64,000 nt of DNA, from the NCBI RefSeq assembly GCF_007856155.1, contig NZ_CP042266.1, positions 868,001-932,000 of the forward strand, read 5' to 3'. Source of the stretch: Streptomyces qinzhouensis (GTDB taxonomy: Bacteria > Actinomycetota > Actinomycetes > Streptomycetales > Streptomycetaceae). Shown piece by piece: positions 1 to 64,000 of this stretch (position 1 is the first letter of the stretch; the number at the start of each line of letters is the position of its first letter). The translations under genes and the position numbers were made by a program. The notes under the pieces were generated by a model. It did not search any database. It was not told the DNA's origin and worked only from the letters and a program-made list of their open reading frames with translations.

Positions 1-566
1 CGCTGGGCGTGGAGGGGGAGAGCCGGGACGTGGCCGCCGCGCTGCCGGTACTCGCCGAGGCTGCGGGCGCCGACGGGCGGGCGGAGCCCCGGCTGCACCG
101 GGTGCTGGGCATCGGTATGGGGTCGGTCGCGGCCGACGACCGGCTGGCGGCGGTGGACGCGCTGCTGATGCTGGCGGCCCGCGGACAGCTCGATCACCGC
201 GGACTGGCCCTGGAGCTGGCCGATCTGGTGAATCATGGAGTGGTGATGCCGACCCGGATCGCCGATGCGCTGAACACGGCCGCGTCGGGCGGAGCCCATG
301 CCACGGTCTGGTCCGTGCTCGGTCCGGCGCTGCCCCGGCTGATCCGTTCCGTTCCGGTGAACCGGGGCCTCGGCCGGATCCTCGCGGTCGCCGCGGAGTG
401 TGCGGAGCGAAGCCGTCCGGCGGGGGTCGGGGAGATACCCGGCCTGGCGGCGCTGGCCGACCGGAAGGGCACCTCCCAGGCGGTGGTGCAGGCCGGGCGG
501 CTGAGCCGGGCGCTCGCTGCCGCGGCGGGCTCGACGGACACCCCACCTGGGGGAACATCCCACTGA
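1..566 (+). CDS. C-terminal part of an uncharacterised helical-repeat protein (5' partial)
   Basis: The reading frame is already open at the left edge (first full codon at base 3), so the GTG at 9 is probably internal. The visible ~187 residues are rich in Ala and Leu and fall into short amphipathic helices, as in HEAT/ARM-like scaffolds, and end in a low-complexity Gly/Thr/Pro tail. Streptomyces carry long DUF6493-type proteins with this kind of C-terminus, but I cannot assign the family from this fragment. No catalytic motif or membrane segment is visible. Stop at 564-566; the next gene starts 89 bp downstream on the same strand. Confidence 0.6.
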   Translation, partial: LGVEGESRDVAAALPVLAEAAGADGRAEPRLHRVLGIGMGSVAADDRLAAVDALLMLAARGQLDHRGLALELADLVNHGVVMPTRIADALNTAASGGAHATVWSVLGPALPRLIRSVPVNRGLGRILAVAAECAERSRPAGVGEIPGLAALADRKGTSQAVVQAGRLSRALAAAAGSTDTPPGGTSH

Positions 567-655
567 AATTACCCTTAGGACAACAAATGCACGATTTACC
601 CATCAGTCACACACCGTTTGTGATCACGCAACACGCCGCCGCCACAGTGGTGGAC

Positions 656-2149
656 ATGACTGATGTGACCTCCTCGCAGAGCGCCCGCCGCCCCCACCAC
701 TGGCGGCGGGACCTCGCCGAGCTCGCCGCCGTCTTCACCGCGGTGGCGGTCGTCGACATGGTCGCCAAGGTGATCGCACACGCCCCCGACGGTCCCTATT
801 TACTGCTGACGGCGGCCCTGGCGTTTCTGGCCACGGCCGGGTTCCACATCTGGTGGGCCCGGCGCCACGGCCTCCGTCCCGAACCTCCCGAACCCGGCAG
901 CGGCACCGGCACCGGCACCGGCGAAGTGCGGCGCTCCGGCCATGAACCCGTCCCGGGCGGAGCTCCCGGTCACGGAAGTGACGGTGTGCCGGCGGCGGAA
1001 GGCGCCGCGACGGCCCCCGGCGAGCCCGGAGGTTCCGATCGGCCGCCGGCTCCGGAAGAGACCGTCCTGCGGCGGCTCCGGACCACCGTCCGGGACGAAC
1101 CGGGCAGCCTGGCCGCGCTCACCGCCGCCCTCGCCGATCTGCGAGCGGACGTCGTCTCCCTCCAGACCCATCCGCTCGCCCGGGGCACCGTGGACGAATT
1201 CCTGCTGCGCACCCCCGTATCGCTGCCGGTGGAGCGGTTGCGTGAGAGGGTCGCCGCGGCGGGCGGTACGGATGTGTGGACCGAGCGCGCCGACGCCCAT
1301 GATCTGGTGGACACCCCCACCCGGGTGCTCGAGCTCGCCACCCGGACGGCACTGGACACGGCCGAGCTGCCGCTGGCGCTCCGCCAGTTGCTGGGGCGCT
1401 GCACGATCCGGTCCCGGCCCGCGGTCACCCCGACGGGCCGTCCGGACGGGGCTCCGCCCCCGGTGGAAGGGGTGCTGGCGGGTACGGTCATCAAGCTGCG
1501 CGACCCCCGGGGCGGCACGATCACCGTGGAGCGGCACCAGCTGCCCTTCACTCCGGCCGAGTTCGCCCGGGCGCGGGCGCTCATGGAGCTGGACGCCCGG
1601 CTGGGGCCCCGCACCCCGGACGGGGAGGACCTCCTCACCCTGCCGGAGGGCGAGGAGATCGTGGTGCGCCGCGCCGATCAGAACGATCTGGCGGCGGCCA
1701 AGGAGATGCAGGCCCGGTGCTCCGATCTGACGCTGCGGCTCCGCTATCACGGCCCCGCCGGTGACGCCCACCGCTATCTCGACCATCTGCTGAACCCCCG
1801 CCACGGCCGCACCCTCGCCGTGGAGACCTCCTCCGGCCTTCTGGTGGGCCTCGGACATCTGCTGTGGGACGGGGACGAGACCGAGGTGGCGCTGCTGGTC
1901 GAGGACGAATGGCAGCGCCGGGGCATCGGCGCGGAACTCCTCAAACGGCTGGTCGCCCTGGCCCGGGAGTCCGGTTCCCGGGGGGTGTACGCGGTGACCC
2001 GGTCGTCGAACACGGGGATGGTCGCGGCCATGCGGGGTCTGCGGCTGCCCCTGGACTACCAGATCGAGGAGGGCACTCTGGTGATCACGGCCCGGCCGGA
2101 CCCGGCCGAAGCGGACCTCCGGCAGCTCCACGACCACGCGAGGAGCTGA
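656..2149 (+). CDS. Membrane-anchored ACT-domain GNAT family N-acetyltransferase
   Basis: 497 aa from ATG 656, chosen because the upstream in-frame sequence is low complexity and overlaps the preceding gene. After a basic stretch, two hydrophobic segments (about residues 20-65) should anchor it in the membrane. A Gly/Thr/Pro linker follows, then an ACT-like region (about 140-200, with RDEPGSLAALTAALADL), which in this family often senses amino acids. The C-terminal GNAT domain contains the acetyl-CoA loop pattern WQRRGIGAELLKRL. Domain order suggests a ligand-regulated acetyltransferase at the membrane; the acceptor is unknown. A TTA leucine codon lies at 800-802 (codon 49), so translation should depend on the bldA tRNA. 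It stands alone, with 600 bp without a gene after it. Confidence 0.8.
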   Translation: MTDVTSSQSARRPHHWRRDLAELAAVFTAVAVVDMVAKVIAHAPDGPYLLLTAALAFLATAGFHIWWARRHGLRPEPPEPGSGTGTGTGEVRRSGHEPVPGGAPGHGSDGVPAAEGAATAPGEPGGSDRPPAPEETVLRRLRTTVRDEPGSLAALTAALADLRADVVSLQTHPLARGTVDEFLLRTPVSLPVERLRERVAAAGGTDVWTERADAHDLVDTPTRVLELATRTALDTAELPLALRQLLGRCTIRSRPAVTPTGRPDGAPPPVEGVLAGTVIKLRDPRGGTITVERHQLPFTPAEFARARALMELDARLGPRTPDGEDLLTLPEGEEIVVRRADQNDLAAAKEMQARCSDLTLRLRYHGPAGDAHRYLDHLLNPRHGRTLAVETSSGLLVGLGHLLWDGDETEVALLVEDEWQRRGIGAELLKRLVALARESGSRGVYAVTRSSNTGMVAAMRGLRLPLDYQIEEGTLVITARPDPAEADLRQLHDHARS

Positions 2150-2762
2150 GCGCCGAAGGCCGGTGGCCCGCCCGTCGGCCGGCCGTCGATATCGCGCCAA
2201 AGATCCTCCGTCCCGTCGGTCGGGCCGGTGGCGGCAGCGACCGGGGACGACGGGCGCCGGCACCGTTCCGGGTCGGCTCCCGGAGCGGCGGCGAGAGCGG
2301 CGGGGCCCGCCGCCGAGGGGGTGGGCGGGGTGTGCGGCGGCGGGGTGCCGAGCATCCGCGGTGGGTGCGGCAGCAGCCGTACCGTGGAAGCCCACGGGGC
2401 CTTCGCCGGTGGGACGGTCCGGACAGATGCGGCCGGATCCGGCCGGGTGGCGCGGAATCGGCGTGTCCGGATGCCTCGAATGAGTGATACGGCGGGGCGG
2501 GTTCCCGTGCCGGGCGAGGTTCCGGCCGCTCTCCTTCCGTACCGGCGGCGGCGCACGGGCCCGTACCGGACGGGGGCAACGCGCCGGGCCGGGAGTCCAG
2601 CCCGGCCCGGGCCCGGCCGGGTGATTCCGCTTCCGGTCGGTCCGGGGACACCTCGGCGGCCGGGCGGCACCGGTGGCCGTCCGGCCATCGGGCGGTCATC
2701 GGGCACCCCGCCGGTCCCTCACGATGGTGACGCCGACACCCCCGCTCTAAGAGGATGTGTGC
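2150..2762. other. Intergenic region without a recognised gene
   Basis: About 610 bp between the GNAT gene and the DUF885 gene. Open frames here carry only Arg/Pro/Gly-rich translations typical of high-GC shadow frames, with no recognisable domain. It must hold the promoter of the DUF885 gene; a GAGG ribosome-binding site is visible at 2751-2754. No clear terminator or long palindrome was noticed. Confidence 0.5.
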
Positions 2763-4445
2763 ATGTCAGACACTGCCAGCATTCCGCTGCCCCGTCAGGT
2801 CGCCGACGGCTACCTCGACGAGCTCATCGACCTCGACCCGATCACCGGCACCTACCTCGGAGTTCCCCAAAGCGCGGATCGACTGCCCGACTTCTCCCCC
2901 GCGGGCCAGGAGGAGCGGGCCGTGCTCGCCCGCAGGACCCTCGCCCGGCTCGACGAGGCCGAGGAGCAGCCCGGAGCCAAGAGCGACGCCGAGCGGCGCT
3001 GCGGACGGCTGCTCCGGGAGCGGCTCACCGCCGAACTCGCCGTGCACGATGCCGAGGAGGGGCTGCGCGCGGTGAGCATCCTGGCCTCGCCCGCGCATCT
3101 GGTGCGGACGGTGTTCACGGTGACCGCGACCGCGACCGCGGAGGACTGGGCCGCCGTCGTACGGCGGCTGCACGCGGTCCCGGCCGCCCTGGAGAGCTAT
3201 CGCGCCGCACTCCAGGAGGGGCTGGACCGCAAGCTGTACGCCGGGCCCCGCGCCACCGCGACCATGGTCGCCCATATGACCGAGTGGATCGGCACGGACC
3301 GCAACTGGTTCGAGGAGTTCGCCGCGGACGGGCCGGAGTCCCTGCGCGGGGAACTGACGGATGCCGCCAGGGCCGCGGGCGGCGCCCTGGCCGCACTCCG
3401 GGACTGGATGCGCGATGTGTACGCCCCGGCGGTCACCGACGCCCCCGACATCGTGGGCCGTGAGCGCTATGCCCGCTGGTCGCGCTATTACAACGGCACC
3501 GACCTCGATCTCGACGAGGCGTACGCCTACGGCTGGGCCGAGTACCACCGCATCCTGGCCGAGATGCGGACCGAGGCGGGGAAGATCCTGCCCGGCGCGG
3601 GCCCCTGGGAGGCGCTCGCCCATCTCGATGTGCACGGCCGCCATATCGAGGGCGTCGAGGAAGTGCGGGAATGGCTCCAGGGCCTGATGGACCAGGCCAT
3701 CGAGGAGCTGGACGGCACCCACTTCGAACTCGCCGAGCGGGTGCGCCGGGTGGAGTCGCGGATCGCGCCCCCCGGCAGTGCGGCCGCCCCGTACTACACC
3801 GGCCCGTCGGAGGACTTCTCGCGCCCCGGGCAGACCTGGCTGCCGACCATGGGCGAGACCCGGTTCCCCGTCTACGACCTGGTGTCGACCTGGTACCACG
3901 AGGGCGTGCCCGGCCATCACCTCCAGATCGCCCAGTGGGCGCACGTCGCCGATCAGCTCTCCCGCTACCAGGCGACGATCGGCGGGGTCAGCGCCAACTG
4001 CGAGGGCTGGGCGCTCTACGCGGAGCGGCTGATGGACGAGCTGGGTTTCCTCACCGACGCCGAGCAGCGGCTGGGGTATCTGGACGCGCAGATGATGCGC
4101 GCCTGCCGGGTCATCGTCGACATCGGCATGCATCTGGAGCTGGAGATCCCGGCGGACTCGCCGTTCCATCCCGGCGAGCGGTGGACTCCCGAGCTGGCCC
4201 AGGAGTTCTTCGGCAACCACAGCGGCCGCCCCGCGGACTTCGTGGAGAGCGAACTGACCCGCTATCTCTCCACCCCGGCTCAGGCCATCGGCTACAAGCT
4301 CGGCGAACGGGCGTGGCTGCTGGGGCGGGACCGGGCGCGCGCGGCCCGCGGTGAGGCCTTCGACGCCAAGGCCTGGCATATGGCGGCCCTGTCCCAGGGC
4401 TCCCTCGGCCTCGACGACCTGGTCGACGAGTTGTCGCAGCTGTGA
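2763..4445 (+). CDS. DUF885 family protein (putative zinc metallopeptidase)
   Basis: 560 aa. ATG 2763 is preferred over GTG 2757 because GAGG sits 8 bp before it. The protein matches the DUF885 family throughout its length. It has the family signature TWYHEGVPGHHLQ at about residues 376-388, whose HE...HH residues resemble a zinc-peptidase active site, and a second conserved block NCEGWALYAERLMDE shortly after, which supplies a Glu. The C-terminal part keeps the family's Y..TPAQA.GYK region. No signal peptide is visible, so it is probably cytoplasmic. Family members are annotated as metallo-carboxypeptidase-like proteins, but the substrate is unknown. It is monocistronic and ends at a strong bidirectional hairpin. 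Confidence 0.85.
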   Translation: MSDTASIPLPRQVADGYLDELIDLDPITGTYLGVPQSADRLPDFSPAGQEERAVLARRTLARLDEAEEQPGAKSDAERRCGRLLRERLTAELAVHDAEEGLRAVSILASPAHLVRTVFTVTATATAEDWAAVVRRLHAVPAALESYRAALQEGLDRKLYAGPRATATMVAHMTEWIGTDRNWFEEFAADGPESLRGELTDAARAAGGALAALRDWMRDVYAPAVTDAPDIVGRERYARWSRYYNGTDLDLDEAYAYGWAEYHRILAEMRTEAGKILPGAGPWEALAHLDVHGRHIEGVEEVREWLQGLMDQAIEELDGTHFELAERVRRVESRIAPPGSAAAPYYTGPSEDFSRPGQTWLPTMGETRFPVYDLVSTWYHEGVPGHHLQIAQWAHVADQLSRYQATIGGVSANCEGWALYAERLMDELGFLTDAEQRLGYLDAQMMRACRVIVDIGMHLELEIPADSPFHPGERWTPELAQEFFGNHSGRPADFVESELTRYLSTPAQAIGYKLGERAWLLGRDRARAARGEAFDAKAWHMAALSQGSLGLDDLVDELSQL

Positions 4446-4454
4446 GCAGAACGG

Positions 4455-4482
4455 CGGGGTGCGGGCCGGAGCCCGCACCCCG
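4455..4482. terminator. Bidirectional hairpin terminator
   Basis: Perfect 12-bp arms CGGGGTGCGGGC (4455-4466) and GCCCGCACCCCG (4471-4482) with a 4-nt loop. It lies between the convergent ends of the DUF885 gene and the SDR gene. There is no T-run, as is common in Streptomyces. Confidence 0.8.
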
Positions 4483-4502
4483 TCCGGCACGGGGACACGG
4501 CT

Positions 4503-5354
4503 TCAGCGGCGGAAGCCGCCCTCCGAGTTGATGACCTCCCCGGTGATCCACTCGGCCTCGTCCGTGGCGAGCCAGGCGATCAGCCTGGCCGGATCGTCCG
4601 GTACGCCCCAGCGTCCCGCCGGGAACCGTTCCGCGACCGACCGATGGGCCGCGCCCTCCGCGTAACCGGTGTCCACGGGACCGGGGTTGACCGTGTTGAC
4701 GGTCACCGCGAGTTCGGCCAGATGCGTCGCGAGCGAACGGGTGACGGAGGCCAGGGCGCCCTTGGCCAGGGCGTAGGCGATCTCCCCCGGCATACCGCCC
4801 GCGATGTCCTGGCCGGAGGTCATCATCACCACCCTGCCACCGCGCGTCCGGCGCGGCAGCCCGGCCCGCAGCCGCGCGTATGCCTGGACCAGGAGCAGCA
4901 CCGAGCGGGCGTCGACGGCGAAATGGGCGTCGAGCATCTCCGCGTCGATCGTGTCGAGGGTGCCGTCGTGGCCGTTGAGGGCGTGATTGGCGACGACGAT
5001 GTCCAGCCTGCCGCCGAACGCCTCGGCGGCCGCGGCGACGAGCGCGGCCGGAGCCGCGGGGTCGGACAGATCGGCGGGGCCGTGGAGAACGGGGGCACCG
5101 GGATCACCGAGGGCGGCCCGGACCTCGTCGGCCAGGGCTTCGGGGCCGCCGGGGTCGGCACCCCACGGCTGGGCCGCGTCGTGCGGAACGTGGTGGTGGA
5201 GATAGACGCCGGCACCGTAGGCGGCGAGCCTGCGGGCCACGGCACAGCCGATGCCGTCTCTCCGGCTCGCCCCGGTCACCAGCGCGAAGCGGCCGCGCAG
5301 GGGCAGCGGGTCACGGCGGAGGGCCGGGGGCTCGGGGCGGGGAAGTGTGGACAT
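4503..5354 (-). CDS. SDR family NAD(P)-dependent oxidoreductase
   Basis: 283 aa classical short-chain dehydrogenase/reductase with a Rossmann fold. The cofactor motif is slightly extended (VTGASRRDGIGCAVARRL near residue 26). The NNAG position reads VANHALNG, i.e. a variant structural motif. The catalytic pair is Tyr-Ala-Leu-Ala-Lys (YALAK). The C-terminal WITGEVINSEGGFRR block is typical of FabG-like enzymes. The substrate cannot be assigned. It is monocistronic and convergent with the DUF885 gene across the hairpin at 4455-4482. Confidence 0.85.
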   Translation of the reverse strand: MSTLPRPEPPALRRDPLPLRGRFALVTGASRRDGIGCAVARRLAAYGAGVYLHHHVPHDAAQPWGADPGGPEALADEVRAALGDPGAPVLHGPADLSDPAAPAALVAAAAEAFGGRLDIVVANHALNGHDGTLDTIDAEMLDAHFAVDARSVLLLVQAYARLRAGLPRRTRGGRVVMMTSGQDIAGGMPGEIAYALAKGALASVTRSLATHLAELAVTVNTVNPGPVDTGYAEGAAHRSVAERFPAGRWGVPDDPARLIAWLATDEAEWITGEVINSEGGFRR

Positions 5355-5585
5355 GGTGCCCCATCGTGGCCGCCGGCCCCTGCCGTGTCATCCGGATATC
5401 AGGAGCCCCGCGCCCGCCCGCCGGACGTGCGGCCCGCCGAATTCCCCGGCAGTTGTACGGCGCGACTGCTGCCGCGGTATGCGCCCCGGGGCGCTTCGCT
5501 CACCGAAGGCGCCCCGGCCGGCCCGGGACCATCGGTGGCGCACGTACGGCGGACGCGGGTATGCCCGGGCAGCACCGGGCGGGCG

Positions 5586-6110
5586 TCAGCAGCCGCAGTC
5601 GTCGCCTTCGGCGGGGGCGGTCAGCGGGTCGGGGTCGCGGCGGGCCTCACCCTCCCAGGTCTCGTAGGCGAAGCCCTCCCGTGCCCAGTACTCGAAGCCG
5701 CCGAGCATCTCCTTCACCTGATAGCCGCGTTCGGCGAGGGCCAGGGCCGCGCGGGTGGCGCCGTTGCAGCCGGGACCCCAGCAGTACGTGACGACGGGGA
5801 CGGCCGGGTCGAGGAGCCGCTCGGCCTGCTCGGCGATCAGGGCGGTCGGCAGGTGGATCGCGCCCGGAACGTGCCCCTGGTCCCAGGCCGGACCGGACCG
5901 CGAGTCGACGACCACGAACCCGGGGTCGCCGCCGGCTGCCAGCGCGGCGGCGACGTCCGATACGTCGGCGTGGAAGGTCAGGCTCGCCCGGAAGTAGGCG
6001 GCGGCCGTCGCGGGCGCCGCGGGCGGGATCCGCAGCACGGGGTTCACGGCGGCCGGGGCCGGGGCGGAAGCGGCGGGGACGGTGGTGAGCGGTGCGCTGT
6101 TCATGACCAT
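5586..6110 (-). CDS. Rhodanese-like domain protein
   Basis: 174 aa from ATG 6110 (ATG 6104 is an alternative two codons in). A single rhodanese fold spans the C-terminal ~120 residues, with the pattern VVDSRSGPAWDQGHVPGAIHLP and an active-site loop TYCWGPGCNGATRAA in which the first Cys is the likely persulfide-forming residue. It ends in Cys-Gly-Cys, an extra thiol pair that may matter for sulfur transfer or metal binding. It is divergent from an Lrp/AsnC gene with 88 bp between the starts, so that regulator probably controls it. A role in sulfane-sulfur handling is inference from the family. Confidence 0.85.
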   Translation of the reverse strand: MVMNSAPLTTVPAASAPAPAAVNPVLRIPPAAPATAAAYFRASLTFHADVSDVAAALAAGGDPGFVVVDSRSGPAWDQGHVPGAIHLPTALIAEQAERLLDPAVPVVTYCWGPGCNGATRAALALAERGYQVKEMLGGFEYWAREGFAYETWEGEARRDPDPLTAPAEGDDCGC

Positions 6111-6198
6111 GAATCTACGGGTGGATTCCGGGGCCCTAAAGGGAGTTCCCCCGGCGCCGAACTTGATTGCCCGGGGATTCCCCGGTTGTCTTGGGCGC

Positions 6199-6666
6199 AT
6201 GACTGAATTTTCCCCGGACGCCACCGACTGGCGTCTGCTGGAGCTGCTCCAGCACCGTGGCCGGGCCGGTTTCGCGGAGCTGGCGCGGGAGGTGTCGATG
6301 TCGGCGAGCGCGGTGACCGAGCGGGTCCGGAGGCTGGAGGAGGCCGGGGTCATCACGGGATACGGCGCGCTGGTGGACCGGCGCCGGCTGGGGCTGACGA
6401 TCACCGCCTTCGTCCGGCTGCGCTATCCGAACGGCAACTACAAGCCGTTCCACGATCTGCTGGAGACCACTCCGGAGGTGCTGGAGGCCCACCATGTCAC
6501 GGGCGACGACTGCTTCGTCCTGAAGGTCGCCGCCCGGGACATGGAGCATCTGGAGCGCGTCACGGGCCGGATCGGGGCGCTGGGGTCGGTGACGACGAGC
6601 GTCGTCTACTCCTCGCCGCTGCCCCGGCGTCCGCTCAGTCGCTGGGACCGCCCGCCCGCAGTCTGA
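6199..6666 (+). CDS. Lrp/AsnC family transcriptional regulator
   Basis: 155 aa from ATG 6199. An N-terminal winged helix-turn-helix (residues 5-60, with FAELAREVSMSASAVTERV) is followed by a RAM/ligand-binding domain (about 65-145) carrying the usual VTGDDCFVLKV strand. Family members are octameric amino-acid-responsive regulators. It is divergent from the rhodanese gene; the 88-bp spacer contains the inverted repeat GAATC-8 bp-GATTC at 6111-6128, a possible operator. Its 3' end overlaps the convergent sbcC end by 32 bp. Confidence 0.9.
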   Translation: MTEFSPDATDWRLLELLQHRGRAGFAELAREVSMSASAVTERVRRLEEAGVITGYGALVDRRRLGLTITAFVRLRYPNGNYKPFHDLLETTPEVLEAHHVTGDDCFVLKVAARDMEHLERVTGRIGALGSVTTSVVYSSPLPRRPLSRWDRPPAV

Positions 6667-9600
6667 CGGTGGAACCGTCCCGCTCCTTGAGGACTTCGAG
6701 CTGGGTGGGGATACGGCGGCGCAGATCGGCGACATGGCTGACGATGCCGACACTGCGGTCGCGCTCCCGCAGTGAGTCCAGTACGTCGAGGACCTCGTCC
6801 AGGGTCTGTTCGTCGAGGCTGCCGAAGCCCTCGTCGATGAAGAGCGTGTCGAGCCGGATACCGCCGGCCTCCTCGGTGACCACGTCGGCGAGTCCCAGCG
6901 CGAGCGCGAGGGAGGCGAAGAAGGTCTCACCGCCCGACAGGGTGGCCGTATCGCGCTCCCGGCCGGTCCACGCGTCGACGACATGGAGGCCGAGGCCGGA
7001 CCGCCGGCCGCCGCCGGAGCGGGCGTCGGAGTGCGTCAGCGTGTAGCGCCCGGCCGACATTCTCCGCAGTCGTACGGTGGCGGCCGCGGCGACCTGTTCG
7101 AGGCGGGCCGCCAGGACGTACGACTCCAGCCGCATCCGGCGCTCGTTCTCGGCCGAGGTGCCCGCGGTGAGGGCGGCGAGCCGGGCCACCCGCTCGTACT
7201 CCTCGCGCAGCGGGCGCAGTTGCCGGGCGGCCCGGGACGCGTCGCGGGACAGGGAGTCCAGGGCGGCGCAGCGCTCCCGGGCGGTGGAGCGGGCGGACCC
7301 GGCGTCCCGCGCGGCGCGTTCCGCGGCGGCCAGGGCGGCGGCCGCGGCCTCCGGTTCGGCCGGGGGCAGTGCGGCGGCGTCCCGGGCATCGGATTCGGCG
7401 AGCCGGTCGGCGACGGCGGCGGCCTCCGCCTGCCAGGCGTCGGCCCGGTGCTGGAGTGCCCGGTGCTCCGGGTCGCCGAGCAGGGCGCCGACGGCCTCGG
7501 CCGGGGTGGCGAACCCGGCGCGGTAGGCCGCGTCGGCGACCTGGCCGTCGGTCTCCTTGAGCCGGCGGGCGGCCTGGTCGGCGGTGCGTACGGCCTCGGC
7601 GGCGGCGGCGATCAGCCGGGCCCGCCGCTCCAGCGCGGCGGCCCGTTCGGCGACGCTGCGGGCGCCGCCGCGCGCCTGTTCCAGCTGTTCGGCCAGGGCG
7701 GCCTGTTCCCGGTCGGCGGCCTCGCGTTCGGCGGTCCGGGCGGCACCGCGCTGGTCGAGCAGTTGCCGGGCGGTGAGGCGGTCCTCGTGTTCGCGTTCGA
7801 CGCGGTCGAGGGCCTCCCGGGCGGCGTGGGTCCCGGACGCGCGTTCATGGGCGGTGCGGTGGTCGCGCTCCAGTCGTACGACGGCGGCGGCCAGTTCGGC
7901 GGCGGCGGGGTCGTGTCCGTCCGGGCGGTCCTCGTCCCCGGGGGGCGGTGCTCCGTCGGGGCGGGCCTGCCGTCGGGCGGCCGCCCGGGCCTCGCGGGCG
8001 CGGACCGCCCGCCGCTCGGCTTCGGCCGTGGCCTCCTCGGCCCGGGTGTGGTGTTCGTACGCCGTCTCCTCGTCGGCCCGGGTGACCCGGCCGGAGCCGG
8101 GCGCGGCCGGGTCCGGGTGGTCGGGCGAACCGCAGACGGCGCAGGGGTCGCCGGGGACGAGTGCGGCGGCCAGTTCGGCGGCGATGCCCGCCAGCCGTCG
8201 TTCCTTGAGGTCCAGCCAGACGGTACGGGTGGTGAGGGCGGCGTCGCGCGCGGCGCGCAGCGCGTCGTCGGCCGCGGCGGCCTCGGCGCCCAGCCGGTCC
8301 CGTTCGACGGCGGCGTCGCGGCGGCGGCGGGCCGGGCCGAGGAGACCGGCGAGCTGTTCGGCGCGGGTCGCCGCGTCCTGGGCGGCGGTGAGCGCGTCCT
8401 GGTGCAGGCGGCGCAGCGCGTCCCAGCCTTCGAGCCAGACCTCGGCGTCCTGCCGGGCGTCCTCGTCGGCGCGGGCCGCCCGGTCGAGCCGGTCCTTCTC
8501 CCGGGCGATCTCCTCGCTGCGGGTCTCGGCGCGACGGGCGGCCGCCAGGGCGCCCAGTTCGCCGCGGAGGGTCCGCTCCGCCTCGGTGAGCTGCTCGGCG
8601 CCCGCGTCGGAGAGCTCGCCGGGCAGGGCGGAGCGGGCTTCGGCGAGGGCCGCGGCGGCGGTGCGGTGGTCTCGTTCGGCGGCGGAGCGCAGGGTCAGCG
8701 CGGGGGCCACCCGCTCGGCCCTGCGGGCTCGTTCCAGCTCGGCCAGGACCGCCTCATGGGCGGGGCGGGCGGCCTCGGACATCCGGTGGCGGTGGCGCGT
8801 TTCCGCGTACCGCCGCTGGAGCCGTTCTTGTTCGTGTACGGCGTCGAGGGCGGTACGGGCCGCCGTCCGGCGGCGTTCGGCCAGGTCCAGGGCGCTTTCG
8901 GCGACGGTGGCCCGGTCCCGGGCGCCCGCGCGGGCGACGGCCGCCCATTCCAGGACGGCGGCGACGAGACCGGGCTCGCCGGGCCGGTGGCCGGGCGGGG
9001 GCAGTTCACCGGCCGCGCCCGCGGCGGCCTGTTCCGTCCGGTGCGCCAGGGCCAGCAGCTGTTCGTCCCCGGCGCGTACCCTGGCCTCGGCCTGCCGCCG
9101 CAGTTCCGCGAGGCGTTCCTCGACGGCGGCGTAGCAGCGGGTGTCGAAGAGCTTTCCGAGCAGTCGGCCGCGGGCCTCGGCGTCGGCGCGCAGAAAACGG
9201 GCGAAGTCGCCCTGGGGCAGGAGGACGACCTGGCAGAACTGCTCCCGGTTCATGCCGACGAGCTGTTCGATCTCCTCGCCGATCTCGTCGTGGGAGCGGC
9301 TGAGGGCCCGCCACTGCCCGCTCGGGGCGTCGTACTCGCGCAGTCTGCTCTGCGCCTTCTCGGTGGTGAAGCCGGTGCCGCGCCGCTTGGGGCGCGGCTG
9401 GGCGGGGCTCCGGATGATCTCCAGTCTGCGGCCGCCGACGGTGAGGTCGAGGAGTACCTCGGTGAGGGTGTCCGCCGGGGCGTGGTCGCTGCGCAGGGTG
9501 CCGCCCGGGCTCTGCCGGGCGCCGGGCACCTTTCCGTACAGGGCGAAGCAGACGGCGTCGAGTACGGAGGTCTTGCCGGCGCCGGTGGGGCCGTGCAGCA

Positions 9601-9694
9601 GGAACAGGCCGTCGGCGGTCAGGGCGTCGAAGTCGATGTCCTGGGTGCCGGCGAAGGGGCCGAAGGCGGTGACGGCGAGCCGGTGCAGCCTCAT
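6635..9694 (-). CDS. sbcC: Exonuclease SbcCD, ATPase subunit SbcC
   Basis: 1019 aa SMC/Rad50-type ATPase. Walker A GPTGAGKTSV lies near residue 35. Long Ala/Arg/Glu-rich coiled coils flank a central zinc-hook CxxC (DPCAVCGSPDHPDP). The C-terminal half has the ABC signature LSGGETFFASLALALG and Walker B DTLFIDEGFGSLD. With SbcD it forms the Mre11-Rad50-like nuclease that opens hairpins and processes blocked DNA ends. ATG 9694 overlaps the sbcD stop by 4 bp (ATGA), so the two are translationally coupled. Its tail runs 32 bp into the convergent Lrp gene. High coiled-coil Ala content produces long antisense open frames that are not genes. Confidence 0.95.
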   Translation of the reverse strand: MRLHRLAVTAFGPFAGTQDIDFDALTADGLFLLHGPTGAGKTSVLDAVCFALYGKVPGARQSPGGTLRSDHAPADTLTEVLLDLTVGGRRLEIIRSPAQPRPKRRGTGFTTEKAQSRLREYDAPSGQWRALSRSHDEIGEEIEQLVGMNREQFCQVVLLPQGDFARFLRADAEARGRLLGKLFDTRCYAAVEERLAELRRQAEARVRAGDEQLLALAHRTEQAAAGAAGELPPPGHRPGEPGLVAAVLEWAAVARAGARDRATVAESALDLAERRRTAARTALDAVHEQERLQRRYAETRHRHRMSEAARPAHEAVLAELERARRAERVAPALTLRSAAERDHRTAAAALAEARSALPGELSDAGAEQLTEAERTLRGELGALAAARRAETRSEEIAREKDRLDRAARADEDARQDAEVWLEGWDALRRLHQDALTAAQDAATRAEQLAGLLGPARRRRDAAVERDRLGAEAAAADDALRAARDAALTTRTVWLDLKERRLAGIAAELAAALVPGDPCAVCGSPDHPDPAAPGSGRVTRADEETAYEHHTRAEEATAEAERRAVRAREARAAARRQARPDGAPPPGDEDRPDGHDPAAAELAAAVVRLERDHRTAHERASGTHAAREALDRVEREHEDRLTARQLLDQRGAARTAEREAADREQAALAEQLEQARGGARSVAERAAALERRARLIAAAAEAVRTADQAARRLKETDGQVADAAYRAGFATPAEAVGALLGDPEHRALQHRADAWQAEAAAVADRLAESDARDAAALPPAEPEAAAAALAAAERAARDAGSARSTARERCAALDSLSRDASRAARQLRPLREEYERVARLAALTAGTSAENERRMRLESYVLAARLEQVAAAATVRLRRMSAGRYTLTHSDARSGGGRRSGLGLHVVDAWTGRERDTATLSGGETFFASLALALGLADVVTEEAGGIRLDTLFIDEGFGSLDEQTLDEVLDVLDSLRERDRSVGIVSHVADLRRRIPTQLEVLKERDGSTVRLRAGGPSD

Positions 9695-10848
9695 CCGGCG
9701 GCCTCCGCGTCGGCCGCGCGGACCGCGTCGAACGCGGCGCTCAGTACGGCGCTCTCGGCGTCGTCCGGGCCGGCGCCGCGGACATGGGCGACGAAGTCCT
9801 CCGCGATCTGCTGCCGGGTCCGGCCGCGCAGCTTCCCGGCATAGGAGACGGTGTCGTCCTCGGGCGGCCGTTCGGGGGCGAAGACGAGGCTGAGCGCGTG
9901 CGGGAAGCGGGCGGCGAGGCGGGCCATGGGTTCGGCGGGACGGACCGGGTCGGTGAGGGTCGCCTCGACGAAGGACTCCTCGTGTGCCGCGTGGGCGGGG
10001 TCGTCCAGCAGTTCGTCGAGACGGCCGGTGAGCCGGGCCAGGGGGCGGGGAACGGGGCAGTCGATCCGCTCGGCGGTCACCGACCCGCCGGCCCCGAGGT
10101 CGATCAGCCACATCGTCTTGCGGTGGGCCGCCTCCGAGAAGGAGTAGGCGATCGGGGAGCCCGAGTATCTGACCCGTTCGGTGAGGGTCTGGCAGCCGTG
10201 CAGATGGCCGAGGGCGACATAGTCGACGCCGTCGAAGACGGCCGGGGACACGGCGGCCACTCCGCCGACGGTGATGTCCCGCTCGCTGTCGCTGGCGGCG
10301 CCGCCGGTGACGAAGGCATGGGCGAGGACGACGGAACGGGTGCCGGGGGGACGGGCGGCGAGATCGGCTCGCACCCGGTCCATGGCCGCGCCGAGCACCG
10401 TCTCGTGCCGGGCCCGGTCGACCCCGAACTCGTCCTTCACCAGGGCCGGTTCGAGATACGGCAGTCCGTAGAGGGCGATGTCGCCGTGTTCGTCGGTGAG
10501 GACGACGGGGGCGGCACAGCCCGCGGGGTCGGTCCGCAGATGGATTCCGGCCCGCTCGATGAGTCCGGCCGCGACTCCGAGCCGGCGCGCCGAATCGTGG
10601 TTGCCGGAGATCATGACCGTCGGCACCCCGGCGTCGGCGAGACGGTGGAGCGCCCGGTCGAACAGCTCGACGGCGGCCAGTGGGGGCACCGCCCGGTCGT
10701 AGACGTCGCCCGCCACCAGGACCGCGTCCACCTCGAGGGCGCGGGCCCGGTCGACCACATGGTCGAGGAACGCGGACTGGGCACCGAGCATGCTCACCCG
10801 GTGCAGCGACCGGCCCAGATGCCAGTCCGACGTATGCAGGAATCTCAT
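9691..10848 (-). CDS. sbcD: Exonuclease SbcCD, nuclease subunit SbcD
   Basis: 385 aa Mre11-type calcineurin-like phosphoesterase. All metal-binding motifs are visible in order: HTSDWHLGRSLH at the N-terminus, VAGDVYDRAV, ISGNHDSARRL, LAHAFVTGG and ALGHLHGCQ. A C-terminal capping domain follows. It is first in the sbcDC operon and is coupled to sbcC by a 4-bp overlap. It supplies the Mn-dependent 3'-5' exonuclease/endonuclease activity of the complex. Confidence 0.95.
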   Translation of the reverse strand: MRFLHTSDWHLGRSLHRVSMLGAQSAFLDHVVDRARALEVDAVLVAGDVYDRAVPPLAAVELFDRALHRLADAGVPTVMISGNHDSARRLGVAAGLIERAGIHLRTDPAGCAAPVVLTDEHGDIALYGLPYLEPALVKDEFGVDRARHETVLGAAMDRVRADLAARPPGTRSVVLAHAFVTGGAASDSERDITVGGVAAVSPAVFDGVDYVALGHLHGCQTLTERVRYSGSPIAYSFSEAAHRKTMWLIDLGAGGSVTAERIDCPVPRPLARLTGRLDELLDDPAHAAHEESFVEATLTDPVRPAEPMARLAARFPHALSLVFAPERPPEDDTVSYAGKLRGRTRQQIAEDFVAHVRGAGPDDAESAVLSAAFDAVRAADAEAAG

Positions 10849-10938
10849 GATCCCCGAGCGTAACGGCGGGGTGTGACAGCCCGGGCGGCTTCGGCGAGAA
10901 CGGCCCGGGCGGGCAGGGCGGACAGGGCGGCCGGGTAG

Positions 10939-11565
10939 TCAGGCGTCGCCATACGCCTCACCGCCGAGTTCGAGGCCGGCGGTGCCCGCGGTCGCGTCCG
11001 CGAGCCAGGCCCGGAAGGCGTCGACATCGGCATCGGGAAGACCGATCTCGATGGCGACCCGCTCCGCGTAGTGGACGGACCGGACGGCGCGGCCGGTGGC
11101 CCGCAGGTCGTTCTCCAGCCTGCCGGCCCGCTGGTGGTCGACGGTGACGACGGCCAGCCGGAAGCGGCGGCGGGTGACGGTGCCGACGGCGTCGAGCGCC
11201 TCGCCGACGACTCCCCCGTAGGCCCGGATCAGCCCGCCCGCGCCGAGCTTGACCCCGCCGTAATAGCGAGTGACGACGGCGACGGCATAGCGGACGTCGC
11301 GCCGGGTGAGCATCTGGAGCATGGGCACTCCGGCGGTGCCACCGGGCTCCCCGTCGTCGCTCGCCTTCTGGACGGCCGCGTCGGCGCCGATGACGTACGC
11401 GAAACAGTTGTGGGTGGCGGTGGGGTGCTCGCGGCGGATCCTCGCGACGAACGCCTGCGCCTCCTCCTCGGTCGCGGCGGGCGCGAGCGCGCAGATGAAG
11501 CGCGATCTGTTGATCTCGGTCTCGTACACGCCTTCGTCGGCGACCGTCCGGTACTGCTCCTGCAT
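10939..11565 (-). CDS. YigZ/IMPACT family protein
   Basis: 208 aa. It has the IMPACT N-terminal domain with the conserved SRFICALAPA start, the THNCFAYVIG strand and the DDGEPGGTAGVPM...VVTRYYGG.KLGAGGLIRAYG block that defines the family (residues ~15-120). A C-terminal ferredoxin-like DUF1949 region follows. Bacterial YigZ proteins are proposed to act near translation or nucleic acids, but no reaction is established. It is monocistronic and divergent from the CoA-binding gene (93-bp gap). Confidence 0.9.
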   Translation of the reverse strand: MQEQYRTVADEGVYETEINRSRFICALAPAATEEEAQAFVARIRREHPTATHNCFAYVIGADAAVQKASDDGEPGGTAGVPMLQMLTRRDVRYAVAVVTRYYGGVKLGAGGLIRAYGGVVGEALDAVGTVTRRRFRLAVVTVDHQRAGRLENDLRATGRAVRSVHYAERVAIEIGLPDADVDAFRAWLADATAGTAGLELGGEAYGDA

Positions 11566-11658
11566 CCGACCACCCTAAGCTCCACCCGGCCCCGGCTTTC
11601 ACCCGATCGGGGTGGTACGGAGGGGAATGGTCCGCACGGGCGGCTCGTTGTCGCAAGC

Positions 11659-12066
11659 ATGTACGCAGATGACGAGACCATCCGCAGGATCCTCACCTCG
11701 ACGGGCTCCACCTGGGCGGTGGTGGGCCTCTCCAACAACGAGTCGCGGGCGGCGTACGGGGTCGCGCGGATCCTCCAGCGCTACGGCAAGCGGATCGTGC
11801 CGGTCCATCCGAAGGCCGAGACGGTCCACGGCGAGCAGGGTTACGCCTCGCTGGCGGACATCCCCTTCGACGTGGACGTCGTCGATGTGTTCGTGCACTC
11901 CGCGTGGGCCGGTCAGGTGGCGGACGAGGCCGTCGCCAAGGGCGCGAAGGCGGTCTGGTTCCAGCTCGGCGTGATCGACGAACCGGCCTATGAGCGGACC
12001 CGCGCGGCCGGGCTCGACATGATCATGGACCGGTGCCCCGCTATCGAAATACCGCGACTGGGCTGA
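11659..12066 (+). CDS. CoA-binding domain protein (YccU type)
   Basis: 135 aa, a single CoA-binding Rossmann-like domain. Visible elements are TWAVVGLSNNESRAAYGV (nucleotide-binding loop), the RIVPVHP strand, DIPFDVDVVDVFVHS and AVWFQLGVIDEPA, ending in DRCPAIEIPRLG, which is conserved in these small proteins. The family binds CoA in vitro; its cellular role is unknown. Start ATG 11659 gives the normal family length. Confidence 0.9.
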   Translation: MYADDETIRRILTSTGSTWAVVGLSNNESRAAYGVARILQRYGKRIVPVHPKAETVHGEQGYASLADIPFDVDVVDVFVHSAWAGQVADEAVAKGAKAVWFQLGVIDEPAYERTRAAGLDMIMDRCPAIEIPRLG

Positions 12067-12123
12067 GCCGCCCGGGGCCGCGGCGGGCCCGGTCGCCGGG
12101 AGGCGCCGGGCCGGACGGCTCAG
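12063..12123. terminator. Nested inverted repeat between convergent genes
   Basis: Outer arms CTGAGCCG (12063-12070) and CGGCTCAG (12116-12123) include both stop codons. Inner arms are GGCCCGG (12086-12092) and CCGGGCC (12106-12112). It lies between the CoA-binding gene and the YbaK gene and could end transcription from both sides. Confidence 0.5.
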
Positions 12124-12674
12124 ATCCCGAGGCCCTCCAGGACCACGGCGTTGGGCAGGGTCGCGAGGGCCTTGCCGGGGACGATCAGCTTGCCCCGCCG
12201 CAGTCCGCTGCCGATGAGCACCCAGGGCGTGTCGGCGACGGCTGCGTCGACGAGCACCGGCCAGTCGGCGGGCAGCCCGATCGGGGTGATCCCGCCGTAC
12301 TCCATGCCCGTCAGCCCGGTAGCGGTGTCCTGCGGGGCGAAGGACGCCTTCCGGGCGCCCAAGTGCTTGCGGACGGCTCCGTTGACGTCGACCCGGTCGG
12401 TGGAGAGCACCAGACAGGCGGCGAGGGTGGTCTCCCCGCCCCGTTTGCCGGCGACGACCACACAGTTGGCCGACTGGCGGATCAGCTCCTCGCCGTGGTG
12501 GGCGACGAAGACCGCGGTGTCGGCGATGGCGGGGTCGGTGTCGACATGGACGAGCTGGTCGGCGGGGACGGAGCCGGTCCAGTTCCGTACGGCGTCGGCG
12601 ACCGGGGCGACGAGAAGGTCGAGGACTTCGGGGGCGGGCCGGGCGGAGTCGAAGGAACCGATGGGTGCGCGCAT
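12120..12674 (-). CDS. YbaK/EbsC family aminoacyl-tRNA deacylase-like protein
   Basis: 184 aa from ATG 12674. The sequence carries the YbaK/ProX fold features: a VFVAHHGEELIRQSANCVVVAGKRG strand-helix unit, DRVDVNGAVRKHLGARKASFAPQ and the C-terminal TGMEYGGITPIGLP motif. Family members hydrolyse mischarged aminoacyl-tRNAs (for example Cys-tRNA-Pro) in trans to synthetases. Which charge error this one corrects cannot be read from sequence. It is monocistronic. Confidence 0.9.
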   Translation of the reverse strand: MRAPIGSFDSARPAPEVLDLLVAPVADAVRNWTGSVPADQLVHVDTDPAIADTAVFVAHHGEELIRQSANCVVVAGKRGGETTLAACLVLSTDRVDVNGAVRKHLGARKASFAPQDTATGLTGMEYGGITPIGLPADWPVLVDAAVADTPWVLIGSGLRRGKLIVPGKALATLPNAVVLEGLGI

Positions 12675-12772
12675 GGCCGCACGGTAGCAAGCCGCCTCGG
12701 CGCCGCCCCGCCCCAGGCCCGCCGGGACGTCCGCCCGGACGGTCGGCGGACGGGACGGAGACGGCCGGGCGG

Positions 12773-13360
12773 TCAGCGCGCGGGCGGGACGGAGACGGCC
12801 ATGGTCAGGGCCAGGGACTCGGTGCCGTCGTTGCGGTAGGCGTGCGGGACATTGGCCTCGAAGGCGGCCGAGCACCCGGCGGCCACCGCATGCGGTTCAC
12901 CGTCCACGATCAGGGTGAGCACGCCCTCGGTGACATGGATCAGTTCGGTCGTACCGTCGGGGTGGGGATCGGATTCACTGCCGTCGCCCGGCTCCAGCCG
13001 CCAGGACCAGAGCTCGAACGGCCCGCGCAGTTCGGTACCGACCAGCAGTTCGCTGAAGCTGCCGACGGGGGTCGACCACATCCGCATCCGCTCGTCAGGG
13101 GCGACCACCCGCACCTGGGGCCCGTGGTCGCGGTCGAGCAGCGTGGCGATGCTGACCCCGAGCGCGTCGGCCAGTTTCACCGCCGTGCCGACGCTGGGGT
13201 TCGTCCGCGCCTGCTCTATCTGGATGATCATGCCTCGGCTGACTCCCGAGCGGGCGGCGAGGGAGTCGAGGGTGAATCCCCGCTCGCCGCGCCAGCGCTT
13301 GAGGTTGCGGGCGAGCGACTGGGTGAGGTGATCGAGATTCGACACAGCCCGTCCGTCCAC
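12773..13360 (-). CDS. XRE family regulator with C-terminal cupin domain
   Basis: 195 aa from GTG 13360; GTG 13345, five codons inside, is equally possible and has a GGACGG 3 bp ahead of it. An N-terminal XRE helix-turn-helix (residues ~10-65, with LDSLAARSGVSRGMIIQIEQ) is joined to a cupin domain (about 110-190) with HPDGTTELIHVTEGVLTL. Such fusions sense a small ligand in the cupin barrel. It is divergent from a DMT exporter gene 84 bp away, with a large palindrome in between, so it most likely regulates that exporter. Confidence 0.9.
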   Translation of the reverse strand: MDGRAVSNLDHLTQSLARNLKRWRGERGFTLDSLAARSGVSRGMIIQIEQARTNPSVGTAVKLADALGVSIATLLDRDHGPQVRVVAPDERMRMWSTPVGSFSELLVGTELRGPFELWSWRLEPGDGSESDPHPDGTTELIHVTEGVLTLIVDGEPHAVAAGCSAAFEANVPHAYRNDGTESLALTMAVSVPPAR

Positions 13361-13390
13361 TATATTTGATGCGACAGTTCAATATCTTGC

Positions 13391-13430
13391 ACTACGGTGT
13401 GTTGTACCGCGTTGTCCAACACACTGTACT
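13391..13430. promoter_or_regulatory. Operator-like palindrome between XRE-cupin and DMT genes
   Basis: The inner arms GTGTGTTG (13397-13404) and CAACACAC (13417-13424) are perfect, with a 12-bp spacer. Extended to 14-bp arms (13391-13404 and 13417-13430) only two positions mismatch. It lies between the divergent starts, 14 bp before the DMT start codon, where a bound repressor would block the exporter. Confidence 0.65.
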
Positions 13431-13443
13431 GCGAGGTCCTTCC

Positions 13444-14310
13444 ATGGTCGCACTGTTCGCCCTGACCACCGCCCTGCTGATGGGCCTGGCGGACTTCGGC
13501 GGCGGGCTGCTCACCCGGCGCGCACCGGCCCTCACCGTGGTCGTCGCCTCGCAGAGCATCGCGGTCGTCGTTCTCGGGGTGATCGTGGTGGCGACCGCCG
13601 CCTGGCAGGAGGCGGGCCCCCGGCTCTGGTACGCCGTGGCGGCGGGCCTCATCGGCCCCGTGGCCCTGCTCTCCTTCTACAAGGCGCTGGCCCTCGGCCC
13701 CATGGGCGTGGTCTCCCCGCTCGGGTCGCTCGGGGTCGCCGTCCCGGTGGCGGCGGGTCTGGCCGTCGGTGAACGTCCGGGACCGGTACAGATCGCGGGA
13801 ATCGGCGTGGCCGTCCTGGGCATCGTGCTCGCGGGCGGCCCCCAACTGCGCGGCGCGCCGGTCCAGCGGCAGGCCGTCGCCCTCACCTTCGTCGCCGCGT
13901 TCGGCTTCGGAGCCGTGATGACCCTGATCGCCCAGGCGTCGTCCACCGTCACCGGGCTCTTCCTGGCCCTCTTCGTCCAGCGGACGGTCAATATCGCGGT
14001 CGGTGGCGCGGCACTGGCGGTCACGGCCCACCGCGGCCGGCCCGTCCTGCCCGCCGACGGCGGACTCCGGGTACTGCGGTCCTCGCTGCCGCTGCTGGCG
14101 TTCGTCGGCCTCGCGGACGTGGCCTCCAACGGTACGTACACGATCGCCGCCCAGACCGGACCGGTGACCGTCGCCGCCGTACTCTCCCATCTGTATCCGG
14201 TGGTCACGGTGCTGGCCGCGCTGATCGTGCTCAAGGAGCGGCTGCGGGGAGTGCAGGCGGCGGGCGCGGGACTCGCTCTGGCGGGTTCGGTGCTGCTGGC
14301 GGGCGGCTGA
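13444..14310 (+). CDS. EamA/DMT superfamily transporter
   Basis: 288 aa from ATG 13444, with GAGG at 13433-13436. About ten hydrophobic segments are visible as two EamA repeats (residues ~5-140 and ~150-285), the usual drug/metabolite exporter architecture. The second repeat carries the GPVTVAAVLSHLYPVVTVLAALIVLKERL pattern typical of EamA ends. The substrate is unknown. Divergent placement opposite an XRE-cupin regulator suggests ligand-induced efflux. Confidence 0.9.
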   Translation: MVALFALTTALLMGLADFGGGLLTRRAPALTVVVASQSIAVVVLGVIVVATAAWQEAGPRLWYAVAAGLIGPVALLSFYKALALGPMGVVSPLGSLGVAVPVAAGLAVGERPGPVQIAGIGVAVLGIVLAGGPQLRGAPVQRQAVALTFVAAFGFGAVMTLIAQASSTVTGLFLALFVQRTVNIAVGGAALAVTAHRGRPVLPADGGLRVLRSSLPLLAFVGLADVASNGTYTIAAQTGPVTVAAVLSHLYPVVTVLAALIVLKERLRGVQAAGAGLALAGSVLLAGG

Positions 14311-14414
14311 CGACCGCCCCGCCCCGGCGGACCGGGCCGGGCGCGGGACTCACCCCGCCGGATCCGGCACCGCCCGCGGCCGCGCCGGAGGCATATGCGG
14401 TACGGGCTCAGGGC

Positions 14415-15173
14415 TCAGCCCTCGCCCCGCTCCTCCCATTCGGCGAGGGCCAGCAGCTGCTCGGGCGTGATGCCGTCGGGTATCGGCACCGGCGGCGGCG
14501 TCCGCAGCGGGGGCTCCCAGCCCCGCTCCGGATCCCAGCTCCGGACGGTACGGGCGGGCGCACCCGCGACCACCGAGTGATCGGGCACCTCTCCCCGGAC
14601 CACCGCACCGGCGGCGACGACCACATTGCGGCCCAGGCGCGCCCCCGGCAGCACCACGGCACCGGTGCCCAGCCAGCAGCCGGGGCCGATCGTCACCGGC
14701 GCGCTCCGCGGCCACTGTTTGCCGACCGGGGTCCCGGGGTCGTCGTAACTGTGGTTGGTGGAGGTGATGTAGACGTACGGGCCGCAGAACGTCTCCCGCC
14801 CGATGGTCACCCGGGCGTCGGCGACGATATGGCTGCCGCGCCCGATGACCACTCCGTCGCCGAGGCTCAGGACGGGGTCGGGGCCCAGGTCGAGCCCCGG
14901 CATCATGCCCGCGGTGAGCGTGACCTGCTCGGCGATGACGCAGTGTTCGCCCAGTTCGATCCAGGGCTCTCCGAAGACCGTGCCCTGGGGAAACGCCAGT
15001 CTGGTCCCCGGGCCGATACCGCGGAACCGGAGCCGCCCCGGCCGTTCCGCCGTCACCGCTCCCGCACTCTGTACCCCGTACCACAGCCGGTGGACGGCAC
15101 GGTGCAGCGCACGCTGCCACCAGGCGGAAGGCGAGGGGAACGAGAACGTGTCGCTGTTCCTGGGCACCCGCAC
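14415..15173 (-). CDS. Left-handed beta-helix (hexapeptide) acyltransferase
   Basis: 252 aa from GTG 15173. The central region (about residues 50-215) shows many hexapeptide-repeat turns (VIAEQVTLTAG, VVIGRGSHIVADARVTIG, PVTIGPGCWLGTGAVVLPGARLGRNVVVAAGAVV) and ends with the typical VAGAPARTVR. The segment YVYITSTNHSYDDPGTPVG supplies the catalytic-type His seen in O-acetyltransferases of the NodL/WcaF group. The C-terminal 40 residues look like a short helical tail. Acceptor unknown; surface-glycan or lipid acetylation is a family-level guess. A 40-bp copy of its early coding region lies upstream at 15252-15291. Confidence 0.85.
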   Translation of the reverse strand: MRVPRNSDTFSFPSPSAWWQRALHRAVHRLWYGVQSAGAVTAERPGRLRFRGIGPGTRLAFPQGTVFGEPWIELGEHCVIAEQVTLTAGMMPGLDLGPDPVLSLGDGVVIGRGSHIVADARVTIGRETFCGPYVYITSTNHSYDDPGTPVGKQWPRSAPVTIGPGCWLGTGAVVLPGARLGRNVVVAAGAVVRGEVPDHSVVAGAPARTVRSWDPERGWEPPLRTPPPVPIPDGITPEQLLALAEWEERGEG

Positions 15174-15607
15174 ACGGTAGTCGGCGGGGGCCGCGCGGTT
15201 CAGGGCGCCCGGCTGTGATGTTCACCCCAGCCCGGGTCCCGAGCACCAAAGCCCCGGGCCGATGCCCCGGAACCTCAGCCGCGCCGGGCGTCCGCCGGGG
15301 CGCGGGGCGCCGTTACCACGATCCCGGTCCCGGCCGGGCGACTTCGGGGCGAAGTCCTCCGTTCTGTGGGGAGTCCCCGCGGTCCGGGCTCGCCGTGGAC
15401 GGCCCGTGGCTAGCATGAGCGCCACGCCCGTGCGGAAGATCACCGTCAACTTCCGGTGTCCGCGCACCCGTTCGGCCGATGCGCGCGGATCGGCCCACCC
15501 GCACCCCGGAGTTCCCGGCCCTGTCTCCGGGCACGCCGGGTCCCGGACCACAGCGGCCGCCGGCTCACCGCCGACGGGCCCAGCAGACTCCAGCAGCGAA
15601 GGACCCC
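15174..15607. other. Intergenic region upstream of the conservon
   Basis: About 430 bp between the divergent acyltransferase and cvnA genes. It holds the acyltransferase remnant at 15252-15291. The only ribosome-binding signal noticed is GAAGGA at 15598-15603, before cvnA. The remaining open frames are Arg/Pro-rich shadows. Confidence 0.5.
15252..15291 (-). pseudogene. Short remnant similar to the acyltransferase gene start
   Basis: The 40 bp here match 15008-15047, inside the acyltransferase gene, at about 34 positions. Read on the minus strand they give RPARLRFRGIGPG against RPGRLRFRGIGPG in the intact protein. No further similarity is obvious on either side, so this is a scrap of a duplicated or displaced copy rather than a gene. 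Confidence 0.45.
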
Positions 15608-17335
15608 ATGTCCGTGCCAGTCTCCCCGAAACCCCATCGGATACGCACCCCGCGGCCGCTGCCGCCCGCCGCCGCCCCCGCGGCCGTCGCACTGGCCGCC
15701 GCCGCCGGGGTCACGGCGATCGCCACGGCCCCCGCCCCGGCCCGGGTCTGGGCGGCGGTCACGGTGACCCTGGCCTGGGCCGCGATCACCGCCGGGGTGG
15801 TGTTCGGGACCCTCAACGCCCGGCGGCTGCGCATCGCCGCGGCCGCGGCCGAGGAGGTCGCCCGGGCCCAGCGGACCCGCTCGGCCCGGGCGGACGAGGA
15901 CGTCGTACGGCTGCTGGAGGTCACGCTCCCGCTGGTCGTCAAACGGCTGCGGGACGGGGAGGGCGCGGACGCCGTACTCGGGGACGTACCGCAGCCCGCG
16001 CATCCCCTGCTGCGGGCGGTGCTGGCCCACTGCGCCGCCGAGCTCGCCGCGGGCGAGAGCGTCGCCCGGGCGGCGACCGCGGACAGCGTCACCGCGGTGC
16101 GCCGGCTGGCCCGGGCCGCCGACGAACTGGACCGGCTCACCTCGGCGGCCCTGCCCGAGGCGCTGGCCCGGCTGCGGGCGGGTGATTCGGCGGACACCGT
16201 GCTCGCCGCGCTGAAACCCCCCGGCGACGACCGGGTACGGATCCTGCTGGACACGGTCGTCCGTGAGGTGGCCAGGAGCGAGCGGCGGGCGGCGGCCGTC
16301 ATGGGCGCGGGCACCAAAACCCTCAGCCGGGTCCAGGCCATGGCGGTGAGCATGCTCGCCGATCTGCGCGAGCTGCAGGATCGTCACGGCGGGGAGGTCT
16401 TCGGCGAACTGCTGCGGCTCGACCACAAGACCTCCCAGCTCGGGCTGCTGGCGGACCGGCTGTCACTGCTGATGGGCGGCCGGACCAGCCGGACCTGGAA
16501 CAAGCCGATCGGCATGGAGTCGGTGCTGCGCGGTGCGGTGGGCCGGATCTCCGCGTACCGCCGGGTACGGCTCCACTCCACCAGTACGGCGCGGATCGCG
16601 GGGTACGCCGCCGAATCCGTGATGCACCTGCTCGCCGAGCTGATGGACAACGCGGCCAACTTCTCCCCGCCCGTGGACGAGGTGCACGTCTATGTGGAGG
16701 AGCGGGCGGCCGGTCTGGTGGTCACCGTCGAGGACAGCGGTCTGAAGATGGCGGAGGCGCAGCTGCGGCGGGCCGAGGAGGCGGTGTCGGGCCGTGCCGC
16801 CGATCTGTCCCGGCTGCCGAGCACCCGGATCGGGCTGGTCGTGGTGGGGCTGCTCGCGGTCAAGTTCCATATGACGGTGACCTACCGGCCGTCGTCGCGC
16901 GGCGGTACGGGGGTGGTGGTGCTGCTACCCCCGCAACTGCTGCACCAGGATCAACTCCCGTACCAGGAAAAGCGGCAGAGCACCGCGGGGCTCCCGGACG
17001 CCCCGGGCCCAGGCGAGCGGCGGAATCCCGGTGCCGTGCCACCGGCCGCCGCCCCGCGGCCGGTGGTCCCGCCGCCCCGCTCCGCCGCCGCTCCCGGCGG
17101 GCCGGGGATGGCGACGCCGAACGGACTGCCCGTCCGGCCCCGGGGCCGCACCATGGCGGCGGCCGACCGCGGCCGGACGGAGGCCACCGGGGAGCCGTCC
17201 GGCGCGTCCGGCCCGACCGACGGGGCCGGACGGAACGCGGGGGCGCAGTTCGACGCCTTCCACCGCTCGATGACCGCCCGGAGCACGGCGAGCGGCGAGC
17301 CCGCCGGGCCGGCCGCGGAGAACTCCCGTCCATGA
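15608..17335 (+). CDS. cvnA: Conservon sensor histidine kinase-like ATPase CvnA
   Basis: 575 aa from ATG 15608, with GAAGGA at 15598-15603. Two hydrophobic segments (about 18-70) form a membrane anchor, followed by a long helical region. A GHKL ATPase domain (about 330-450) has the N-box ELMDNAANFSPP and a G-box-like VEDSGLKM. A disordered Pro/Gly/Arg tail of ~120 residues ends the protein. No clear phospho-accepting H-box is visible, as usual for CvnA. It heads the cvnA-B-C-D-E conservon, whose products are thought to form a membrane-associated complex resembling eukaryotic G-protein signalling. The cvnA-cvnB gap (198 bp) is unusually long. Confidence 0.9.
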   Translation: MSVPVSPKPHRIRTPRPLPPAAAPAAVALAAAAGVTAIATAPAPARVWAAVTVTLAWAAITAGVVFGTLNARRLRIAAAAAEEVARAQRTRSARADEDVVRLLEVTLPLVVKRLRDGEGADAVLGDVPQPAHPLLRAVLAHCAAELAAGESVARAATADSVTAVRRLARAADELDRLTSAALPEALARLRAGDSADTVLAALKPPGDDRVRILLDTVVREVARSERRAAAVMGAGTKTLSRVQAMAVSMLADLRELQDRHGGEVFGELLRLDHKTSQLGLLADRLSLLMGGRTSRTWNKPIGMESVLRGAVGRISAYRRVRLHSTSTARIAGYAAESVMHLLAELMDNAANFSPPVDEVHVYVEERAAGLVVTVEDSGLKMAEAQLRRAEEAVSGRAADLSRLPSTRIGLVVVGLLAVKFHMTVTYRPSSRGGTGVVVLLPPQLLHQDQLPYQEKRQSTAGLPDAPGPGERRNPGAVPPAAAPRPVVPPPRSAAAPGGPGMATPNGLPVRPRGRTMAAADRGRTEATGEPSGASGPTDGAGRNAGAQFDAFHRSMTARSTASGEPAGPAAENSRP

Positions 17336-17452
17336 ACCGGCCCCCGCGGCCCGGTCACCGGTCCGCACCCCCGCCGGCACCCCGTACGGCGACGTACGAC
17401 GACGTACGAAACGTATGAGAACAGTCCCGCATCCCGAACGACCGTCCCGACC

Positions 17453-17479
17453 ATTCCGACGATTCCGACGATTCCGATG
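17453..17479. repeat. Three 9-bp tandem repeats in the cvnA-cvnB gap
   Basis: ATTCCGACG, ATTCCGACG, ATTCCGATG in perfect phase, ending 3 bp before an AGGAGGT ribosome-binding sequence (17483-17489). A second run rich in GACGTACGA lies at about 17391-17410. Confidence 0.8.
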
Positions 17480-17533
17480 ACAGGAGGTACGGGCCGGTGC
17501 CCCGGCCGAGGCCGGCGCCCGCCCCAACCGACC

Positions 17534-17959
17534 ATGCAGCAGACCACCGATACCAGTCTCACCTGGCTCCTGGAGGGCCTCATCGACCGCACCCGGGGCA
17601 CCCGGCACGCCCTGGTGCTCTCCCGCGACGGTCTGAAGCTCTGCTGGACTCCACGGCTGACCCTCGACCAGGCCGATCAGCTCGCCGCGATCTGCTCGGG
17701 CATCCAGGCGCTCGCCCAGGGCGCGTCCGTGGAGTTCGGCGACGGCACCGGCGGCGTACGGCATTCCATGACCGAGTTCCACGGGGGGCTGCTGTTCATC
17801 GTGGAGGCCGGGGAAGGCGCCCATCTCGCCGTGGTCGCCGAGGACGGCGCGGACCCGGGGGCCGTCGGTCACCACATGACCGAACTCGTCGAGGGCATAG
17901 GACAGCATCTGCGCGCCGAGCCCCGCGTCCGGCCCGCCCCGGAGAGTCCCCGCCCATGA
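17534..17959 (+). CDS. cvnB: Conservon roadblock/LC7 protein CvnB
   Basis: 141 aa from ATG 17534, giving the usual family start (SLTWLLEGLIDRTRGTRHALVLSRDGL). It is a single roadblock/LC7 domain; in conservons CvnB is the likely regulator or exchange partner of the CvnD GTPase. ATG 17477 is an in-frame alternative that would add 19 basic, atypical residues. The only strong Shine-Dalgarno (AGGAGGT, 17483-17489) is placed 7 bp before GTG 17497, which is in another frame. The stop overlaps cvnC (ATGA). Confidence 0.88.
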   Translation: MQQTTDTSLTWLLEGLIDRTRGTRHALVLSRDGLKLCWTPRLTLDQADQLAAICSGIQALAQGASVEFGDGTGGVRHSMTEFHGGLLFIVEAGEGAHLAVVAEDGADPGAVGHHMTELVEGIGQHLRAEPRVRPAPESPRP

Positions 17960-18324
17960 CCCGTCACCCCGTCGATCTGGGGGAACCGGACCGTCTCTAT
18001 ACCGTCACCGGTGGCCGCTGCACCGTCGGGGACGATCTGGAGAGAACCTTCGATCTGGTCACCCTGGTGGTCGGCGAGTGCGGTCCGGCACCGGGCATGC
18101 AGTCGGAGCACGCCCGGATCCTCGAACTGGCCCGGCATCCGGTCTCCGTCGTCGAGCTCTCGGCGCAGTTGAGGCTGCCGGTCACGGTCGTACGGATCCT
18201 GCTCGGGGATCTGCTGGCGACGGGGCGCATCACCGCACGGCGGCCGAGGGCGGCCCGTTCGCTCGCCGGTCTGCCCGACTCGGCTCTTCTGGAAGAGGTG
18301 CTCCATGGACTCCGCAACCTCTGA
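17956..18324 (+). CDS. cvnC: Conservon DUF742 protein CvnC
   Basis: 122 aa from ATG 17956, overlapping cvnB by 4 bp and cvnD by 20 bp. DUF742 proteins have a winged-helix-like fold; visible here are RLYTVTGGRC, FDLVTLVV, EHARILELARHPVSVVELSAQLRLPVTVVRILLGDLLATG and a terminal LLEEVLHGLRNL. It is probably a structural or DNA-binding member of the conservon complex. It is translationally coupled on both sides, which supports stoichiometric production. Confidence 0.92.
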   Translation: MTRHPVDLGEPDRLYTVTGGRCTVGDDLERTFDLVTLVVGECGPAPGMQSEHARILELARHPVSVVELSAQLRLPVTVVRILLGDLLATGRITARRPRAARSLAGLPDSALLEEVLHGLRNL

Positions 18325-18934
18325 GCTGTCCGCCGCCGGGCCACCGGCGGTCACCCCGCTGAGGGATTCGGCCGACACCGGGCTGAAGATCGTGATCGTG
18401 GGAGGTTTCGGTGTCGGCAAGACCACCCTGGTCCGGTCGGTGAGCGAGATCCGCCCCCTCAACACCGAGGAGGTGATGACCCAGGCGGGCCTGGGTATCG
18501 ACGAGACCGCCGGTCCGACGGCCAAGTCCACGACGACGGTCGCCTTCGACTTCGGCCGGATCAGCCTCAACGACCGGATGGTGCTCTATCTGTTCGGCGC
18601 ACCCGGCCAGGAGCGGTTCTGGTTCCTGTGGGACCGGCTGTTCGCGGGCACGCTCGGTGCGGTGGTCCTGGTGGACACCCGCCGGATGAGCGACTCCTGG
18701 TACGCCATCGACCGGCTGGAGAACCACGGCACCCCGTTCGTGGTCGCGGTCAACCGCTTCGAGAACGACACGGCGCTCTTCTCCCTCCGCGAGATACGCC
18801 AGGCGCTGTCGCTGGCCCCGCACGTACCGCTGGTCGACTGCGATGCCCGGGTCCGCGCCTCGGGCAAGTACGTCCTGCTCAGCCTCGTCAACCACCTCCG
18901 TGAACTGACCCTGGCCCGGGAGGCCTCCCCATGA
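18305..18934 (+). CDS. cvnD: Conservon small GTP-binding protein CvnD
   Basis: 209 aa ATP/GTP-binding protein of the MglA/Ras-like group. Its P-loop is GGFGVGKTTLV (near residue 33). The switch II region reads LFGAPGQERFWFLWDRL. The base-recognition motif is replaced by VNRF, i.e. NxxF rather than NKxD, as commonly seen in CvnD. It starts inside cvnC (20-bp overlap) and ends in a 4-bp overlap with the P450 gene. In the conservon model it is the switch GTPase. Confidence 0.93.
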   Translation: MDSATSELSAAGPPAVTPLRDSADTGLKIVIVGGFGVGKTTLVRSVSEIRPLNTEEVMTQAGLGIDETAGPTAKSTTTVAFDFGRISLNDRMVLYLFGAPGQERFWFLWDRLFAGTLGAVVLVDTRRMSDSWYAIDRLENHGTPFVVAVNRFENDTALFSLREIRQALSLAPHVPLVDCDARVRASGKYVLLSLVNHLRELTLAREASP

Positions 18935-20271
18935 CCGAACGCAGCGACACCGGACCGCGGGACCCGGCCCCGGGCTCCCCCGCACGGGTGGCCACGGCCC
19001 CGGAGGGTGCCGTCGTGTTCGTCCCCTCGGCCGGCGGGGGGACGCCCGGGCGGTACGCGGCCCTGCGGCGCGAGCACGGCAGTGTCGCCCCGGTCGTGCT
19101 GGCCGGGGGTGTCCGGGCGTGGCTGGTGCTGGGCTATGCCGAAGTCGCCTATGTCACAGGGCACGACGAGCTGTTCGCCCGGGACGTCCTCTGCCCCGGC
19201 CCCTGGCCCGGAGCGGACGGCGGACCGTGGACCGGGGCCGCGGCGGACCGGCGGGTGCCGTCGGTGGCCCGGGCCCTGGAGGCGGTGGACCAGTTCGAGC
19301 TGGCCCAGGGCTGCCGGGGCATCGCTCACCGTCTCGTCGACGCGTTCGCGGGCAGCGGCCGGGCCGAGCTGATGACCGCGTACGCCGGATCCCTGTCCCT
19401 GCGCGCCGCGGTGCTCATGTGCGGGCTGCCGCCGGGCGCGGAGGCGACCGAGGAGCTGGTACGCGATCTGGGGACCGCGCTCGCCGGCGAGGAGGAGCCG
19501 GACTTCGGCACGAAGGCCGGCGGCACGGCAGGCGGCGGGGGGTGTTCCGGCGTCCGGGGAGACAAGGCGGTGGCCGCGTATGTCCGGGCCGGGGAGCGGG
19601 TCAGACGGCTGGTCGCCGCACGGCGCGCCGTACCCGGCCCCGATATGGTCTCCCGGCTGCTGGCGGACCCGGCCGGAGCGACGGACGAGGAAGTCACCCG
19701 GCAGGTACTGGGGATGGTCGCGGCGGCCCACCGGCCGACGGCGGACTGGATCGGGAACACCCTCCGGCTGCTGCTCACCGACGAACGGTTCGCCCGGGAC
19801 GTCTCCGGGGGGCGGCTCAGCATCGGCCAGGCGCTGAACGAGGTGCTGTGGCTGGACACGCCGACGCAGCTCGCCACCGGGCGCCGTGCCCGGCGCGATA
19901 CCCAGCTCGGCGGGCGGCGGATCCGGGCCGGGGACCGGCTGGTGCCCGCGCTGGCGGCGGCGAACACCGATCCGGGAATCTGGCCGGACGGCCGGGCGGG
20001 CGCCGAGAACACGGCGCATCTCTCCTTCGGGGGCGGCGTCCACCGCTGCCCCTATCCCGCGCCGCTGCTCGCCGATGTCATCGCCCGTACGGCGATCGAA
20101 ACGCTGCTGGAACGACTGCCGGACACGGTGCTCGCGACCGAAGCAACCGAAGCGCCCGAAGCAGCCGGAACAGCCGGAGCAGCAAAGGCGGCGGAACCGG
20201 TGTGGCGCCCCTCGGTCCGGGCGCGTGGACTGGTCACGCTCCCGGTGCGGTTCACCCCGGTCGTCCGCTGA
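18931..20271 (+). CDS. Conservon-linked cytochrome P450 (CYP157-like) lacking ExxR
   Basis: 446 aa. The haem loop is FGGGVHRCPYP with the cysteine ligand at C373. The I-helix region reads MVAAAHRPTADW, without the usual AGxET/D acid-alcohol pair. The K-helix ExxR is replaced by E304-V-L-W307 (NEVLWLDTP), as reported for the CYP157 family of Streptomyces conservons. Glu/Ala-rich 9-bp near-repeats at about 20140-20190 encode a linker-like segment near the C-terminus. It is coupled to cvnD (ATGA). It may be an unusual monooxygenase or a haem-sensing component of the conservon; substrate and redox partner are unknown. Confidence 0.9.
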   Translation: MTERSDTGPRDPAPGSPARVATAPEGAVVFVPSAGGGTPGRYAALRREHGSVAPVVLAGGVRAWLVLGYAEVAYVTGHDELFARDVLCPGPWPGADGGPWTGAAADRRVPSVARALEAVDQFELAQGCRGIAHRLVDAFAGSGRAELMTAYAGSLSLRAAVLMCGLPPGAEATEELVRDLGTALAGEEEPDFGTKAGGTAGGGGCSGVRGDKAVAAYVRAGERVRRLVAARRAVPGPDMVSRLLADPAGATDEEVTRQVLGMVAAAHRPTADWIGNTLRLLLTDERFARDVSGGRLSIGQALNEVLWLDTPTQLATGRRARRDTQLGGRRIRAGDRLVPALAAANTDPGIWPDGRAGAENTAHLSFGGGVHRCPYPAPLLADVIARTAIETLLERLPDTVLATEATEAPEAAGTAGAAKAAEPVWRPSVRARGLVTLPVRFTPVVR

Positions 20272-20302
20272 GGTCATCCGGGTTGTTCACCGGCGCCGCG
20301 GA

Positions 20303-20836
20303 TCAGCCCTTCGGACGCAGTCCGCGGTGCCTCTCGGCCAGTTCCCCGTACATGACCGCGTTCACCCTGATCAGCTCGCCGGCGTCGGCCGTCAGCGGAC
20401 GTTTGACGACGGCCGGGACCCCGGCGACCAGGGAGCCGGGCGGGATCTCCATGCCCTGGGGGACGACCGCGCCCGCCGCCACCAGTGAACCGGCCCCGAT
20501 CCGGGCGCCGTTGAGGACGGTGGCGCCCATGCCGATGAGGACCTCGTCCCCGACCGTACAGCCGTGCAGTACGGCGTTGTGCCCGACGGTGACCCGCTCG
20601 CCGACGGTCACCGGGAAGCCGGGATCGACATGAACCGTGCAGTTGTCCTGGATGTTGGAGCCGGCGCCGATCACGATCGGGCCGCAGTCGGCGCGCAGGA
20701 CCGCGTGGTACCAGACGCTCGCGCCGGGGCCCAGGGTGACATCCCCGATGATCACGGAGGTGGGCGCGGCGAAGGCGTCCGGGTCGAGGGAGGGTTCCGC
20801 ACCGTGGAAACCCGCGATCCAGGCAGCTGCTGTCAT
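20303..20836 (-). CDS. Gamma carbonic anhydrase family protein
   Basis: 177 aa hexapeptide-repeat protein of the gamma-CA/PaaY/YrdA type. Visible blocks are VIIGDVTLGPGASVWYHAVLRAD, IVIGAGSNIQDNCTVHVD and VTVGERVTVGHNAVLHGCTVGDEVLIGMGATVLNGARIG. The His residues of the zinc site (HVD, GHNAVLHG) are present. It is a trimeric beta-helix; activity as carbonic anhydrase is not certain for this subgroup. It is convergent with the conservon P450 gene. Confidence 0.92.
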   Translation of the reverse strand: MTAAAWIAGFHGAEPSLDPDAFAAPTSVIIGDVTLGPGASVWYHAVLRADCGPIVIGAGSNIQDNCTVHVDPGFPVTVGERVTVGHNAVLHGCTVGDEVLIGMGATVLNGARIGAGSLVAAGAVVPQGMEIPPGSLVAGVPAVVKRPLTADAGELIRVNAVMYGELAERHRGLRPKG

Positions 20837-20992
20837 GGACGGTTGCTCCTCACCGAGTGGTAGCAGGGCGGTACGGATCCGGGTGCGCGTCCGGAGTCCG
20901 GGTCCGGGTCCGGGTGATCATCGCCGGTTCCGGACCCGGTACGCCAGGGGCGGGCGCCGTCCGTCCGCGCGGGCCGCGGTCCGGCGGCCGGT

Positions 20993-21445
20993 TCAGGCGG
21001 AGGGGCGCAGCGTCCATGTGATGGCCATCAGTCCTGTCACCGCGTCGTCCGCCCGCCGGATCTCGACCGTGACGTCGAATTCGGGCCGCTCCCCCGCGTC
21101 CAGTTCGGCGATGATGGCGGCGGCCGGGCGGGTGAGCGTCGCGGTCGCCGTCACCTCGCCCTTGGCCAGCTTCTTGTAGCCGATCTCGGCCTTCACCGCG
21201 AGCGGCACCGCGCGGTGCAGCTGGTCGCCGAAGGCGGCGAGGACGACGGCGCCGCTGGCGGACTCGGCGAGGGTGAACATCGCACCGGCGTGCGGTCCGC
21301 CGACGTGGTTGTGGAAGTCGGCCTGGTCCGGCAGCCGCAGTACCGCGCGCTCCGGGCCGGCCTCCACGAACTCCAGATTGAGGGTCCGGACCATGGGGAC
21401 GGTGGCGGCGAGCATTTCGCCCACGGACATCTGATCAGCGCTCAT
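20993..21445 (-). CDS. PaaI/DUF4442 family hotdog-fold thioesterase
   Basis: 150 aa from ATG 21445 (ATG 21463 is an alternative giving six more residues; neither has a clear ribosome-binding site). It is a hotdog fold with FHNHVGGPHAGAMFTLAESASGAVVL, the helix-containing segment typical of PaaI-like acyl-CoA thioesterases, and YKKLAKGEVTATATL. Substrate unknown. It is divergent from the membrane protein gene at 21561. Confidence 0.85.
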   Translation of the reverse strand: MSADQMSVGEMLAATVPMVRTLNLEFVEAGPERAVLRLPDQADFHNHVGGPHAGAMFTLAESASGAVVLAAFGDQLHRAVPLAVKAEIGYKKLAKGEVTATATLTRPAAAIIAELDAGERPEFDVTVEIRRADDAVTGLMAITWTLRPSA

Positions 21446-21560
21446 GGCGGCGATGTTACCCATGGGTAGATCGCTTGGCCAGACCTTCCCGCACACCGCC
21501 TCCGGGCGGCTGCCGGACCGCCCGGCCCGCCGTGGCGGCCACCCTTTAGGGTTACTCGCC

Positions 21561-22646
21561 ATGTGGCCAGCAGGACAGCAGCGACAGCCCGGCGACGGGA
21601 ACCCTCCGTACCAGGGCCCGCCGGGTCCAGGACCGCAGGCGCCGAACCCGTACCAGCAATCCGGACCCCGGCAGCCGAACCCCTATCAGCAGCCGCCGGG
21701 CCAGGGTGTCTACGGGCAGCCGAGCCCGTACCAGCAGCCCACCGTCTCGCAGCCCGCCGTCTCGCAGTCCCCCGCCTCGCACTACACAGCCCCGGGGCCG
21801 CCCCCGCCCGGGGACCGCCGGAAGACGACCGTCGTCGCCGTCGTCGCGGCCCTGGCCGTCGTCGCCACCGCCGTCGTCACCGGAGTCGTCGTGCTCGGCG
21901 GGGAAGGGGACACCGGCGATTCCGCGGACCGGCAGCGCGGCGGCGCCACCGTCTCCGCGGGCGGCGCGGAGCCCGGCACACCGTCGCCGCCTCCGGCCGG
22001 CCCGACCTCGACGGAGGAGAATCCGCGTGCGGGCAAGGACGCCGAACCGACGGTCCCGGGCTGGAAGGTGGTCATCAATCCCCAGCACGGCACGATGTTC
22101 GACGTACCGCCCGAGTGGACGCTGATGGGCGCCGGAATGCAGACGGGTTACGAGGACGAGAAGAAGGGCAACGGCGCGCCCGCCGTCGTGATGTCGGCCC
22201 CGGCCCAGCTCCGGCCCACCTGGTGTCTGTACGACTACGACAAGGACGGCACCAAGGAGGACTGGGGTCTGGCCACAGCGGGCACCAAGGGCGCGCGAGG
22301 CGCTCGGAGCACCGCGGACGCCGCCTACAACGAGGCCTACAACTGGGCCTGGGCGGCCTATGCCCAGGGTGATGCCGAGGGCACGGTGCGGGTCGCCCGG
22401 GCGAAACCGTTCACCACCGCGTCGGGGCTGACCGGCAGCGTCGCCACGGCCACGGCGAGCGGAACGAAGAAGCGGCACGCCTGCGAGACCGACGGCAAGT
22501 CGACCGCGTTCAGCTTCAAGGACTCCACCGGCGAGATCAAAACCTTCGTACTGCACGGCGTCGCGGGTGTCACCGGCGAGCTTCCGGAGGCGACGGTGCG
22601 GAAGATCCTGGGCACGATCCGCCAGGCGAACGCGGACGGGGAGTGA
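21561..22646 (+). CDS. Single-pass membrane protein with Pro/Gln-rich cytoplasmic tail
   Basis: 361 aa. The first ~85 residues are Pro/Gln/Tyr-rich repeats (NPYQQ, SPYQQP, SQPAVSQ), as in many actinomycete membrane proteins. A single transmembrane helix at about 89-113 (VVAVVAALAVVATAVVTGVV) is followed by a Gly/Pro linker and an extracytoplasmic domain of ~200 residues with two Cys (in TWCLYDYDKDG and HACETDG) that could form a disulfide. I do not recognise the domain. Start ATG 21561 follows AGGG at 21548-21551. Confidence 0.8.
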   Translation: MWPAGQQRQPGDGNPPYQGPPGPGPQAPNPYQQSGPRQPNPYQQPPGQGVYGQPSPYQQPTVSQPAVSQSPASHYTAPGPPPPGDRRKTTVVAVVAALAVVATAVVTGVVVLGGEGDTGDSADRQRGGATVSAGGAEPGTPSPPPAGPTSTEENPRAGKDAEPTVPGWKVVINPQHGTMFDVPPEWTLMGAGMQTGYEDEKKGNGAPAVVMSAPAQLRPTWCLYDYDKDGTKEDWGLATAGTKGARGARSTADAAYNEAYNWAWAAYAQGDAEGTVRVARAKPFTTASGLTGSVATATASGTKKRHACETDGKSTAFSFKDSTGEIKTFVLHGVAGVTGELPEATVRKILGTIRQANADGE

Positions 22647-22783
22647 CCGTCCGGAGCGGCGCGCCATGGCCCGGACCGGCACATGGGCGACCCGGCCGCG
22701 CGCGCTGAAGCGGGTCCCGCGGTACGAGCCGTTCCGGCGGCAGTCCGCCGCCGGGACACGCGGCCCCGCCGCCGCGGCCCCCG

Positions 22784-23653
22784 TCAGCCGATGCCGAAAG
22801 CCCCGGCGGGCGGCTCCGGTGACGCCTGTGCCTCGGCGTCCCGCACCGGCCGGGCGTCCCCGGTGAGCCGTAGCAGCGCCGGTCCGTGCTCGACCCGGGC
22901 GGGAAAGGCGTCCGCCGCGGTGCGCCGGGCGAGGGTCGCCGTGTCGAGGGGTGCGTGGGAGGCGAGCAGCAGCACATTCCCGAAGCGCCGTCCCCGCAGC
23001 ACCGCGGGCTCCGCGATCAGCGCGAGTTCCCCGAACACGGTGGCGAAGGTGGCGAGCTGGGAGCGGAGGAAGCCGAAGGGCGCGCCGTCGGCGAGATTGG
23101 CCGCGTACACCCCGTCGGGCCGCAGGACCCGCTCCGCGGCCCGGGCGAACTCGACGGAGGTGAGGTGCGCGGGCACCCGCGAGCCGCCGAAGACATCGGC
23201 GACGAGGACATCGGCGCTGTCCCGCGGGGCCGCTTCGACATGGGCGCGGGCGTCGGCGGGATGCACCGTGATCCCCGATCCGGCGGGCAGCGGAAGGTGT
23301 TCGGCGACCAGCTCGAGCAGCCCCCGGTCGGCCTCCACCACGTCCTGTCGCGATCCGGGCCGGGTCGCGGCGGCGTAGCGCGGCAGGGTCAGCGCGCCCC
23401 CGCCGAGGTGGAGGAGGTCGAGCGGGGCGCCGGCCGGGGCGCGGGAGTCGAGCAGGTGCGCGATCCTGCGGGTGTACTCGAACTCCAGGTACCCGGGGTC
23501 GTCGAGGTCGACGTACGACTGCGGGGCCCCGTCGACGGTCAGCAGCCAGGCCCGCTCCCGGTCGATGTCGGGCAGCAGCCGGGCGAAGCCGTGGTCGACG
23601 GCCCGGGCGACGGGTATCGCCTCGGCCGGTCCGGCGTCTCGGTTGTTCTCCAC
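22784..23653 (-). CDS. Spermidine synthase-like methyltransferase-fold protein
   Basis: 289 aa from GTG 23653. The N-terminal YVDLDDPGYLEFEYTRRIAHLLD and the LLHLGGGALTLPRY glycine loop match the spermidine-synthase superfamily. VVEADRGLLELV gives the motif II acid, and DVLVADVFGGSRVPAHLTS the catalytic loop. The N-terminal membrane domain found in some fused homologues is absent. True polyamine synthase residues are not clearly complete, so I call it synthase-like; many Streptomyces copies have no known reaction. The 26-bp repeat array lies 240 bp upstream. Confidence 0.82.
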   Translation of the reverse strand: MENNRDAGPAEAIPVARAVDHGFARLLPDIDRERAWLLTVDGAPQSYVDLDDPGYLEFEYTRRIAHLLDSRAPAGAPLDLLHLGGGALTLPRYAAATRPGSRQDVVEADRGLLELVAEHLPLPAGSGITVHPADARAHVEAAPRDSADVLVADVFGGSRVPAHLTSVEFARAAERVLRPDGVYAANLADGAPFGFLRSQLATFATVFGELALIAEPAVLRGRRFGNVLLLASHAPLDTATLARRTAADAFPARVEHGPALLRLTGDARPVRDAEAQASPEPPAGAFGIG

Positions 23654-23892
23654 TCCCCCATTGTCGGCGCTGCGGGGCGCGCCCCGTGCCGCCCGGCGCC
23701 GGCTTCGCCCCGCGAGCCCACTCGAGCCCACCCGCGACCGCCCGGGACCACCCGGGACCACCCCGCCGCACCTCACGGCACAGAGCGGGGTGCCCCTGCC
23801 CGGCCAGCCGCCTCACCACCCCTCCCCGTCCCGGGAGGGGCGAAGGCGACCGGACCGGAGTGCCGCGGGTCCGCGGAAAGCCGGACCGGACC

Positions 23893-24022
23893 GGCGGTTC
23901 CACGGGCCCGGGAGAACCGGCGGTTCCACGGGCCCGGGAGAACCGGCGGTTCCACGGGCCCGGGAGAACCGGCGGTTCCACGGGCCCGGGAGAACCGGCG
24001 GTTCCACGGGCCCGGGAGAACC
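23893..24022. repeat. Five perfect tandem copies of a 26-bp dyad repeat
   Basis: Unit start positions are 23893, 23919, 23945, 23971 and 23997. Each unit contains GGTTC...GAACC arms around a central CGGGCCCG palindrome. The period is not a multiple of three and there are no spacers, so it is neither coding nor CRISPR. It lies between the hairpin that follows the EF-Tu gene and the spermidine-synthase-like gene. Confidence 0.95.
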
Positions 24023-24100
24023 GGGCGGCCGGGCTGCCGTCCCGGCGCGGTCCGCCCGGCCCTGCCCTGCCCGTTCACGGGTGAGCCGTCACCCGTGCCC

Positions 24101-24143
24101 CGGTGCGCGGCAGCGGCGGCGGCGGCGCCGCTGCCGCGCACCG
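24101..24143 (-). terminator. Strong hairpin immediately after the EF-Tu gene
   Basis: Perfect 18-bp arms CGGTGCGCGGCAGCGGCG (24101-24118) and its complement (24126-24143) around a 7-nt loop, starting 2 bp past the EF-Tu stop. A second hairpin, CACGGGTG-6-CACCCGTG (24076-24097), follows directly. Together they should end EF-Tu transcription. Confidence 0.85.
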
Positions 24144-24145
24144 CC

Positions 24146-25318
<1,173 letters not shown>

Positions 25319-25781
25319 GTCTGATCGTCCTCGAAGCTCGGGAGGTGTGGTGTGGAACAGGACCCCTGGGCCTGCCGACCCTCCCCCTGCGGGGTCCCAC
25401 CGGACGATCCGGGAAGGGTCAGCTTCGGGCGCCGTCGGCGACGAGGATCACGGCAGCCCTCACCGTCGCCGCGACGAGGCGGCGATCAGCGGGAAAGGCG
25501 TGCCGGAACATGCGTCGATCATGGCGGAGACGGCCCCGGCAGTCGACCGGTTTTCCCGGGGCGCCGCGCCGCCGGTCACCCCTCTCGCGCCCGCCGGATT
25601 TCCCCGGGCCGCCGCACCGGTTCTCCCGTGGCGCCCCGCCGGATCTCCGGTAGCACCACGCCGGTTTTCCGGGGCGCCGCGCCGCCGGTCTTCCCGCGGG
25701 GTCTCGTTCACCGGTGGCCGCCGCCGGGAAGTGAGGCGCCCGTTACGGCGCCTTCACGGCCTCGTCGGTTACGCTCCCCGG
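25319..25781. other. Intergenic region upstream of the EF-Tu paralogue
   Basis: About 460 bp between the divergent EF-Tu and VTT-protein starts. It must contain both promoters; I could not identify convincing -10/-35 elements. The right half holds the imperfect repeat cluster at 25547-25690. Confidence 0.5.
25547..25690. repeat. Imperfect CCGGTTNTCC repeat cluster
   Basis: CCGG(T/A)T-type motifs begin at 25547, 25594, 25617, 25639 and 25661, the last four 22-23 bp apart. The segments 25547-25577 and 25661-25690 are identical except for one missing C. The copy at 25617 shares CCGGTTCTCCCG with the minus strand of the 26-bp array at 23893-24022. Confidence 0.75.
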
Positions 25782-26507
25782 ATGTTCGAACCCGCGCCCG
25801 GGCCCGTCGTGGGCCCCCGGCCCGCCGCCGGCCTCGCCGTCCGCTGCGGCAGGGCACTGCTCTCCCCGTGGTCGAAGCTGTCGCTGCTGGCACTGATGCT
25901 GCTGTCGGCCGGTGCGCTGGTGCTGCTGTACGAGCCGCAGCGGGTGCTGGCCGACGGGTGGCCGCCGTTCGAGCTGAGCGGCCCGGTCGCGGTCGTCCTC
26001 TTCGCCGCGGCGTACGGGGCGTGTACGGCGGCCTTCGTCCCCCGGCCGCTGCTGAACCTGGCCGCGGGCGCGCTCTTCGGCTCCCAGGCCGGGCTGGTCG
26101 CGGCGCTCGCGGGCACGGTGCTCGGCGCGGGCATCGCCTTCACCCTGGGCCGGCTGCTGGGGCAGGACGCGCTCCGGCCGCTGCTGCGGGGCCGCTGGCT
26201 GAAGGCGGCTGACCATCAGTTCAGTGCGCACGGCTTCCGTTCGATGCTGGGTGTGCGGCTGTTCCCGGGGGTGCCGTTCGCCGCGGCCAACTACTGTGCC
26301 GCGGTGTCCCGGATGGGCTATGCGCCGTTCCTGCTGGCGACGGCCATCGGGTCGATTCCCAACACCGCGGCCTATGTGATCGCGGGCAGCCGGGCGAGTT
26401 CGCCGACCTCCCCCGCCTTTCTGGTGTCGACCGGGTTCATCGTCGTCACCGGAGTGGTCGCGAGCGTCGTCGCCTGGCGCAAACGCCATCGGTTGCGCGG
26501 GAATTAA
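25782..26507 (+). CDS. TVP38/TMEM64 family (VTT/DedA-like) membrane protein
   Basis: 241 aa. About five to six hydrophobic segments are visible. The VTT signature is seen as FVPRPLLNLAAGALFGSQAGLVAALAGTVLGAGIAF followed by LGVRLFPGVPFAAANYCAAVSRMGYAPFLLATAIGSIPNTAAYVIAG. VTT proteins are proposed lipid scramblases or undecaprenyl-phosphate-handling transporters. Its neighbour downstream is uppP, an undecaprenyl-pyrophosphatase gene, which fits a shared role in the lipid-carrier cycle, though they are separated by 150 bp. Confidence 0.88.
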   Translation: MFEPAPGPVVGPRPAAGLAVRCGRALLSPWSKLSLLALMLLSAGALVLLYEPQRVLADGWPPFELSGPVAVVLFAAAYGACTAAFVPRPLLNLAAGALFGSQAGLVAALAGTVLGAGIAFTLGRLLGQDALRPLLRGRWLKAADHQFSAHGFRSMLGVRLFPGVPFAAANYCAAVSRMGYAPFLLATAIGSIPNTAAYVIAGSRASSPTSPAFLVSTGFIVVTGVVASVVAWRKRHRLRGN

Positions 26508-26657
26508 CCGGACGTTCACCCCTTAGGGCGCATGGAAGTACAACTCCGTGCGGGAGGGTAATCTTCCTGCCCATCGGTGCAGGAAACGGACACCGTGCGC
26601 CCCGGCACGCCCGGGGCCGCCGGATCGCGGACTCTCCCTTGGGTGGCGTACTTCTTC

Positions 26658-27530
26658 ATGTCGTGGTTTGAATCCCTGATCCTCGGACTCGTGCAGGGCC
26701 TGACCGAGTTTCTGCCCATCTCGTCGAGCGCCCATCTACGGCTCACGGCCGCCTTCGCGGGCTGGGAGGACCCGGGGGCGGCGTTCACCGCGATCACCCA
26801 GATCGGCACCGAGACGGCGGTACTGATCTACTTCCGCGCGGACATCGCCAGAATCGTGTCGGCGTGGTTCCGGTCCCTGACGGACAAGGCGATGCGCGCC
26901 GACCACGACGCCCGGACGGGCTGGCTGGTCATCGTCGGTTCGATTCCGATCGGCGTCCTCGGTATCACCCTCAAGGACCAGATCGAGGGCCCCTTCCGCG
27001 ATCTGCGACTGATCGCGACGACCCTGATCGTCATGGGCATCGTCCTCGGCGTCGCCGACCGTCTCGCGGCCCGCGACGAGACCGGCGGCCGGCACCGGTC
27101 CGTCAAGCAGCGCAAGACGCTGAGGGAACTGAACGTCAGGGACGGTCTGATCTACGGCTTCTGCCAGGCGATGGCCCTGATCCCCGGCGTCTCCCGGTCG
27201 GGCGCGACGATCAGCGGCGGTCTGCTGATGGGCTACACCCGCGAGTCGGCGGCCCGTTACTCGTTCCTTCTCGCCATCCCGGCCGTTCTGGCCTCCGGTG
27301 CCTACGAGTTGAAGGACGCGGGTGAGGGCCATGTCTCCTGGGGGCCGACGATCTTCGCCACAGTAGTGGCCTTCTTCGTCGGATACGCGGTTATTGCGTG
27401 GTTTATGAAATTTATTACGACCAAGAGCTTCATGCCATTCGTGATCTACCGCATCCTGCTGGGCATTCTGATCTTCGCCCTGGTCGGAGCGGGTGTCCTC
27501 AGCCCTCATGCGGGCGAGTCCGGCGGCTGA
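26658..27530 (+). CDS. uppP: Undecaprenyl-diphosphatase UppP (BacA)
   Basis: 290 aa from ATG 26658, the conserved MSWFESLILGLVQGLTEFLPISSSAHL start; upstream GTG codons (26577, 26643) would add an atypical leader. Both catalytic regions are present: EFLPISSSAHLRL near the N-terminus and PGVSRSGATISGGLLMG in the second half. About eight membrane segments follow family topology. It recycles undecaprenyl pyrophosphate at the membrane for cell-wall synthesis and confers bacitracin tolerance when abundant. Confidence 0.95.
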   Translation: MSWFESLILGLVQGLTEFLPISSSAHLRLTAAFAGWEDPGAAFTAITQIGTETAVLIYFRADIARIVSAWFRSLTDKAMRADHDARTGWLVIVGSIPIGVLGITLKDQIEGPFRDLRLIATTLIVMGIVLGVADRLAARDETGGRHRSVKQRKTLRELNVRDGLIYGFCQAMALIPGVSRSGATISGGLLMGYTRESAARYSFLLAIPAVLASGAYELKDAGEGHVSWGPTIFATVVAFFVGYAVIAWFMKFITTKSFMPFVIYRILLGILIFALVGAGVLSPHAGESGG

Positions 27531-27791
27531 CGGGCGGCGCCCGAAAGGGTCCGCGGGGCCCGCCGGGAGGCCCCGGGACCGCCCCGGGACGGGCCCGGGA
27601 GCGATGACATTCGTCACGGCATCCGGCACCCAGCGACAGGCAACCAACAGACAACCGCCGTGCAGTACCCGGTGTTAGCCCTGTTCAAACCGGATACCCC
27701 GGGCGCTTAGGGAGCACTTAAGTCGGCCAAGGTGCCGCTCCGGGCGTGCAGCAGGGGTTCACGACCGCCCGGCAGGCCGTAATCTGGAGCC

Positions 27792-27980
27792 ATGTCGCCC
27801 CTTCAACGTGAGTCCGAGGCCGTCGTGCCCTCGGCATCCGTACAGTCCGCCGCCGAGCTCAACGCCCGTATCCGGGAGCTGTGGGCCGACGGACGGCTGC
27901 CCGAGGAGCGGCGCGGGGAGTACGAGGCGCTGGTGCTGAAGTGGGCGACCACGCTGGAGCACATCGAGCGCGCCGCCTGA
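27792..27980 (+). CDS. Small conserved hypothetical protein
   Basis: 62 aa, acidic to neutral, mostly helical in pattern (SAAELNARIRELWADGRLPEERRGEYEALVLKWATTLEHIERA). No Cys cluster, signal peptide or membrane segment. Codon use looks like real coding sequence and such ~60-residue proteins recur in Streptomyces, but the function is unknown. It sits 55 bp before the methyltransferase gene on the same strand, possibly in one transcript. Confidence 0.7.
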   Translation: MSPLQRESEAVVPSASVQSAAELNARIRELWADGRLPEERRGEYEALVLKWATTLEHIERAA

Positions 27981-28035
27981 GCGACCCCGGGCCGGGTCGG
28001 CCGGACCGCCCGCGGGCGGCTAGCCTTGCTGCACG

Positions 28036-29217
28036 ATGAACCGTCTGACCACGCCCTGGGGCGATCTCGCCCTCACCCGCTTCCCCGAGGACCCGCGCGA
28101 CCCCCTTCGCGCCTGGGACGCCGCCGACGAGTATCTGCTGCGGCACCTCGCCGAGCAGGGCACGGATCTCTCGGGGGCGCTGGTCGTCCTGGGTGACCGG
28201 TGGGGCGCGCTGACCACCTCGCTCGCCGCGCACCGGCCCGTCCAGATCACCGACTCGTATCTGGGGCAGCGGGCGACCGCCGCCAATCTGGCGCGCAACG
28301 GCGCGGACGCGGCTGCGGCCGAACTGCGGAGCGTGCGCGACACCCCGCCGGAGCGGATCGACGTCCTGCTGGTGCGGGTGCCCAAGAGCCTGGCGCTGCT
28401 GGAGGACCAGCTGCACCGGCTGGCGCCCGCCGTCCACGAGGGCACGGTGGTCATCGGTACCGGCATGGTCGGTGAGATCCACACCTCCACCCTGAAACTG
28501 TTCGAACAGATCATCGGTCCGACGCGTACGTCGCTCGCGGTGCGCAAGGCTCGGCTGATCTTCTGTACGCCGGATTCCTCGCTGCCCCGGACGGCCGGCC
28601 CCTGGCCGCTGCGGTACGCCCTGCCGGACGGCATCGGGGCGATCTCGGGCCGCACGGTCACGAACCACGCGGGCGTCTTCTGCGCCGACCGGCTCGATAT
28701 CGGCACCCGGTTCTTCCTCGGGCAACTACCGGTCCCCCGCGGTCCGGTCCACATCGTCGACCTGGGCTGCGGCAACGGCGTGGTCGGTACGGCCGCGGCA
28801 CTGGCCGGCCCCGAGGCGTCGGTGACCTTCGCCGACGAGTCGTTCTCCGCCGTGGCCTCGGCCGAGGCCACGTACCGCGACAATGTCCCCGAAGGCGGCG
28901 GGGCCGCGTTCACCGTCAGTGACGGGCTCGCCGGGCTGCCGGACGCCTCGGCGGATCTCGTGCTGTGCAATCCGCCCTTCCACTCCCACCGGGCGACCAC
29001 GGACACCACCGCCCGCCGGATGTTCGCCGACGCCCGTCGGGTGCTGCGGCCCGGCGGCGAGCTGTGGGTGGTCGGCAACCGCCATCTGGGCTATCACGTC
29101 ACCCTGCGCCGGATTTTCGGCAACAGCGAGGTGGTGGCGGGCCATCCGAAGTTCGTGGTGCTGCGGGCGGTCTCGAAGGCCGCCCCGCTGGGCCGTTCGC
29201 GTGCCGGGGCACGCTGA
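28036..29217 (+). CDS. RlmG/RsmC-type class I SAM methyltransferase
   Basis: 393 aa with the tandem architecture of rRNA guanine-N2 methyltransferases. A degenerate N-terminal MTase-like half (1-200) is followed by a catalytic C-terminal half with SAM loop HIVDLGCGNGVVGTAAA and the catalytic motif NPPFHSH. The length (393) is closer to RlmG (23S rRNA G1835) than RsmC. It is probably cytoplasmic and acts on rRNA. The exact target nucleotide is inference from the family. Confidence 0.88.
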   Translation: MNRLTTPWGDLALTRFPEDPRDPLRAWDAADEYLLRHLAEQGTDLSGALVVLGDRWGALTTSLAAHRPVQITDSYLGQRATAANLARNGADAAAAELRSVRDTPPERIDVLLVRVPKSLALLEDQLHRLAPAVHEGTVVIGTGMVGEIHTSTLKLFEQIIGPTRTSLAVRKARLIFCTPDSSLPRTAGPWPLRYALPDGIGAISGRTVTNHAGVFCADRLDIGTRFFLGQLPVPRGPVHIVDLGCGNGVVGTAAALAGPEASVTFADESFSAVASAEATYRDNVPEGGGAAFTVSDGLAGLPDASADLVLCNPPFHSHRATTDTTARRMFADARRVLRPGGELWVVGNRHLGYHVTLRRIFGNSEVVAGHPKFVVLRAVSKAAPLGRSRAGAR

Positions 29218-29268
29218 CGGACCGGTACGGGTCTTGGCCCCGGGGGAAAGCTGCCGGAGACTGAGCCG

Positions 29269-29712
29269 ATGACGCAGCGCGTGGATCTTTCGACCGTGAT
29301 GGACCGGCTGGCCATCGATGATCTGGTCACGGAGTACGCGGTGGCCGTGGACGACGGGGACTGGACCGCCTACCGGGCCCTGTTCACCGACGACGGCCGG
29401 GCCGACTACCGCTCATCGGGCGGTATCGAGGGCCCGGTGTCCGAGGTCGCCGTATGGATGGCGGAGAACATGGCCCGGTTCTCCGTACGGCAGCATCTGA
29501 TCGTCAACCGCCGGGTGAGCATCGAGGATCTGGGCGGCTGGTCCGGCGACCGGGCGGAGGTGCGGGCGGACTACGTCTGTCCGATGCGGCTCGGCCCGGA
29601 CGAGGATCTGGTGTGCGGCGGCCGGTATGTGTTCGCCCTGGCCCGCACCGGCGGCGGCTGGCGGCTGCGCGGGGTGGTCGTCGAGGAGAGGTGGCGGCGC
29701 GGCCCCGGGTGA
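29269..29712 (+). CDS. SnoaL-like/NTF2-fold protein
   Basis: 147 aa. The pattern DRLAIDDLVTEYAVAVDDGDWTAYRALFTDDGRADY at the N-terminus is the SnoaL_4/NTF2-like signature, followed by beta-strand-rich sequence ending in GGWRLRGVVVEERW. This fold is used by cyclases, dehydratases and ring-hydroxylating dioxygenase small subunits. A His/Asp dyad is possible but not assignable. It may share a transcript with the upstream methyltransferase gene (51 bp gap). Confidence 0.82.
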   Translation: MTQRVDLSTVMDRLAIDDLVTEYAVAVDDGDWTAYRALFTDDGRADYRSSGGIEGPVSEVAVWMAENMARFSVRQHLIVNRRVSIEDLGGWSGDRAEVRADYVCPMRLGPDEDLVCGGRYVFALARTGGGWRLRGVVVEERWRRGPG

Positions 29713-29800
29713 GCTTCCGGGCGCCGCCGGGAGGCAAGGGCCACACTGAGGGGAACCCGGGCGCCGGCGCCCCGGTCCGGCCGTGGCGAGGAGGCCCCGT

Positions 29801-31414
29801 ATGCGCACTCCGGCCGGCCGTCGGCGGGCCGCGGCCGCGCTCGTGGCGGGCGGACTGCCGGTGTTCGCCTTCCCGGAGCCCTCCTGGTGGTGGTGGGCCT
29901 ATGCGGCCCTGGTCCCGTGGCTGCTGCTGTTGCGTTCGGCGTCCGGCGGGCGCCGGGCCGCGTTCGAGGGCTGGCTCGGCGGTACGGGCTTCCTGATCGC
30001 GGTGCACAGCTGGCTGATCCCGAACCTGACCGTCTTCATCGTGCCGCTGGCGGCGCTGCTGGGGCTGCTCTGGGCGCCCTGGGGCCTGCTGGTGCACCGG
30101 ATGCTCGGCGGGCCGCCGGGGCCGGACGGCGGGCGGGCGGACCGGTCGGGCGGGCCGTCCGCGACCCGGGCGGTGGCCGCCGTCGCCGTGGTGCCCGCGG
30201 GCTGGCTGATGATCGAACTGGTCCGCTCCTGGCAGTGGCTGGGCGGGCCCTGGGGGCTGATGGGGGCGAGTCAGTGGCAGGTACCGCCCGCACTCCGGCT
30301 GGCGTCGGCCGGTGGGGTGTGGCTGGTGAGTCTGCTGGTCGTGGCGGTGAACACGGCGATCGTGGTACTGATCACCGTGCCCCGGGCCCGGTGGGCGACC
30401 GCGGGCACGGTGGCGCTCGGCGCGCTGGTCACCGCGTCGCTCGTGGCCTGGGCGCCGCGCCCGCACCCCGCGGGACGGGCCCGGATCGCGGTGGTCCAGC
30501 CGGGTGTGATCCAGGACGCCGGGGCACGGCTCGCCCGCGAGGAGCGGCTGACCCGGGAACTGTCCGGGAGACCGGCCGGACAGCGGCTCGACCTCGTGAT
30601 GTGGGGAGAGAGCAGTATCGGGGAGGATCCGTACGGGAACCCGGCGCTGACGGCCGGTCTGGCGGCGCTCTCCCGCGGGGCCGGTGCCGATCTGCTGGTC
30701 AACGCGGACGCCCGGCGGTCCGGCTCCCGCGGAATCTACAAGAGCGCGGTGCTGGTGGGACCCCATGGCCTGACCGGGCAGCGGTACGACAAGATGCGGC
30801 TGGTGCCCTTCGGGGAGTACATCCCCTTCCGTTCGGTCCTGGGCTGGGCGACCTCGGTCGGCCGGGCGGCCCGAATCGACCGGCGGCACGGAAACCATCC
30901 GGTGGTGATGGTCCTCCCGCCGGGGACGGACGGGGCGGGCAGACTGCGCGTCGGGCCGCTGATCTGCTTCGAGACGGCGTTTCCCGATATGAGCCGCACC
31001 CTGGTCCGGCGCGGCGCGCGGGTGCTGGCCGCCCAGTCGTCGACCTCGACGTTCCAGGACAGCTGGGCCCCGGCGCAGCACGCGTCGCTCGCGGCGCTGC
31101 GGGCGGCCGAGACCGGGAGGCCGATGGTGCACGCGACGCTGACCGGCATCAGCGCGGCGTACGGCCCCGACGGCGCCCGGTCCGGCCCTCGGCTGCCCGT
31201 GAGCGCCAGTACGGCCGTCGTCTACGACGTCCCTCTGGCGACGGGTACGACGTTGTTCGTCCGCTACGGGGACTGGGCGGTGTACGCGTCGGCCGGGGTC
31301 CTCGTCCTGCTGGCGGGTGCGCTGGGCGTCCGGCGGTTCAGCCGGCCTGTTCGAGGGCCCGGAGGACGACCTGCTCGCACAGCTCGTGGGTCCGCAGCGC
31401 GTCCCGGGCGCTGA
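29801..31414 (+). CDS. lnt: Apolipoprotein N-acyltransferase
   Basis: 537 aa from ATG 29801, with GAGGAGG at 29788-29794. The N-terminal ~230 residues hold six or so membrane helices. A nitrilase-fold catalytic domain follows with the full triad: E270 (MWGESSIG), K331 (YDKMRLVPFGEY) and C389 (LICFETAFPD). A further membrane helix and a basic tail close the protein. It N-acylates the lipid-modified Cys of lipoproteins at the membrane. Several lipoprotein genes occur in this window. Its 3' end overlaps the convergent oxidoreductase gene by 77 bp. Confidence 0.92.
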   Translation: MRTPAGRRRAAAALVAGGLPVFAFPEPSWWWWAYAALVPWLLLLRSASGGRRAAFEGWLGGTGFLIAVHSWLIPNLTVFIVPLAALLGLLWAPWGLLVHRMLGGPPGPDGGRADRSGGPSATRAVAAVAVVPAGWLMIELVRSWQWLGGPWGLMGASQWQVPPALRLASAGGVWLVSLLVVAVNTAIVVLITVPRARWATAGTVALGALVTASLVAWAPRPHPAGRARIAVVQPGVIQDAGARLAREERLTRELSGRPAGQRLDLVMWGESSIGEDPYGNPALTAGLAALSRGAGADLLVNADARRSGSRGIYKSAVLVGPHGLTGQRYDKMRLVPFGEYIPFRSVLGWATSVGRAARIDRRHGNHPVVMVLPPGTDGAGRLRVGPLICFETAFPDMSRTLVRRGARVLAAQSSTSTFQDSWAPAQHASLAALRAAETGRPMVHATLTGISAAYGPDGARSGPRLPVSASTAVVYDVPLATGTTLFVRYGDWAVYASAGVLVLLAGALGVRRFSRPVRGPGGRPARTARGSAARPGR

Positions 31415-32243
31415 GCGCCTTGCCCGCGCGCACCGCGTCGAGGAAGCCCAGGATCGCCTGCTCAAGTCCGCGCTGGCGGGCGACCGGCACCCAGTCGCCC
31501 CGGCGGCGAAGACTCGGCTGCCCCTTGTGGTCGATCACCTCGGCGAGATTGCGGACCTCGCGCTTGGCGTCCTGGCCCGAGATCTCCAGGATCTCCTCGG
31601 TGGAACCGCTCAGATGGTTCATCGTGCCGATGGCGGTGAAGCCGTCGCCGGAGAGCTGGAGGACGACGTGGTGCATCAGCCCGCCGTCCATCCGGGCCCG
31701 GATGTCGGTGTGGGTGACCGTGCCGGGGACGAGGAAGCGGAGGGTGTCGACGACATGGATGAAGTCGTCGAAGACGAAGGTCCGCGGATCCTCGGGGAGG
31801 CCGATGCGGTTCTTCTGCATCAGGATCAGCTCGCGCGGATGCTCCAGGCACTGGGCGTAGCCGGGCGCGAGACGGCGGTTGAAGCCGACGGTCAGGGAGA
31901 CACCGCGGGATTCGGCGAGGTCCACCACCCGCCGGGCCTCGGAGAGGCCGTAGGCGATCGGCTTGTCGACATAGGTGGGGACACCGGCTTCCAGCAGCGC
32001 CGTGACGATCTCCGGGTGGACCGCGGTCGGGGCGTGGACGAACGCCGCGTCGAGTCCGGCGGCGATCAGGGAGCCGAGGTCGGTGTGGCGGGCCGGGTCC
32101 GGGACGCGGTAGGCGTCACCGACCCGGGCGAGGGTGTCGGCGCTGCGGGTCTGGAGGTGCAGTTCGATCCCGGGCAGGGTGCCCAGTACCGGCAGATAGG
32201 CCTTCTGCGCGATATCGCCGAGCCCGATGCAGCCGACCTTCAA
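31338..32243 (-). CDS. Gfo/Idh/MocA family oxidoreductase
   Basis: 301 aa. N-terminal Rossmann loop GCIGLGDIAQKAYLPVLG; the conserved EKP motif is present as DKPIAYGLSEARRV; the C-terminal GFO_IDH_MocA domain follows. NAD(P)-dependent oxidation of a sugar or cyclitol-like substrate is expected from the family. It overlaps the upstream FAD-monooxygenase gene by 4 bp, so the two form an operon that is divergent from a TetR gene. Confidence 0.88.
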   Translation of the reverse strand: MKVGCIGLGDIAQKAYLPVLGTLPGIELHLQTRSADTLARVGDAYRVPDPARHTDLGSLIAAGLDAAFVHAPTAVHPEIVTALLEAGVPTYVDKPIAYGLSEARRVVDLAESRGVSLTVGFNRRLAPGYAQCLEHPRELILMQKNRIGLPEDPRTFVFDDFIHVVDTLRFLVPGTVTHTDIRARMDGGLMHHVVLQLSGDGFTAIGTMNHLSGSTEEILEISGQDAKREVRNLAEVIDHKGQPSLRRRGDWVPVARQRGLEQAILGFLDAVRAGKALSARDALRTHELCEQVVLRALEQAG

Positions 32244-33466
32244 CTGAGCCTCCTGGTGCCGTCGCCGTCCGCCCCGTCCGGGGCCGGTTCAGCATACGTG
32301 CGGTGCGGCGGCCGCCAGTCGGCGATTCCGTCGAAGGCCCGTACGGCGGCTCCTGGGCCGAGCCGGGCGGTGAGGGCCATCAGACCGTCCCGGAGCGTGA
32401 CGGCGGGAAGGCTCGTGAGGGAGTGGAGGCGGAAGACCCGGGCGGCGCGGCGGACGATGCGGGCAGTGCGGGGCAGCCGGTCGGTGGTGTACGCGGCGAG
32501 CCCGGCGCCGAGGTCGCCGCCGGCGCAGTGGTGGGCGAGGACGACGGCGTCCTCCACCGCCTGGTTGCCGCCCTGGCCGAGGGAGGGCGCCATGGCGTGG
32601 GCCGCGTCACCGACGAGGACGGTACGGCCGCGGTGGAAAGCGGGCAGCGGGTCGATCATGTGGTGCACGTCGTGGCGCAGGACACCGTCCGTGGCGGCGG
32701 CGATCAGCCGTGGAATCGGATCGTGCCAGTCGCCGTAGCGGCGCAGCAGCTCGGCCCGTTCGTCGTCGGCGTGTTCGCCCTCGGGGGCCACGGCCGCCGC
32801 ATAGGCGTAGGCGCGGCCGTCCTTGAAGAGGTGGCTGCCCCAGATACGGCCGGGGCCCCAGGTCTCGTGCGGGTCGAAGCCGTCGACGCCGGTGACGACG
32901 ATGCGCCAGGTCGTGAGGCCGGAGTAGCGGGGTCCGGGGTGGCCGGGGAAGAGGACACGACGGACGGCGGAGTGGATGCCGTCGGCGCCGACGACGATGT
33001 CGGCCTCCATCTCGGTCTCGGTCCCACCGTCGGGGACGGCGACCCGGGCGGGGCGTCCGGTGGCCGATCCGGGGTCGGTGAGCCGGGCGGGACTGCCGGT
33101 GCGGACAGTCCCGTCGGGCAGCCGGCTCAGGAGCCGTTCGATCAGGGTGGCGCGGTGCAGCAGCACGACGGGGCCGCCGAAGCGGGCGGCCAGTGCATCG
33201 CTGTTCATCCGGATGAGCCACCGGCCGGCGGGGTCGCGCAGTCCGCCGTCGCCCTGCCAGGCGGCGAGGGAACGGATCTCGTCGCCGAGCCCGACGGTGT
33301 CGAGAGCGCGCTGTGCGTTGGGGGCGAGGGCGATCCCGGCCCCGACCGGGTCGAGGGAGGCGGCCCGCTCCAGGACGGTGACCTGCCGGCCGCTGCGGTG
33401 GAGGGCGACGGCCGCGGTCAGCCCTCCGATTCCGCCGCCGATCACGATGGCACGCTGCTTCGGCAT
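32240..33466 (-). CDS. FAD-dependent monooxygenase (PHBH/salicylate-hydroxylase type)
   Basis: 408 aa from ATG 33466, with GAGGGG 5 bp before it; GTG 33472 is less likely because that site is too close. Dinucleotide loop IGGGIGGLTAAVALH, the DG motif VVGADGIHSAVR and the GD motif VLVGDAAHAMAPSLGQGGNQAVEDA mark a class A flavoprotein hydroxylase. Substrate unknown. It is the first gene of an operon with the Gfo/Idh gene, transcribed away from a TetR regulator across two operator sites at 33486-33528, the first of which begins 20 bp from this start codon. Confidence 0.9.
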   Translation of the reverse strand: MPKQRAIVIGGGIGGLTAAVALHRSGRQVTVLERAASLDPVGAGIALAPNAQRALDTVGLGDEIRSLAAWQGDGGLRDPAGRWLIRMNSDALAARFGGPVVLLHRATLIERLLSRLPDGTVRTGSPARLTDPGSATGRPARVAVPDGGTETEMEADIVVGADGIHSAVRRVLFPGHPGPRYSGLTTWRIVVTGVDGFDPHETWGPGRIWGSHLFKDGRAYAYAAAVAPEGEHADDERAELLRRYGDWHDPIPRLIAAATDGVLRHDVHHMIDPLPAFHRGRTVLVGDAAHAMAPSLGQGGNQAVEDAVVLAHHCAGGDLGAGLAAYTTDRLPRTARIVRRAARVFRLHSLTSLPAVTLRDGLMALTARLGPGAAVRAFDGIADWRPPHRTYAEPAPDGADGDGTRRLS

Positions 33467-33485
33467 GGGCACCCCTCGAATCTCA

Positions 33486-33528
33486 ACTACATCTGTAGTG
33501 GCGCTCCAAACGCTACTACAGATGTAGT
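33486..33528. promoter_or_regulatory. Two-site TetR operator
   Basis: ACTACATCTGTAGT (33486-33499) and its exact reverse complement ACTACAGATGTAGT (33515-33528). Each is an ACTACA-2-TGTAGT palindrome. The sites are 29 bp centre to centre, and the whole segment forms 18-bp arms with one mismatch around a 7-bp loop. It lies between the FAD-monooxygenase and TetR starts. Confidence 0.85.
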
Positions 33529-33549
33529 GCGGGCGATAGACTGGCCGCC

Positions 33550-34212
33550 ATGAAGCGACCTCTCACCACCGGGCCGGCCGGGGCCGGACCCGCGGGAGCC
33601 GGCTCCGCGGCGACCCGCGCCGAGCTGATCGCCGACACCGCCCTGCGGCTGCTGGCCGAACGGGGGATGCGCGGGCTCACCCACCGGGCCGTGGACGAGG
33701 TCGCGGGACTCCCCCAGGGCTCCACGTCGAACGGTGCCCGCACCCGGCTCGCCCTGCTGGAACTGGCCGTACGGCGGCTGGCGGAGCGCGAGGAGGCGGT
33801 GCTCGGCCTGCCCGGCTTCCCGGGGCCCGGCAGCGGGCCCGAGGCGTTCGCCGAGGCGATGGCGCTCGCCGTGCACCGCTATCTGACCCGGCACCGCCCC
33901 CTGGTCGTGGCCCGCTACGAACTCGCCCTGGAGGCCACCCGCCGCCCCGAACTCCGCGCCGTCTACGACGCCGCGGGCAGCCGGCTGCGCGCCCCGCTGA
34001 TCGCCCTGATGACCGCGGCGGGGTCCCTCGCGCCCGAACGTCACGCGCTGTCCCTGATCGCCTGGGCGGACGGTCTGATGTTCACCTGTGCCGCGGGCTC
34101 GTACCACGACGCGATTCCCCGCCCGGAAGACCTCCGGACCGGCTTCGGAGAACTCCTGCACGGCATGCTCGCCCCCGGGGAACCCGCACCGGAATCCCCG
34201 ACGGCCCCCTGA
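33550..34212 (+). CDS. TetR/AcrR family regulator
   Basis: 220 aa. After a Gly/Ala-rich leader, the helix-turn-helix (about 22-68) reads TALRLLAERGMRGLTHRAVDEVAGLPQGSTSN, the form seen in TetR regulators beside flavin monooxygenases. A helical ligand domain completes it. The start codon is 21 bp from the second operator site, so autoregulation and repression of the divergent monooxygenase operon are likely. It ends at a strong hairpin. Confidence 0.92.
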   Translation: MKRPLTTGPAGAGPAGAGSAATRAELIADTALRLLAERGMRGLTHRAVDEVAGLPQGSTSNGARTRLALLELAVRRLAEREEAVLGLPGFPGPGSGPEAFAEAMALAVHRYLTRHRPLVVARYELALEATRRPELRAVYDAAGSRLRAPLIALMTAAGSLAPERHALSLIAWADGLMFTCAAGSYHDAIPRPEDLRTGFGELLHGMLAPGEPAPESPTAP

Positions 34213-34221
34213 CCCGCGCCC

Positions 34222-34294
34222 GAGTCCGGCCTTCCGGCCGCGCCCGCCCGGGCGGGGACGCACCGCACGCGGGCCCGGCCGGAAGGCCGGACTC
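34222..34294. terminator. Long-arm terminator after the TetR gene
   Basis: Perfect 18-bp arms GAGTCCGGCCTTCCGGCC (34222-34239) and its complement (34277-34294) enclose 37 bp that themselves contain CCCGCCCGGGCGGG. It starts 9 bp past the TetR stop. Confidence 0.75.
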
Positions 34295-34357
34295 CCTTCA
34301 CTCGTCCGGAGCAACGTGCGCGCGTACGGCTCCGTACGCGCCCCCGGTCGCAGCAGA

Positions 34358-34825
34358 GTGGCGACCGTGCCGCGAACGACGAACGCCACCGCCGCCCTGA
34401 CCGCGCTGACGGTCTGGGCCGTCCTCGGTCTCACCGTCACCGGCTGTGTGACCGTGGCGCCGCAGCGCTCCGCGGAGCCCGCGCCACCGCCGCCGACGAG
34501 TGCTCCGCCGCCCGCCGTCGTACACCCTCAGATCGTCCGTCAGCCGGCGCTGGAGTCCCTGGTCGGGCCGCCCGGCGCCACCCCGGCACCGAGCGCGCCA
34601 CGGACCGCGCGCCCGGCGGCTCCCCCGCCCCGGACCGAACGCCGGCGGCCGCCCGCCGCCGCCCCGGAGCGTCCCCGCGCCCGCCCCGCGCAGCCACCGC
34701 GCCGGCCCGTGACGGTGGTGCCCCGGGGGGCCGTCCCCGATGTCTGCGGGCTGGCCGAGGCGTACGGCGGCTGGCGCCGGGACAGCGCCCAGGCCAGGAT
34801 CTGCCGGGACGCCGCCCGCCGCTGA
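34358..34825 (+). CDS. Putative small lipoprotein
   Basis: 155 aa from GTG 34358 (GTG 34367 is an alternative). A basic start, a hydrophobic stretch (LTALTVWAVLGLTVTGC) and a Cys in a lipobox-like position suggest a lipoprotein. About 100 residues of Pro/Ala/Arg-rich low-complexity sequence follow, then a short conserved-looking end VCGLAEAYGGWRRDSAQARICRDA with two Cys. That last block occurs in other Streptomyces envelope proteins, but I do not know its function. Confidence 0.65.
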   Translation: MATVPRTTNATAALTALTVWAVLGLTVTGCVTVAPQRSAEPAPPPPTSAPPPAVVHPQIVRQPALESLVGPPGATPAPSAPRTARPAAPPPRTERRRPPAAAPERPRARPAQPPRRPVTVVPRGAVPDVCGLAEAYGGWRRDSAQARICRDAARR

Positions 34826-34840
34826 GCCGGGCCCGCGCGG

Positions 34841-35317
34841 TCAGCCGGGGTCCGCTTCGAGCCGCCGCGCCAGTTCGTCGATTCCGGTACGGATCCGGCG
34901 GGCGTGGCCGTCGTCCCCGCCGAGGCCGTCCAGCGCGCCGCGGGCCCGGCCGAGATGGAGCCGGGCCGCCTCCGGGTGGTGCAGCCGCAGATAGCCCAAG
35001 GCGAGATCGAGATGGAGCGAGGGGTAGAGCGCGCGCAGTGCCTGCCCGGCCCCGGGGGCCGCCCGGTCGGCCCGCCCCGCATCGGCCGCCGCGAGAGCCC
35101 GCAGATCCCAGGCGAGCGCATCGCCCGGGTCGTCCTGGACATCGGCGAGATAGCGGGCGAGCGTACAGCGGTGGAGCGCCGCTCCGCCGGCACCGATTTC
35201 CGACCAGAGCGCGGCGAAGCGATTCCGGGCCTCTTCGCGGTCGCCGCCGTGCAGCAGCATGGCGGCCTGCCCGATCCGGGTCGTCAGAGCGTCGTCGGAC
35301 GCCCGTTGCTGGGTCAC
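34841..35317 (-). CDS. TPR-like hypothetical protein
   Basis: 158 aa, almost entirely helical, with tetratricopeptide-like pairs such as GQAAMLLHGGDREEARNRFAALW and LHLDLALGYLRLHHPEAARLHLGRARGAL. There is no catalytic motif, signal peptide or membrane segment. It is probably a small protein-interaction module. It is convergent with the lipoprotein gene (15-bp gap). Confidence 0.75.
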   Translation of the reverse strand: MTQQRASDDALTTRIGQAAMLLHGGDREEARNRFAALWSEIGAGGAALHRCTLARYLADVQDDPGDALAWDLRALAAADAGRADRAAPGAGQALRALYPSLHLDLALGYLRLHHPEAARLHLGRARGALDGLGGDDGHARRIRTGIDELARRLEADPG

Positions 35318-35513
35318 CGCGGCCTCCCGCGTCGGTGCGGCGCCGGGGCGGAGGCTGCCGCCCCGGCGATGGCGCTGATTCCGCCGGGAGCGACGCTAAC
35401 CGCAGACCGTCCTCATCCGCGTCAGGCCGGGCCCGGCGGCCCGGCCTGTCGCCGGGCGCGCCGGATCCGCCCCTACCACGGCACGGCCCCGGGCACGGGC
35501 CGGCGGCCGCCGG

Positions 35514-36197
35514 TCAGCCCAGGTCGGGAATGCGCCAGTCGATCGGCTCATGCCCCTGCGCCGCGACCGCCTCGTTGATCTGCGTGAACGGCTGGGAGCC
35601 GAAGAACTTCTTGGCCGACAGCGGCGAGGGGTGCGCGCCCTTGACGACCACATGCCGGCTCTCGTCGATCAGCGGCAGCTTCTTCTGCGCGTAGTTCCCC
35701 CACAGCACGAAGACCGCCGGATCGGGCCGCTCGGCCACGGCCCGGATGACCGCGTCCGTCACCTTCTCCCAGCCCTTGCCCTTGTGGGAGTTGGCCTCCC
35801 CGGCCCGGACCGTCAGCACGGCGTTGAGCAGCAGCACCCCCTGCTCGGCCCAGGGCATCAGATAGCCGTTGTCCGGGACGGGCAGCCCCAGCTCCGCCGC
35901 CATCTCCTTGTAGATGTTCCGCAGGGACGGCGGGATCTTGACGCCCGGCCGGACCGAGAAGCACAGCCCGTGGCCCTGCCCCTCGCCGTGGTAGGGGTCC
36001 TGGCCGAGGATGAGGACCTTGACCTTGTCGTACGGAGTGGCCTCCAGTGCGGCGAAGACCTCCTCGCGGGGCGGATAGACCGGCCCGCGGGCCCGCTCCT
36101 CCTCGACGAACTCGGTCAGCTCCTTGAAGTAGGGCTTCTGCAGCTCGTCGCCGAGAACGCTGCGCCAGGACTCGGGCAGCAGGTCGGTGTCGGTCAC
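35514..36197 (-). CDS. ung: Uracil-DNA glycosylase, family 1
   Basis: 227 aa, standard length. The water-activating loop GQDPYHGEGQGHGLCFSV and the DNA-intercalation loop HPSPLSA are intact, as is the uracil-binding VFVLWGNYAQKK block. It removes uracil from DNA in base-excision repair. It is monocistronic. Confidence 0.96.
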   Translation of the reverse strand: MTDTDLLPESWRSVLGDELQKPYFKELTEFVEEERARGPVYPPREEVFAALEATPYDKVKVLILGQDPYHGEGQGHGLCFSVRPGVKIPPSLRNIYKEMAAELGLPVPDNGYLMPWAEQGVLLLNAVLTVRAGEANSHKGKGWEKVTDAVIRAVAERPDPAVFVLWGNYAQKKLPLIDESRHVVVKGAHPSPLSAKKFFGSQPFTQINEAVAAQGHEPIDWRIPDLG

Positions 36198-36305
36198 GTC
36201 AAGAACCTCCGGAATGCGTTGCGTTGCCAGTCACAGAACCTACCGGGAGCCACTGACAACGGACCCGCCCGCCCGGGTCTCACCGCTCCCGGGCAGCCCG
36301 GTACC

Positions 36306-37883
36306 TCACCATTTGCCCTTGCGGAACAGCTCCCAGAGCTGCATCACGGTCTGCGGGTCGAGGGCCCGCTCGGCGCCGCCGATCTCCTCCGTGGTGGCCA
36401 CGTACAGCTTGCCCTGCCACAGCGGCAGCAGCCGGACGTCCTTGGCGAGGATCTCCTGGGCCTCGTGGAACTGACGGGTGACCGCGCCCCGGTCGACCTC
36501 CCGCCGTGACTGCGGCAGCAGCGTGTCGGTGATCCGCGGGTTCCGGTACGGGGTGTTCAGGGCGTTCTGATCGCCGACGAAGGGGGCGATGAAGTTGTCC
36601 GGGTCGGGGAAGTCGGGGAACCAGCCGCGTCCGAAGACCGGGTACTGTCCGGCGGCGTACCCCTTCTGGAACTCGGACCACGGCTTGCCCCGTACGGTCG
36701 CCTGGAACAGCCCCGAGGTGTCCAGCTGCTTCTTGATCTCGGCGAACTCGGCCTCCGTCGACGAACCGTAGCGGTCGGTGGTGTACCAGAGCTCCAGCGG
36801 CACGGGCTCGTCGATCCCCGCGTCCTTGAGGATCTTGCGCGCCTTCTCCCGGTCCGGCTCGCCGTAGATGTCGAAGAACTTGCCGGTGTGTCCGGCGATC
36901 CCCTTGGGGACCATCGAGTAGAGCGGTTCGGCGGTGCCGCGGTAGGCCGTACGGACCAGTCTGCCCCGGTCGATGAGCTGGGCTATCGCCCGGCGCACGG
37001 CGAGCTTTCCGGCCACCGGGTCGTCGGCGTTGAAGACCAGGTAGCGGATGTCCGCGCCGACCGACTCCACCAGCCGGAGGCCCTTGTGCCGGGGCAGCCC
37101 CTCCTGGAACTTGCCGACCTCCGCCGCGGTCAGTCCGCGGTAGGTCACGTCGATCTTCCGGTCCTCCAGCGCCTTGACCATCGCGCCGGAGTCCTTGAAG
37201 TACCGGATGGTCACGGAATCGTTCCTGCGCTGGGCGAACCCCTTGTAGGAGCCGTTCCTGCCCAGTTCGGCCCGGTCTCCCTCGGCGTACTTCTTGAGGA
37301 CGTACGGCCCCGATCCCGTGAGCTTTCCGTCGGTGCGGAGCTTGTCGGCGGGGTACTGGCCGGGCGGTACCAGGGAGAGGGCGGGCGTGGCCAGGATGAA
37401 CGGGAAGGTGGCGTCCGAGGCCTTGAGCCGGAAGGTGACGGTCCGGCTTCCGTCCACGGTCACGGCGGCCAGGGAGCCCAGCAGCGCCTGCGGCCCGGTC
37501 TTCGCGTTGATCCGACGAATCCGGTCGACCGTGTGTTTGACGGCCTCGGCGTCCAGCTTCTCCCCGTTGGAGAACGTCAGGTCCTTGCGGAGTCGGCAGG
37601 TGTAGATCTTATTGGCCGAATCGCTGAACTTGCAGGTCGCGGCGTCGGGCTGGGGGGACGTGCTCCCGGTCGGAAAGCTCAGCAGCGTCTGGAAGACATT
37701 CCGGTACAGCTCCCAGGAGCCGTCGTAGGCGGCGGCGGGGTCGAGCGTCGACGGTTCGCTGACCGTTCCGACGGTGACCTTCCCCTTTCCGTCCGCCTCG
37801 GCGTCGGAGAACACGCCGCATCCCGCGAGCAGGGAGATGGACGCCAGGGCCCCGGCGCCTCGCAGAGAGTTCCGGTAGAACAC
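36306..37883 (-). CDS. ABC transporter substrate-binding lipoprotein, family 5
   Basis: 525 aa with a lipoprotein signal (ISLLAGC, Cys near residue 22). The SBP_bac_5 fold begins with VTVGTVSEPSTLDPAAAYDG and keeps the family block LTFSNGEKLDAEAVKHTVDRI, typical of oligopeptide- and nickel-binding proteins. No permease or ATPase genes lie beside it, so it is an orphan receptor that must share a transporter or act in sensing. Ligand unknown. Confidence 0.92.
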   Translation of the reverse strand: MFYRNSLRGAGALASISLLAGCGVFSDAEADGKGKVTVGTVSEPSTLDPAAAYDGSWELYRNVFQTLLSFPTGSTSPQPDAATCKFSDSANKIYTCRLRKDLTFSNGEKLDAEAVKHTVDRIRRINAKTGPQALLGSLAAVTVDGSRTVTFRLKASDATFPFILATPALSLVPPGQYPADKLRTDGKLTGSGPYVLKKYAEGDRAELGRNGSYKGFAQRRNDSVTIRYFKDSGAMVKALEDRKIDVTYRGLTAAEVGKFQEGLPRHKGLRLVESVGADIRYLVFNADDPVAGKLAVRRAIAQLIDRGRLVRTAYRGTAEPLYSMVPKGIAGHTGKFFDIYGEPDREKARKILKDAGIDEPVPLELWYTTDRYGSSTEAEFAEIKKQLDTSGLFQATVRGKPWSEFQKGYAAGQYPVFGRGWFPDFPDPDNFIAPFVGDQNALNTPYRNPRITDTLLPQSRREVDRGAVTRQFHEAQEILAKDVRLLPLWQGKLYVATTEEIGGAERALDPQTVMQLWELFRKGKW

Positions 37884-38001
37884 GTGCGCACGCTCCTCTT
37901 TCGGCCGGGATCCGGCAGACCCTACCGCAGTGCCCCACCGGGTCGGACTCGGAGCCCCGGCAGGGCACTTGATCGGTCGGCGCCGCTCGGCGCGAGCTAC
38001 C

Positions 38002-38778
38002 TCAATGCACTCCGGCTGTGAGGAACATACCCCCGTCGACCACGAGCGTCTGCCCCGTGATCCAGTCCGATTGCGCAGAAGTCAGAAAAGCCGCCGCACC
38101 GCCGATGTCCTCGGGTACCCCGAGCCTGCCGAGCGGATAGGCCGCGGCCGCCTCGGCCTCACGGCCCTCGTACAGCGCCCGGGCGAACTGCGTCCTGACG
38201 ACGGCCGGGGCGATGGCGTTGACCCGGACCCCGGGGGCGAATTCATGGGCGAGCTGGACGGTCAGATTGACCATGGCCGCCTTGCTCATCCCGTACGCGC
38301 CGACGAACGGCGACGGGGCGAGCCCGGCGACGGAGGCGATGTTGACGATCGCCCCGCCGTGCTCGCGCTGCCAGGCGTGCCAGGTCTGCTGCGCGAAGCC
38401 GAGCGCGGAGATCACATTGGTCTCGTAGATCTTGCGCACGGCCCCGAGGTCGAGGTCGGCGAGCGGTCCGTAGACCGGGTTGGTGCCCGCGTTGTTGACC
38501 AGGAAGTCGACCCGGCCGAAGACCTCCATCGTGCGGGCCACGGCCGCGGCCCGGTGCTCCTCGTCATGGGCCTTGCCCGCGACGGCGATCACCCGGTCCG
38601 GGCCGAGCCGGGCCACGGCCTCCCGCAGCGCTTCCTCGCCCCGGCCGGTGATGCAGACCCGGTCGCCGCGCGCCACCAGCGCCTCGGCGACCGCGTATCC
38701 GATGCCCCGGCTGGCGCCGGTGACCAGGGCGACCCGTCCGCTGTCGGCCGCCGGCTCCTTCGTCGTCCCACTCTCCAC
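38002..38778 (-). CDS. SDR family oxidoreductase
   Basis: 258 aa classical SDR. Cofactor loop VTGASRGIGYAVAEAL, NNAG motif (FLVNNAGTNP), catalytic Ser block IASVAGLAPSPF and YGMSK catalytic Tyr/Lys. The end, WITGQTLVVDGGMFL, is FabG-like. It lies directly downstream of the fabG-like gene on the same strand but is separated from it by a 160-bp MITE-like element, so an original operon may have been interrupted. Confidence 0.9.
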   Translation of the reverse strand: MESGTTKEPAADSGRVALVTGASRGIGYAVAEALVARGDRVCITGRGEEALREAVARLGPDRVIAVAGKAHDEEHRAAAVARTMEVFGRVDFLVNNAGTNPVYGPLADLDLGAVRKIYETNVISALGFAQQTWHAWQREHGGAIVNIASVAGLAPSPFVGAYGMSKAAMVNLTVQLAHEFAPGVRVNAIAPAVVRTQFARALYEGREAEAAAAYPLGRLGVPEDIGGAAAFLTSAQSDWITGQTLVVDGGMFLTAGVH

Positions 38779-38793
38779 GGCACGCCCCCCTTA

Positions 38794-38953
38794 GGGCCTC
38801 TCTTTCGGATCTTGCTGGGCTCGCGCGCCCTGGCACCGCGCCTCACTGCGTTGTCGTCAGTCGTCGACGCTCCGCGTGGACTCCATCCTCCGCCTTGCGA
38901 TTCACGGCACCAGACCCCGCTCACTGATCCAGCCCGATCCAAAAGAAAGACCC
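38794..38953. mobile_element. MITE-like element with imperfect terminal inverted repeats
   Basis: Left end GGGCCTCTCTTTCGGATC (38794-38811) and the complement of the right end, GGGTCTTTCTTTTGGATC (38953-38936), match at 15 of 18 positions; GCTGG continues the match two bases further in. It is flanked by TTAG/CTAG-like bases, as with IS5-type YTAR targets. There is no coding capacity. Its last base forms part of the fabG-like gene's TAG stop. Confidence 0.75.
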
Positions 38954-39714
38954 TAGTCGAGCGGTCCGCCGGCCACGTACAACACCTGACCGGAGACGAA
39001 TCCCGCGTCTTCGGCGGCGAAGAAGGCGATGGCCCCGGCAACGTCCTCGGGGTGGCCGACGCGCTGGACCGGGATCTGGCCGGCGGCGGCCGCCTGGAAG
39101 TCCTCGAAGTCCATCCCGACCCGGGCGGCGGTCTGCGCGGTCATCTCCGTGGCGATGAAGCCGGGGGCCACGGCGTTCGCGGTGATGCCGAACTTGCCGA
39201 GTTCCTTGGCGAGGGTTTTGGTGAATCCCTGGAGCCCCGCCTTCACGGCGGAGTAGTTGGCCTGGCCCCGGTTGCCGAGGGCCGAGGAGGAGGAGAGCGA
39301 GACGATCCGCCCGAAACCGGCGTCGACCATATGCTTCTGGCACGCCCGCGCCATCAGGAAAGCGCCCTTGAGGTGGACGTTCACCACCGTGTCCCAGTCG
39401 GACTCGGTCATTTTGAACAGCAGGTTGTCCCGCAGGACGCCCGCGTTGTTGACCAGGATGGTCGGCGGGCCGAGTTCGGCGGCGATCCGTTCCACCGCGG
39501 CCTCGACCCGGGCGGCGTCGGAGACGTCGCAGCCGACGGCGAGCGCCCGGCCGCCCGCCGCCGTGACCTTCTCGACGGTCTCCCCGCACGCCGCTTCGTC
39601 GAGATCCAGTACGGCGACGGCGCGGCCGTCGGCCGCCAGCCTGACCGCGGTGGCCGCGCCGATGCCGCGCGCGGCTCCGGTCACGACGGCTACCCGCTGC
39701 TCGGTGGTGGACAT
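38953..39714 (-). CDS. FabG-like 3-oxoacyl-ACP/CoA reductase
   Basis: 253 aa. Cofactor loop VTGAARGIGAATAVRL, NNAGVLRDNLLFKM (strongly FabG), catalytic SLSSSSALGNRGQANYSAVKAGL with Ser, Tyr and Lys, and a C-terminal SGQVLYVAGGPLD. This subgroup usually reduces 3-oxoacyl thioesters, and the nearby 39800-39813 palindrome is of a type found before fatty-acid genes. The stop codon TAG is created at the border of the MITE-like element; the protein end looks normal, so the insertion hardly altered it. Confidence 0.9.
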   Translation of the reverse strand: MSTTEQRVAVVTGAARGIGAATAVRLAADGRAVAVLDLDEAACGETVEKVTAAGGRALAVGCDVSDAARVEAAVERIAAELGPPTILVNNAGVLRDNLLFKMTESDWDTVVNVHLKGAFLMARACQKHMVDAGFGRIVSLSSSSALGNRGQANYSAVKAGLQGFTKTLAKELGKFGITANAVAPGFIATEMTAQTAARVGMDFEDFQAAAAGQIPVQRVGHPEDVAGAIAFFAAEDAGFVSGQVLYVAGGPLD

Positions 39715-39799
39715 GCTGCTTCTCCTCGCCCTGGGTGGGGGCTCGCCCGGGGTGCCCCGGACGGGTTCAGTCCCGTGTCCGCGGCGTACGACGCCCGAG

Positions 39800-39813
39800 T
39801 GAGCGACCGCTTA
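39800..39813. promoter_or_regulatory. 14-bp palindrome upstream of the fabG-like gene
   Basis: TGAGCGACCGCTTA fits TNAGCG-2-CGCTNA, a two-fold symmetric pattern. It lies 86 bp before the fabG-like start and is a likely TetR-family operator; the regulator gene is not in this window. Confidence 0.5.
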
Positions 39814-39936
39814 GTACCATTCCGCAGACGTGACGCTAGAAGCAGCGGCACCCGGTGTCAACGGCCCCACCGGACGCACGGGCCGGGCCCGTCCGCCGTC
39901 CGGCCGATCGGCCGGGCTCCAGGGGGGCCCGCGGGC

Positions 39937-40320
39937 TCACCGCACCAGCAGCCGCTGGAGGCGCGCCAGTTCGGCCTCGGGGTCGGCGGTCAGCCCCGTA
40001 TGCACCGGTCCCGGCTGGACCACCGTGGAGCGGGGCGCCACCAGCCAGCGGAAACGACGGCCCGCGTCGTCCCCGGCGGCCTGCCCGGCGCCGTCGCCGC
40101 CGCCGCAGACCCCTTCGACGGCGTGCAGGGCCGCACGTACCCCCGTCGTATCGGCGTCCGGGGCGAGGGCCTTCAGCTTCACCTCGTCCAGATGGGTGAG
40201 CGCGCCGACGAAGGACCGGGCCCGGCAGTACAGCACGACGCCCGCGTTGAAGCACTCCCCGCGCTCGACCCGCGGGACCACCCGCAGCAGCGCGTACTCG
40301 AAGACGACCCGCTCGCTCAT
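39937..40320 (-). CDS. DUF3037 protein
   Basis: 127 aa from ATG 40320, overlapping the HipA-like kinase gene by 4 bp. The DUF3037 signature FEYALLRVVPRVERGECFNAGVVLYCRARSF is at the N-terminus. DUF3037 genes are regularly coupled to HipA-like kinase genes, which points to a joint function, but none is established. The C-terminal part holds FRWLVAPRSTVVQPGPVHTG, conserved in the family. Confidence 0.88.
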   Translation of the reverse strand: MSERVVFEYALLRVVPRVERGECFNAGVVLYCRARSFVGALTHLDEVKLKALAPDADTTGVRAALHAVEGVCGGGDGAGQAAGDDAGRRFRWLVAPRSTVVQPGPVHTGLTADPEAELARLQRLLVR

Positions 40321-41165
40321 GCGCCCGCGCCTTCCGTGCCGGTGCCCGCCCCGGTGACCGGGAGCCGTGCGGCCAGCCAGCCGGGCGCCTGTGAGGGCCG
40401 GGGTTTCGAGGGTTCGTTCAAGGTGATCCGTTCGTGGATGCCGGCCGCGCGCGACAGCAGGGCGGCCACATAGGCGCGGCGCACCTCGTCCGTGCTGTCG
40501 AAGCCGGGCTCGTCGACCAGCCATTCGTCCGGCACCTCGGCCGTGACCTCGGTCAGCAGTTCCTCGGTGACGAGGGGGGCGAGTTCGGCGGCGGCCGCCG
40601 CGACGTCCGGCCGGAAGGGCGCGAGGGCGTGGTCGGACGCGTCGTACGGCTTGGCGGCGGACGCGGCGGCGCCCGGCCAGTTGTGGTGCCAGATCATGGT
40701 CGCGCCGTGGTCGATGAGCCACAGGTCACCGTGCCACACCAGCATGTTCGGGTTGCGCCAGGAGCGGTCGACGTTGTTGATCAGCGCGTCGAACCAGACG
40801 ACCCGCCCGGCCTCGGCCGGGCCGACCTCGTAGGCGAGCGGGTCGAACCCGATGGACCCCGGCAGATAGTCCATGCCGAGATTGAGCCCGCCGCTGGCCT
40901 TGAGCAGCTCCTGCACCTCCTGGTCCGGCTCCCCGAGCCCGATGACCGGGTCGAGTTGCACGGTGACCAGCTCGGGGATCCGCAGTCCGAGCCGGCGCGC
41001 GAGCTGCCCGCAGACCACCTCGGCGACCAGCGTCTTACGGCCCTGCCCGGCGCCGGTGAACTTGACGACATACGTCCCGAGATCGTCGGCCTCGACGATC
41101 CCGGGGAGCGAGCCGCCCTCACGCAGGGGTGTGACATAGCGGGTCGCTGTGACTTCGGTCAGCAT
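40317..41165 (-). CDS. HipA-like kinase domain protein
   Basis: 282 aa. It has a kinase-like core: TYVVKFTGAGQGRKTLVAEVVCGQLARRLG (Lys strand and helix), WFDALINNVDRSWRNPNMLVW (catalytic loop with D and N) and LWLIDHGATMIWH (metal-binding D). It lacks the HipA N-terminal subdomain and is not paired with a HipB antitoxin gene but with DUF3037. A protein or small-molecule kinase role is inferred from the fold. Its start lies 545 bp from, and divergent to, the nucleoside cluster. Confidence 0.85.
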   Translation of the reverse strand: MLTEVTATRYVTPLREGGSLPGIVEADDLGTYVVKFTGAGQGRKTLVAEVVCGQLARRLGLRIPELVTVQLDPVIGLGEPDQEVQELLKASGGLNLGMDYLPGSIGFDPLAYEVGPAEAGRVVWFDALINNVDRSWRNPNMLVWHGDLWLIDHGATMIWHHNWPGAAASAAKPYDASDHALAPFRPDVAAAAAELAPLVTEELLTEVTAEVPDEWLVDEPGFDSTDEVRRAYVAALLSRAAGIHERITLNEPSKPRPSQAPGWLAARLPVTGAGTGTEGAGA

Positions 41166-41709
41166 TTCCCCAGGCTATACGGCACGGCCCGGCGCGAATC
41201 CGCGGAGCGGGTCGCACCGCCCGGAGAGTGGTCTCGGCCGCATCGATGTCACCGATGAGCACCACCCTTTGGTCCGGTTTCGTCAGTAATTCACCATGAT
41301 GGAATAGTTTGCGGCCATAGGGGAGAACGTGATCGGGGCATGCGGCTCCGAGCCGGCCCGGGAACCGGATACCGGATACCGGATACCGGCGCCGGGACAT
41401 TCCGCAGACGATTCGGTTCAGTTGACCTGCTCATGGATTTTACGATTCTCTTTCCGCGGCCCTCAATTACCGTTCATCCGCTGATACTTATGTCGGCCGA
41501 TCGGGCTATTCACTCGCCGGTCTCAATGTCGCGCCGATCCCTTGCCCCATGCACCGCCGCCTGTCAGCGTGGTACTCGAAAGAGGCTTCAGGTAGAGATC
41601 GCACGATCTCACCCGGGCAACATCGCACCTGCGTGTATACGGATCGCCCGCGGTGCTCACCCTCTGTTCCAGGCATGCCACCCCTCCTTGAAAATGCGGG
41701 AGTCAGTCG
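41166..41709. other. Regulatory region upstream of the nucleoside cluster
   Basis: About 540 bp, clearly lower in G+C than its surroundings after 41280, with no gene recognised. It contains a heptamer repeat (41364-41389). TTGACC (41422-41427) and TACGAT (41441-41446) resemble promoter hexamers but are too closely spaced to trust. GGGAG at 41697-41701 is the ribosome-binding site of the first cluster gene. Confidence 0.5.
41364..41389. repeat. Heptanucleotide tandem repeat ACCGGAT
   Basis: Three full copies of ACCGGAT plus ACCGG, about 320 bp before the first gene of the peptidyl-nucleoside cluster. Direct heptamer arrays can serve as SARP-type binding sites, but those have an 11-bp period, which is not met here. 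Confidence 0.75.
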
Positions 41710-43065
41710 ATGCCGTCCATTACTGCCATGAACTCCGCGGCCCCTGCCACGCGATCAGGACTCTTAACCGTCGCACTCGTCGGGGCGGAATTCGGATGGG
41801 GAAGCTCGGGCAAACTGAGCGCGGTACTCTCCGCGCTGCACGACCGGCCGACACCTCCCCTGCGGTTTATCGGAATGGCGTCGGGACTGGGCCGGCCCCT
41901 CCTCGCCGAGCACACGGTGGACGGCTGGTACGACCTGCCGGACGATCCCGGCCGGATGACCCTCGCGGTCGACGAGCTCGTACGGTCACAGGGGGTACGG
42001 GCCGCCGTAGTCGTCCTGGACGGCGCGGCAGCGACGGCGCTGCTGTCCTCCGGCGTGCCCACCGTCTTCATCGACAGCCTGCCCTTCCTCTGGTCCGAGG
42101 GCGACCGGGCCGCCCTGCCGCTGGACGCGACGGTGTACTGCGCCCAGAAATCCGTCGAGCTGCCGCCCGAGTGCCGGACCGTCCTGGCCGACGCCCGGGG
42201 GCTGCGCTGGGTCGAGGCCGTCATCGCCCGGCCCCGCGCCGCCGAGCCGGAGCACGGCTCCCGGCGGGACGCGGGCCGGCCGTACCGCAGGGCGCTGGTC
42301 AGCCTGGGCGGACTGCGGGCACCGGGTCTCGATCCGGAGCACTACCCGCGCCTGGTCGTCCCGGCCGTCCTCGAGGCGCTCGCCGCCTACGGGATCGAAG
42401 AGGCGCACATCGCCGGCAACCTGCCCGGCGACCTGGCGGGCCGTCTCATCGACTCGTCCGCCGCCCCGCCGCGGACGACCGCCGGACCGCTCGGACACGG
42501 CGCGTTCCTGGACCGGCTGGGCGCCTGCGACGTTCTGCTCACCTCACCCGGTCTGACCACCCTGCTCGAAGCGGGCGGACTGAGCGTCCCCACCGTCTGC
42601 CTGCCACCGCAGAACCTCAGCCAGATCTTCAACGGCCGCTATCACAGCCGGGCGCTCGGGGCCGAGCTGCGGGTGCCCTGGCCCCAGGACGTGCTCGTCG
42701 AGGACGAGGCGCTGGCGCTGCGTTCGGAGGGCGAGAACCACGCTCTCGAACGGATCTACGGCGCGATCGGGGCCGCCGCGCGGGGCGACGACCGGCAGCA
42801 CATCGGCCACGCCCTGCGCGACGGCGTCCTGGACGCGCTGCACCGGTCCACCGGCGTCGGCCGGTGGGACACGCTCACCACGACGGTGGGCACCGGGGGC
42901 GCGGCCCAGGTGGCCGACGCACTGCTCGAAGTCCTGGGCGCGACCGTCCATTCTCCCGACCCGTCCGCCCCGCCCGCCCCGCCCGAGCCGCGCGAGCCGC
43001 GCGTTGCCGTCGGCGCGGAAGCCACTCGGCGCCGTTCCCCCCGCGCCTTCCCACCCGCCCCGTGA
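41710..43065 (+). CDS. blsD: Cytosylglucuronate synthase-like glycosyltransferase (BlsD/MilC type)
   Basis: 451 aa from ATG 41710. It is a GT-B-like protein: N-terminal VALVGAEFGWGSSGKLSAVLSAL glycine loop and a C-terminal donor-site region CDVLLTSPGLTTLLEAGGLSVPTVCLPPQ (about 275-300). The match is to my memory of the cytosylglucuronic acid synthases of blasticidin S and mildiomycin, which couple free cytosine to UDP-glucuronate. It is the first gene of the cluster; codon 19 is TTA (41764-41766), which puts the run under bldA control. The last ~35 residues are Pro/Arg-rich. The stop overlaps the next gene (GTGA). Confidence 0.8.
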   Translation: MPSITAMNSAAPATRSGLLTVALVGAEFGWGSSGKLSAVLSALHDRPTPPLRFIGMASGLGRPLLAEHTVDGWYDLPDDPGRMTLAVDELVRSQGVRAAVVVLDGAAATALLSSGVPTVFIDSLPFLWSEGDRAALPLDATVYCAQKSVELPPECRTVLADARGLRWVEAVIARPRAAEPEHGSRRDAGRPYRRALVSLGGLRAPGLDPEHYPRLVVPAVLEALAAYGIEEAHIAGNLPGDLAGRLIDSSAAPPRTTAGPLGHGAFLDRLGACDVLLTSPGLTTLLEAGGLSVPTVCLPPQNLSQIFNGRYHSRALGAELRVPWPQDVLVEDEALALRSEGENHALERIYGAIGAAARGDDRQHIGHALRDGVLDALHRSTGVGRWDTLTTTVGTGGAAQVADALLEVLGATVHSPDPSAPPAPPEPREPRVAVGAEATRRRSPRAFPPAP

Positions 43066-44078
43066 GTCGCCTGGAAGGTCTCCATCCCGTGCGTACACGC
43101 GATCGCTACCTCTTCATCAGAATTCTGGAAGCCTGCAACGCCGACTGCTTCATGTGCGAGTTCGCCCTCTCTCGCGACACGTTCCGCTTCTCCCTGGAGG
43201 ACTTCGACGACTTGGTGCCCAAGGCCAGGGACGCCGGGGTGGGCTATATCCGGTTCACCGGAGGCGAACCGCTGATGCACCCCGACGTGGTGGAGCTGGT
43301 GCGCGCGGGCACGGCCGCCGGGATGAAGATGTCCCTCATCACCAACGGCTCACTGCTGCCCCGGATGGCCGCTCCCCTGGCCGCGGCCGGTCTGGCCCAG
43401 GTGATCGTCAGCCTGGACGGCGCCTCGGGCGCCACCCACGATGTCTACCGGCGATCTCCCGGCATGTTCGACAGCGGGCTGCGGGGCCTGCGGGAGGCCG
43501 CCGCGCTCGGTGTCCTGCCGAGGGTCAACACCGTGGTGGGGCCGCACAACTACACCGAGATGCCACGGCTCCAGGAGGTCCTGACGGAGGCCGGGGTACA
43601 ACAGTGGGAACTGTCCGCGCTCAAGCTCGACCGCACGATCACCTACCCCGACGCCGACCACGTCCGCGACGTCTGCGATCCGATCTACAACGCCGACCCG
43701 GCCGCCCTGCTGGTCCCGATGGGCAAACGCTTCTACGGAGACACCCCGCAGGAACAGGAGCGCTACTTCACCCGGTCCGTCACGCCGCGCGCCGCCGAAC
43801 CGCTGTGCCACGTCGCCGACGACGTCATCTACGTGGACGGCAAGTACGGGCGGATGTACGCGTGCAGCTGTATCCCCCACCGGGAGAGCGACGACGGGCC
43901 CGGCGGCGCGCCCCTGCGGGAGCAGGGGGTGATCCGGCTCGACACCCCGGTGTTCCGGGCGCACGCCGACTACTTCCGCGAGCGCGGCCCCGAGGTGTGC
44001 AACGGCTGCTCCACCACCGCCGCCGGATACAGCGACGACGTGGCCCGGCTCGGGACGGTGGGAGCATGGCACTACTGA
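43062..44078 (+). CDS. blsE: Radical SAM cytosylglucuronate decarboxylase-like enzyme (BlsE type)
   Basis: 338 aa from GTG 43062, coupled to the previous stop; GTG 43089 with GGAAGG upstream is an alternative. The radical SAM CxxxCxxC cysteines are C25, C29 and C32 (CNADCFMC), followed by the GGE motif FTGGEPLMHPD. Further Cys near the C-terminus (YACSCIPH and VCNGCS) could bind an auxiliary cluster. BlsE decarboxylates cytosylglucuronate at C5' in blasticidin S biosynthesis; the neighbouring synthase gene makes the same reaction likely here. The last 13 bp overlap the next gene. Confidence 0.83.
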   Translation: MSRLEGLHPVRTRDRYLFIRILEACNADCFMCEFALSRDTFRFSLEDFDDLVPKARDAGVGYIRFTGGEPLMHPDVVELVRAGTAAGMKMSLITNGSLLPRMAAPLAAAGLAQVIVSLDGASGATHDVYRRSPGMFDSGLRGLREAAALGVLPRVNTVVGPHNYTEMPRLQEVLTEAGVQQWELSALKLDRTITYPDADHVRDVCDPIYNADPAALLVPMGKRFYGDTPQEQERYFTRSVTPRAAEPLCHVADDVIYVDGKYGRMYACSCIPHRESDDGPGGAPLREQGVIRLDTPVFRAHADYFRERGPEVCNGCSTTAAGYSDDVARLGTVGAWHY

Positions 44079-44980
44079 ACCGGGCCGGGGCGCCTCCGGC
44101 CGGCGGTGCGGCGCCCGGCCCGCGGGTGCTGCTGAGCGCCCGCGAGGACCAGCTGGACTCGACCCTCGCCCTCGGCCGGGTGGCCGCCCACCTCGGCGAC
44201 CTCCGCCGGGCCGGCCGGTCCGAGCCCGAACCGCCCCCGGTCGCGGCCCTGGTCTGCGACGACGTGGCTGCCACCGAGCGGCTCCTGACCCTGGGTGTGC
44301 CCGTGGTGCACCTGCGATCGGGGCCCGCCGGTGAAGCGCCGCCGGAGTCCGCGCTCGTACGGGTGCACCGGCCGGGGTGGCTGCCGCTGCCCGGGCCCCC
44401 GGCCCGGGGCGCACGGCCCACCGGAGTCCTCGCGCCCCGGCGCACCGGCAGAAGCCCGACCCGCTCGGGCACCCTGGTGCTGCTGTCCCTGTGGCACGTC
44501 CCCGAAGCCGAAGCGGGGGCCTTCGCCTCCGGGGCGCTGCGGGAACTGGCCGCCGCCGCGCTGCGGCGGACCGGGAGCTGCACCGTGGTCGCCGACACCG
44601 GGCTCGCACGCGTACGGTCCGCCCTGGCGGAGCATCCGGGCGTCCGGGTGCTCCGGGCCGCCGAGGCCGACCCGGACGCGCTCCATGCCGACGCCGCCGT
44701 GTTCCTCGCCTCGCCGGTCCTCGGGGCGCTCGCCCTCGCGCAGACGCGACGGGCACCGCTGGTACTGCTGCCACCGCTGGGGTCCGTCCAGCGGGCCCTC
44801 GCCGGAGAGGTCGGCGAGGTCCTGCCGTTGCCCACGGCCGACGATCCCGACGATCCGGGCCTGTGGTCACCCGCGGCCGCGGCCGGTCCGTGGCACCTGC
44901 TCGACCCGGCGGCGGACGACCTGCGCGGTGCGCAGCGGGTCGCCCGTACCCTCCGACAGCTCGCCCTCGCGCCCCTGTGA
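44066..44980 (+). CDS. GT-like protein of unknown function (slot of blsF)
   Basis: 304 aa from ATG 44066, overlapping the decarboxylase gene by 13 bp. I see no complete enzyme motif. The C-terminal region (AAVFLASPVLGALALAQTRRAPLVLLPPLGSVQRAL) resembles the donor-site region of the first cluster gene (VLLTSPGLTTLLEAGGLSVPTVCLPPQNLSQIF), and the N-terminus has a comparable start. It may therefore be a shortened GT-B relative that lost catalysis and helps the synthase, or an independent cytosine- or nucleotide-binding factor. Very high Ala/Leu/Arg content. Confidence 0.72.
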   Translation: MALLNRAGAPPAGGAAPGPRVLLSAREDQLDSTLALGRVAAHLGDLRRAGRSEPEPPPVAALVCDDVAATERLLTLGVPVVHLRSGPAGEAPPESALVRVHRPGWLPLPGPPARGARPTGVLAPRRTGRSPTRSGTLVLLSLWHVPEAEAGAFASGALRELAAAALRRTGSCTVVADTGLARVRSALAEHPGVRVLRAAEADPDALHADAAVFLASPVLGALALAQTRRAPLVLLPPLGSVQRALAGEVGEVLPLPTADDPDDPGLWSPAAAAGPWHLLDPAADDLRGAQRVARTLRQLALAPL

Positions 44981-45098
44981 ACCCGGCCCGCCGCGGGCCC
45001 GTGGCGCCCCCCGTTCACGCCGCCTCGTCAATCCGCCGGTCCGGCCCCGCCGGTTCCGGCCACCCCACCCACAGCGTCCGCGTCGTGCAGGAGCCGCC

Positions 45099-46265
45099 AT
45101 GTCCGACACCCTCCGCGAACCCGTACCCGCCACCCGCCCCGAACTGATCCGCCCCAGGGTCCCGGAGTCCGACTGGGACGACTGGCGCTGGCATATGCGC
45201 CGGCGCATCACCAACGTCGAGAAGGCCGGCCAGTGGATCAACCTCAGCGCCGACGAGGAGGAGGCCATCGCCGGGGTGGCGGGCAAGTACCGCTGGAGCG
45301 TCACCCCGTACTACGCCTCCCTGATGGACCCCGACGATCCCGGCTGCCCGGTCCGCCTGCAGGCGGTGCCGGCGCTCGGCGAACTGGCGGAGTTCCCGGG
45401 GGCCGAGGTCGACCCGGTCGGGGACACCTACTACCGCAAGACCAACCGGGTCGTGCACAAGTACCCGGACCGCGTGATCATGCTGATCACCGAGGCCTGC
45501 CCCGTCTACTGCCGCCACTGCACGCGCAAGTTCCACACGACCGACGTCGACGGCACCTACTTCCGTGACGACGAGGGCGGCTCCTTCGACGAGGACCTGC
45601 GCTACATCGCCGACCACCCCGAGATCCGGGACGTCCTGCTGACCGGCGGCGACCCCCTGTCCTACCAGGACGGCAAACTGGAGGAGATCGTCGCCGGGCT
45701 GCGGGCGATCCCCAGTGTGGAGATCATCCGGATCGGCAGCAGGTTCCCCGTGTTGCTGCCGCAGCGGATCACCGAAGACCTCTGCTCGATGCTCTCCCGC
45801 TACCACCCGGTCTGGCTGAACACCCACTTCAACCATCCGAAGGAGATCACGCCGGAGGCCGCGGCAGCCGTGGACCGGCTGCTCCGGCACGGCATCCCGG
45901 TCGGGAACCAGACGGTGCTGCTGCGCGGTATCAACGACGACGTCCCCACGATGCGCACCCTGATGACCGAGCTGCTGCGGATCCGGGTCCGGCCGTACTA
46001 CCTCTACCACTGCGACAACGTCACCGGGGTCTCGCATTTCATGACGACGGTGGAGAAGGGCTGGGAGATCATGGACGGCCTCCAGGGCCACATCACCGGG
46101 TTCGGCGTCCCGCAATACGTCCTGACCACCAGAATCGGCAAGATCCCGATCGCGCGCCCCTCCTTCACTCCCACTGCCGACGGCCTGCTGCTCCGCAACT
46201 ACCGAGGCCAGGAAATGGTCGTCGGCGGTGACGCGCAGCCGATCACGGAGTCCGACACCCGATGA
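45099..46265 (+). CDS. blsG: Arginine (lysine-type) 2,3-aminomutase, radical SAM/PLP
   Basis: 388 aa KamA-family protein. Radical SAM cysteines C134, C138 and C141 (CPVYCRHC), the TGGDPLS loop and the PLP lysine K348 (RIGKIPIARP) are present. Compared with lysine 2,3-aminomutase, one substrate-binding Asp is kept (YHCDNV), but the second, expected just before the PLP lysine, is replaced by Thr and the loop is shorter. This fits a different side chain. With the guanidino methyltransferase downstream, conversion of L-arginine to beta-arginine is the best reading. CAGGAG precedes ATG 45099; the stop overlaps the next gene by 4 bp. Confidence 0.85.
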   Translation: MSDTLREPVPATRPELIRPRVPESDWDDWRWHMRRRITNVEKAGQWINLSADEEEAIAGVAGKYRWSVTPYYASLMDPDDPGCPVRLQAVPALGELAEFPGAEVDPVGDTYYRKTNRVVHKYPDRVIMLITEACPVYCRHCTRKFHTTDVDGTYFRDDEGGSFDEDLRYIADHPEIRDVLLTGGDPLSYQDGKLEEIVAGLRAIPSVEIIRIGSRFPVLLPQRITEDLCSMLSRYHPVWLNTHFNHPKEITPEAAAAVDRLLRHGIPVGNQTVLLRGINDDVPTMRTLMTELLRIRVRPYYLYHCDNVTGVSHFMTTVEKGWEIMDGLQGHITGFGVPQYVLTTRIGKIPIARPSFTPTADGLLLRNYRGQEMVVGGDAQPITESDTR

Positions 46266-47443
46266 GCACACTCGACAAACGGCTCGGGCAGCGCTTCCTG
46301 CCCTACGGAGCGAACTACCTCGACTGGTCCGACATGCCGGAACTGCGAGAGGTGATCGAGCAGCAGGTCCTGTTCCGGTACCAGACCGAAACCGAGAGCA
46401 TGGCATCCCGGCTGGAGCGGACCGTGGCCGAACGGCTCGGTGTGGGCCACGCCTTGGCCGTACACAACTGCACGGAGGCGTTGCGGCTGGCGCTGATCTC
46501 CACCCGCCCGGCCGTCGGCGACCTGGTGCACATCCCGGCGGTGACATTCGTCGCGGTGGCCGGAGCGGTGCTGTCGTGCGGTCTGATCCCGGTGCTGGTC
46601 GACGCCGACGATTCGCTCTCCATGGACCCGACGCTGCTGCCGCCGGACGCGCAGCGGGTGATCACGGCCCATATGGAGGGCACCGTGGCACCGCTGCCGA
46701 CCGGTGTGCCGTACCTCGTCGAGGACTGCGCGCAGTCCCTCGGCGCGCGCTTCCCCGACGGCCGGTACGTCGGGACGGCGGGCTACGCCGGGACGTTCAG
46801 TTTCCACCACAACAAGGTCCTCACCTCGGGTGAGGGCGGGCTCGTCGTCACCGGCGCCGACGATGCCTGGGCGACCATGCGCCGCTATCACGACCACGGC
46901 TCGGCGCGGGTGCCCGGCCAGTACCCGACATGGAACGACGACGCCCACTTCGGGGAGAACTTCGTCACCAGCGAGCAGGTCGCGGCCGTCCAGTGCCAGC
47001 AGTTCCGCCACCTGGACGAGTTGCTCGCCGGACTGGAGCGGATGTACGCGATCGCCATGGCCGAACTGCCCGGCCGGACCGACCTGGAGGTCCTGCCCCG
47101 GGCCGTCGGCGACGTGAAGGTCAGCCTGCGGTTCCGGTGCGAGAGCAAGGAGCTCCGTAACGCCGCGGTGGCCGCGCTCACCGCGGCCGGCATCGCCAAC
47201 TGGACGCTCGGGAAGTATCTGCTGCCCGAGCATCCGGTGCTCACCGGCCGTCGGTCGCTCTACCGCGACGGCTTTCCCTGGAACCACGCCCCCAAGGGGC
47301 TCCTCGCCCTCAGCCGCGACGGCTTCGCCCGGACCAGGGACCTGCTGGACCGTACCCTGTGCCTGCCGCTCTCCCCGGAACTCGCGGAGAAGGAACAGGC
47401 CCTCGTGGCCAAGTCCGTCCGCCAGGTGCTGGAGGCGCTGTGA
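46262..47443 (+). CDS. blsH: DegT/DnrJ/EryC1/StrS-type PLP aminotransferase
   Basis: 393 aa. VHNCTEALRLAL (PLP phosphate site), VEDCAQSLGARF (Asp pairing with the pyridine N) and the Schiff-base lysine K185 in SFHHNKVLTSGEGG mark a sugar aminotransferase of the StrS family. In this context it would act on the decarboxylated cytosyl pentopyranose to install the C4' amine of a cytosinine-like sugar, possibly with dehydration chemistry. Coupled on both sides (ATGA and GTGA overlaps). Confidence 0.85.
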   Translation: MSTLDKRLGQRFLPYGANYLDWSDMPELREVIEQQVLFRYQTETESMASRLERTVAERLGVGHALAVHNCTEALRLALISTRPAVGDLVHIPAVTFVAVAGAVLSCGLIPVLVDADDSLSMDPTLLPPDAQRVITAHMEGTVAPLPTGVPYLVEDCAQSLGARFPDGRYVGTAGYAGTFSFHHNKVLTSGEGGLVVTGADDAWATMRRYHDHGSARVPGQYPTWNDDAHFGENFVTSEQVAAVQCQQFRHLDELLAGLERMYAIAMAELPGRTDLEVLPRAVGDVKVSLRFRCESKELRNAAVAALTAAGIANWTLGKYLLPEHPVLTGRRSLYRDGFPWNHAPKGLLALSRDGFARTRDLLDRTLCLPLSPELAEKEQALVAKSVRQVLEAL

Positions 47444-48678
47444 GCGACGCCGAAGTGCTGTTGATGGTGGACGACCGGCCGTCGTCCTTCACCCGCTACG
47501 CGGCCCGGGAGCTGGCCGGCCGGCTGGTCCTGCTGCGGTTCGCCGACGCCCGCCCCGACCTGCCGGAGGACTATCTGCGGGAGACCGCGCATCTGCCCGC
47601 CTTCCGGGTGCGCGAGGGCGCCTCGCCGGCCGAGGAGGCCCGGCGGTACCGGGATTGGGCGGCCGGGCTGCCGACGCCGCCGACCCGGTTCTGCAACCCC
47701 TCGGAGCCCCGGCAGGCCGTGGCCCAGCGGTTCGCGGAGCTGGCCGGCCTGCCGCACCTGACCGGGCGGCAGGTGGCCCTGGTCCGGGACAAGGCCGTCA
47801 TGAAGTCGCGCTTCCGCGAACTGGGTCTGCGTACGGCGGAGTTCGCACGCGTACGCTCGGGTGCCGAGATCGAGCGGTTCGCCGGCCGGCACGGCTGGCC
47901 GGTGGTGCTCAAGCCGGTGGACTCCTTCGCCTGTCTGGACACCTACCGGCTCGACGATCCCGGCGGGCTCGCCGGGATCGACCTCGGGGCACGGGACTGG
48001 ATGGTGGAGGCATACCTCGGCGGCACCGAGTGGGAGGCCTGCGCGATCGTCCTCGACGGCGAGGTTCTCGACGTGTGGCCGAGTGCCATGCCCTGCCGTC
48101 CGCTGGACATCGTCGACGGCGCGATGAACGCCAATATCAGCGTCGGTACCGGCGAGGGTCCGCCGGTCGACCTGCGGGCGCTCGTCCAGCGCATCGTCAC
48201 GGGGATGGGTATCGACCACGGCTACGCCCATATGGAGTTCTTCCTGATCGACGGCGAGGTGTACGCCGGTGAGATCGGCATACGGCTCGCGGGCTGCGAG
48301 ATCCCCGCCAACCACGGCCACGCGTACGGCTTCGACGTGTTCGGCGCCACGCTGGCGGTCTACCTCGGCCGCCGCCCGGACCTCGACTACCGGGAGCGCC
48401 GCTGCGCCGGTGACCTGTTGCTGCCGCTGCCCGGCACCGGGCTGGTCCGGCGGATCACCTCCCGGGACGAGCTGCTGGGGATGCCCGGAGTCATCGACGC
48501 GGTGCTCAAGGTCGGCGCCGATGACACGGTGACGGCCCGCCGGGCCTCGCACAACGCCTCCGGATACGCGCATGTCGTGGGGGCTTCGATCGGGGAGGTG
48601 GAGAGCCGCATGCGCGAGGTGCTCGCCCGTTTCACGATCGAGGTGGTGGCGCGGGAGGCCCACACCGCCCCCACCTGA
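47440..48678 (+). CDS. ATP-grasp ligase (likely amide-forming step)
   Basis: 412 aa from GTG 47440. The central ATP-grasp core is visible: ALVRDKAVMKSRFRELGLRT, the ATP-binding WPVVLKPVDSFACLDTYRL, MVEAYLGGTEWEACAIVLDG and the Mg-binding HMEFFLIDGEVYAGEIGIRLAG. In a beta-amino-acyl nucleoside cluster such an enzyme should join beta-arginine to the C4' amine of the sugar (position of blsI). Substrates are inferred from context. It overlaps the aminotransferase gene by 4 bp. Confidence 0.83.
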   Translation: MSDAEVLLMVDDRPSSFTRYAARELAGRLVLLRFADARPDLPEDYLRETAHLPAFRVREGASPAEEARRYRDWAAGLPTPPTRFCNPSEPRQAVAQRFAELAGLPHLTGRQVALVRDKAVMKSRFRELGLRTAEFARVRSGAEIERFAGRHGWPVVLKPVDSFACLDTYRLDDPGGLAGIDLGARDWMVEAYLGGTEWEACAIVLDGEVLDVWPSAMPCRPLDIVDGAMNANISVGTGEGPPVDLRALVQRIVTGMGIDHGYAHMEFFLIDGEVYAGEIGIRLAGCEIPANHGHAYGFDVFGATLAVYLGRRPDLDYRERRCAGDLLLPLPGTGLVRRITSRDELLGMPGVIDAVLKVGADDTVTARRASHNASGYAHVVGASIGEVESRMREVLARFTIEVVAREAHTAPT

Positions 48679-48760
48679 CCGGCGCCCGTGCCGTCCGCCC
48701 GAACAGCGGCCCGGCACCCGACCCGGCCGCTCCTCGCGGCCGACGAACGGAGACCGACAC

Positions 48761-49987
48761 GTGACCAGCGGCCTGCCCCGTCGCTTCCTCGACCTGCTCA
48801 CACGTCCCCGGGTGGCCGGGGCCGCCTGGTGGAGCGTCGTCTCCAGACTGCCGGTCTACCTGATGTCACTGGCCCTCGTCCTGACCGTCCGTGAACAAGG
48901 CGGCAGTTACGCCCAGGCCGGTCTGGTCGCCGCCCTGTACACGCTCGGGATGGCCCTGGGCAGCCCGCTGATCGCCCGCCGCCTCGACCGCGGCGGCCGG
49001 GCGGCGGTGCTGACAGCGACCGCCGTCGCCTACCCGGCGGCACTCGCCGTCCTGGTATGGGCGACCCGCCCGGGCGGCTGGGCGCAGCCGGTGACGGCGT
49101 TCACGGCGGGGGTGGTGCTGCCGCCCGCGAACGCCTGCATGCGCTCGCTGTGGGCGCGGCTGCCGCTCCGCAAGGAGGAACGCGAGACGGCCTACCTCTG
49201 GGAGGCGCTGCTCACCGAGGTCCTGGTGATCGGCGCGCCGCTGATGCTGGCGGCGCTGATGCTGGCCGGCTCGGCGGGCCTGGCGCTGACGGTGATCGCG
49301 GTGACGGGCGGACTGGGCGCGCTCGGGCTCGCGTACACCCGGTTGCCCGCCGGCACCGAGGGCGCGCCGACGGCGCCGAAGGGCCCGCGCCGCGCACTGG
49401 GCCCGCTGCGTGAGCCGGCCCTGCTGGCGCTGACCGTCATCATGGCCGTCTCCGCGGTGCCCATCGGTCTGCTGACCCTGGCGATCCCGGCGTTCACCGA
49501 CCGGCACGGCGCTCCGGGCGGCGCGGGCGTGGTGTACGCCTGCTGGGGGGTCGGCAGCGCGCTGGGCGCCGTCTGGCTCGGCCGGTCCCAGTCCGAGGTG
49601 GCCCCGGAGGTACGGCTGCCCCGGCTGCTGCTGGCCTACGCCGTCGGCACCGGGCTGACGCTGCTCGCGGGCTCCCCGTTGGGCCTGGCCGTGGCGCTCG
49701 CGGTGGGCAGCGCACCCATCGCCCTGGTCTCCGCCACCGAGATGAGCCTGGTGAGCGGTATCGCCGACGGACGGTCCATGGCGGAAGCGTTCACCTGGGC
49801 GTCCCTGGCCACCGTCCTGGGCGACGCGCTGGGCCAACAGGCCGGCGGGCTGCTGATGGACCCGTTCGGGCCCCGGGCGGTGTTCGCGGTGGCGACCGGG
49901 ACCGCCCTGGCCGCCGCCGGGCTGGCCTTCGTCTTCCGGGGGCTGCTGACCCGGCGGGCGGCGCCGACGGTGGAGTGCGCGGTATGA
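48761..49987 (+). CDS. MFS transporter (probable product exporter)
   Basis: 408 aa from GTG 48761, with GGAGA upstream. Twelve hydrophobic segments in two halves; between segments 2 and 3 lies the MFS loop ALYTLGMALGSPLIARRLDRGGR. It sits inside the nucleoside cluster, so export of the final or capped nucleoside and self-protection are likely. No separate resistance deaminase or acetyltransferase gene is visible in the run. Confidence 0.87.
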   Translation: MTSGLPRRFLDLLTRPRVAGAAWWSVVSRLPVYLMSLALVLTVREQGGSYAQAGLVAALYTLGMALGSPLIARRLDRGGRAAVLTATAVAYPAALAVLVWATRPGGWAQPVTAFTAGVVLPPANACMRSLWARLPLRKEERETAYLWEALLTEVLVIGAPLMLAALMLAGSAGLALTVIAVTGGLGALGLAYTRLPAGTEGAPTAPKGPRRALGPLREPALLALTVIMAVSAVPIGLLTLAIPAFTDRHGAPGGAGVVYACWGVGSALGAVWLGRSQSEVAPEVRLPRLLLAYAVGTGLTLLAGSPLGLAVALAVGSAPIALVSATEMSLVSGIADGRSMAEAFTWASLATVLGDALGQQAGGLLMDPFGPRAVFAVATGTALAAAGLAFVFRGLLTRRAAPTVECAV

Positions 49988-50095
49988 CGGCCGCGACCGC
50001 CGGCCGAGGCCCCCCACCGGCCGTTCCCGCATACCGCTGCCCCCACTCCCGCCCCTTCCCCCGCGCCCCGCCGCGGGCAACACGAGGTGTCCACC

Positions 50096-51979
50096 ATGAA
50101 CGCCGCGCTCACCGAGCAGCGAGCCGACCGGCCGTCCGGGCCGGCCCCCCTGTTCCGTCCCGTCACCCGGCGGGAGTTCGCCCGGGCCGTCCGGGAGTTC
50201 CTGGGCTCCCCCCGGCATCTGCCGGTGCCGGTCCCGACCGAGGACCGCGCCGATCTGACGGAGAGCGTCGAACTCGCCGGCCGCCTGTACGGCGGACTGC
50301 GGCAGCCGCACCCCCTGGACGTCGGTATCGTCCTCGGCCGGGCGCACCTGCCGGAAGGGCTCCCGGAGCTGGCCCGTCCTTTCGCCCGCGCGTGGGCGGG
50401 CGAGGAAGAACTGGCCGACATCACCGCGTTCCGGGCCCGGCACGGCGGTTCGCTGCTGGTCGTCGGCTGTTACGACCGGCTCACGCTCGACCCCGTACGA
50501 GCCCTGCTGATGGCGACCTACCGCGGCGCCCGGCACGGACTGACGCTGCTGAGCGGCCGCGACGGCGCCTCGGTCTGCTGGAACGTCGCCAAACAGTACG
50601 CGCGGCCGGCTCTCGACGTCGACGCGCTGGGCCTCTTCACCGACACCGACCGGCCGCCCCGGCCGCCCGGCGTTCAGGTCTTCGACGACCGGGACTTCGA
50701 GAGCGCGGACATCCAGGCGGAGATCCTGGGTACCCGATGGCTGCGGGTGGGCTTCCAGGGGCACGGCAAGGACGACAGCGTCAACCTCGGCGAGTTCACC
50801 ATCTGTGGTCTCAACGCCTCGGTCCCGGCCACGCCCGGAATCCTCGGCCCGCGCTGTGCGTACGGGCTGCCGTGCTACAAGCCGGAGGACAAGCTGGTCC
50901 CCCTCAACCGGGTGGAGGCCGTGGAGCTGGTGCTCAGCGCGTGCAACAGCGGCCCGCTCGCGGACCTCGCCCTGTACGACCCGAAGTACCAGCTGTTGCT
51001 GAACGCCCTCGACGGCCCGGCCCGTACGGTGGTCTCGGCCGTGTCCGTACACGACTCCGACCGGCCGGAGAACGTCGCCTGGATGCACGGCGCCCTCATC
51101 GGCGCGGACTCGGTCGACACCCTCAACGCCAGCCTGGCGGGTTCGCACCCCTACCCGGCGTTCATGCGCTTCGGACTGCCGGAGGCGCCGGAGGACACAC
51201 CGGCACCGCCCGCTCCGGCGGACCACCGCCCGGACCCGCTGCTCCTGACCGCGGGCAGCCGGCTCACCGCCTATCTCGCCTCGGACCTGCTGCCGCACAA
51301 CCACTCGCTGCGGCCCCGGCTGACGAAGCTGGCCCGGAAGGTGGACCTCTGGGTGGCCAGGCCCACCCATCTCGCCGACCAGTCCCCCGAGCAGATCAGG
51401 GCCTCGCTCACCGCGGATCTGCAGTCCCTCGACCATGTCATCGCCGAGCAGATCTCGGCCGACCCCGAGACCGAGCTGATGAACTACCCGGCGCACTTCG
51501 GTGACCGCAGCACCCTGGACCCGCGGGTCCAGGAGGTCGTCTGCCACTGCGGTCGCCCCGCGCAGGAGTTCACCCGGCGGGGTCTGCTCCCGCAGGTCCT
51601 GGACACCACGTGCGCCGTCTGCATGCGGTGCGGCGATGTCACCTTCCGGATTCCGGACGCGCCCGCCCTGCTCGCCCACGCCGCGGACGAGGCAGGGCAG
51701 GGCGGGGTACTGGAGGTCCGGGCCACGGTCACCGCGGCCCGGACGGGCCCGGTCCGGCTGGGCCTGTACGTACCGACCTATCTGCGCGCGGACACGACCG
51801 TGGAACCCGCCACCACCAGGCGCCGGCTCACCGGCGGGCGGGCCGAGGAAGTGCCGTTCCGGGTGCGGTTCGCGCCCGACACCGCCCCGCAGGCCTACTA
51901 CTTCACGGTATTCGCCGTACAGGACCTCGCCGTCTCCACCGCCCGGCGCCACTTCGGAGTCCTGCCCCGAACCGTCTGA
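50096..51979 (+). CDS. Caspase-like fold protein with C-terminal zinc-ribbon (slot of blsK)
   Basis: 627 aa from ATG 50096 (GAGG 8 bp ahead; GTG 50087 is less likely). Residues ~150-350 show a clan CD (caspase/gingipain/CHAT) pattern: HGLTLLSGRDGASVCWNVAK, then H223 in GFQGHGKDDS and C283 in LVLSACNSG, spaced as a His/Cys dyad. A Cys group (C483, C485, C506, C509, C512: CHC and CAVCMRC) looks like a zinc ribbon. A beta-rich C-terminal domain follows. I do not recognise the whole protein. By gene order it takes the place of blsK, which I recall as a tRNA-dependent leucyl transferase in blasticidin S. That assignment is not supported by any motif I can see. Confidence 0.75.
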   Translation: MNAALTEQRADRPSGPAPLFRPVTRREFARAVREFLGSPRHLPVPVPTEDRADLTESVELAGRLYGGLRQPHPLDVGIVLGRAHLPEGLPELARPFARAWAGEEELADITAFRARHGGSLLVVGCYDRLTLDPVRALLMATYRGARHGLTLLSGRDGASVCWNVAKQYARPALDVDALGLFTDTDRPPRPPGVQVFDDRDFESADIQAEILGTRWLRVGFQGHGKDDSVNLGEFTICGLNASVPATPGILGPRCAYGLPCYKPEDKLVPLNRVEAVELVLSACNSGPLADLALYDPKYQLLLNALDGPARTVVSAVSVHDSDRPENVAWMHGALIGADSVDTLNASLAGSHPYPAFMRFGLPEAPEDTPAPPAPADHRPDPLLLTAGSRLTAYLASDLLPHNHSLRPRLTKLARKVDLWVARPTHLADQSPEQIRASLTADLQSLDHVIAEQISADPETELMNYPAHFGDRSTLDPRVQEVVCHCGRPAQEFTRRGLLPQVLDTTCAVCMRCGDVTFRIPDAPALLAHAADEAGQGGVLEVRATVTAARTGPVRLGLYVPTYLRADTTVEPATTRRRLTGGRAEEVPFRVRFAPDTAPQAYYFTVFAVQDLAVSTARRHFGVLPRTV

Positions 51980-52026
51980 CCGCCCCTGGTGCCCGACCCG
52001 CCCCCACCCCACAGGGAGAAACGACC

Positions 52027-52677
52027 ATGAGAACCCCGAACATCTCGGAGCCGAACACCTCGCCCCAGGAGAAGCCGGCGATCGAGCTGATCGAGCAGGA
52101 CGGCCAGGTGACCCTCAGCATCGGCGGAGAGCAGGCCATGCAGGCCTGGGAACGAGACCTGATGTGGGCAAGCGCCGACCTGCTGTGCGAATACGGCAAG
52201 GACTTCTACGAGGTCGGGCTGGGCCTGGGCCTGTCCGCGCTGCGCATCGCCGGCAACCCGGCGACCCGCAGCCACACGGTGCTGGAACTCTTCGAAGAGG
52301 TCGAGGACCTGTTCCGGGCCCGGCACCCCCACCTGCCCGACAACCTCACGGTCGAGCGCGGCGACTTCTTCGAGCGAATCTTCGAACTGCCGTCGGAGAG
52401 CTTCGACGGGATCTTCTTCGACCCGGCCCTCGACATGGAGGTCTGGACGGACGCCGAGCTGTGGGCCCGGGTCATGCCGGAGGTCGTCCGGGTGCTGCGC
52501 CCCGGCGGCGTCTTCATCCCGTTCTTCAGCACCAAACCGGAGCTGCGCGGACAGTATCTCCCGCACTTCCGCCGGATCCGGGTCGAGCGGCACCCGTTCG
52601 TCGCCTACGACACCACCGAGTACACACACGGCGGCACCACCGGCGACGCCTTCATCCAGTGCTTTCTCAAGGACTGA
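52027..52677 (+). CDS. blsL: Guanidino N-methyltransferase (GAMT-like, BlsL type)
   Basis: 216 aa from ATG 52027, with GGGAGA upstream. It resembles guanidinoacetate methyltransferase: AMQAWERDLMWASADLL, SAM loop DFYEVGLGLGLSALRIA, SFDGIFFDPALDMEVW and RVLRPGGVFIPFFST. BlsL methylates the guanidino group of the beta-arginine moiety in blasticidin S; the same role fits here and supports arginine, not lysine, as the aminomutase substrate. Its last nine codons are repeated just downstream. Confidence 0.85.
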   Translation: MRTPNISEPNTSPQEKPAIELIEQDGQVTLSIGGEQAMQAWERDLMWASADLLCEYGKDFYEVGLGLGLSALRIAGNPATRSHTVLELFEEVEDLFRARHPHLPDNLTVERGDFFERIFELPSESFDGIFFDPALDMEVWTDAELWARVMPEVVRVLRPGGVFIPFFSTKPELRGQYLPHFRRIRVERHPFVAYDTTEYTHGGTTGDAFIQCFLKD

Positions 52678-52711
52678 ACCGTCATCCAGTGCTTCCTCGA
52701 GGACTGACCGG
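52652..52711. repeat. 30-bp tandem duplication of the methyltransferase gene end
   Basis: 52652-52681 and 52682-52711 agree at 26 of 30 positions. The second copy starts 4 bp after the stop and repeats the last eight codons and the TGA (TCATCCAGTGCTTcCTCgAG). Confidence 0.9.
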
Positions 52712-52771
52712 CCCGCCGGTCGGCCGCCCGCACCCGACACCGCGCACCAGCACCACTCCGGAGGTACTCCC

Positions 52772-53368
52772 ATGACCATCACACCGCCCCCCGGCCCCCC
52801 TGGCTCCTTTGGCTCCCGCCCCGACCCGGGCATCCGCTCGGTCTTCCTCGCCGGCCCCTTCATCCAGCTCCTGGACCCCGAGACGGGAAGGATGCCGGCC
52901 GCCGCCCGGGGCCCGTTCGATGTCCTGATCAAGCACTTCGAGGCACGGGGACTCTCGGTGCACAACGCCCACCGCCGCGAGGCGTGGGGGGCGGAACTGA
53001 TGCGTCCGGAGCAGTGCACGAAACTCGATCAGGACGAGATCCGCAAGGCAGATGTCTTCGTGGCCCTGCCGGGCCACCCGGCCTCGCCGGGGACGCATAT
53101 CGAGATCGGGTGGGCCAGCGCCTTCGGCAAGCCGATCGTCCTGCTGCTGGAGCGCGACAAGGAGTACACCTTCCTGGTCCAGGGCCTGCACACGGTCGCG
53201 ACGGTGGAGTACGTGGTCCATACGGACATCGCCGCCTGTCTGCCCGCCGTCGACCGGGCGGTTGACCTGGCGGTCCTGCGACAGCGGGAAGGCGACGGCG
53301 GCCGGTCGCCGGCCGGTCCGATCCAGCCGCGCGAAACCCCGGCGCCGACTCCGCTGGAGAACGCTTGA
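52772..53368 (+). CDS. blsM: CMP N-glycosidase-like hydrolase (BlsM/MilB type)
   Basis: 198 aa of the nucleoside 2-deoxyribosyltransferase-like fold. SVFLAGPFIQLLD at the N-terminus binds the ribose phosphate; DVFVALPGHPASPGTHIEIGWASAFGKPIVLL holds the catalytic Glu (E111). BlsM and MilB hydrolyse CMP (or hydroxymethyl-CMP) to free cytosine, the first pathway step. No hydroxymethylase gene is nearby, so CMP is the expected substrate. GGAGGT at 52760-52765. The stop overlaps the peptidase start (TTGA). Confidence 0.85.
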   Translation: MTITPPPGPPGSFGSRPDPGIRSVFLAGPFIQLLDPETGRMPAAARGPFDVLIKHFEARGLSVHNAHRREAWGAELMRPEQCTKLDQDEIRKADVFVALPGHPASPGTHIEIGWASAFGKPIVLLLERDKEYTFLVQGLHTVATVEYVVHTDIAACLPAVDRAVDLAVLRQREGDGGRSPAGPIQPRETPAPTPLENA

Positions 53369-54732
53369 GCAGGTCCGCCCGGCTCCTGACGGTCGTTCTC
53401 GGGTGCTTCGCGCTGCTGGCCTCCCTGCCGGGCGGCACACCGCCCGGCAACGAGCGGCACCCCGGCTCCAGCCGGACACCGGCCTCGGCCGCCTACACGG
53501 TCGAGCTGGCCGGTGACTCCTCGGGAGGCCAGTGGTCCGGGCACCAGCGCGTGACGTTCACCCAGGTCTCGGTGGATCCGCTCCGGGAAGTCTTCCTCCG
53601 GCTGTGGGGCAACGCCCCTGGGGGCTGCTCGGCACCGGCGGTCACCGTGACGGACCTCGTCGGGGGCACCGCGGACGGCCTCCGGGTCGGATGCACGGCG
53701 CTGCGGATCGCCCTGCCGGAGCCGCTCGGGCCCGGCGAGCGCCACACGATCGGCTTCGACTTCACCGTACGGGCCCCCGAACTCGCCGACAGCGCGGGAA
53801 GGTTCGGCCGACACGGGGCGTACAGCCACTTCGGCAACGCCCTGCCGGTGCTCGCGGTCCGGGACGGCGCGGGCTGGCACCTCGACCCGTTCACCGGTAC
53901 CGGGGAGTCCTTCTACACCCTGGCCGCCGACTTCACCGTGGTGCTCGACCACCCGTCCGCACTCCAGGTGCCCGCCACCGGCAGCGCGACCGACACCCCG
54001 GGGACCGCCGGACGGACCGTCACCACGGTGACGGCCCGCGAGGTGCGTGACTTCGCCTGGTCCGCGGGCCCGTTCGACACCGTCTCCGACGTCTCCGCGG
54101 GCGGGGTCACGATCAAGGTCCACAGCGGGGCCGGTATCGCGGCGGCGGACGCCCGGGCCATGCTGGCCGCCGCCGGTTCCGGGCTGGACACGCACGCCCG
54201 CGCGTTCGGCGCCTACCCCTACACCGAGCTGGACGTCGTGGTGGACAACGACCTCTGGTTCAGCGGCATGGAGTACCCGGGGTTCGTCCTGAACCGGGTG
54301 AAGACCTCCGCCCTCATTCACGAGATCGCCCACCAGTGGTGGTACGGCGTCGTCGGGGACGACCAGTACCGCCGGCCCTGGCTGGACGAGTCCTTCGCCG
54401 AGTACGCCACCGAACTCGCCCTCGGCCGCGACGGCTCGGGCTGCTGGAGAGCCGTCGAGTGGTCGACACCGCGGGAGCGGATCACCAACGGCATGGCGTA
54501 CTGGGACGAACATCCCGACCGGTACGAGGACGTCGTCTACGGCTACGGCGCCTGCGCGCTGCACGACCTGCGCCGGAGGATCGGGGCCGACGCGATGACC
54601 CGTCTGCTCCGCGGGTACGTCCGTACCCACCGGTACGGCGTGAGCACCACGTCCGCCTTCAAGGCCGCCGCCCGGGCCGCGACCGCCGAGGATCTGACCC
54701 GGTTCTGGGCCGACCACCGGATCGATGGCTGA
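53365..54732 (+). CDS. Secreted M1 family metallo-aminopeptidase
   Basis: 455 aa from TTG 53365, which overlaps the CMP hydrolase stop by 4 bp. A signal peptide (RLLTVVLGCFALLASLPGG) points to export. The zinc site H319-E320-x-x-H323 with E342 eighteen residues on (HEIAHQWW...DESFAEY), the exopeptidase-type SGMEYPG (E303) and a catalytic Tyr (VVYGYG) are intact. It is about half the length of PepN, without the C-terminal helical domain. Being coupled to the nucleoside cluster, it may trim an aminoacyl-capped product outside the cell, as PepN1 does for leucyl-blasticidin S. Confidence 0.85.
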   Translation: MSRSARLLTVVLGCFALLASLPGGTPPGNERHPGSSRTPASAAYTVELAGDSSGGQWSGHQRVTFTQVSVDPLREVFLRLWGNAPGGCSAPAVTVTDLVGGTADGLRVGCTALRIALPEPLGPGERHTIGFDFTVRAPELADSAGRFGRHGAYSHFGNALPVLAVRDGAGWHLDPFTGTGESFYTLAADFTVVLDHPSALQVPATGSATDTPGTAGRTVTTVTAREVRDFAWSAGPFDTVSDVSAGGVTIKVHSGAGIAAADARAMLAAAGSGLDTHARAFGAYPYTELDVVVDNDLWFSGMEYPGFVLNRVKTSALIHEIAHQWWYGVVGDDQYRRPWLDESFAEYATELALGRDGSGCWRAVEWSTPRERITNGMAYWDEHPDRYEDVVYGYGACALHDLRRRIGADAMTRLLRGYVRTHRYGVSTTSAFKAAARAATAEDLTRFWADHRIDG

Positions 54733-54797
54733 CCCGTCGTCACCGGCGGCGACACACGGCCCGCCCCGCGGCGGGTGGCGTACGGCCGCGTCCGGAC

Positions 54798-54881
54798 CGG
54801 TCACGGCCGTCGCCCGGCGCCGCCCCGGAAGCGCCGCCGGCCGCCGCGGTCCGTCTCAGCGGGCCCGGACGGCCGTGACCG
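54798..54881. terminator. Long inverted repeat at the end of the cluster
   Basis: Perfect 14-bp arms CGGTCACGGCCGTC (54798-54811) and GACGGCCGTGACCG (54868-54881) flank 56 bp. The right arm lies in the last codons of the convergent methyltransferase gene. It probably ends transcription of the nucleoside cluster. Confidence 0.6.
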
Positions 54882-55692
54882 TGTAGTAGTCGAGGATCCC
54901 GTCCTCGTAGGCGCGCAGGAAGTTCCGGGGCCAGGTCCCCGCGGCCCACCATCGGCTGAGCCACCGGTCCCACCCCGGCCAGACCTGCGCTCCGATCGGC
55001 TCGACACGGACTTCGGTGAGACCTGCCGCCGAGAACGCGTCCGCGAGGGCCGCCACCGGCCGGGCGAGGTCCAGGCCGTTCGCGTACGTCTCCAGCAGGT
55101 CCGCCAGCTGTCCGGGGCGGGTGGGGGCGTCGTCCACGGTGAAGAAGCTGGCCACGGCCGTACGGCCGCCCGGGCGGAGGATCCGCGCCGCCTCCTCGGC
55201 GAAGGCGGTGAGATCCGGGAAGTGCTGGGCGGCCTCGACACTGACGACGGCGTCGTACGCCTCGTCCTCCGACGGGATCCGCTCCGCGGCCCCCTGGACG
55301 AACCGGAGCCGGTCCGGCGCCCGGCGGAGGAGGTCCGTGTGCAGTTCGCGGGCGCGCCGCAACTGCTGCGGGTGGACGTCCAGGCCGGTCACCGCGGCGG
55401 GTCCGTACTCCTCCAGGGCGAGGGCGCAGCCCCGGCCGAGTCCGCAGCCCACCTCCAGCACCCGGTCCGGCCCGCGCAGCGCGGCGGCGTCCAGGACGTG
55501 CCGGTACAGATCCCGCTGGCTGCGGATCCGCTCCGGCTCCCCCGGCGGCCGGGCCGGATCGACCGCCTTCCAGTAGCCGAAGTTGATGAAGCCGCCGCCG
55601 AAGATCGGCTCCGCGCTCAGATCGGCCGGGCCGTACGTCTCACGCACCACGGGGCGCATGGGGGAATCCGCCCCGGGAACACCGTCCGCCAC
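54856..55692 (-). CDS. Class I SAM-dependent methyltransferase
   Basis: 278 aa from GTG 55692, with GGGAGG 5-6 bp ahead. The N-terminal NFGYWKAVDPARPPGEPERI segment and SAM loop VLEVGCGLGRGCALAL resemble small-molecule O/C-methyltransferases of the rifamycin/sterol type (Methyltransf_11). AAERIPSEDEAYDAVVSVEAAQHFPD and ILRPGGR follow as expected. It is convergent with the cluster, so membership in the nucleoside pathway is uncertain. Confidence 0.87.
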   Translation of the reverse strand: MADGVPGADSPMRPVVRETYGPADLSAEPIFGGGFINFGYWKAVDPARPPGEPERIRSQRDLYRHVLDAAALRGPDRVLEVGCGLGRGCALALEEYGPAAVTGLDVHPQQLRRARELHTDLLRRAPDRLRFVQGAAERIPSEDEAYDAVVSVEAAQHFPDLTAFAEEAARILRPGGRTAVASFFTVDDAPTRPGQLADLLETYANGLDLARPVAALADAFSAAGLTEVRVEPIGAQVWPGWDRWLSRWWAAGTWPRNFLRAYEDGILDYYTVTAVRAR

Positions 55693-55810
55693 CCTTGCCT
55701 CCCTCGAAGCCCGTTCCCCCCATCATGCCCGGATCACACGGCCGTATCCCGGAGCGGAACGCGCGGGCGCGCGCCCGGGGTTCCACGGTCCGGTCCGGGC
55801 GTTCCGTGGT

Positions 55811-56446
55811 TCAGTACAGCCCCGCGCGGGAGCGCGCCTCGGCGGCGGTCTTCAGATCGCGCAGCCAGGCTTCGAGACCCTGCCGGAGGATCTCGGTCGC
55901 GACCTCGGGGACCGCTTCGACCTGGGGACCGGTGTGGGTCTCCTCGGTGGCGACCCGGACGCCGCCCGGCACCCGGGTGAAGGTCCATACGTGGATGCCG
56001 TCGATGCGCAGCCCTTCGGCGGTCGCGGGGCCGGTCCAGCGGATGCAGGAGCCGTGCTTGAGCTGCTCGACGGTCGAGGTGATCTCCAGACGGGTGGCAG
56101 GTGTCACCGGGTTGGGAGGTACGGGCATGGTCCAGCGGAACGCCGATCCCTTCCGGAAGGGGCCGTGGTCCAGGCGCTCGGCGCTGTCGACGGAGCCCTT
56201 CCAGAGCGGCCAGTGCGCGATTTCGGTCTGAAGCCTCCAGATCGTGTGCGGCGGGGCGTCGATGACGGTCTCGGTCCGGTGGCGGACGCTCGCGCCGGGG
56301 TCGACGCCCTTGCCCCGGCAGGTGAGGGGCGCCCCGGGCCGTTCGGGGCCGGCCACGGCGGGCGCGGCGGCGGTGCCGAGGGCACCGAGGAGGAGGGAGG
56401 CGGTGCACAGGACGGCACGGATGCCGGTACCCGGGAATGCGGGCAT
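55811..56446 (-). CDS. Secreted SRPBCC-domain protein
   Basis: 211 aa from ATG 56446, with AAGGGGA 5 bp ahead. A signal peptide (GIRAVLCTASLLLGALGTAAAPAVA) precedes a START/SRPBCC fold beginning TETVIDAPPHTIWRLQTEIAHWPLWKGSV and ending with ILRQGLEAWLRDLKTAAE. Such domains bind hydrophobic ligands; an exported version is less common. It is divergent from a TetR gene with palindromes between, which probably controls it. Confidence 0.82.
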   Translation of the reverse strand: MPAFPGTGIRAVLCTASLLLGALGTAAAPAVAGPERPGAPLTCRGKGVDPGASVRHRTETVIDAPPHTIWRLQTEIAHWPLWKGSVDSAERLDHGPFRKGSAFRWTMPVPPNPVTPATRLEITSTVEQLKHGSCIRWTGPATAEGLRIDGIHVWTFTRVPGGVRVATEETHTGPQVEAVPEVATEILRQGLEAWLRDLKTAAEARSRAGLY

Positions 56447-56532
56447 GTCGTTCCCCTTGTCGGTGGTGGCCGTACGGGCGGCGGGACGGGGAGGCACCCC
56501 CGTACCACTAGAAGTTCTCGGTTGCGTGAGAA

Positions 56533-56580
56533 GTTATAACGACACATGAAGCCACCGGTCAACAGGTTGAGTGATAACCT
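56533..56580. promoter_or_regulatory. Palindromes between SRPBCC and TetR genes
   Basis: GTTATAAC (56533-56540), TCAACAGGTTGA (56559-56570) and AGGTT-7-AACCT (56564-56580) crowd an AT-richer spacer of 183 bp between the two starts. At least one is likely the TetR operator. Confidence 0.5.
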
Positions 56581-56629
56581 CTAACGAAATCTTGGAGATA
56601 TAGCGAAGACAGTGGAGAGGTGGCGGTCC

Positions 56630-57283
56630 ATGGGGGACGCCGAGCCGAGGACACCTCGGGAGCGATACCGGGCCCAGGTCCGCGCGGAGATCAAGGAACA
56701 CGCCCGGGACCAGATCGCCGCGGCGGGGGCGTCCGCGCTCTCCCTCAACGCGATCGCCAAACAGCTGGGCATGAGCGGACCCGCGCTCTACCGCTATTTC
56801 GCCGGCCGCGACGAGCTGATCACCGAGCTGGTCCGGGATGCCTACCGGAGCCTCGCCGACACCGTCCGTACGGCCGCCGCGTCCGGTGCCGACCTCGCCG
56901 GTCTGGCGTACACGCTGCGCGGCTGGGCCCTGGCGGACCCACAGCGGTACCTGCTCATCTACGGCACCCCCGTACCCGGCTACCACGCCCCCCAGGACAT
57001 CACCGGTATCTCGTCCGAGATCATGGCCGTTCTCCTCGACGCCTGCGCGGCGCTCGCCCCGGAGGAGTCACCGGCACCGCTCGACACCCATCTGGCGGAC
57101 CACCGGGACTGGGCCGGCGAGAACCCCGCCCCGCCCGCCGCCCTCCGCCTGGCCCTGACCTTCTGGACCCGGATACACGGCCTGCTCTCCCTGGAACTCG
57201 CCGGTCACTTCGCCCCCATGGGCTTCGACCCCGGCGTGCTCTTCGCGGCCGAGGTGGACGCTCTCGCGGCGCGCGGGCTCTGA
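56630..57283 (+). CDS. TetR/AcrR family regulator
   Basis: 217 aa from ATG 56630 (GAGAGG 9 bp ahead; GTG 56612 is an alternative). The N-terminal HTH ALSLNAIAKQLGMSGPALYRYFAGRDELI is typical, followed by a TetR_C-like ligand domain with RYLLIYGTPVPGYHAP, a motif of the WHG/TetR_C_13 group. It is divergent from the SRPBCC gene and is its probable regulator. Confidence 0.9.
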   Translation: MGDAEPRTPRERYRAQVRAEIKEHARDQIAAAGASALSLNAIAKQLGMSGPALYRYFAGRDELITELVRDAYRSLADTVRTAAASGADLAGLAYTLRGWALADPQRYLLIYGTPVPGYHAPQDITGISSEIMAVLLDACAALAPEESPAPLDTHLADHRDWAGENPAPPAALRLALTFWTRIHGLLSLELAGHFAPMGFDPGVLFAAEVDALAARGL

Positions 57284-57428
57284 CGCGCACCCGGCCGGGT
57301 TCCCGTGCGGCGCCCCAGGGGCCCGAAACGGTGAACTCCCGCGCGCCCGGGCACGTACTCCCTCGCAGAGGCCGGACGATCCTCGTGAGCCCGGCCCACG
57401 GGACCGTCAGCAGAAGGAGCGCACACAG

Positions 57429-57911
57429 ATGTCCGAATCACAGCGGGAGCCCCGCACCGTCTGTCGCAGGACCGTCGTCGCCGCGGTGGGCGGGGCCGGT
57501 CTCACGGTCGCGCTGACGGCGTGCGGCTCGGACGACGCCCCGTCCGGGAGCGGCGAGCAGGGCGCGGGGGGCACGGGCGCGAGCACCGGCGGCACCTCGG
57601 GCGGCACCTCGGGCGGCTCGTCGGGCGGCGGCAAGGTGCTGGCCAAGGTGGCCGACATTCCCGAAGGCGGGGGCAAGGTGGTCGGCGATGTGGTGATCAC
57701 CCAGCCGGTGAAGGGCGAGTTCAAGGCCTTCTCCGCCCAGTGCACCCATCAGGGGTGCGCGGTGCGGAGCGTGGCGGACAACGTCATCGTCTGCCCCTGC
57801 CACGACAGCCGGTTCGACGCCTCCGACGGCAGCGTGAAGGCCGGTCCGGCCCCGCGCCCGCTGTCGCCCACCGCGGTCCGGCAGGAGGGCGACTCCATCG
57901 TGCTGGCCTAA
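57429..57911 (+). CDS. Rieske 2Fe-2S lipoprotein
   Basis: 160 aa. The N-terminus has CRRTVVAAVGGAGLTVALTAC: a twin-arginine-like pair, hydrophobic core and lipobox Cys, so a Tat-exported, lipid-anchored protein is likely. A Gly/Ser/Thr linker (about 40-65) leads to the Rieske fold with both cluster-binding boxes, CTHQGCAV and CPCHDSRFD, and the terminal AVRQEGDSIVLA strand. It would be an electron carrier on the outer face of the membrane; its partner is unknown. Confidence 0.92.
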   Translation: MSESQREPRTVCRRTVVAAVGGAGLTVALTACGSDDAPSGSGEQGAGGTGASTGGTSGGTSGGSSGGGKVLAKVADIPEGGGKVVGDVVITQPVKGEFKAFSAQCTHQGCAVRSVADNVIVCPCHDSRFDASDGSVKAGPAPRPLSPTAVRQEGDSIVLA

Positions 57912-57925
57912 GGAGCGGGGGCGGG

Positions 57926-58591
57926 TCAGGGGGTGCGCCGCCGCCAGGCGTCGAGCACCGCGTCGCAGGTGGTGACGGTGGCGACGGGCGCCAGGGTGTG
58001 ACGGATCATCGCGGGGGTGTAGTCGGCCGGCACCCCCGCGATCGCGTCCCCCGGCACGACGGCCGTATAGCCGAGGTTCACCGCGTCGAACACGGTGTTC
58101 GGTACGGCGACGTTCGCCGATACCCCGGTGATCAGCAGGGTCCGGCAGCCGAGATTGCGGAGCAACGGGTCGAGTCCGGTCCCGGCGAGGGGCGAGAGTC
58201 CGTGCAGCCGCCGGACGACGAGGTCCTCGGCCGCGGCCTCGACGGGCGGCGCCAACTCTACGGCCGGGGTACCGGAATGCTGTTGTACGGGGAGGGCCCC
58301 CAGGGCCCGGAAGAGCGGGGCGTTGCGGTTGGCGCCCCGCCCGTCGGGGCGGCGTTCGGCCAGCGCGTGCACGACCTGGACGCCCGCGGCGCGCGCCGCC
58401 GCGGCCAGCCGGGCGATCCGGTCGAGGACGCCGGACTCCCGTGCCACGGCGGCGAGTTCGGGCAGCGCGCTCCGCGCCCCGACGACACCGCGCTGGCATT
58501 CGACGGTGAGCAGGACGGTGCCGGCCGGGTCGAGCAGGCGCGACAGACGGTCGCCCGCCGCGGTTCCGGTACCGGGTGCGCCGGACGGCAT
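57926..58591 (-). CDS. Isochorismatase-like protein with altered catalytic triad
   Basis: 221 aa of the cysteine-hydrolase fold. The first catalytic Asp is Glu (E31 in TVECQRG), the Lys position is Arg (VVRRLHG, about 127-128) and the nucleophile Cys is Ala (A162 in TGVSANVAVPNT). The overall fold looks intact (VLLTVECQRGVVG, LLITGVSANVAVPNTVFDAVNLGYTAVV). It is either a non-catalytic member or one with different chemistry. It is convergent with the Rieske gene. Confidence 0.85.
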   Translation of the reverse strand: MPSGAPGTGTAAGDRLSRLLDPAGTVLLTVECQRGVVGARSALPELAAVARESGVLDRIARLAAAARAAGVQVVHALAERRPDGRGANRNAPLFRALGALPVQQHSGTPAVELAPPVEAAAEDLVVRRLHGLSPLAGTGLDPLLRNLGCRTLLITGVSANVAVPNTVFDAVNLGYTAVVPGDAIAGVPADYTPAMIRHTLAPVATVTTCDAVLDAWRRRTP

Positions 58592-58761
58592 CTCGGGGTC
58601 CTTCCGCCGGGTACGGGTACGGGGTCACCGCGGCGGCCCCGCGGCATCCGCGCCGCCGCGGCCCCCCTTGCGCCCCGGCGGCGGAGCGCCCATGATTCCT
58701 GACACATCGTCAGATCACAAGTCCGTGCGGCCCGCCGTACGGGCGGGAGCGGGAGGGGCGG

Positions 58762-59265
58762 ATGGCGGCAGTGCCAGAGCGGCACCGACCCACGGCCGCG
58801 CAGCGCCGGGGCCGTCGGATCATGATGACCCCCGAGGAGATCGACGTCTTCCTCACCGGACAGCGCACCTGCCGGGTCGCCACCGTCTCACCGGACGGCC
58901 GTCCCCATGCCGGCGCGCTCTGGTACGCCTGGGACGGCACGTCCCTGTGGCTCTATTCGATCGTCCGCAGCCGGCGCCGGGCCGATCTGCGGCGCGATCC
59001 CCGGATCGCGGTCCTGGTGGACGCCGGTGAGGAGTACGGCGAACTGCGCGGTGTGGAGCTGTCGGGGACGGTGGTCCCGGTCGGCGAGTCGCCGCGCACC
59101 GGCGAACCCTGCGCGGAGCTGCGGGAGCCGGAGAAGCTGTTCGCCCGGAAGAACTTCGGTCTGGACGCGATGCCGCACGACGGGCGGCACGACTGGCTGC
59201 GGCTCACCCCGGACACGGTCGTGTCCTGGGACTTCCGCAAGCCGGGGCGGACCGCCTCACCCTGA
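58762..59265 (+). CDS. PNPOx-family (F420/FMN-binding) protein
   Basis: 167 aa split-barrel protein: FLTGQRTCRVATVSPDGRPHAGALWYAWDGTSLWLYS, then RRADLRRDPRIAVLVDAGEEYGELRGVELSG, the pattern of the actinobacterial PPOX-class F420-dependent proteins. A basic 20-residue leader precedes the domain; ATG 58822 (MMTPEEID) is a possible shorter start, but GGGAGGGG stands just before ATG 58762. The substrate is not predictable. Confidence 0.87.
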   Translation: MAAVPERHRPTAAQRRGRRIMMTPEEIDVFLTGQRTCRVATVSPDGRPHAGALWYAWDGTSLWLYSIVRSRRRADLRRDPRIAVLVDAGEEYGELRGVELSGTVVPVGESPRTGEPCAELREPEKLFARKNFGLDAMPHDGRHDWLRLTPDTVVSWDFRKPGRTASP

Positions 59266-59290
59266 CGGGCCCGCGGTCCCGCGGTCCGGT

Positions 59291-60211
59291 TCAGCCCGCC
59301 GCCGGGTCAGCGCCGACCAGCGCCGCCGCGTCGGCCAGCGCCCCCACGGTCGCCCGGACGGACGGCCGCCGGTCGGCGTCGGTGCGCCACACCGCGTACA
59401 CATGCCGCAGCACTCGCCGGCGTACGGGGACGAGCACGACGCCCTCCGGCACCGGACCGCGGCCCAGCCGGGGGGTGACGCAGACCCCGCAGCCGGCGGC
59501 GATCAGCGCCAACTGGGTGTGCTGCTCCCCCGCCAGATGTGAGATGCGCGGCTCGATTCCGCGCGAGCGCAGGGTGAACACCAGCCATTCGTGGCAGAAC
59601 TCGCCCTCGGGCCACGACACCCAGTCGTCGTCCGCGAAGTCCTCCAGGTCGACTTCCGCCCGGCCCGCCAGGGGGTGCCCCGCGGGCATCGCGATATCGG
59701 CCGCGTCGTCGAGCAGACGCGCCTGGGCCAGCCCGCCCGGCACGGGCAGCCGCTTGTTGCTCCAGTCGAGGACGACGGCGAGGTCGTAGTCGCCCCGGAT
59801 GACACCGCGGATGCCGCCCTCGGGCTCCGTCTCGCGGGTGCGCACCCGCAGGTCGGGGTGGCCGGCCCGGAGAGCCGAGAGCATCCCCGGGAACAGTCCG
59901 CGGGCCGCCGTCGGGAACGCGGCGACCTGCACCTCGCCGACCACCTGCCCGCGCTGCGCCTCGATATCCGCCTGTGCCAGTTCGACCTGGGACAGGATCC
60001 GGGCCGCGTGTCCCGCGAGCAGTCGGCCCGCGTCGGTGAGCCGCACGCCCCGTCCGTTCTTGGCGAGCAGCTGCTGCCCGACCTCCCGCTCCAGCTTGGA
60101 CAACTGCTGGGAGACGGCGGAGGTCGTGACGTGCAGCCCGTCGGCGGCACCGCTCACCGACCCGTGGCGGGCGAGGGCGTCCAGGGTCCGCAGGCGCTCC
60201 AGATTCCACAT
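59291..60211 (-). CDS. LysR family transcriptional regulator
   Basis: 306 aa from ATG 60211. N-terminal HTH LRTLDALARHGSVSGAADGLHVTTSAVSQQLSKLEREVG, then the LysR substrate domain. It is divergent from a DMT transporter gene with 74 bp between starts. The inverted repeat at 60241-60265 fits the T-N11-A pattern of LysR sites, so the transporter is the probable target. Confidence 0.93.
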   Translation of the reverse strand: MWNLERLRTLDALARHGSVSGAADGLHVTTSAVSQQLSKLEREVGQQLLAKNGRGVRLTDAGRLLAGHAARILSQVELAQADIEAQRGQVVGEVQVAAFPTAARGLFPGMLSALRAGHPDLRVRTRETEPEGGIRGVIRGDYDLAVVLDWSNKRLPVPGGLAQARLLDDAADIAMPAGHPLAGRAEVDLEDFADDDWVSWPEGEFCHEWLVFTLRSRGIEPRISHLAGEQHTQLALIAAGCGVCVTPRLGRGPVPEGVVLVPVRRRVLRHVYAVWRTDADRRPSVRATVGALADAAALVGADPAAG

Positions 60212-60240
60212 GTAAGGAATGCTAATCGATTCACGGAAGA

Positions 60241-60265
60241 AAATCTCACTTGTGCTACGAGATTT
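60241..60265. promoter_or_regulatory. LysR-type operator candidate
   Basis: AAATCTC (60241-60247), 11-bp spacer, GAGATTT (60259-60265): a perfect 7-bp inverted repeat between the LysR and DMT starts. Confidence 0.6.
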
Positions 60266-60285
60266 CCCGGGTGACAGTAGACCTC

Positions 60286-61386
60286 ATGACCACCGCCGCC
60301 CGGGGCTCCGCAGCCCCCACCGCGGGCCTCCGGGCCGCGTTCCGCCGCTCCCGGGTGGACTGGCGCCTGCGCTTCGCCTTCCTCTCCGTCGTATGGGGTT
60401 TCAGCTTTCTGCTGACCAAGGTCGGCACCCATGGATTCGCCCCGTTCCAGGTGACCCTCGGCCGTCTCCTCTTCGGTACGGCGGTCCTGGCCGTGGCCCT
60501 CGCGATGCGGCGCGAGGGGCTGCCGCGCGGGCGGCGGACCTGGTGGCATCTGACGGTGGCCGCGTTCCTGCTGAACGCCCTGCCGTTCTCCCTTTTCGCC
60601 TACTCCCAGGAGACGATTCCCTCGGCGCTGGCCGCGATCTGCAACGCGACATCACCGCTGTGGGGCATGGTCCTCTCGCTGGTCGCCCTCTCCGAGGACC
60701 GGCCGACCCGGCGCCGGGTCGCCGGGCTCGGCATCGGCTTCCTCGGGGTGCTCACGGTGCTCGGCGCCTGGCAGGGGTTCTCCGGGATCGCCCCGTCCGG
60801 CACGGCGCTGGCGCTGCTGGCGGCCCTGAGCTATCCGGTCGGCTGGATATACGTCCGCCGCACGCTGGCGGGGAGCAGCCACTCGAATCTGTCGCTGACC
60901 ACCGGCCAGCTCCTGATCGCCACCGTCCAGCTCTCCGTCGTCACCCCGTTGTTCGCGGGCTTCCCGACCTCGTTCCCGATGGTGCCGCTGCTGTCGATCG
61001 CCGCGCTCGGGGCACTGGCCACCGGCCTCGCGATGCTGGTGCAGTACGGGCTGGTCGCCGAGGTCGGGCCGACGACGGCCCAGACGGTCACGTACTTCAC
61101 CCCGGTCATCGCGACGGTCGCGGGTGTGACGGTGCTCGGCGAACATCTGAGCTGGAGCACTCCGGTGGGTGCACTCGTGATCATCGCGGGTGCGGCGCTG
61201 AGCCAGTCCCGGACCGGGGCGGCGGCCCGGAAGGCCGCGGCACGGGCGAAGGGCGATTCCGCCGCCCCGCCGGTCCCGGATCCCCGGCCCGGGACGGCCG
61301 AGGGCGCGACCATTTCGGCTCCGGCGGCCGGAGGGACCGGTCCGGCCGCCGCCCCCGTGGGCAGGGGAAGCGCCCGGGGGATATGA
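60286..61386 (+). CDS. EamA/DMT superfamily transporter
   Basis: 366 aa from ATG 60286; GTG 60250 is an alternative but lies in the operator candidate. Ten membrane segments in two EamA repeats; the SLSLTTGQLLIATVQLSVV and VAEVGPTTAQTVTYFTPVIATVAGVTVLGEHLSW blocks are typical. The C-terminal ~70 residues form a Pro/Ala-rich cytoplasmic tail. It is probably an amino-acid or metabolite exporter under the divergent LysR. Confidence 0.9.
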   Translation: MTTAARGSAAPTAGLRAAFRRSRVDWRLRFAFLSVVWGFSFLLTKVGTHGFAPFQVTLGRLLFGTAVLAVALAMRREGLPRGRRTWWHLTVAAFLLNALPFSLFAYSQETIPSALAAICNATSPLWGMVLSLVALSEDRPTRRRVAGLGIGFLGVLTVLGAWQGFSGIAPSGTALALLAALSYPVGWIYVRRTLAGSSHSNLSLTTGQLLIATVQLSVVTPLFAGFPTSFPMVPLLSIAALGALATGLAMLVQYGLVAEVGPTTAQTVTYFTPVIATVAGVTVLGEHLSWSTPVGALVIIAGAALSQSRTGAAARKAAARAKGDSAAPPVPDPRPGTAEGATISAPAAGGTGPAAAPVGRGSARGI

Positions 61387-61444
61387 GGGCGCCGCGCGCC
61401 CGGGCGGCAGGGAAGCCGTACCGAGCGGGCGGCGCGAGTCTCCG

Positions 61445-62791
61445 TCAGCCGTAGCTCCGGCGCCGTACCGGCCCCACGGCCCGGGCGACGGCTTCGGCCA
61501 GCGGGCCGATATCGTCCCCGGTCAGCGTGGAGACGGTGAGCCGGACGGCGGGCGGGGCCGCGATCCGGAAGCGCGCCCCGGGTGCCACCGCCCAGCCCGC
61601 GTGCAGCAGTCGGGCCACTGTCCCGGTCTCGTCGGCGACCGGCACCCACACATTGACCCCGCTCCGCCCGTGGGCGACAACGCCCAGCCGGGCCAGGGCC
61701 GCGACCAGCGCGTCCCGGCGCCCGTCGTAGGCGGCCGCCACTTCGGCCGGGTCGATCGCCTCCTTGGTCCACAGGTCGACGACGGCGAGCTGGAGCAGCC
61801 GGCTGACCCAGCCGGGGCCGACGAACTGCCGTCCGGCCACCCGGTCCACGGTGACCGGGTCACCGGTGAGCACGGCGGTGCGGAGATCGGGGCCGTACGC
61901 CTTGGCCGTGGAGCGGACGAACGCCCAGCGGTCCGTGGACCCCGCCAGCGGGTGCAGCGGCAGATCGACGATGCCGTGCCCGTGGTCGTCCTCGATCAGG
62001 AGGGTGCCCGGAGAGCTGGCGAGGACGTCTCGCAGCGCCGCGGCGCGCGCCGCGCCGATCGCGGCGCCGGTCGGATTCTGGGCCCGGGCCGTGACGACGA
62101 TCGCCCGGGCGCCAGCGGCCACCGCCCCGGCCACCCCGGCCGGCAGCGGCCCGTCGTCGTCGACGGGCACGGGTACCGGCCGGAGCCCCAGCGCCGGGAC
62201 GAGGTCGAGCAGATTGCCCCAGCCCGGATCCTCCACCGCGACCCGGTCCCCGGGCCGCAGATGCGCGGAGAGTACGCGTTCGATGGCGTCGAGGGAGCCC
62301 GAGGTGACCGCAAGGGGCCCGGGCGGCACTCCGTCGGCGTCCAGGGCCGCGCGGGCGAGCCGGGCGAGCTCGGGCTCGACGGTCGGCCCCCCGTACAGAC
62401 CGTGGTGCGGGGCGTGCCGGTTGCGCCGGGCGGCGGCCGCGAGCGACTCCTCCAGCGGCGGCAGCAGCGCCGGGTCCGGATTGCCCTCGCTCACATCCCG
62501 TACGCCGGGGGGCGCTTCGACCCGGAGCGCGCCCCGCGCCGTACTGACCGGGCGAGGCAGTACCCGGCTGCCCCGGCGGCCCGCCGTCTCGATGATGCCG
62601 CGCTCGCGCAGGGTCCGGTAGGCGGCGGCCACCGTATTCGGATTCACCCCGAGGACCTCGGCCAACTCCCGCATGGGTGGGAGCAGTTGTCCGGGTTCCA
62701 GCGCGCCGCTGCCGACACCCCGCTCCACGCTGGCGGCGATCTCCGATGCGCGACGCCCTATGATCCGATACTCTCCTAGCACAAACAGCAT
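61445..62791 (-). CDS. MocR-type GntR/aminotransferase-fold regulator
   Basis: 448 aa. A GntR winged helix (about 15-80: GALEPGQLLPPMRELAEVLGVNPNTVAAAYRTLRERGII) is fused to a fold-type I aminotransferase domain. The PLP-lysine region is RSTAKAYGPDLRTAVLTGDP. It is divergent from a PNPOx-family gene only 25 bp away, with a 12-bp palindrome in the gap. MocR regulators often control vitamin B6 metabolism (PdxR type), so it may sense PLP and regulate the neighbour. Confidence 0.92.
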   Translation of the reverse strand: MLFVLGEYRIIGRRASEIAASVERGVGSGALEPGQLLPPMRELAEVLGVNPNTVAAAYRTLRERGIIETAGRRGSRVLPRPVSTARGALRVEAPPGVRDVSEGNPDPALLPPLEESLAAAARRNRHAPHHGLYGGPTVEPELARLARAALDADGVPPGPLAVTSGSLDAIERVLSAHLRPGDRVAVEDPGWGNLLDLVPALGLRPVPVPVDDDGPLPAGVAGAVAAGARAIVVTARAQNPTGAAIGAARAAALRDVLASSPGTLLIEDDHGHGIVDLPLHPLAGSTDRWAFVRSTAKAYGPDLRTAVLTGDPVTVDRVAGRQFVGPGWVSRLLQLAVVDLWTKEAIDPAEVAAAYDGRRDALVAALARLGVVAHGRSGVNVWVPVADETGTVARLLHAGWAVAPGARFRIAAPPAVRLTVSTLTGDDIGPLAEAVARAVGPVRRRSYG

Positions 62792-62793
62792 TA

Positions 62794-62805
62794 TGCACTA
62801 GTGCA
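62794..62805. promoter_or_regulatory. Perfect 12-bp palindrome between MocR and PNPOx genes
   Basis: TGCACTAGTGCA occupies the middle of the 25-bp gap between the two divergent start codons. It is a likely MocR binding site acting on both genes. Confidence 0.65.
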
Positions 62806-62816
62806 ATGGAGTTGTC

Positions 62817-63533
62817 ATGTCGGATGTCGCGCCCGATGTCGTCCCGGCGGCCCCGGTGGCTCCGGTGACCCCGCCGGTCCCGGACGCCTACGCCCCGACC
62901 GAGCGGACCGTGCCCACCCGCAGCCGTGAACGCGCCGCGTACGACCGCGAGACGGTCCACTCGATACTCGACCAGGAGTACGTCTGCCATCTCGGCTTCG
63001 TCCGCGACGGCCGCCCGGTCGTGCTGCCGACGCTGTACGCCCGGGTCGGCGAGCGGCTGTACGTCCACGGCTCGACCGGCTCCCGCCCGCTGCGGATGGC
63101 GGGCGGCGAGGATCCCGGACTGCCGGTGTGTCTGACGGTCACCCATCTCGACGGTCTGGTCCTGGCGCGCTCCGCCTTCCACCATTCGATGAACTACCGC
63201 TCGGTCATGGTCCACGGCATCGCCCACCAGGTCACCGACCCCGGGGAGAAGCTGGCCGCCCTCGACGCCCTGGTCGACCAGGTGGTCCCCGGCCGGTCCG
63301 CCGACTCCCGCCCGGCGAACGCCAAGGAGGCGGCGGCGACGGCCGTCCTGCGGCTCGATCTGGACGAGGTGTCGGCCAAGATGCGCACCGGCGGCCCCAA
63401 CGACGAGCCGGAGGATCTGGAACTGCCCTACTGGACGGGCGTGATCCCGGCCCGCCGGACGTACGGCACCCCGGTCCCCGCCGACGACCTCGCGCCCTCC
63501 GTCCCGCTGCCTTCCTACCTCCGGGGCTACTGA
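62817..63533 (+). CDS. Pyridoxamine 5'-phosphate oxidase-family protein
   Basis: 238 aa. A Pro/Val-rich leader precedes the FMN-binding split barrel (TVHSILDQEYVCHLGFVRDGRPVVLPTLYARVGERLYVHGSTGSRPLRM and FHHSMNYRSVMVHGIAHQV), the NimA/PNPOx_2 type. It may oxidise or bind a flavin or B6-related compound. The gene shares a 25-bp divergent gap with the MocR regulator gene. Confidence 0.9.
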   Translation: MSDVAPDVVPAAPVAPVTPPVPDAYAPTERTVPTRSRERAAYDRETVHSILDQEYVCHLGFVRDGRPVVLPTLYARVGERLYVHGSTGSRPLRMAGGEDPGLPVCLTVTHLDGLVLARSAFHHSMNYRSVMVHGIAHQVTDPGEKLAALDALVDQVVPGRSADSRPANAKEAAATAVLRLDLDEVSAKMRTGGPNDEPEDLELPYWTGVIPARRTYGTPVPADDLAPSVPLPSYLRGY

Positions 63534-63583
63534 GCGTCTCCGGAGGTACCGGTACGTCTGCGGGGACCCGGGCCCGGCAGCCC

Positions 63584-64000
63584 CTACCGCCGCTGTCTGC
63601 CGGCGCGGACCGCGCGGGATTCCGCCCGGGCGAGCCCCGCGACCGCCCCGAGCAGCAGCAGGGTCCCCAGCACGGTCGCGCCGGTCAGCCGCTCACCGAG
63701 GAAGGCGGTGGCCACGACGGCCGCGCTCACCGGCTCCAGCAGCATCACCACCGACACGGTCGCGGCCCGGATCGCGGCCGCGCCGACGAAGTAGAGGACG
63801 TACGCCAGCGCGGTCGGCACCGCCGCCACGTACCCCAGCAGCACCAGCACCCGCAGCGGGTCCCCGCTCGCCGGACAGAGGCCCTCGGCCAGCGCGAGCG
63901 GCAGCAGGCAGACCGCGCCGATCGCGAAGGACCAGGCCGTGGTGGTCACCGGGTCGGCGCCGCCGTCGCGGCCCAGCCCCCGGGCGATCAGCGTGATCGC
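63584..64000 (-). CDS. EamA/DMT superfamily transporter (5' end outside window)
   Basis: The frame is open to the right edge, so only the last ~138 residues are visible. The second EamA repeat is recognisable: [71 protein letters not shown]. It is the third DMT transporter gene in this window and is convergent with the PNPOx gene (50-bp gap). Confidence 0.85.

What the first reader, a model, noticed from the sequence alone, without database searches (positions are those of the whole stretch)
41710..54732. Blasticidin S-type peptidyl-nucleoside cluster in bls gene order
Eleven consecutive same-strand genes give cytosylglucuronate synthase, radical SAM decarboxylase, GT-like protein, 2,3-aminomutase, StrS aminotransferase, ATP-grasp ligase, MFS exporter, unknown caspase-like protein, guanidino methyltransferase, CMP hydrolase and secreted aminopeptidase. 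The first ten follow my recollection of blsD to blsM, with most starts overlapping the preceding stop. This predicts a cytosine-hexuronate-derived nucleoside carrying an N-methyl beta-arginine or a close variant. The peptidase at the end looks like an addition to the core set.
Basis: partly seen in the sequence, partly recalled or inferred. Interest (0 to 1): 0.85.

Follow-up and report, generated by a model that had tools for sequence, protein, structure and literature searches.

The report
Blasticidin cluster with its own uncapping peptidase
A soil bacterium carries the known gene set for the antibiotic blasticidin S plus an apparently secreted aminopeptidase gene that probably strips off the protective leucine outside the cell, completing in one operon a cap-and-uncap safety scheme that elsewhere relies on housekeeping enzymes.

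Summary
Window 41710-53368 carries ten same-strand genes in exactly the order of the Streptomyces griseochromogenes blasticidin S cluster (50-82% protein identity); four match curated models over cut-off. The core is a known kind: 26 of 40 loci examined hold blsD-blsL in the same order. Starts overlap stops at 5 of 10 junctions, not most.

The new part is the eleventh gene, a short M1 aminopeptidase with a signal-peptide-like start. The published cluster has none; housekeeping PepN was shown to do the uncapping. The gene follows blsM in 7 of 28 clusters, which form one clade with a single apparent loss; beyond it the flanks are unrelated. Best reading: a dedicated extracellular enzyme turning leucylblasticidin S into blasticidin S (inferred, no activity data).

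By-product: BlsK resembles Pur6, the puromycin amide synthetase whose mechanism is called enigmatic: same motifs and spacing, 19 residues fixed in both, reciprocal top local profile hits. BLASTP and whole-genome HMMER did not see this link, so it is likely, not proven.

The parts
41224..41358 (-). decayed stump (45 residues) of a divergent ABC-F gene that stands at this place in some related clusters
   Evidence: tblastn 49% identity, E 6e-4, to residues 2-46 of the L001 ABC-F protein; Walker A motif not conserved; described only
41710..43065 (+). blsD-like cytosylglucuronate synthase; TTA codon at codon 19
   Evidence: TIGR04467 595 bits, cut-off 300; TTA
43062..44078 (+). blsE-like radical SAM cytosylglucuronate decarboxylase
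   Evidence: TIGR04466 668 bits, cut-off 400
44066..44980 (+). blsF-like CGA synthase-related protein (start 44066 or 44126)
   Evidence: TIGR04469 373 bits, cut-off 150; starts
45099..46265 (+). blsG-like arginine 2,3-aminomutase
   Evidence: TIGR04468 645 bits, cut-off 600; start
46262..47443 (+). blsH-like DegT/StrS aminotransferase
   Evidence: PF01041 163 bits; 75% to S. griseochromogenes
47440..48678 (+). blsI-like ATP-grasp amino acid ligase
   Evidence: PF18603 LAL_C2; L-amino acid ligase 4wd3 E 3e-9
48761..49987 (+). blsJ-like MFS exporter
   Evidence: PF07690; start
50096..51979 (+). blsK-like tRNA-dependent aminoacyl transferase, gingipain/caspase-type fold, His223/Cys283, four-Cys motif 483/485/509/512
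52027..52677 (+). blsL-like guanidino N-methyltransferase
   Evidence: PF08241; 82% to S. griseochromogenes
52772..53368 (+). blsM-like CMP N-glycosidase
   Evidence: 5vto 'Blasticidin M' E 5e-61, MilB-type 4jem E 2e-53
53365..54732 (+). short M1-family aminopeptidase with signal-peptide-like N-terminus; predicted leucylblasticidin S hydrolase (TTG start overlapping the blsM stop)

Best explanation
This is a blasticidin S cluster of a variant type that encodes both halves of a leucine-cap cycle. Inside the cell BlsM frees cytosine, BlsD couples it to glucuronate, BlsE decarboxylates, BlsH aminates, BlsG makes beta-arginine and BlsI (likely) joins it; BlsK then caps demethylblasticidin S with leucine from its tRNA and BlsL methylates the capped form; BlsJ exports it. 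The eleventh gene product, an apparently secreted M1 aminopeptidase, removes the leucine outside the cell and so activates the antibiotic where it cannot hurt the producer. For orthologues, BlsE and BlsL activity is shown in papers I read in part or whole, BlsD is stated as known there, BlsK rests on a paper title (that leucyl-tRNA is the donor is recalled), BlsM on its MilB likeness. BlsG, BlsH, BlsI, BlsJ and the peptidase role are inferred from family or position.
Against: No activity or expression data. 21 of 28 clusters have no such gene beside them, among them the closest one, S. lavendulae, so it is not needed. In the other bls-linked loci measured the gene does not overlap blsM (gaps 35-119 nt in five). 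The own genome has six further M1 genes, which could do the job. The peptidase belongs to a broad family: 64 other genomes of 392 have a 59-63% relative (a lower bound, as few candidates per genome were scored), so general scavenging cannot be excluded. Yu et al. knocked out three genes downstream of the reference cluster's blsM without effect. The exopeptidase motif reads GMEYP instead of the usual GxMEN (recalled). No signal-peptide predictor was run.
Confidence: 0.72

Rival explanations
1. The core makes blasticidin S, but the peptidase is a general secreted scavenging aminopeptidase that travels with the cluster, and uncapping is still done by housekeeping PepN.
For: Relatives occur in 64 other genomes of 392, and the four long forms whose surroundings I read stand alone; six other M1 genes in the genome; 21 of 28 clusters do without it; PepN is known to do the reaction (PMC4664946).
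Against: Fixed position and strand, co-inheritance with the core across genera and unrelated flanks beyond it; short form differs from the free long form.
Confidence: 0.22
2. The cluster makes a blasticidin congener (for example demethyl- or leucyl-blasticidin) or is silent, and the peptidase acts on that congener.
For: No chemistry is available; blsF and blsI functions are not settled here; a TTA codon in blsD hints at conditional expression.
Against: All ten core genes, incl. BlsL (82%) and BlsG over cut-off, are present in the reference order.
Confidence: 0.06

Closest known systems
Blasticidin S cluster of Streptomyces griseochromogenes (bls)
   Same: All ten core genes, same order and strand, 50-82% identity
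   Different: No peptidase after blsM; the next gene on that strand is a DUF2071 protein, and the literature reports PepN for uncapping
Bls cluster of Streptomyces lavendulae CCM 3239 (L001)
   Same: 89% DNA identity over window 41223-53317
   Different: No peptidase beside it; a divergent ABC-F gene on the left, of which the window keeps a stump
Mildiomycin (mil) and mil-like clusters (L026, L027, L032, L036 as candidates)
   Same: CGA synthase, BlsE-like enzyme and a K-like transferase; MilH is called a putative tRNA-dependent aminoacyltransferase (PMC11784345, passages)
   Different: These four K-bearing loci show no arginine aminomutase G and no peptidase relative within the fetched stretch
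Puromycin cluster: Pac/NapH cap cycle and Pur6
   Same: Works alike: cap inside and a hydrolase for the cap (N-acetylpuromycin N-acetylhydrolase is named in PMC11641026; that it is secreted is recalled); M28 peptidase genes near pur6 in L160, L161, L163; Pur6 resembles BlsK
   Different: Cap is acetyl, peptidase family is M28 not M1; Pur6 makes the main amide bond, BlsK adds the cap

Membership tests
blasticidin S-type cluster | CGA synthase, BlsE decarboxylase and CGA-synthase-related protein over curated cut-offs | tested here: met
blasticidin S-type cluster | arginine 2,3-aminomutase over curated cut-off | tested here: met
   TIGR04468 645 bits, cut-off 600
blasticidin S-type cluster | same gene order and strand as the S. 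griseochromogenes cluster | tested here: met
   L146 D-M; L146 identified by BlsK 99.7%
blasticidin S-type cluster | makes blasticidin S | not testable with these tools
   needs culture and LC-MS
M1 aminopeptidase | HExxH-x18-E zinc site | tested here: met
M1 aminopeptidase | GxMEN-type exopeptidase motif (recalled) | tested here: inconclusive
   reads GMEYP in 7 of 7 bls-linked proteins
secreted enzyme | signal peptide | tested here: inconclusive
   hydrophobic N-terminus by eye; no predictor run
leucylblasticidin S hydrolase | releases leucine from leucylblasticidin S | not testable with these tools
   enzyme assay needed
clan CD (gingipain/caspase-like) fold, for BlsK | fold, with His-Gly and Ala/Ser-Cys motifs at strand ends (motif rule recalled) | tested here: met
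clan CD (gingipain/caspase-like) fold, for BlsK | proteolytic activity | not testable with these tools
   published function is aminoacyl transfer (title)
common superfamily of BlsK and Pur6 | sequence similarity above decoys | tested here: met
   hhalign 35-44 against 63 decoys, max 30.2; reciprocal top local profile hits
common superfamily of BlsK and Pur6 | found by pairwise BLASTP or by profile search of whole genomes | tested here: not met
   BLASTP E 0.40; BlsK profile: 0 of 3 pur genomes; Pur6 profile: no BlsK hit in 7 bls or mil-like genomes
common superfamily of BlsK and Pur6 | Pur6 uses aminoacyl-tRNA and an Fe-S cluster | not testable with these tools
   tRNA is a hypothesis in PMC11641026

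The most novel reading that the evidence does not exclude
Two linked claims. (1) One clade of bls clusters has built uncapping into the operon: BlsK puts leucine on inside, a co-encoded secreted M1 aminopeptidase takes it off outside, the counterpart of the puromycin Pac/NapH cycle with unrelated enzymes. (2) BlsK and Pur6 are one ancient superfamily of gingipain-fold, cysteine-bearing, aminoacyl-tRNA-dependent amide synthases, so the unexplained key step of puromycin assembly should work like BlsK, with tyrosyl-tRNA as donor and a metal site in the matching cysteines. (Odds for both together; lowered from 0.55 on re-check, because the shift control uses an alignment already optimised for similarity.)
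Probability: 0.45. Interest if true: 0.75.

Novelty: new variant of a known kind. Interest (0 to 1): 0.55.

Why it matters
Blasticidin S is a rice fungicide and a standard selection drug whose producers release a varying mixture of capped and uncapped forms; where the cap is removed, and by what, was left open by the work I could read. A co-encoded, apparently secreted peptidase gives a direct test and a possible production tool. The BlsK-Pur6 link, if right, turns the enigmatic amide step of puromycin synthesis into a concrete, testable mechanism and defines a family of tRNA-dependent amide synthases built on a protease fold.

Tried and rejected
Product other than blasticidin type: put low because all core genes are present in reference order. 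Peptidase as a mere chromosomal neighbour: put low because flanks beyond it are unrelated while it stays. Several independent recruitments of the peptidase: suspected because close relatives (66-87%) were mostly listed on contigs without a listed BlsK (one of them, P0148, shares its contig length and strain name with a BlsK); the one further such relative whose surroundings I could read, L149, is bls-linked, and the listed proteins stand for 90% clusters, so that absence says little. The surroundings of the other close relatives were not seen. A conserved 37-base upstream motif: by its reverse complement it is the Walker A region of a divergent ABC-F gene, not a regulatory site. RNA elements: none at gathering scores in 40900-55000. 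tRNA gene in the cluster, as in cystocin-type clusters: none in the window; among 31 related loci 4 tRNA-like calls, one of them inside the L011 cluster on the opposite strand, not followed. BlsK as an uncharacterised enzyme: I reasoned it was the missing leucyl transferase before finding the 2021 title, so that part is known. BlsK versus Pur6: BLASTP E 0.40; whole-genome HMMER nothing; hhalign probability only 35% although E 4e-4. Foldseek for BlsK: no gingipain among the 50 rows shown, which are largely complement, sialidase and other beta-sandwich proteins; gingipain came up in the VIA second look. BlsK profile against PDB sequences: no hit. Not tested: whether peptidase-free clusters carry another peptidase family nearby. 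Script 40 ran without result (module name clash) and was replaced by script 41.

Full report
CHECK. The window is part of an 8.15 Mb chromosome in one contig (C1:868001-932000). Eleven + strand genes lie at 41710-54732 (codon-position GC alone picks 8 of the 11). Proteins 1-4 match the curated models for CGA synthase, BlsE, CGA-synthase-related protein and arginine 2,3-aminomutase over their cut-offs; the rest, BlsK apart, match DegT aminotransferase, LAL-type ligase, MFS, methyltransferase, nucleoside deoxyribosyltransferase-like and M1 peptidase. BlsM is closest to the solved 'Blasticidin M' 5vto and then to CMP/hydroxymethyl CMP hydrolases such as 4jem. Only 5 of 10 junctions overlap.

COMPARISON. 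A scan of named genomes with BlsE gave 37 loci. Together with three fetched loci (L146, L148, L149), 26 of 40 hold D-L, all 26 in one order and strand; 21 of the 26 also have M beside them. The other 14 are contig ends (L009, L014, L037), a locus cut by my choice of region (L149, F-M plus peptidase) or loci that lack several of the genes (ten). L146 is S. griseochromogenes: its BlsK is 99.7% identical to a protein so named. Identities to the window are D 55, E 80, F 50, G 82, H 75, I 68, J 67, K 70, L 82, M 63%. In 392 genomes of the genus, BlsI relatives at E <= 1e-120 occur in 11, the own genome included.

WHY UNCAPPING. Yu et al. 2015 (PMC4664946; parts 1 and 2 of 4 read; term search) extended the published cluster to look for the peptidase, concluded it lies elsewhere, identified PepN of E. 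coli and S. lividans as hydrolase, and argued that it should act outside the cell. Wang et al. 2017 (PMC5572114; read whole) showed that BlsL needs the leucine cap and reported that attempts to show the capping activity had failed. Wang et al. 2021 (PNAS), of which only the title was seen, in a reference list (not held), reports BlsK as a [3Fe-4S] and tRNA-dependent aminoacyltransferase. A co-encoded enzyme with an export-type N-terminus fits the gap that Yu et al. described. That it does the job is inference. A search for 'leucylblasticidin' gave only the 2015 and 2017 papers, and the listings of searches showed no paper about a bls-encoded peptidase. The library lacks most subscription journals.

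VERDICT. A new variant of a known kind of cluster, with a probable dedicated uncapping enzyme and, as a by-product, a testable bridge to puromycin biosynthesis.

Noticed in passing
window 41224-41358 (-); L001, L002, L008, L016, L022, L031 left of blsD: A divergent ABC-F gene (L001 copy: ribosomal protection-like NF000355 234 bits, below its 380 cut-off) adjoins blsD in 6 of 24 named clusters; the L016 copy matched in pieces; the window keeps only a decayed stump.
   Followed up: partly
L160:3991-6309, L161:3846-6137, L163:4521-6782 versus window 50096-51979: Pur6 of puromycin clusters resembles BlsK in motifs, spacing and profile score.
   Followed up: yes
L160:1273-2406, L161:699-2132, L163:1747-3015: An M28 peptidase gene stands near pur6 in all three pur loci, a parallel in position to the M1 gene here.
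   Followed up: partly
L028 (Desulfatitalea MAG), L034 (Lysobacterales MAG): BlsE, aminotransferase and CGA-synthase relatives close together outside Actinobacteria: possible cytosylglucuronate-type clusters of other phyla.
   Followed up: no
window 41764-41766: TTA leucine codon (codon 19) in the first gene and in none of the other ten; hints at bldA control.
   Followed up: no
L097, L098: The two Streptoalloteichus clusters share a right extension of several genes after blsL, including a distant blsM-like gene (36-39%).
   Followed up: no
L001 versus window 41223-53317: The cluster is 89% identical to that of S. lavendulae, yet no similarity was found on either flank of the fetched stretch, suggesting transfer of the whole unit.
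   Followed up: partly
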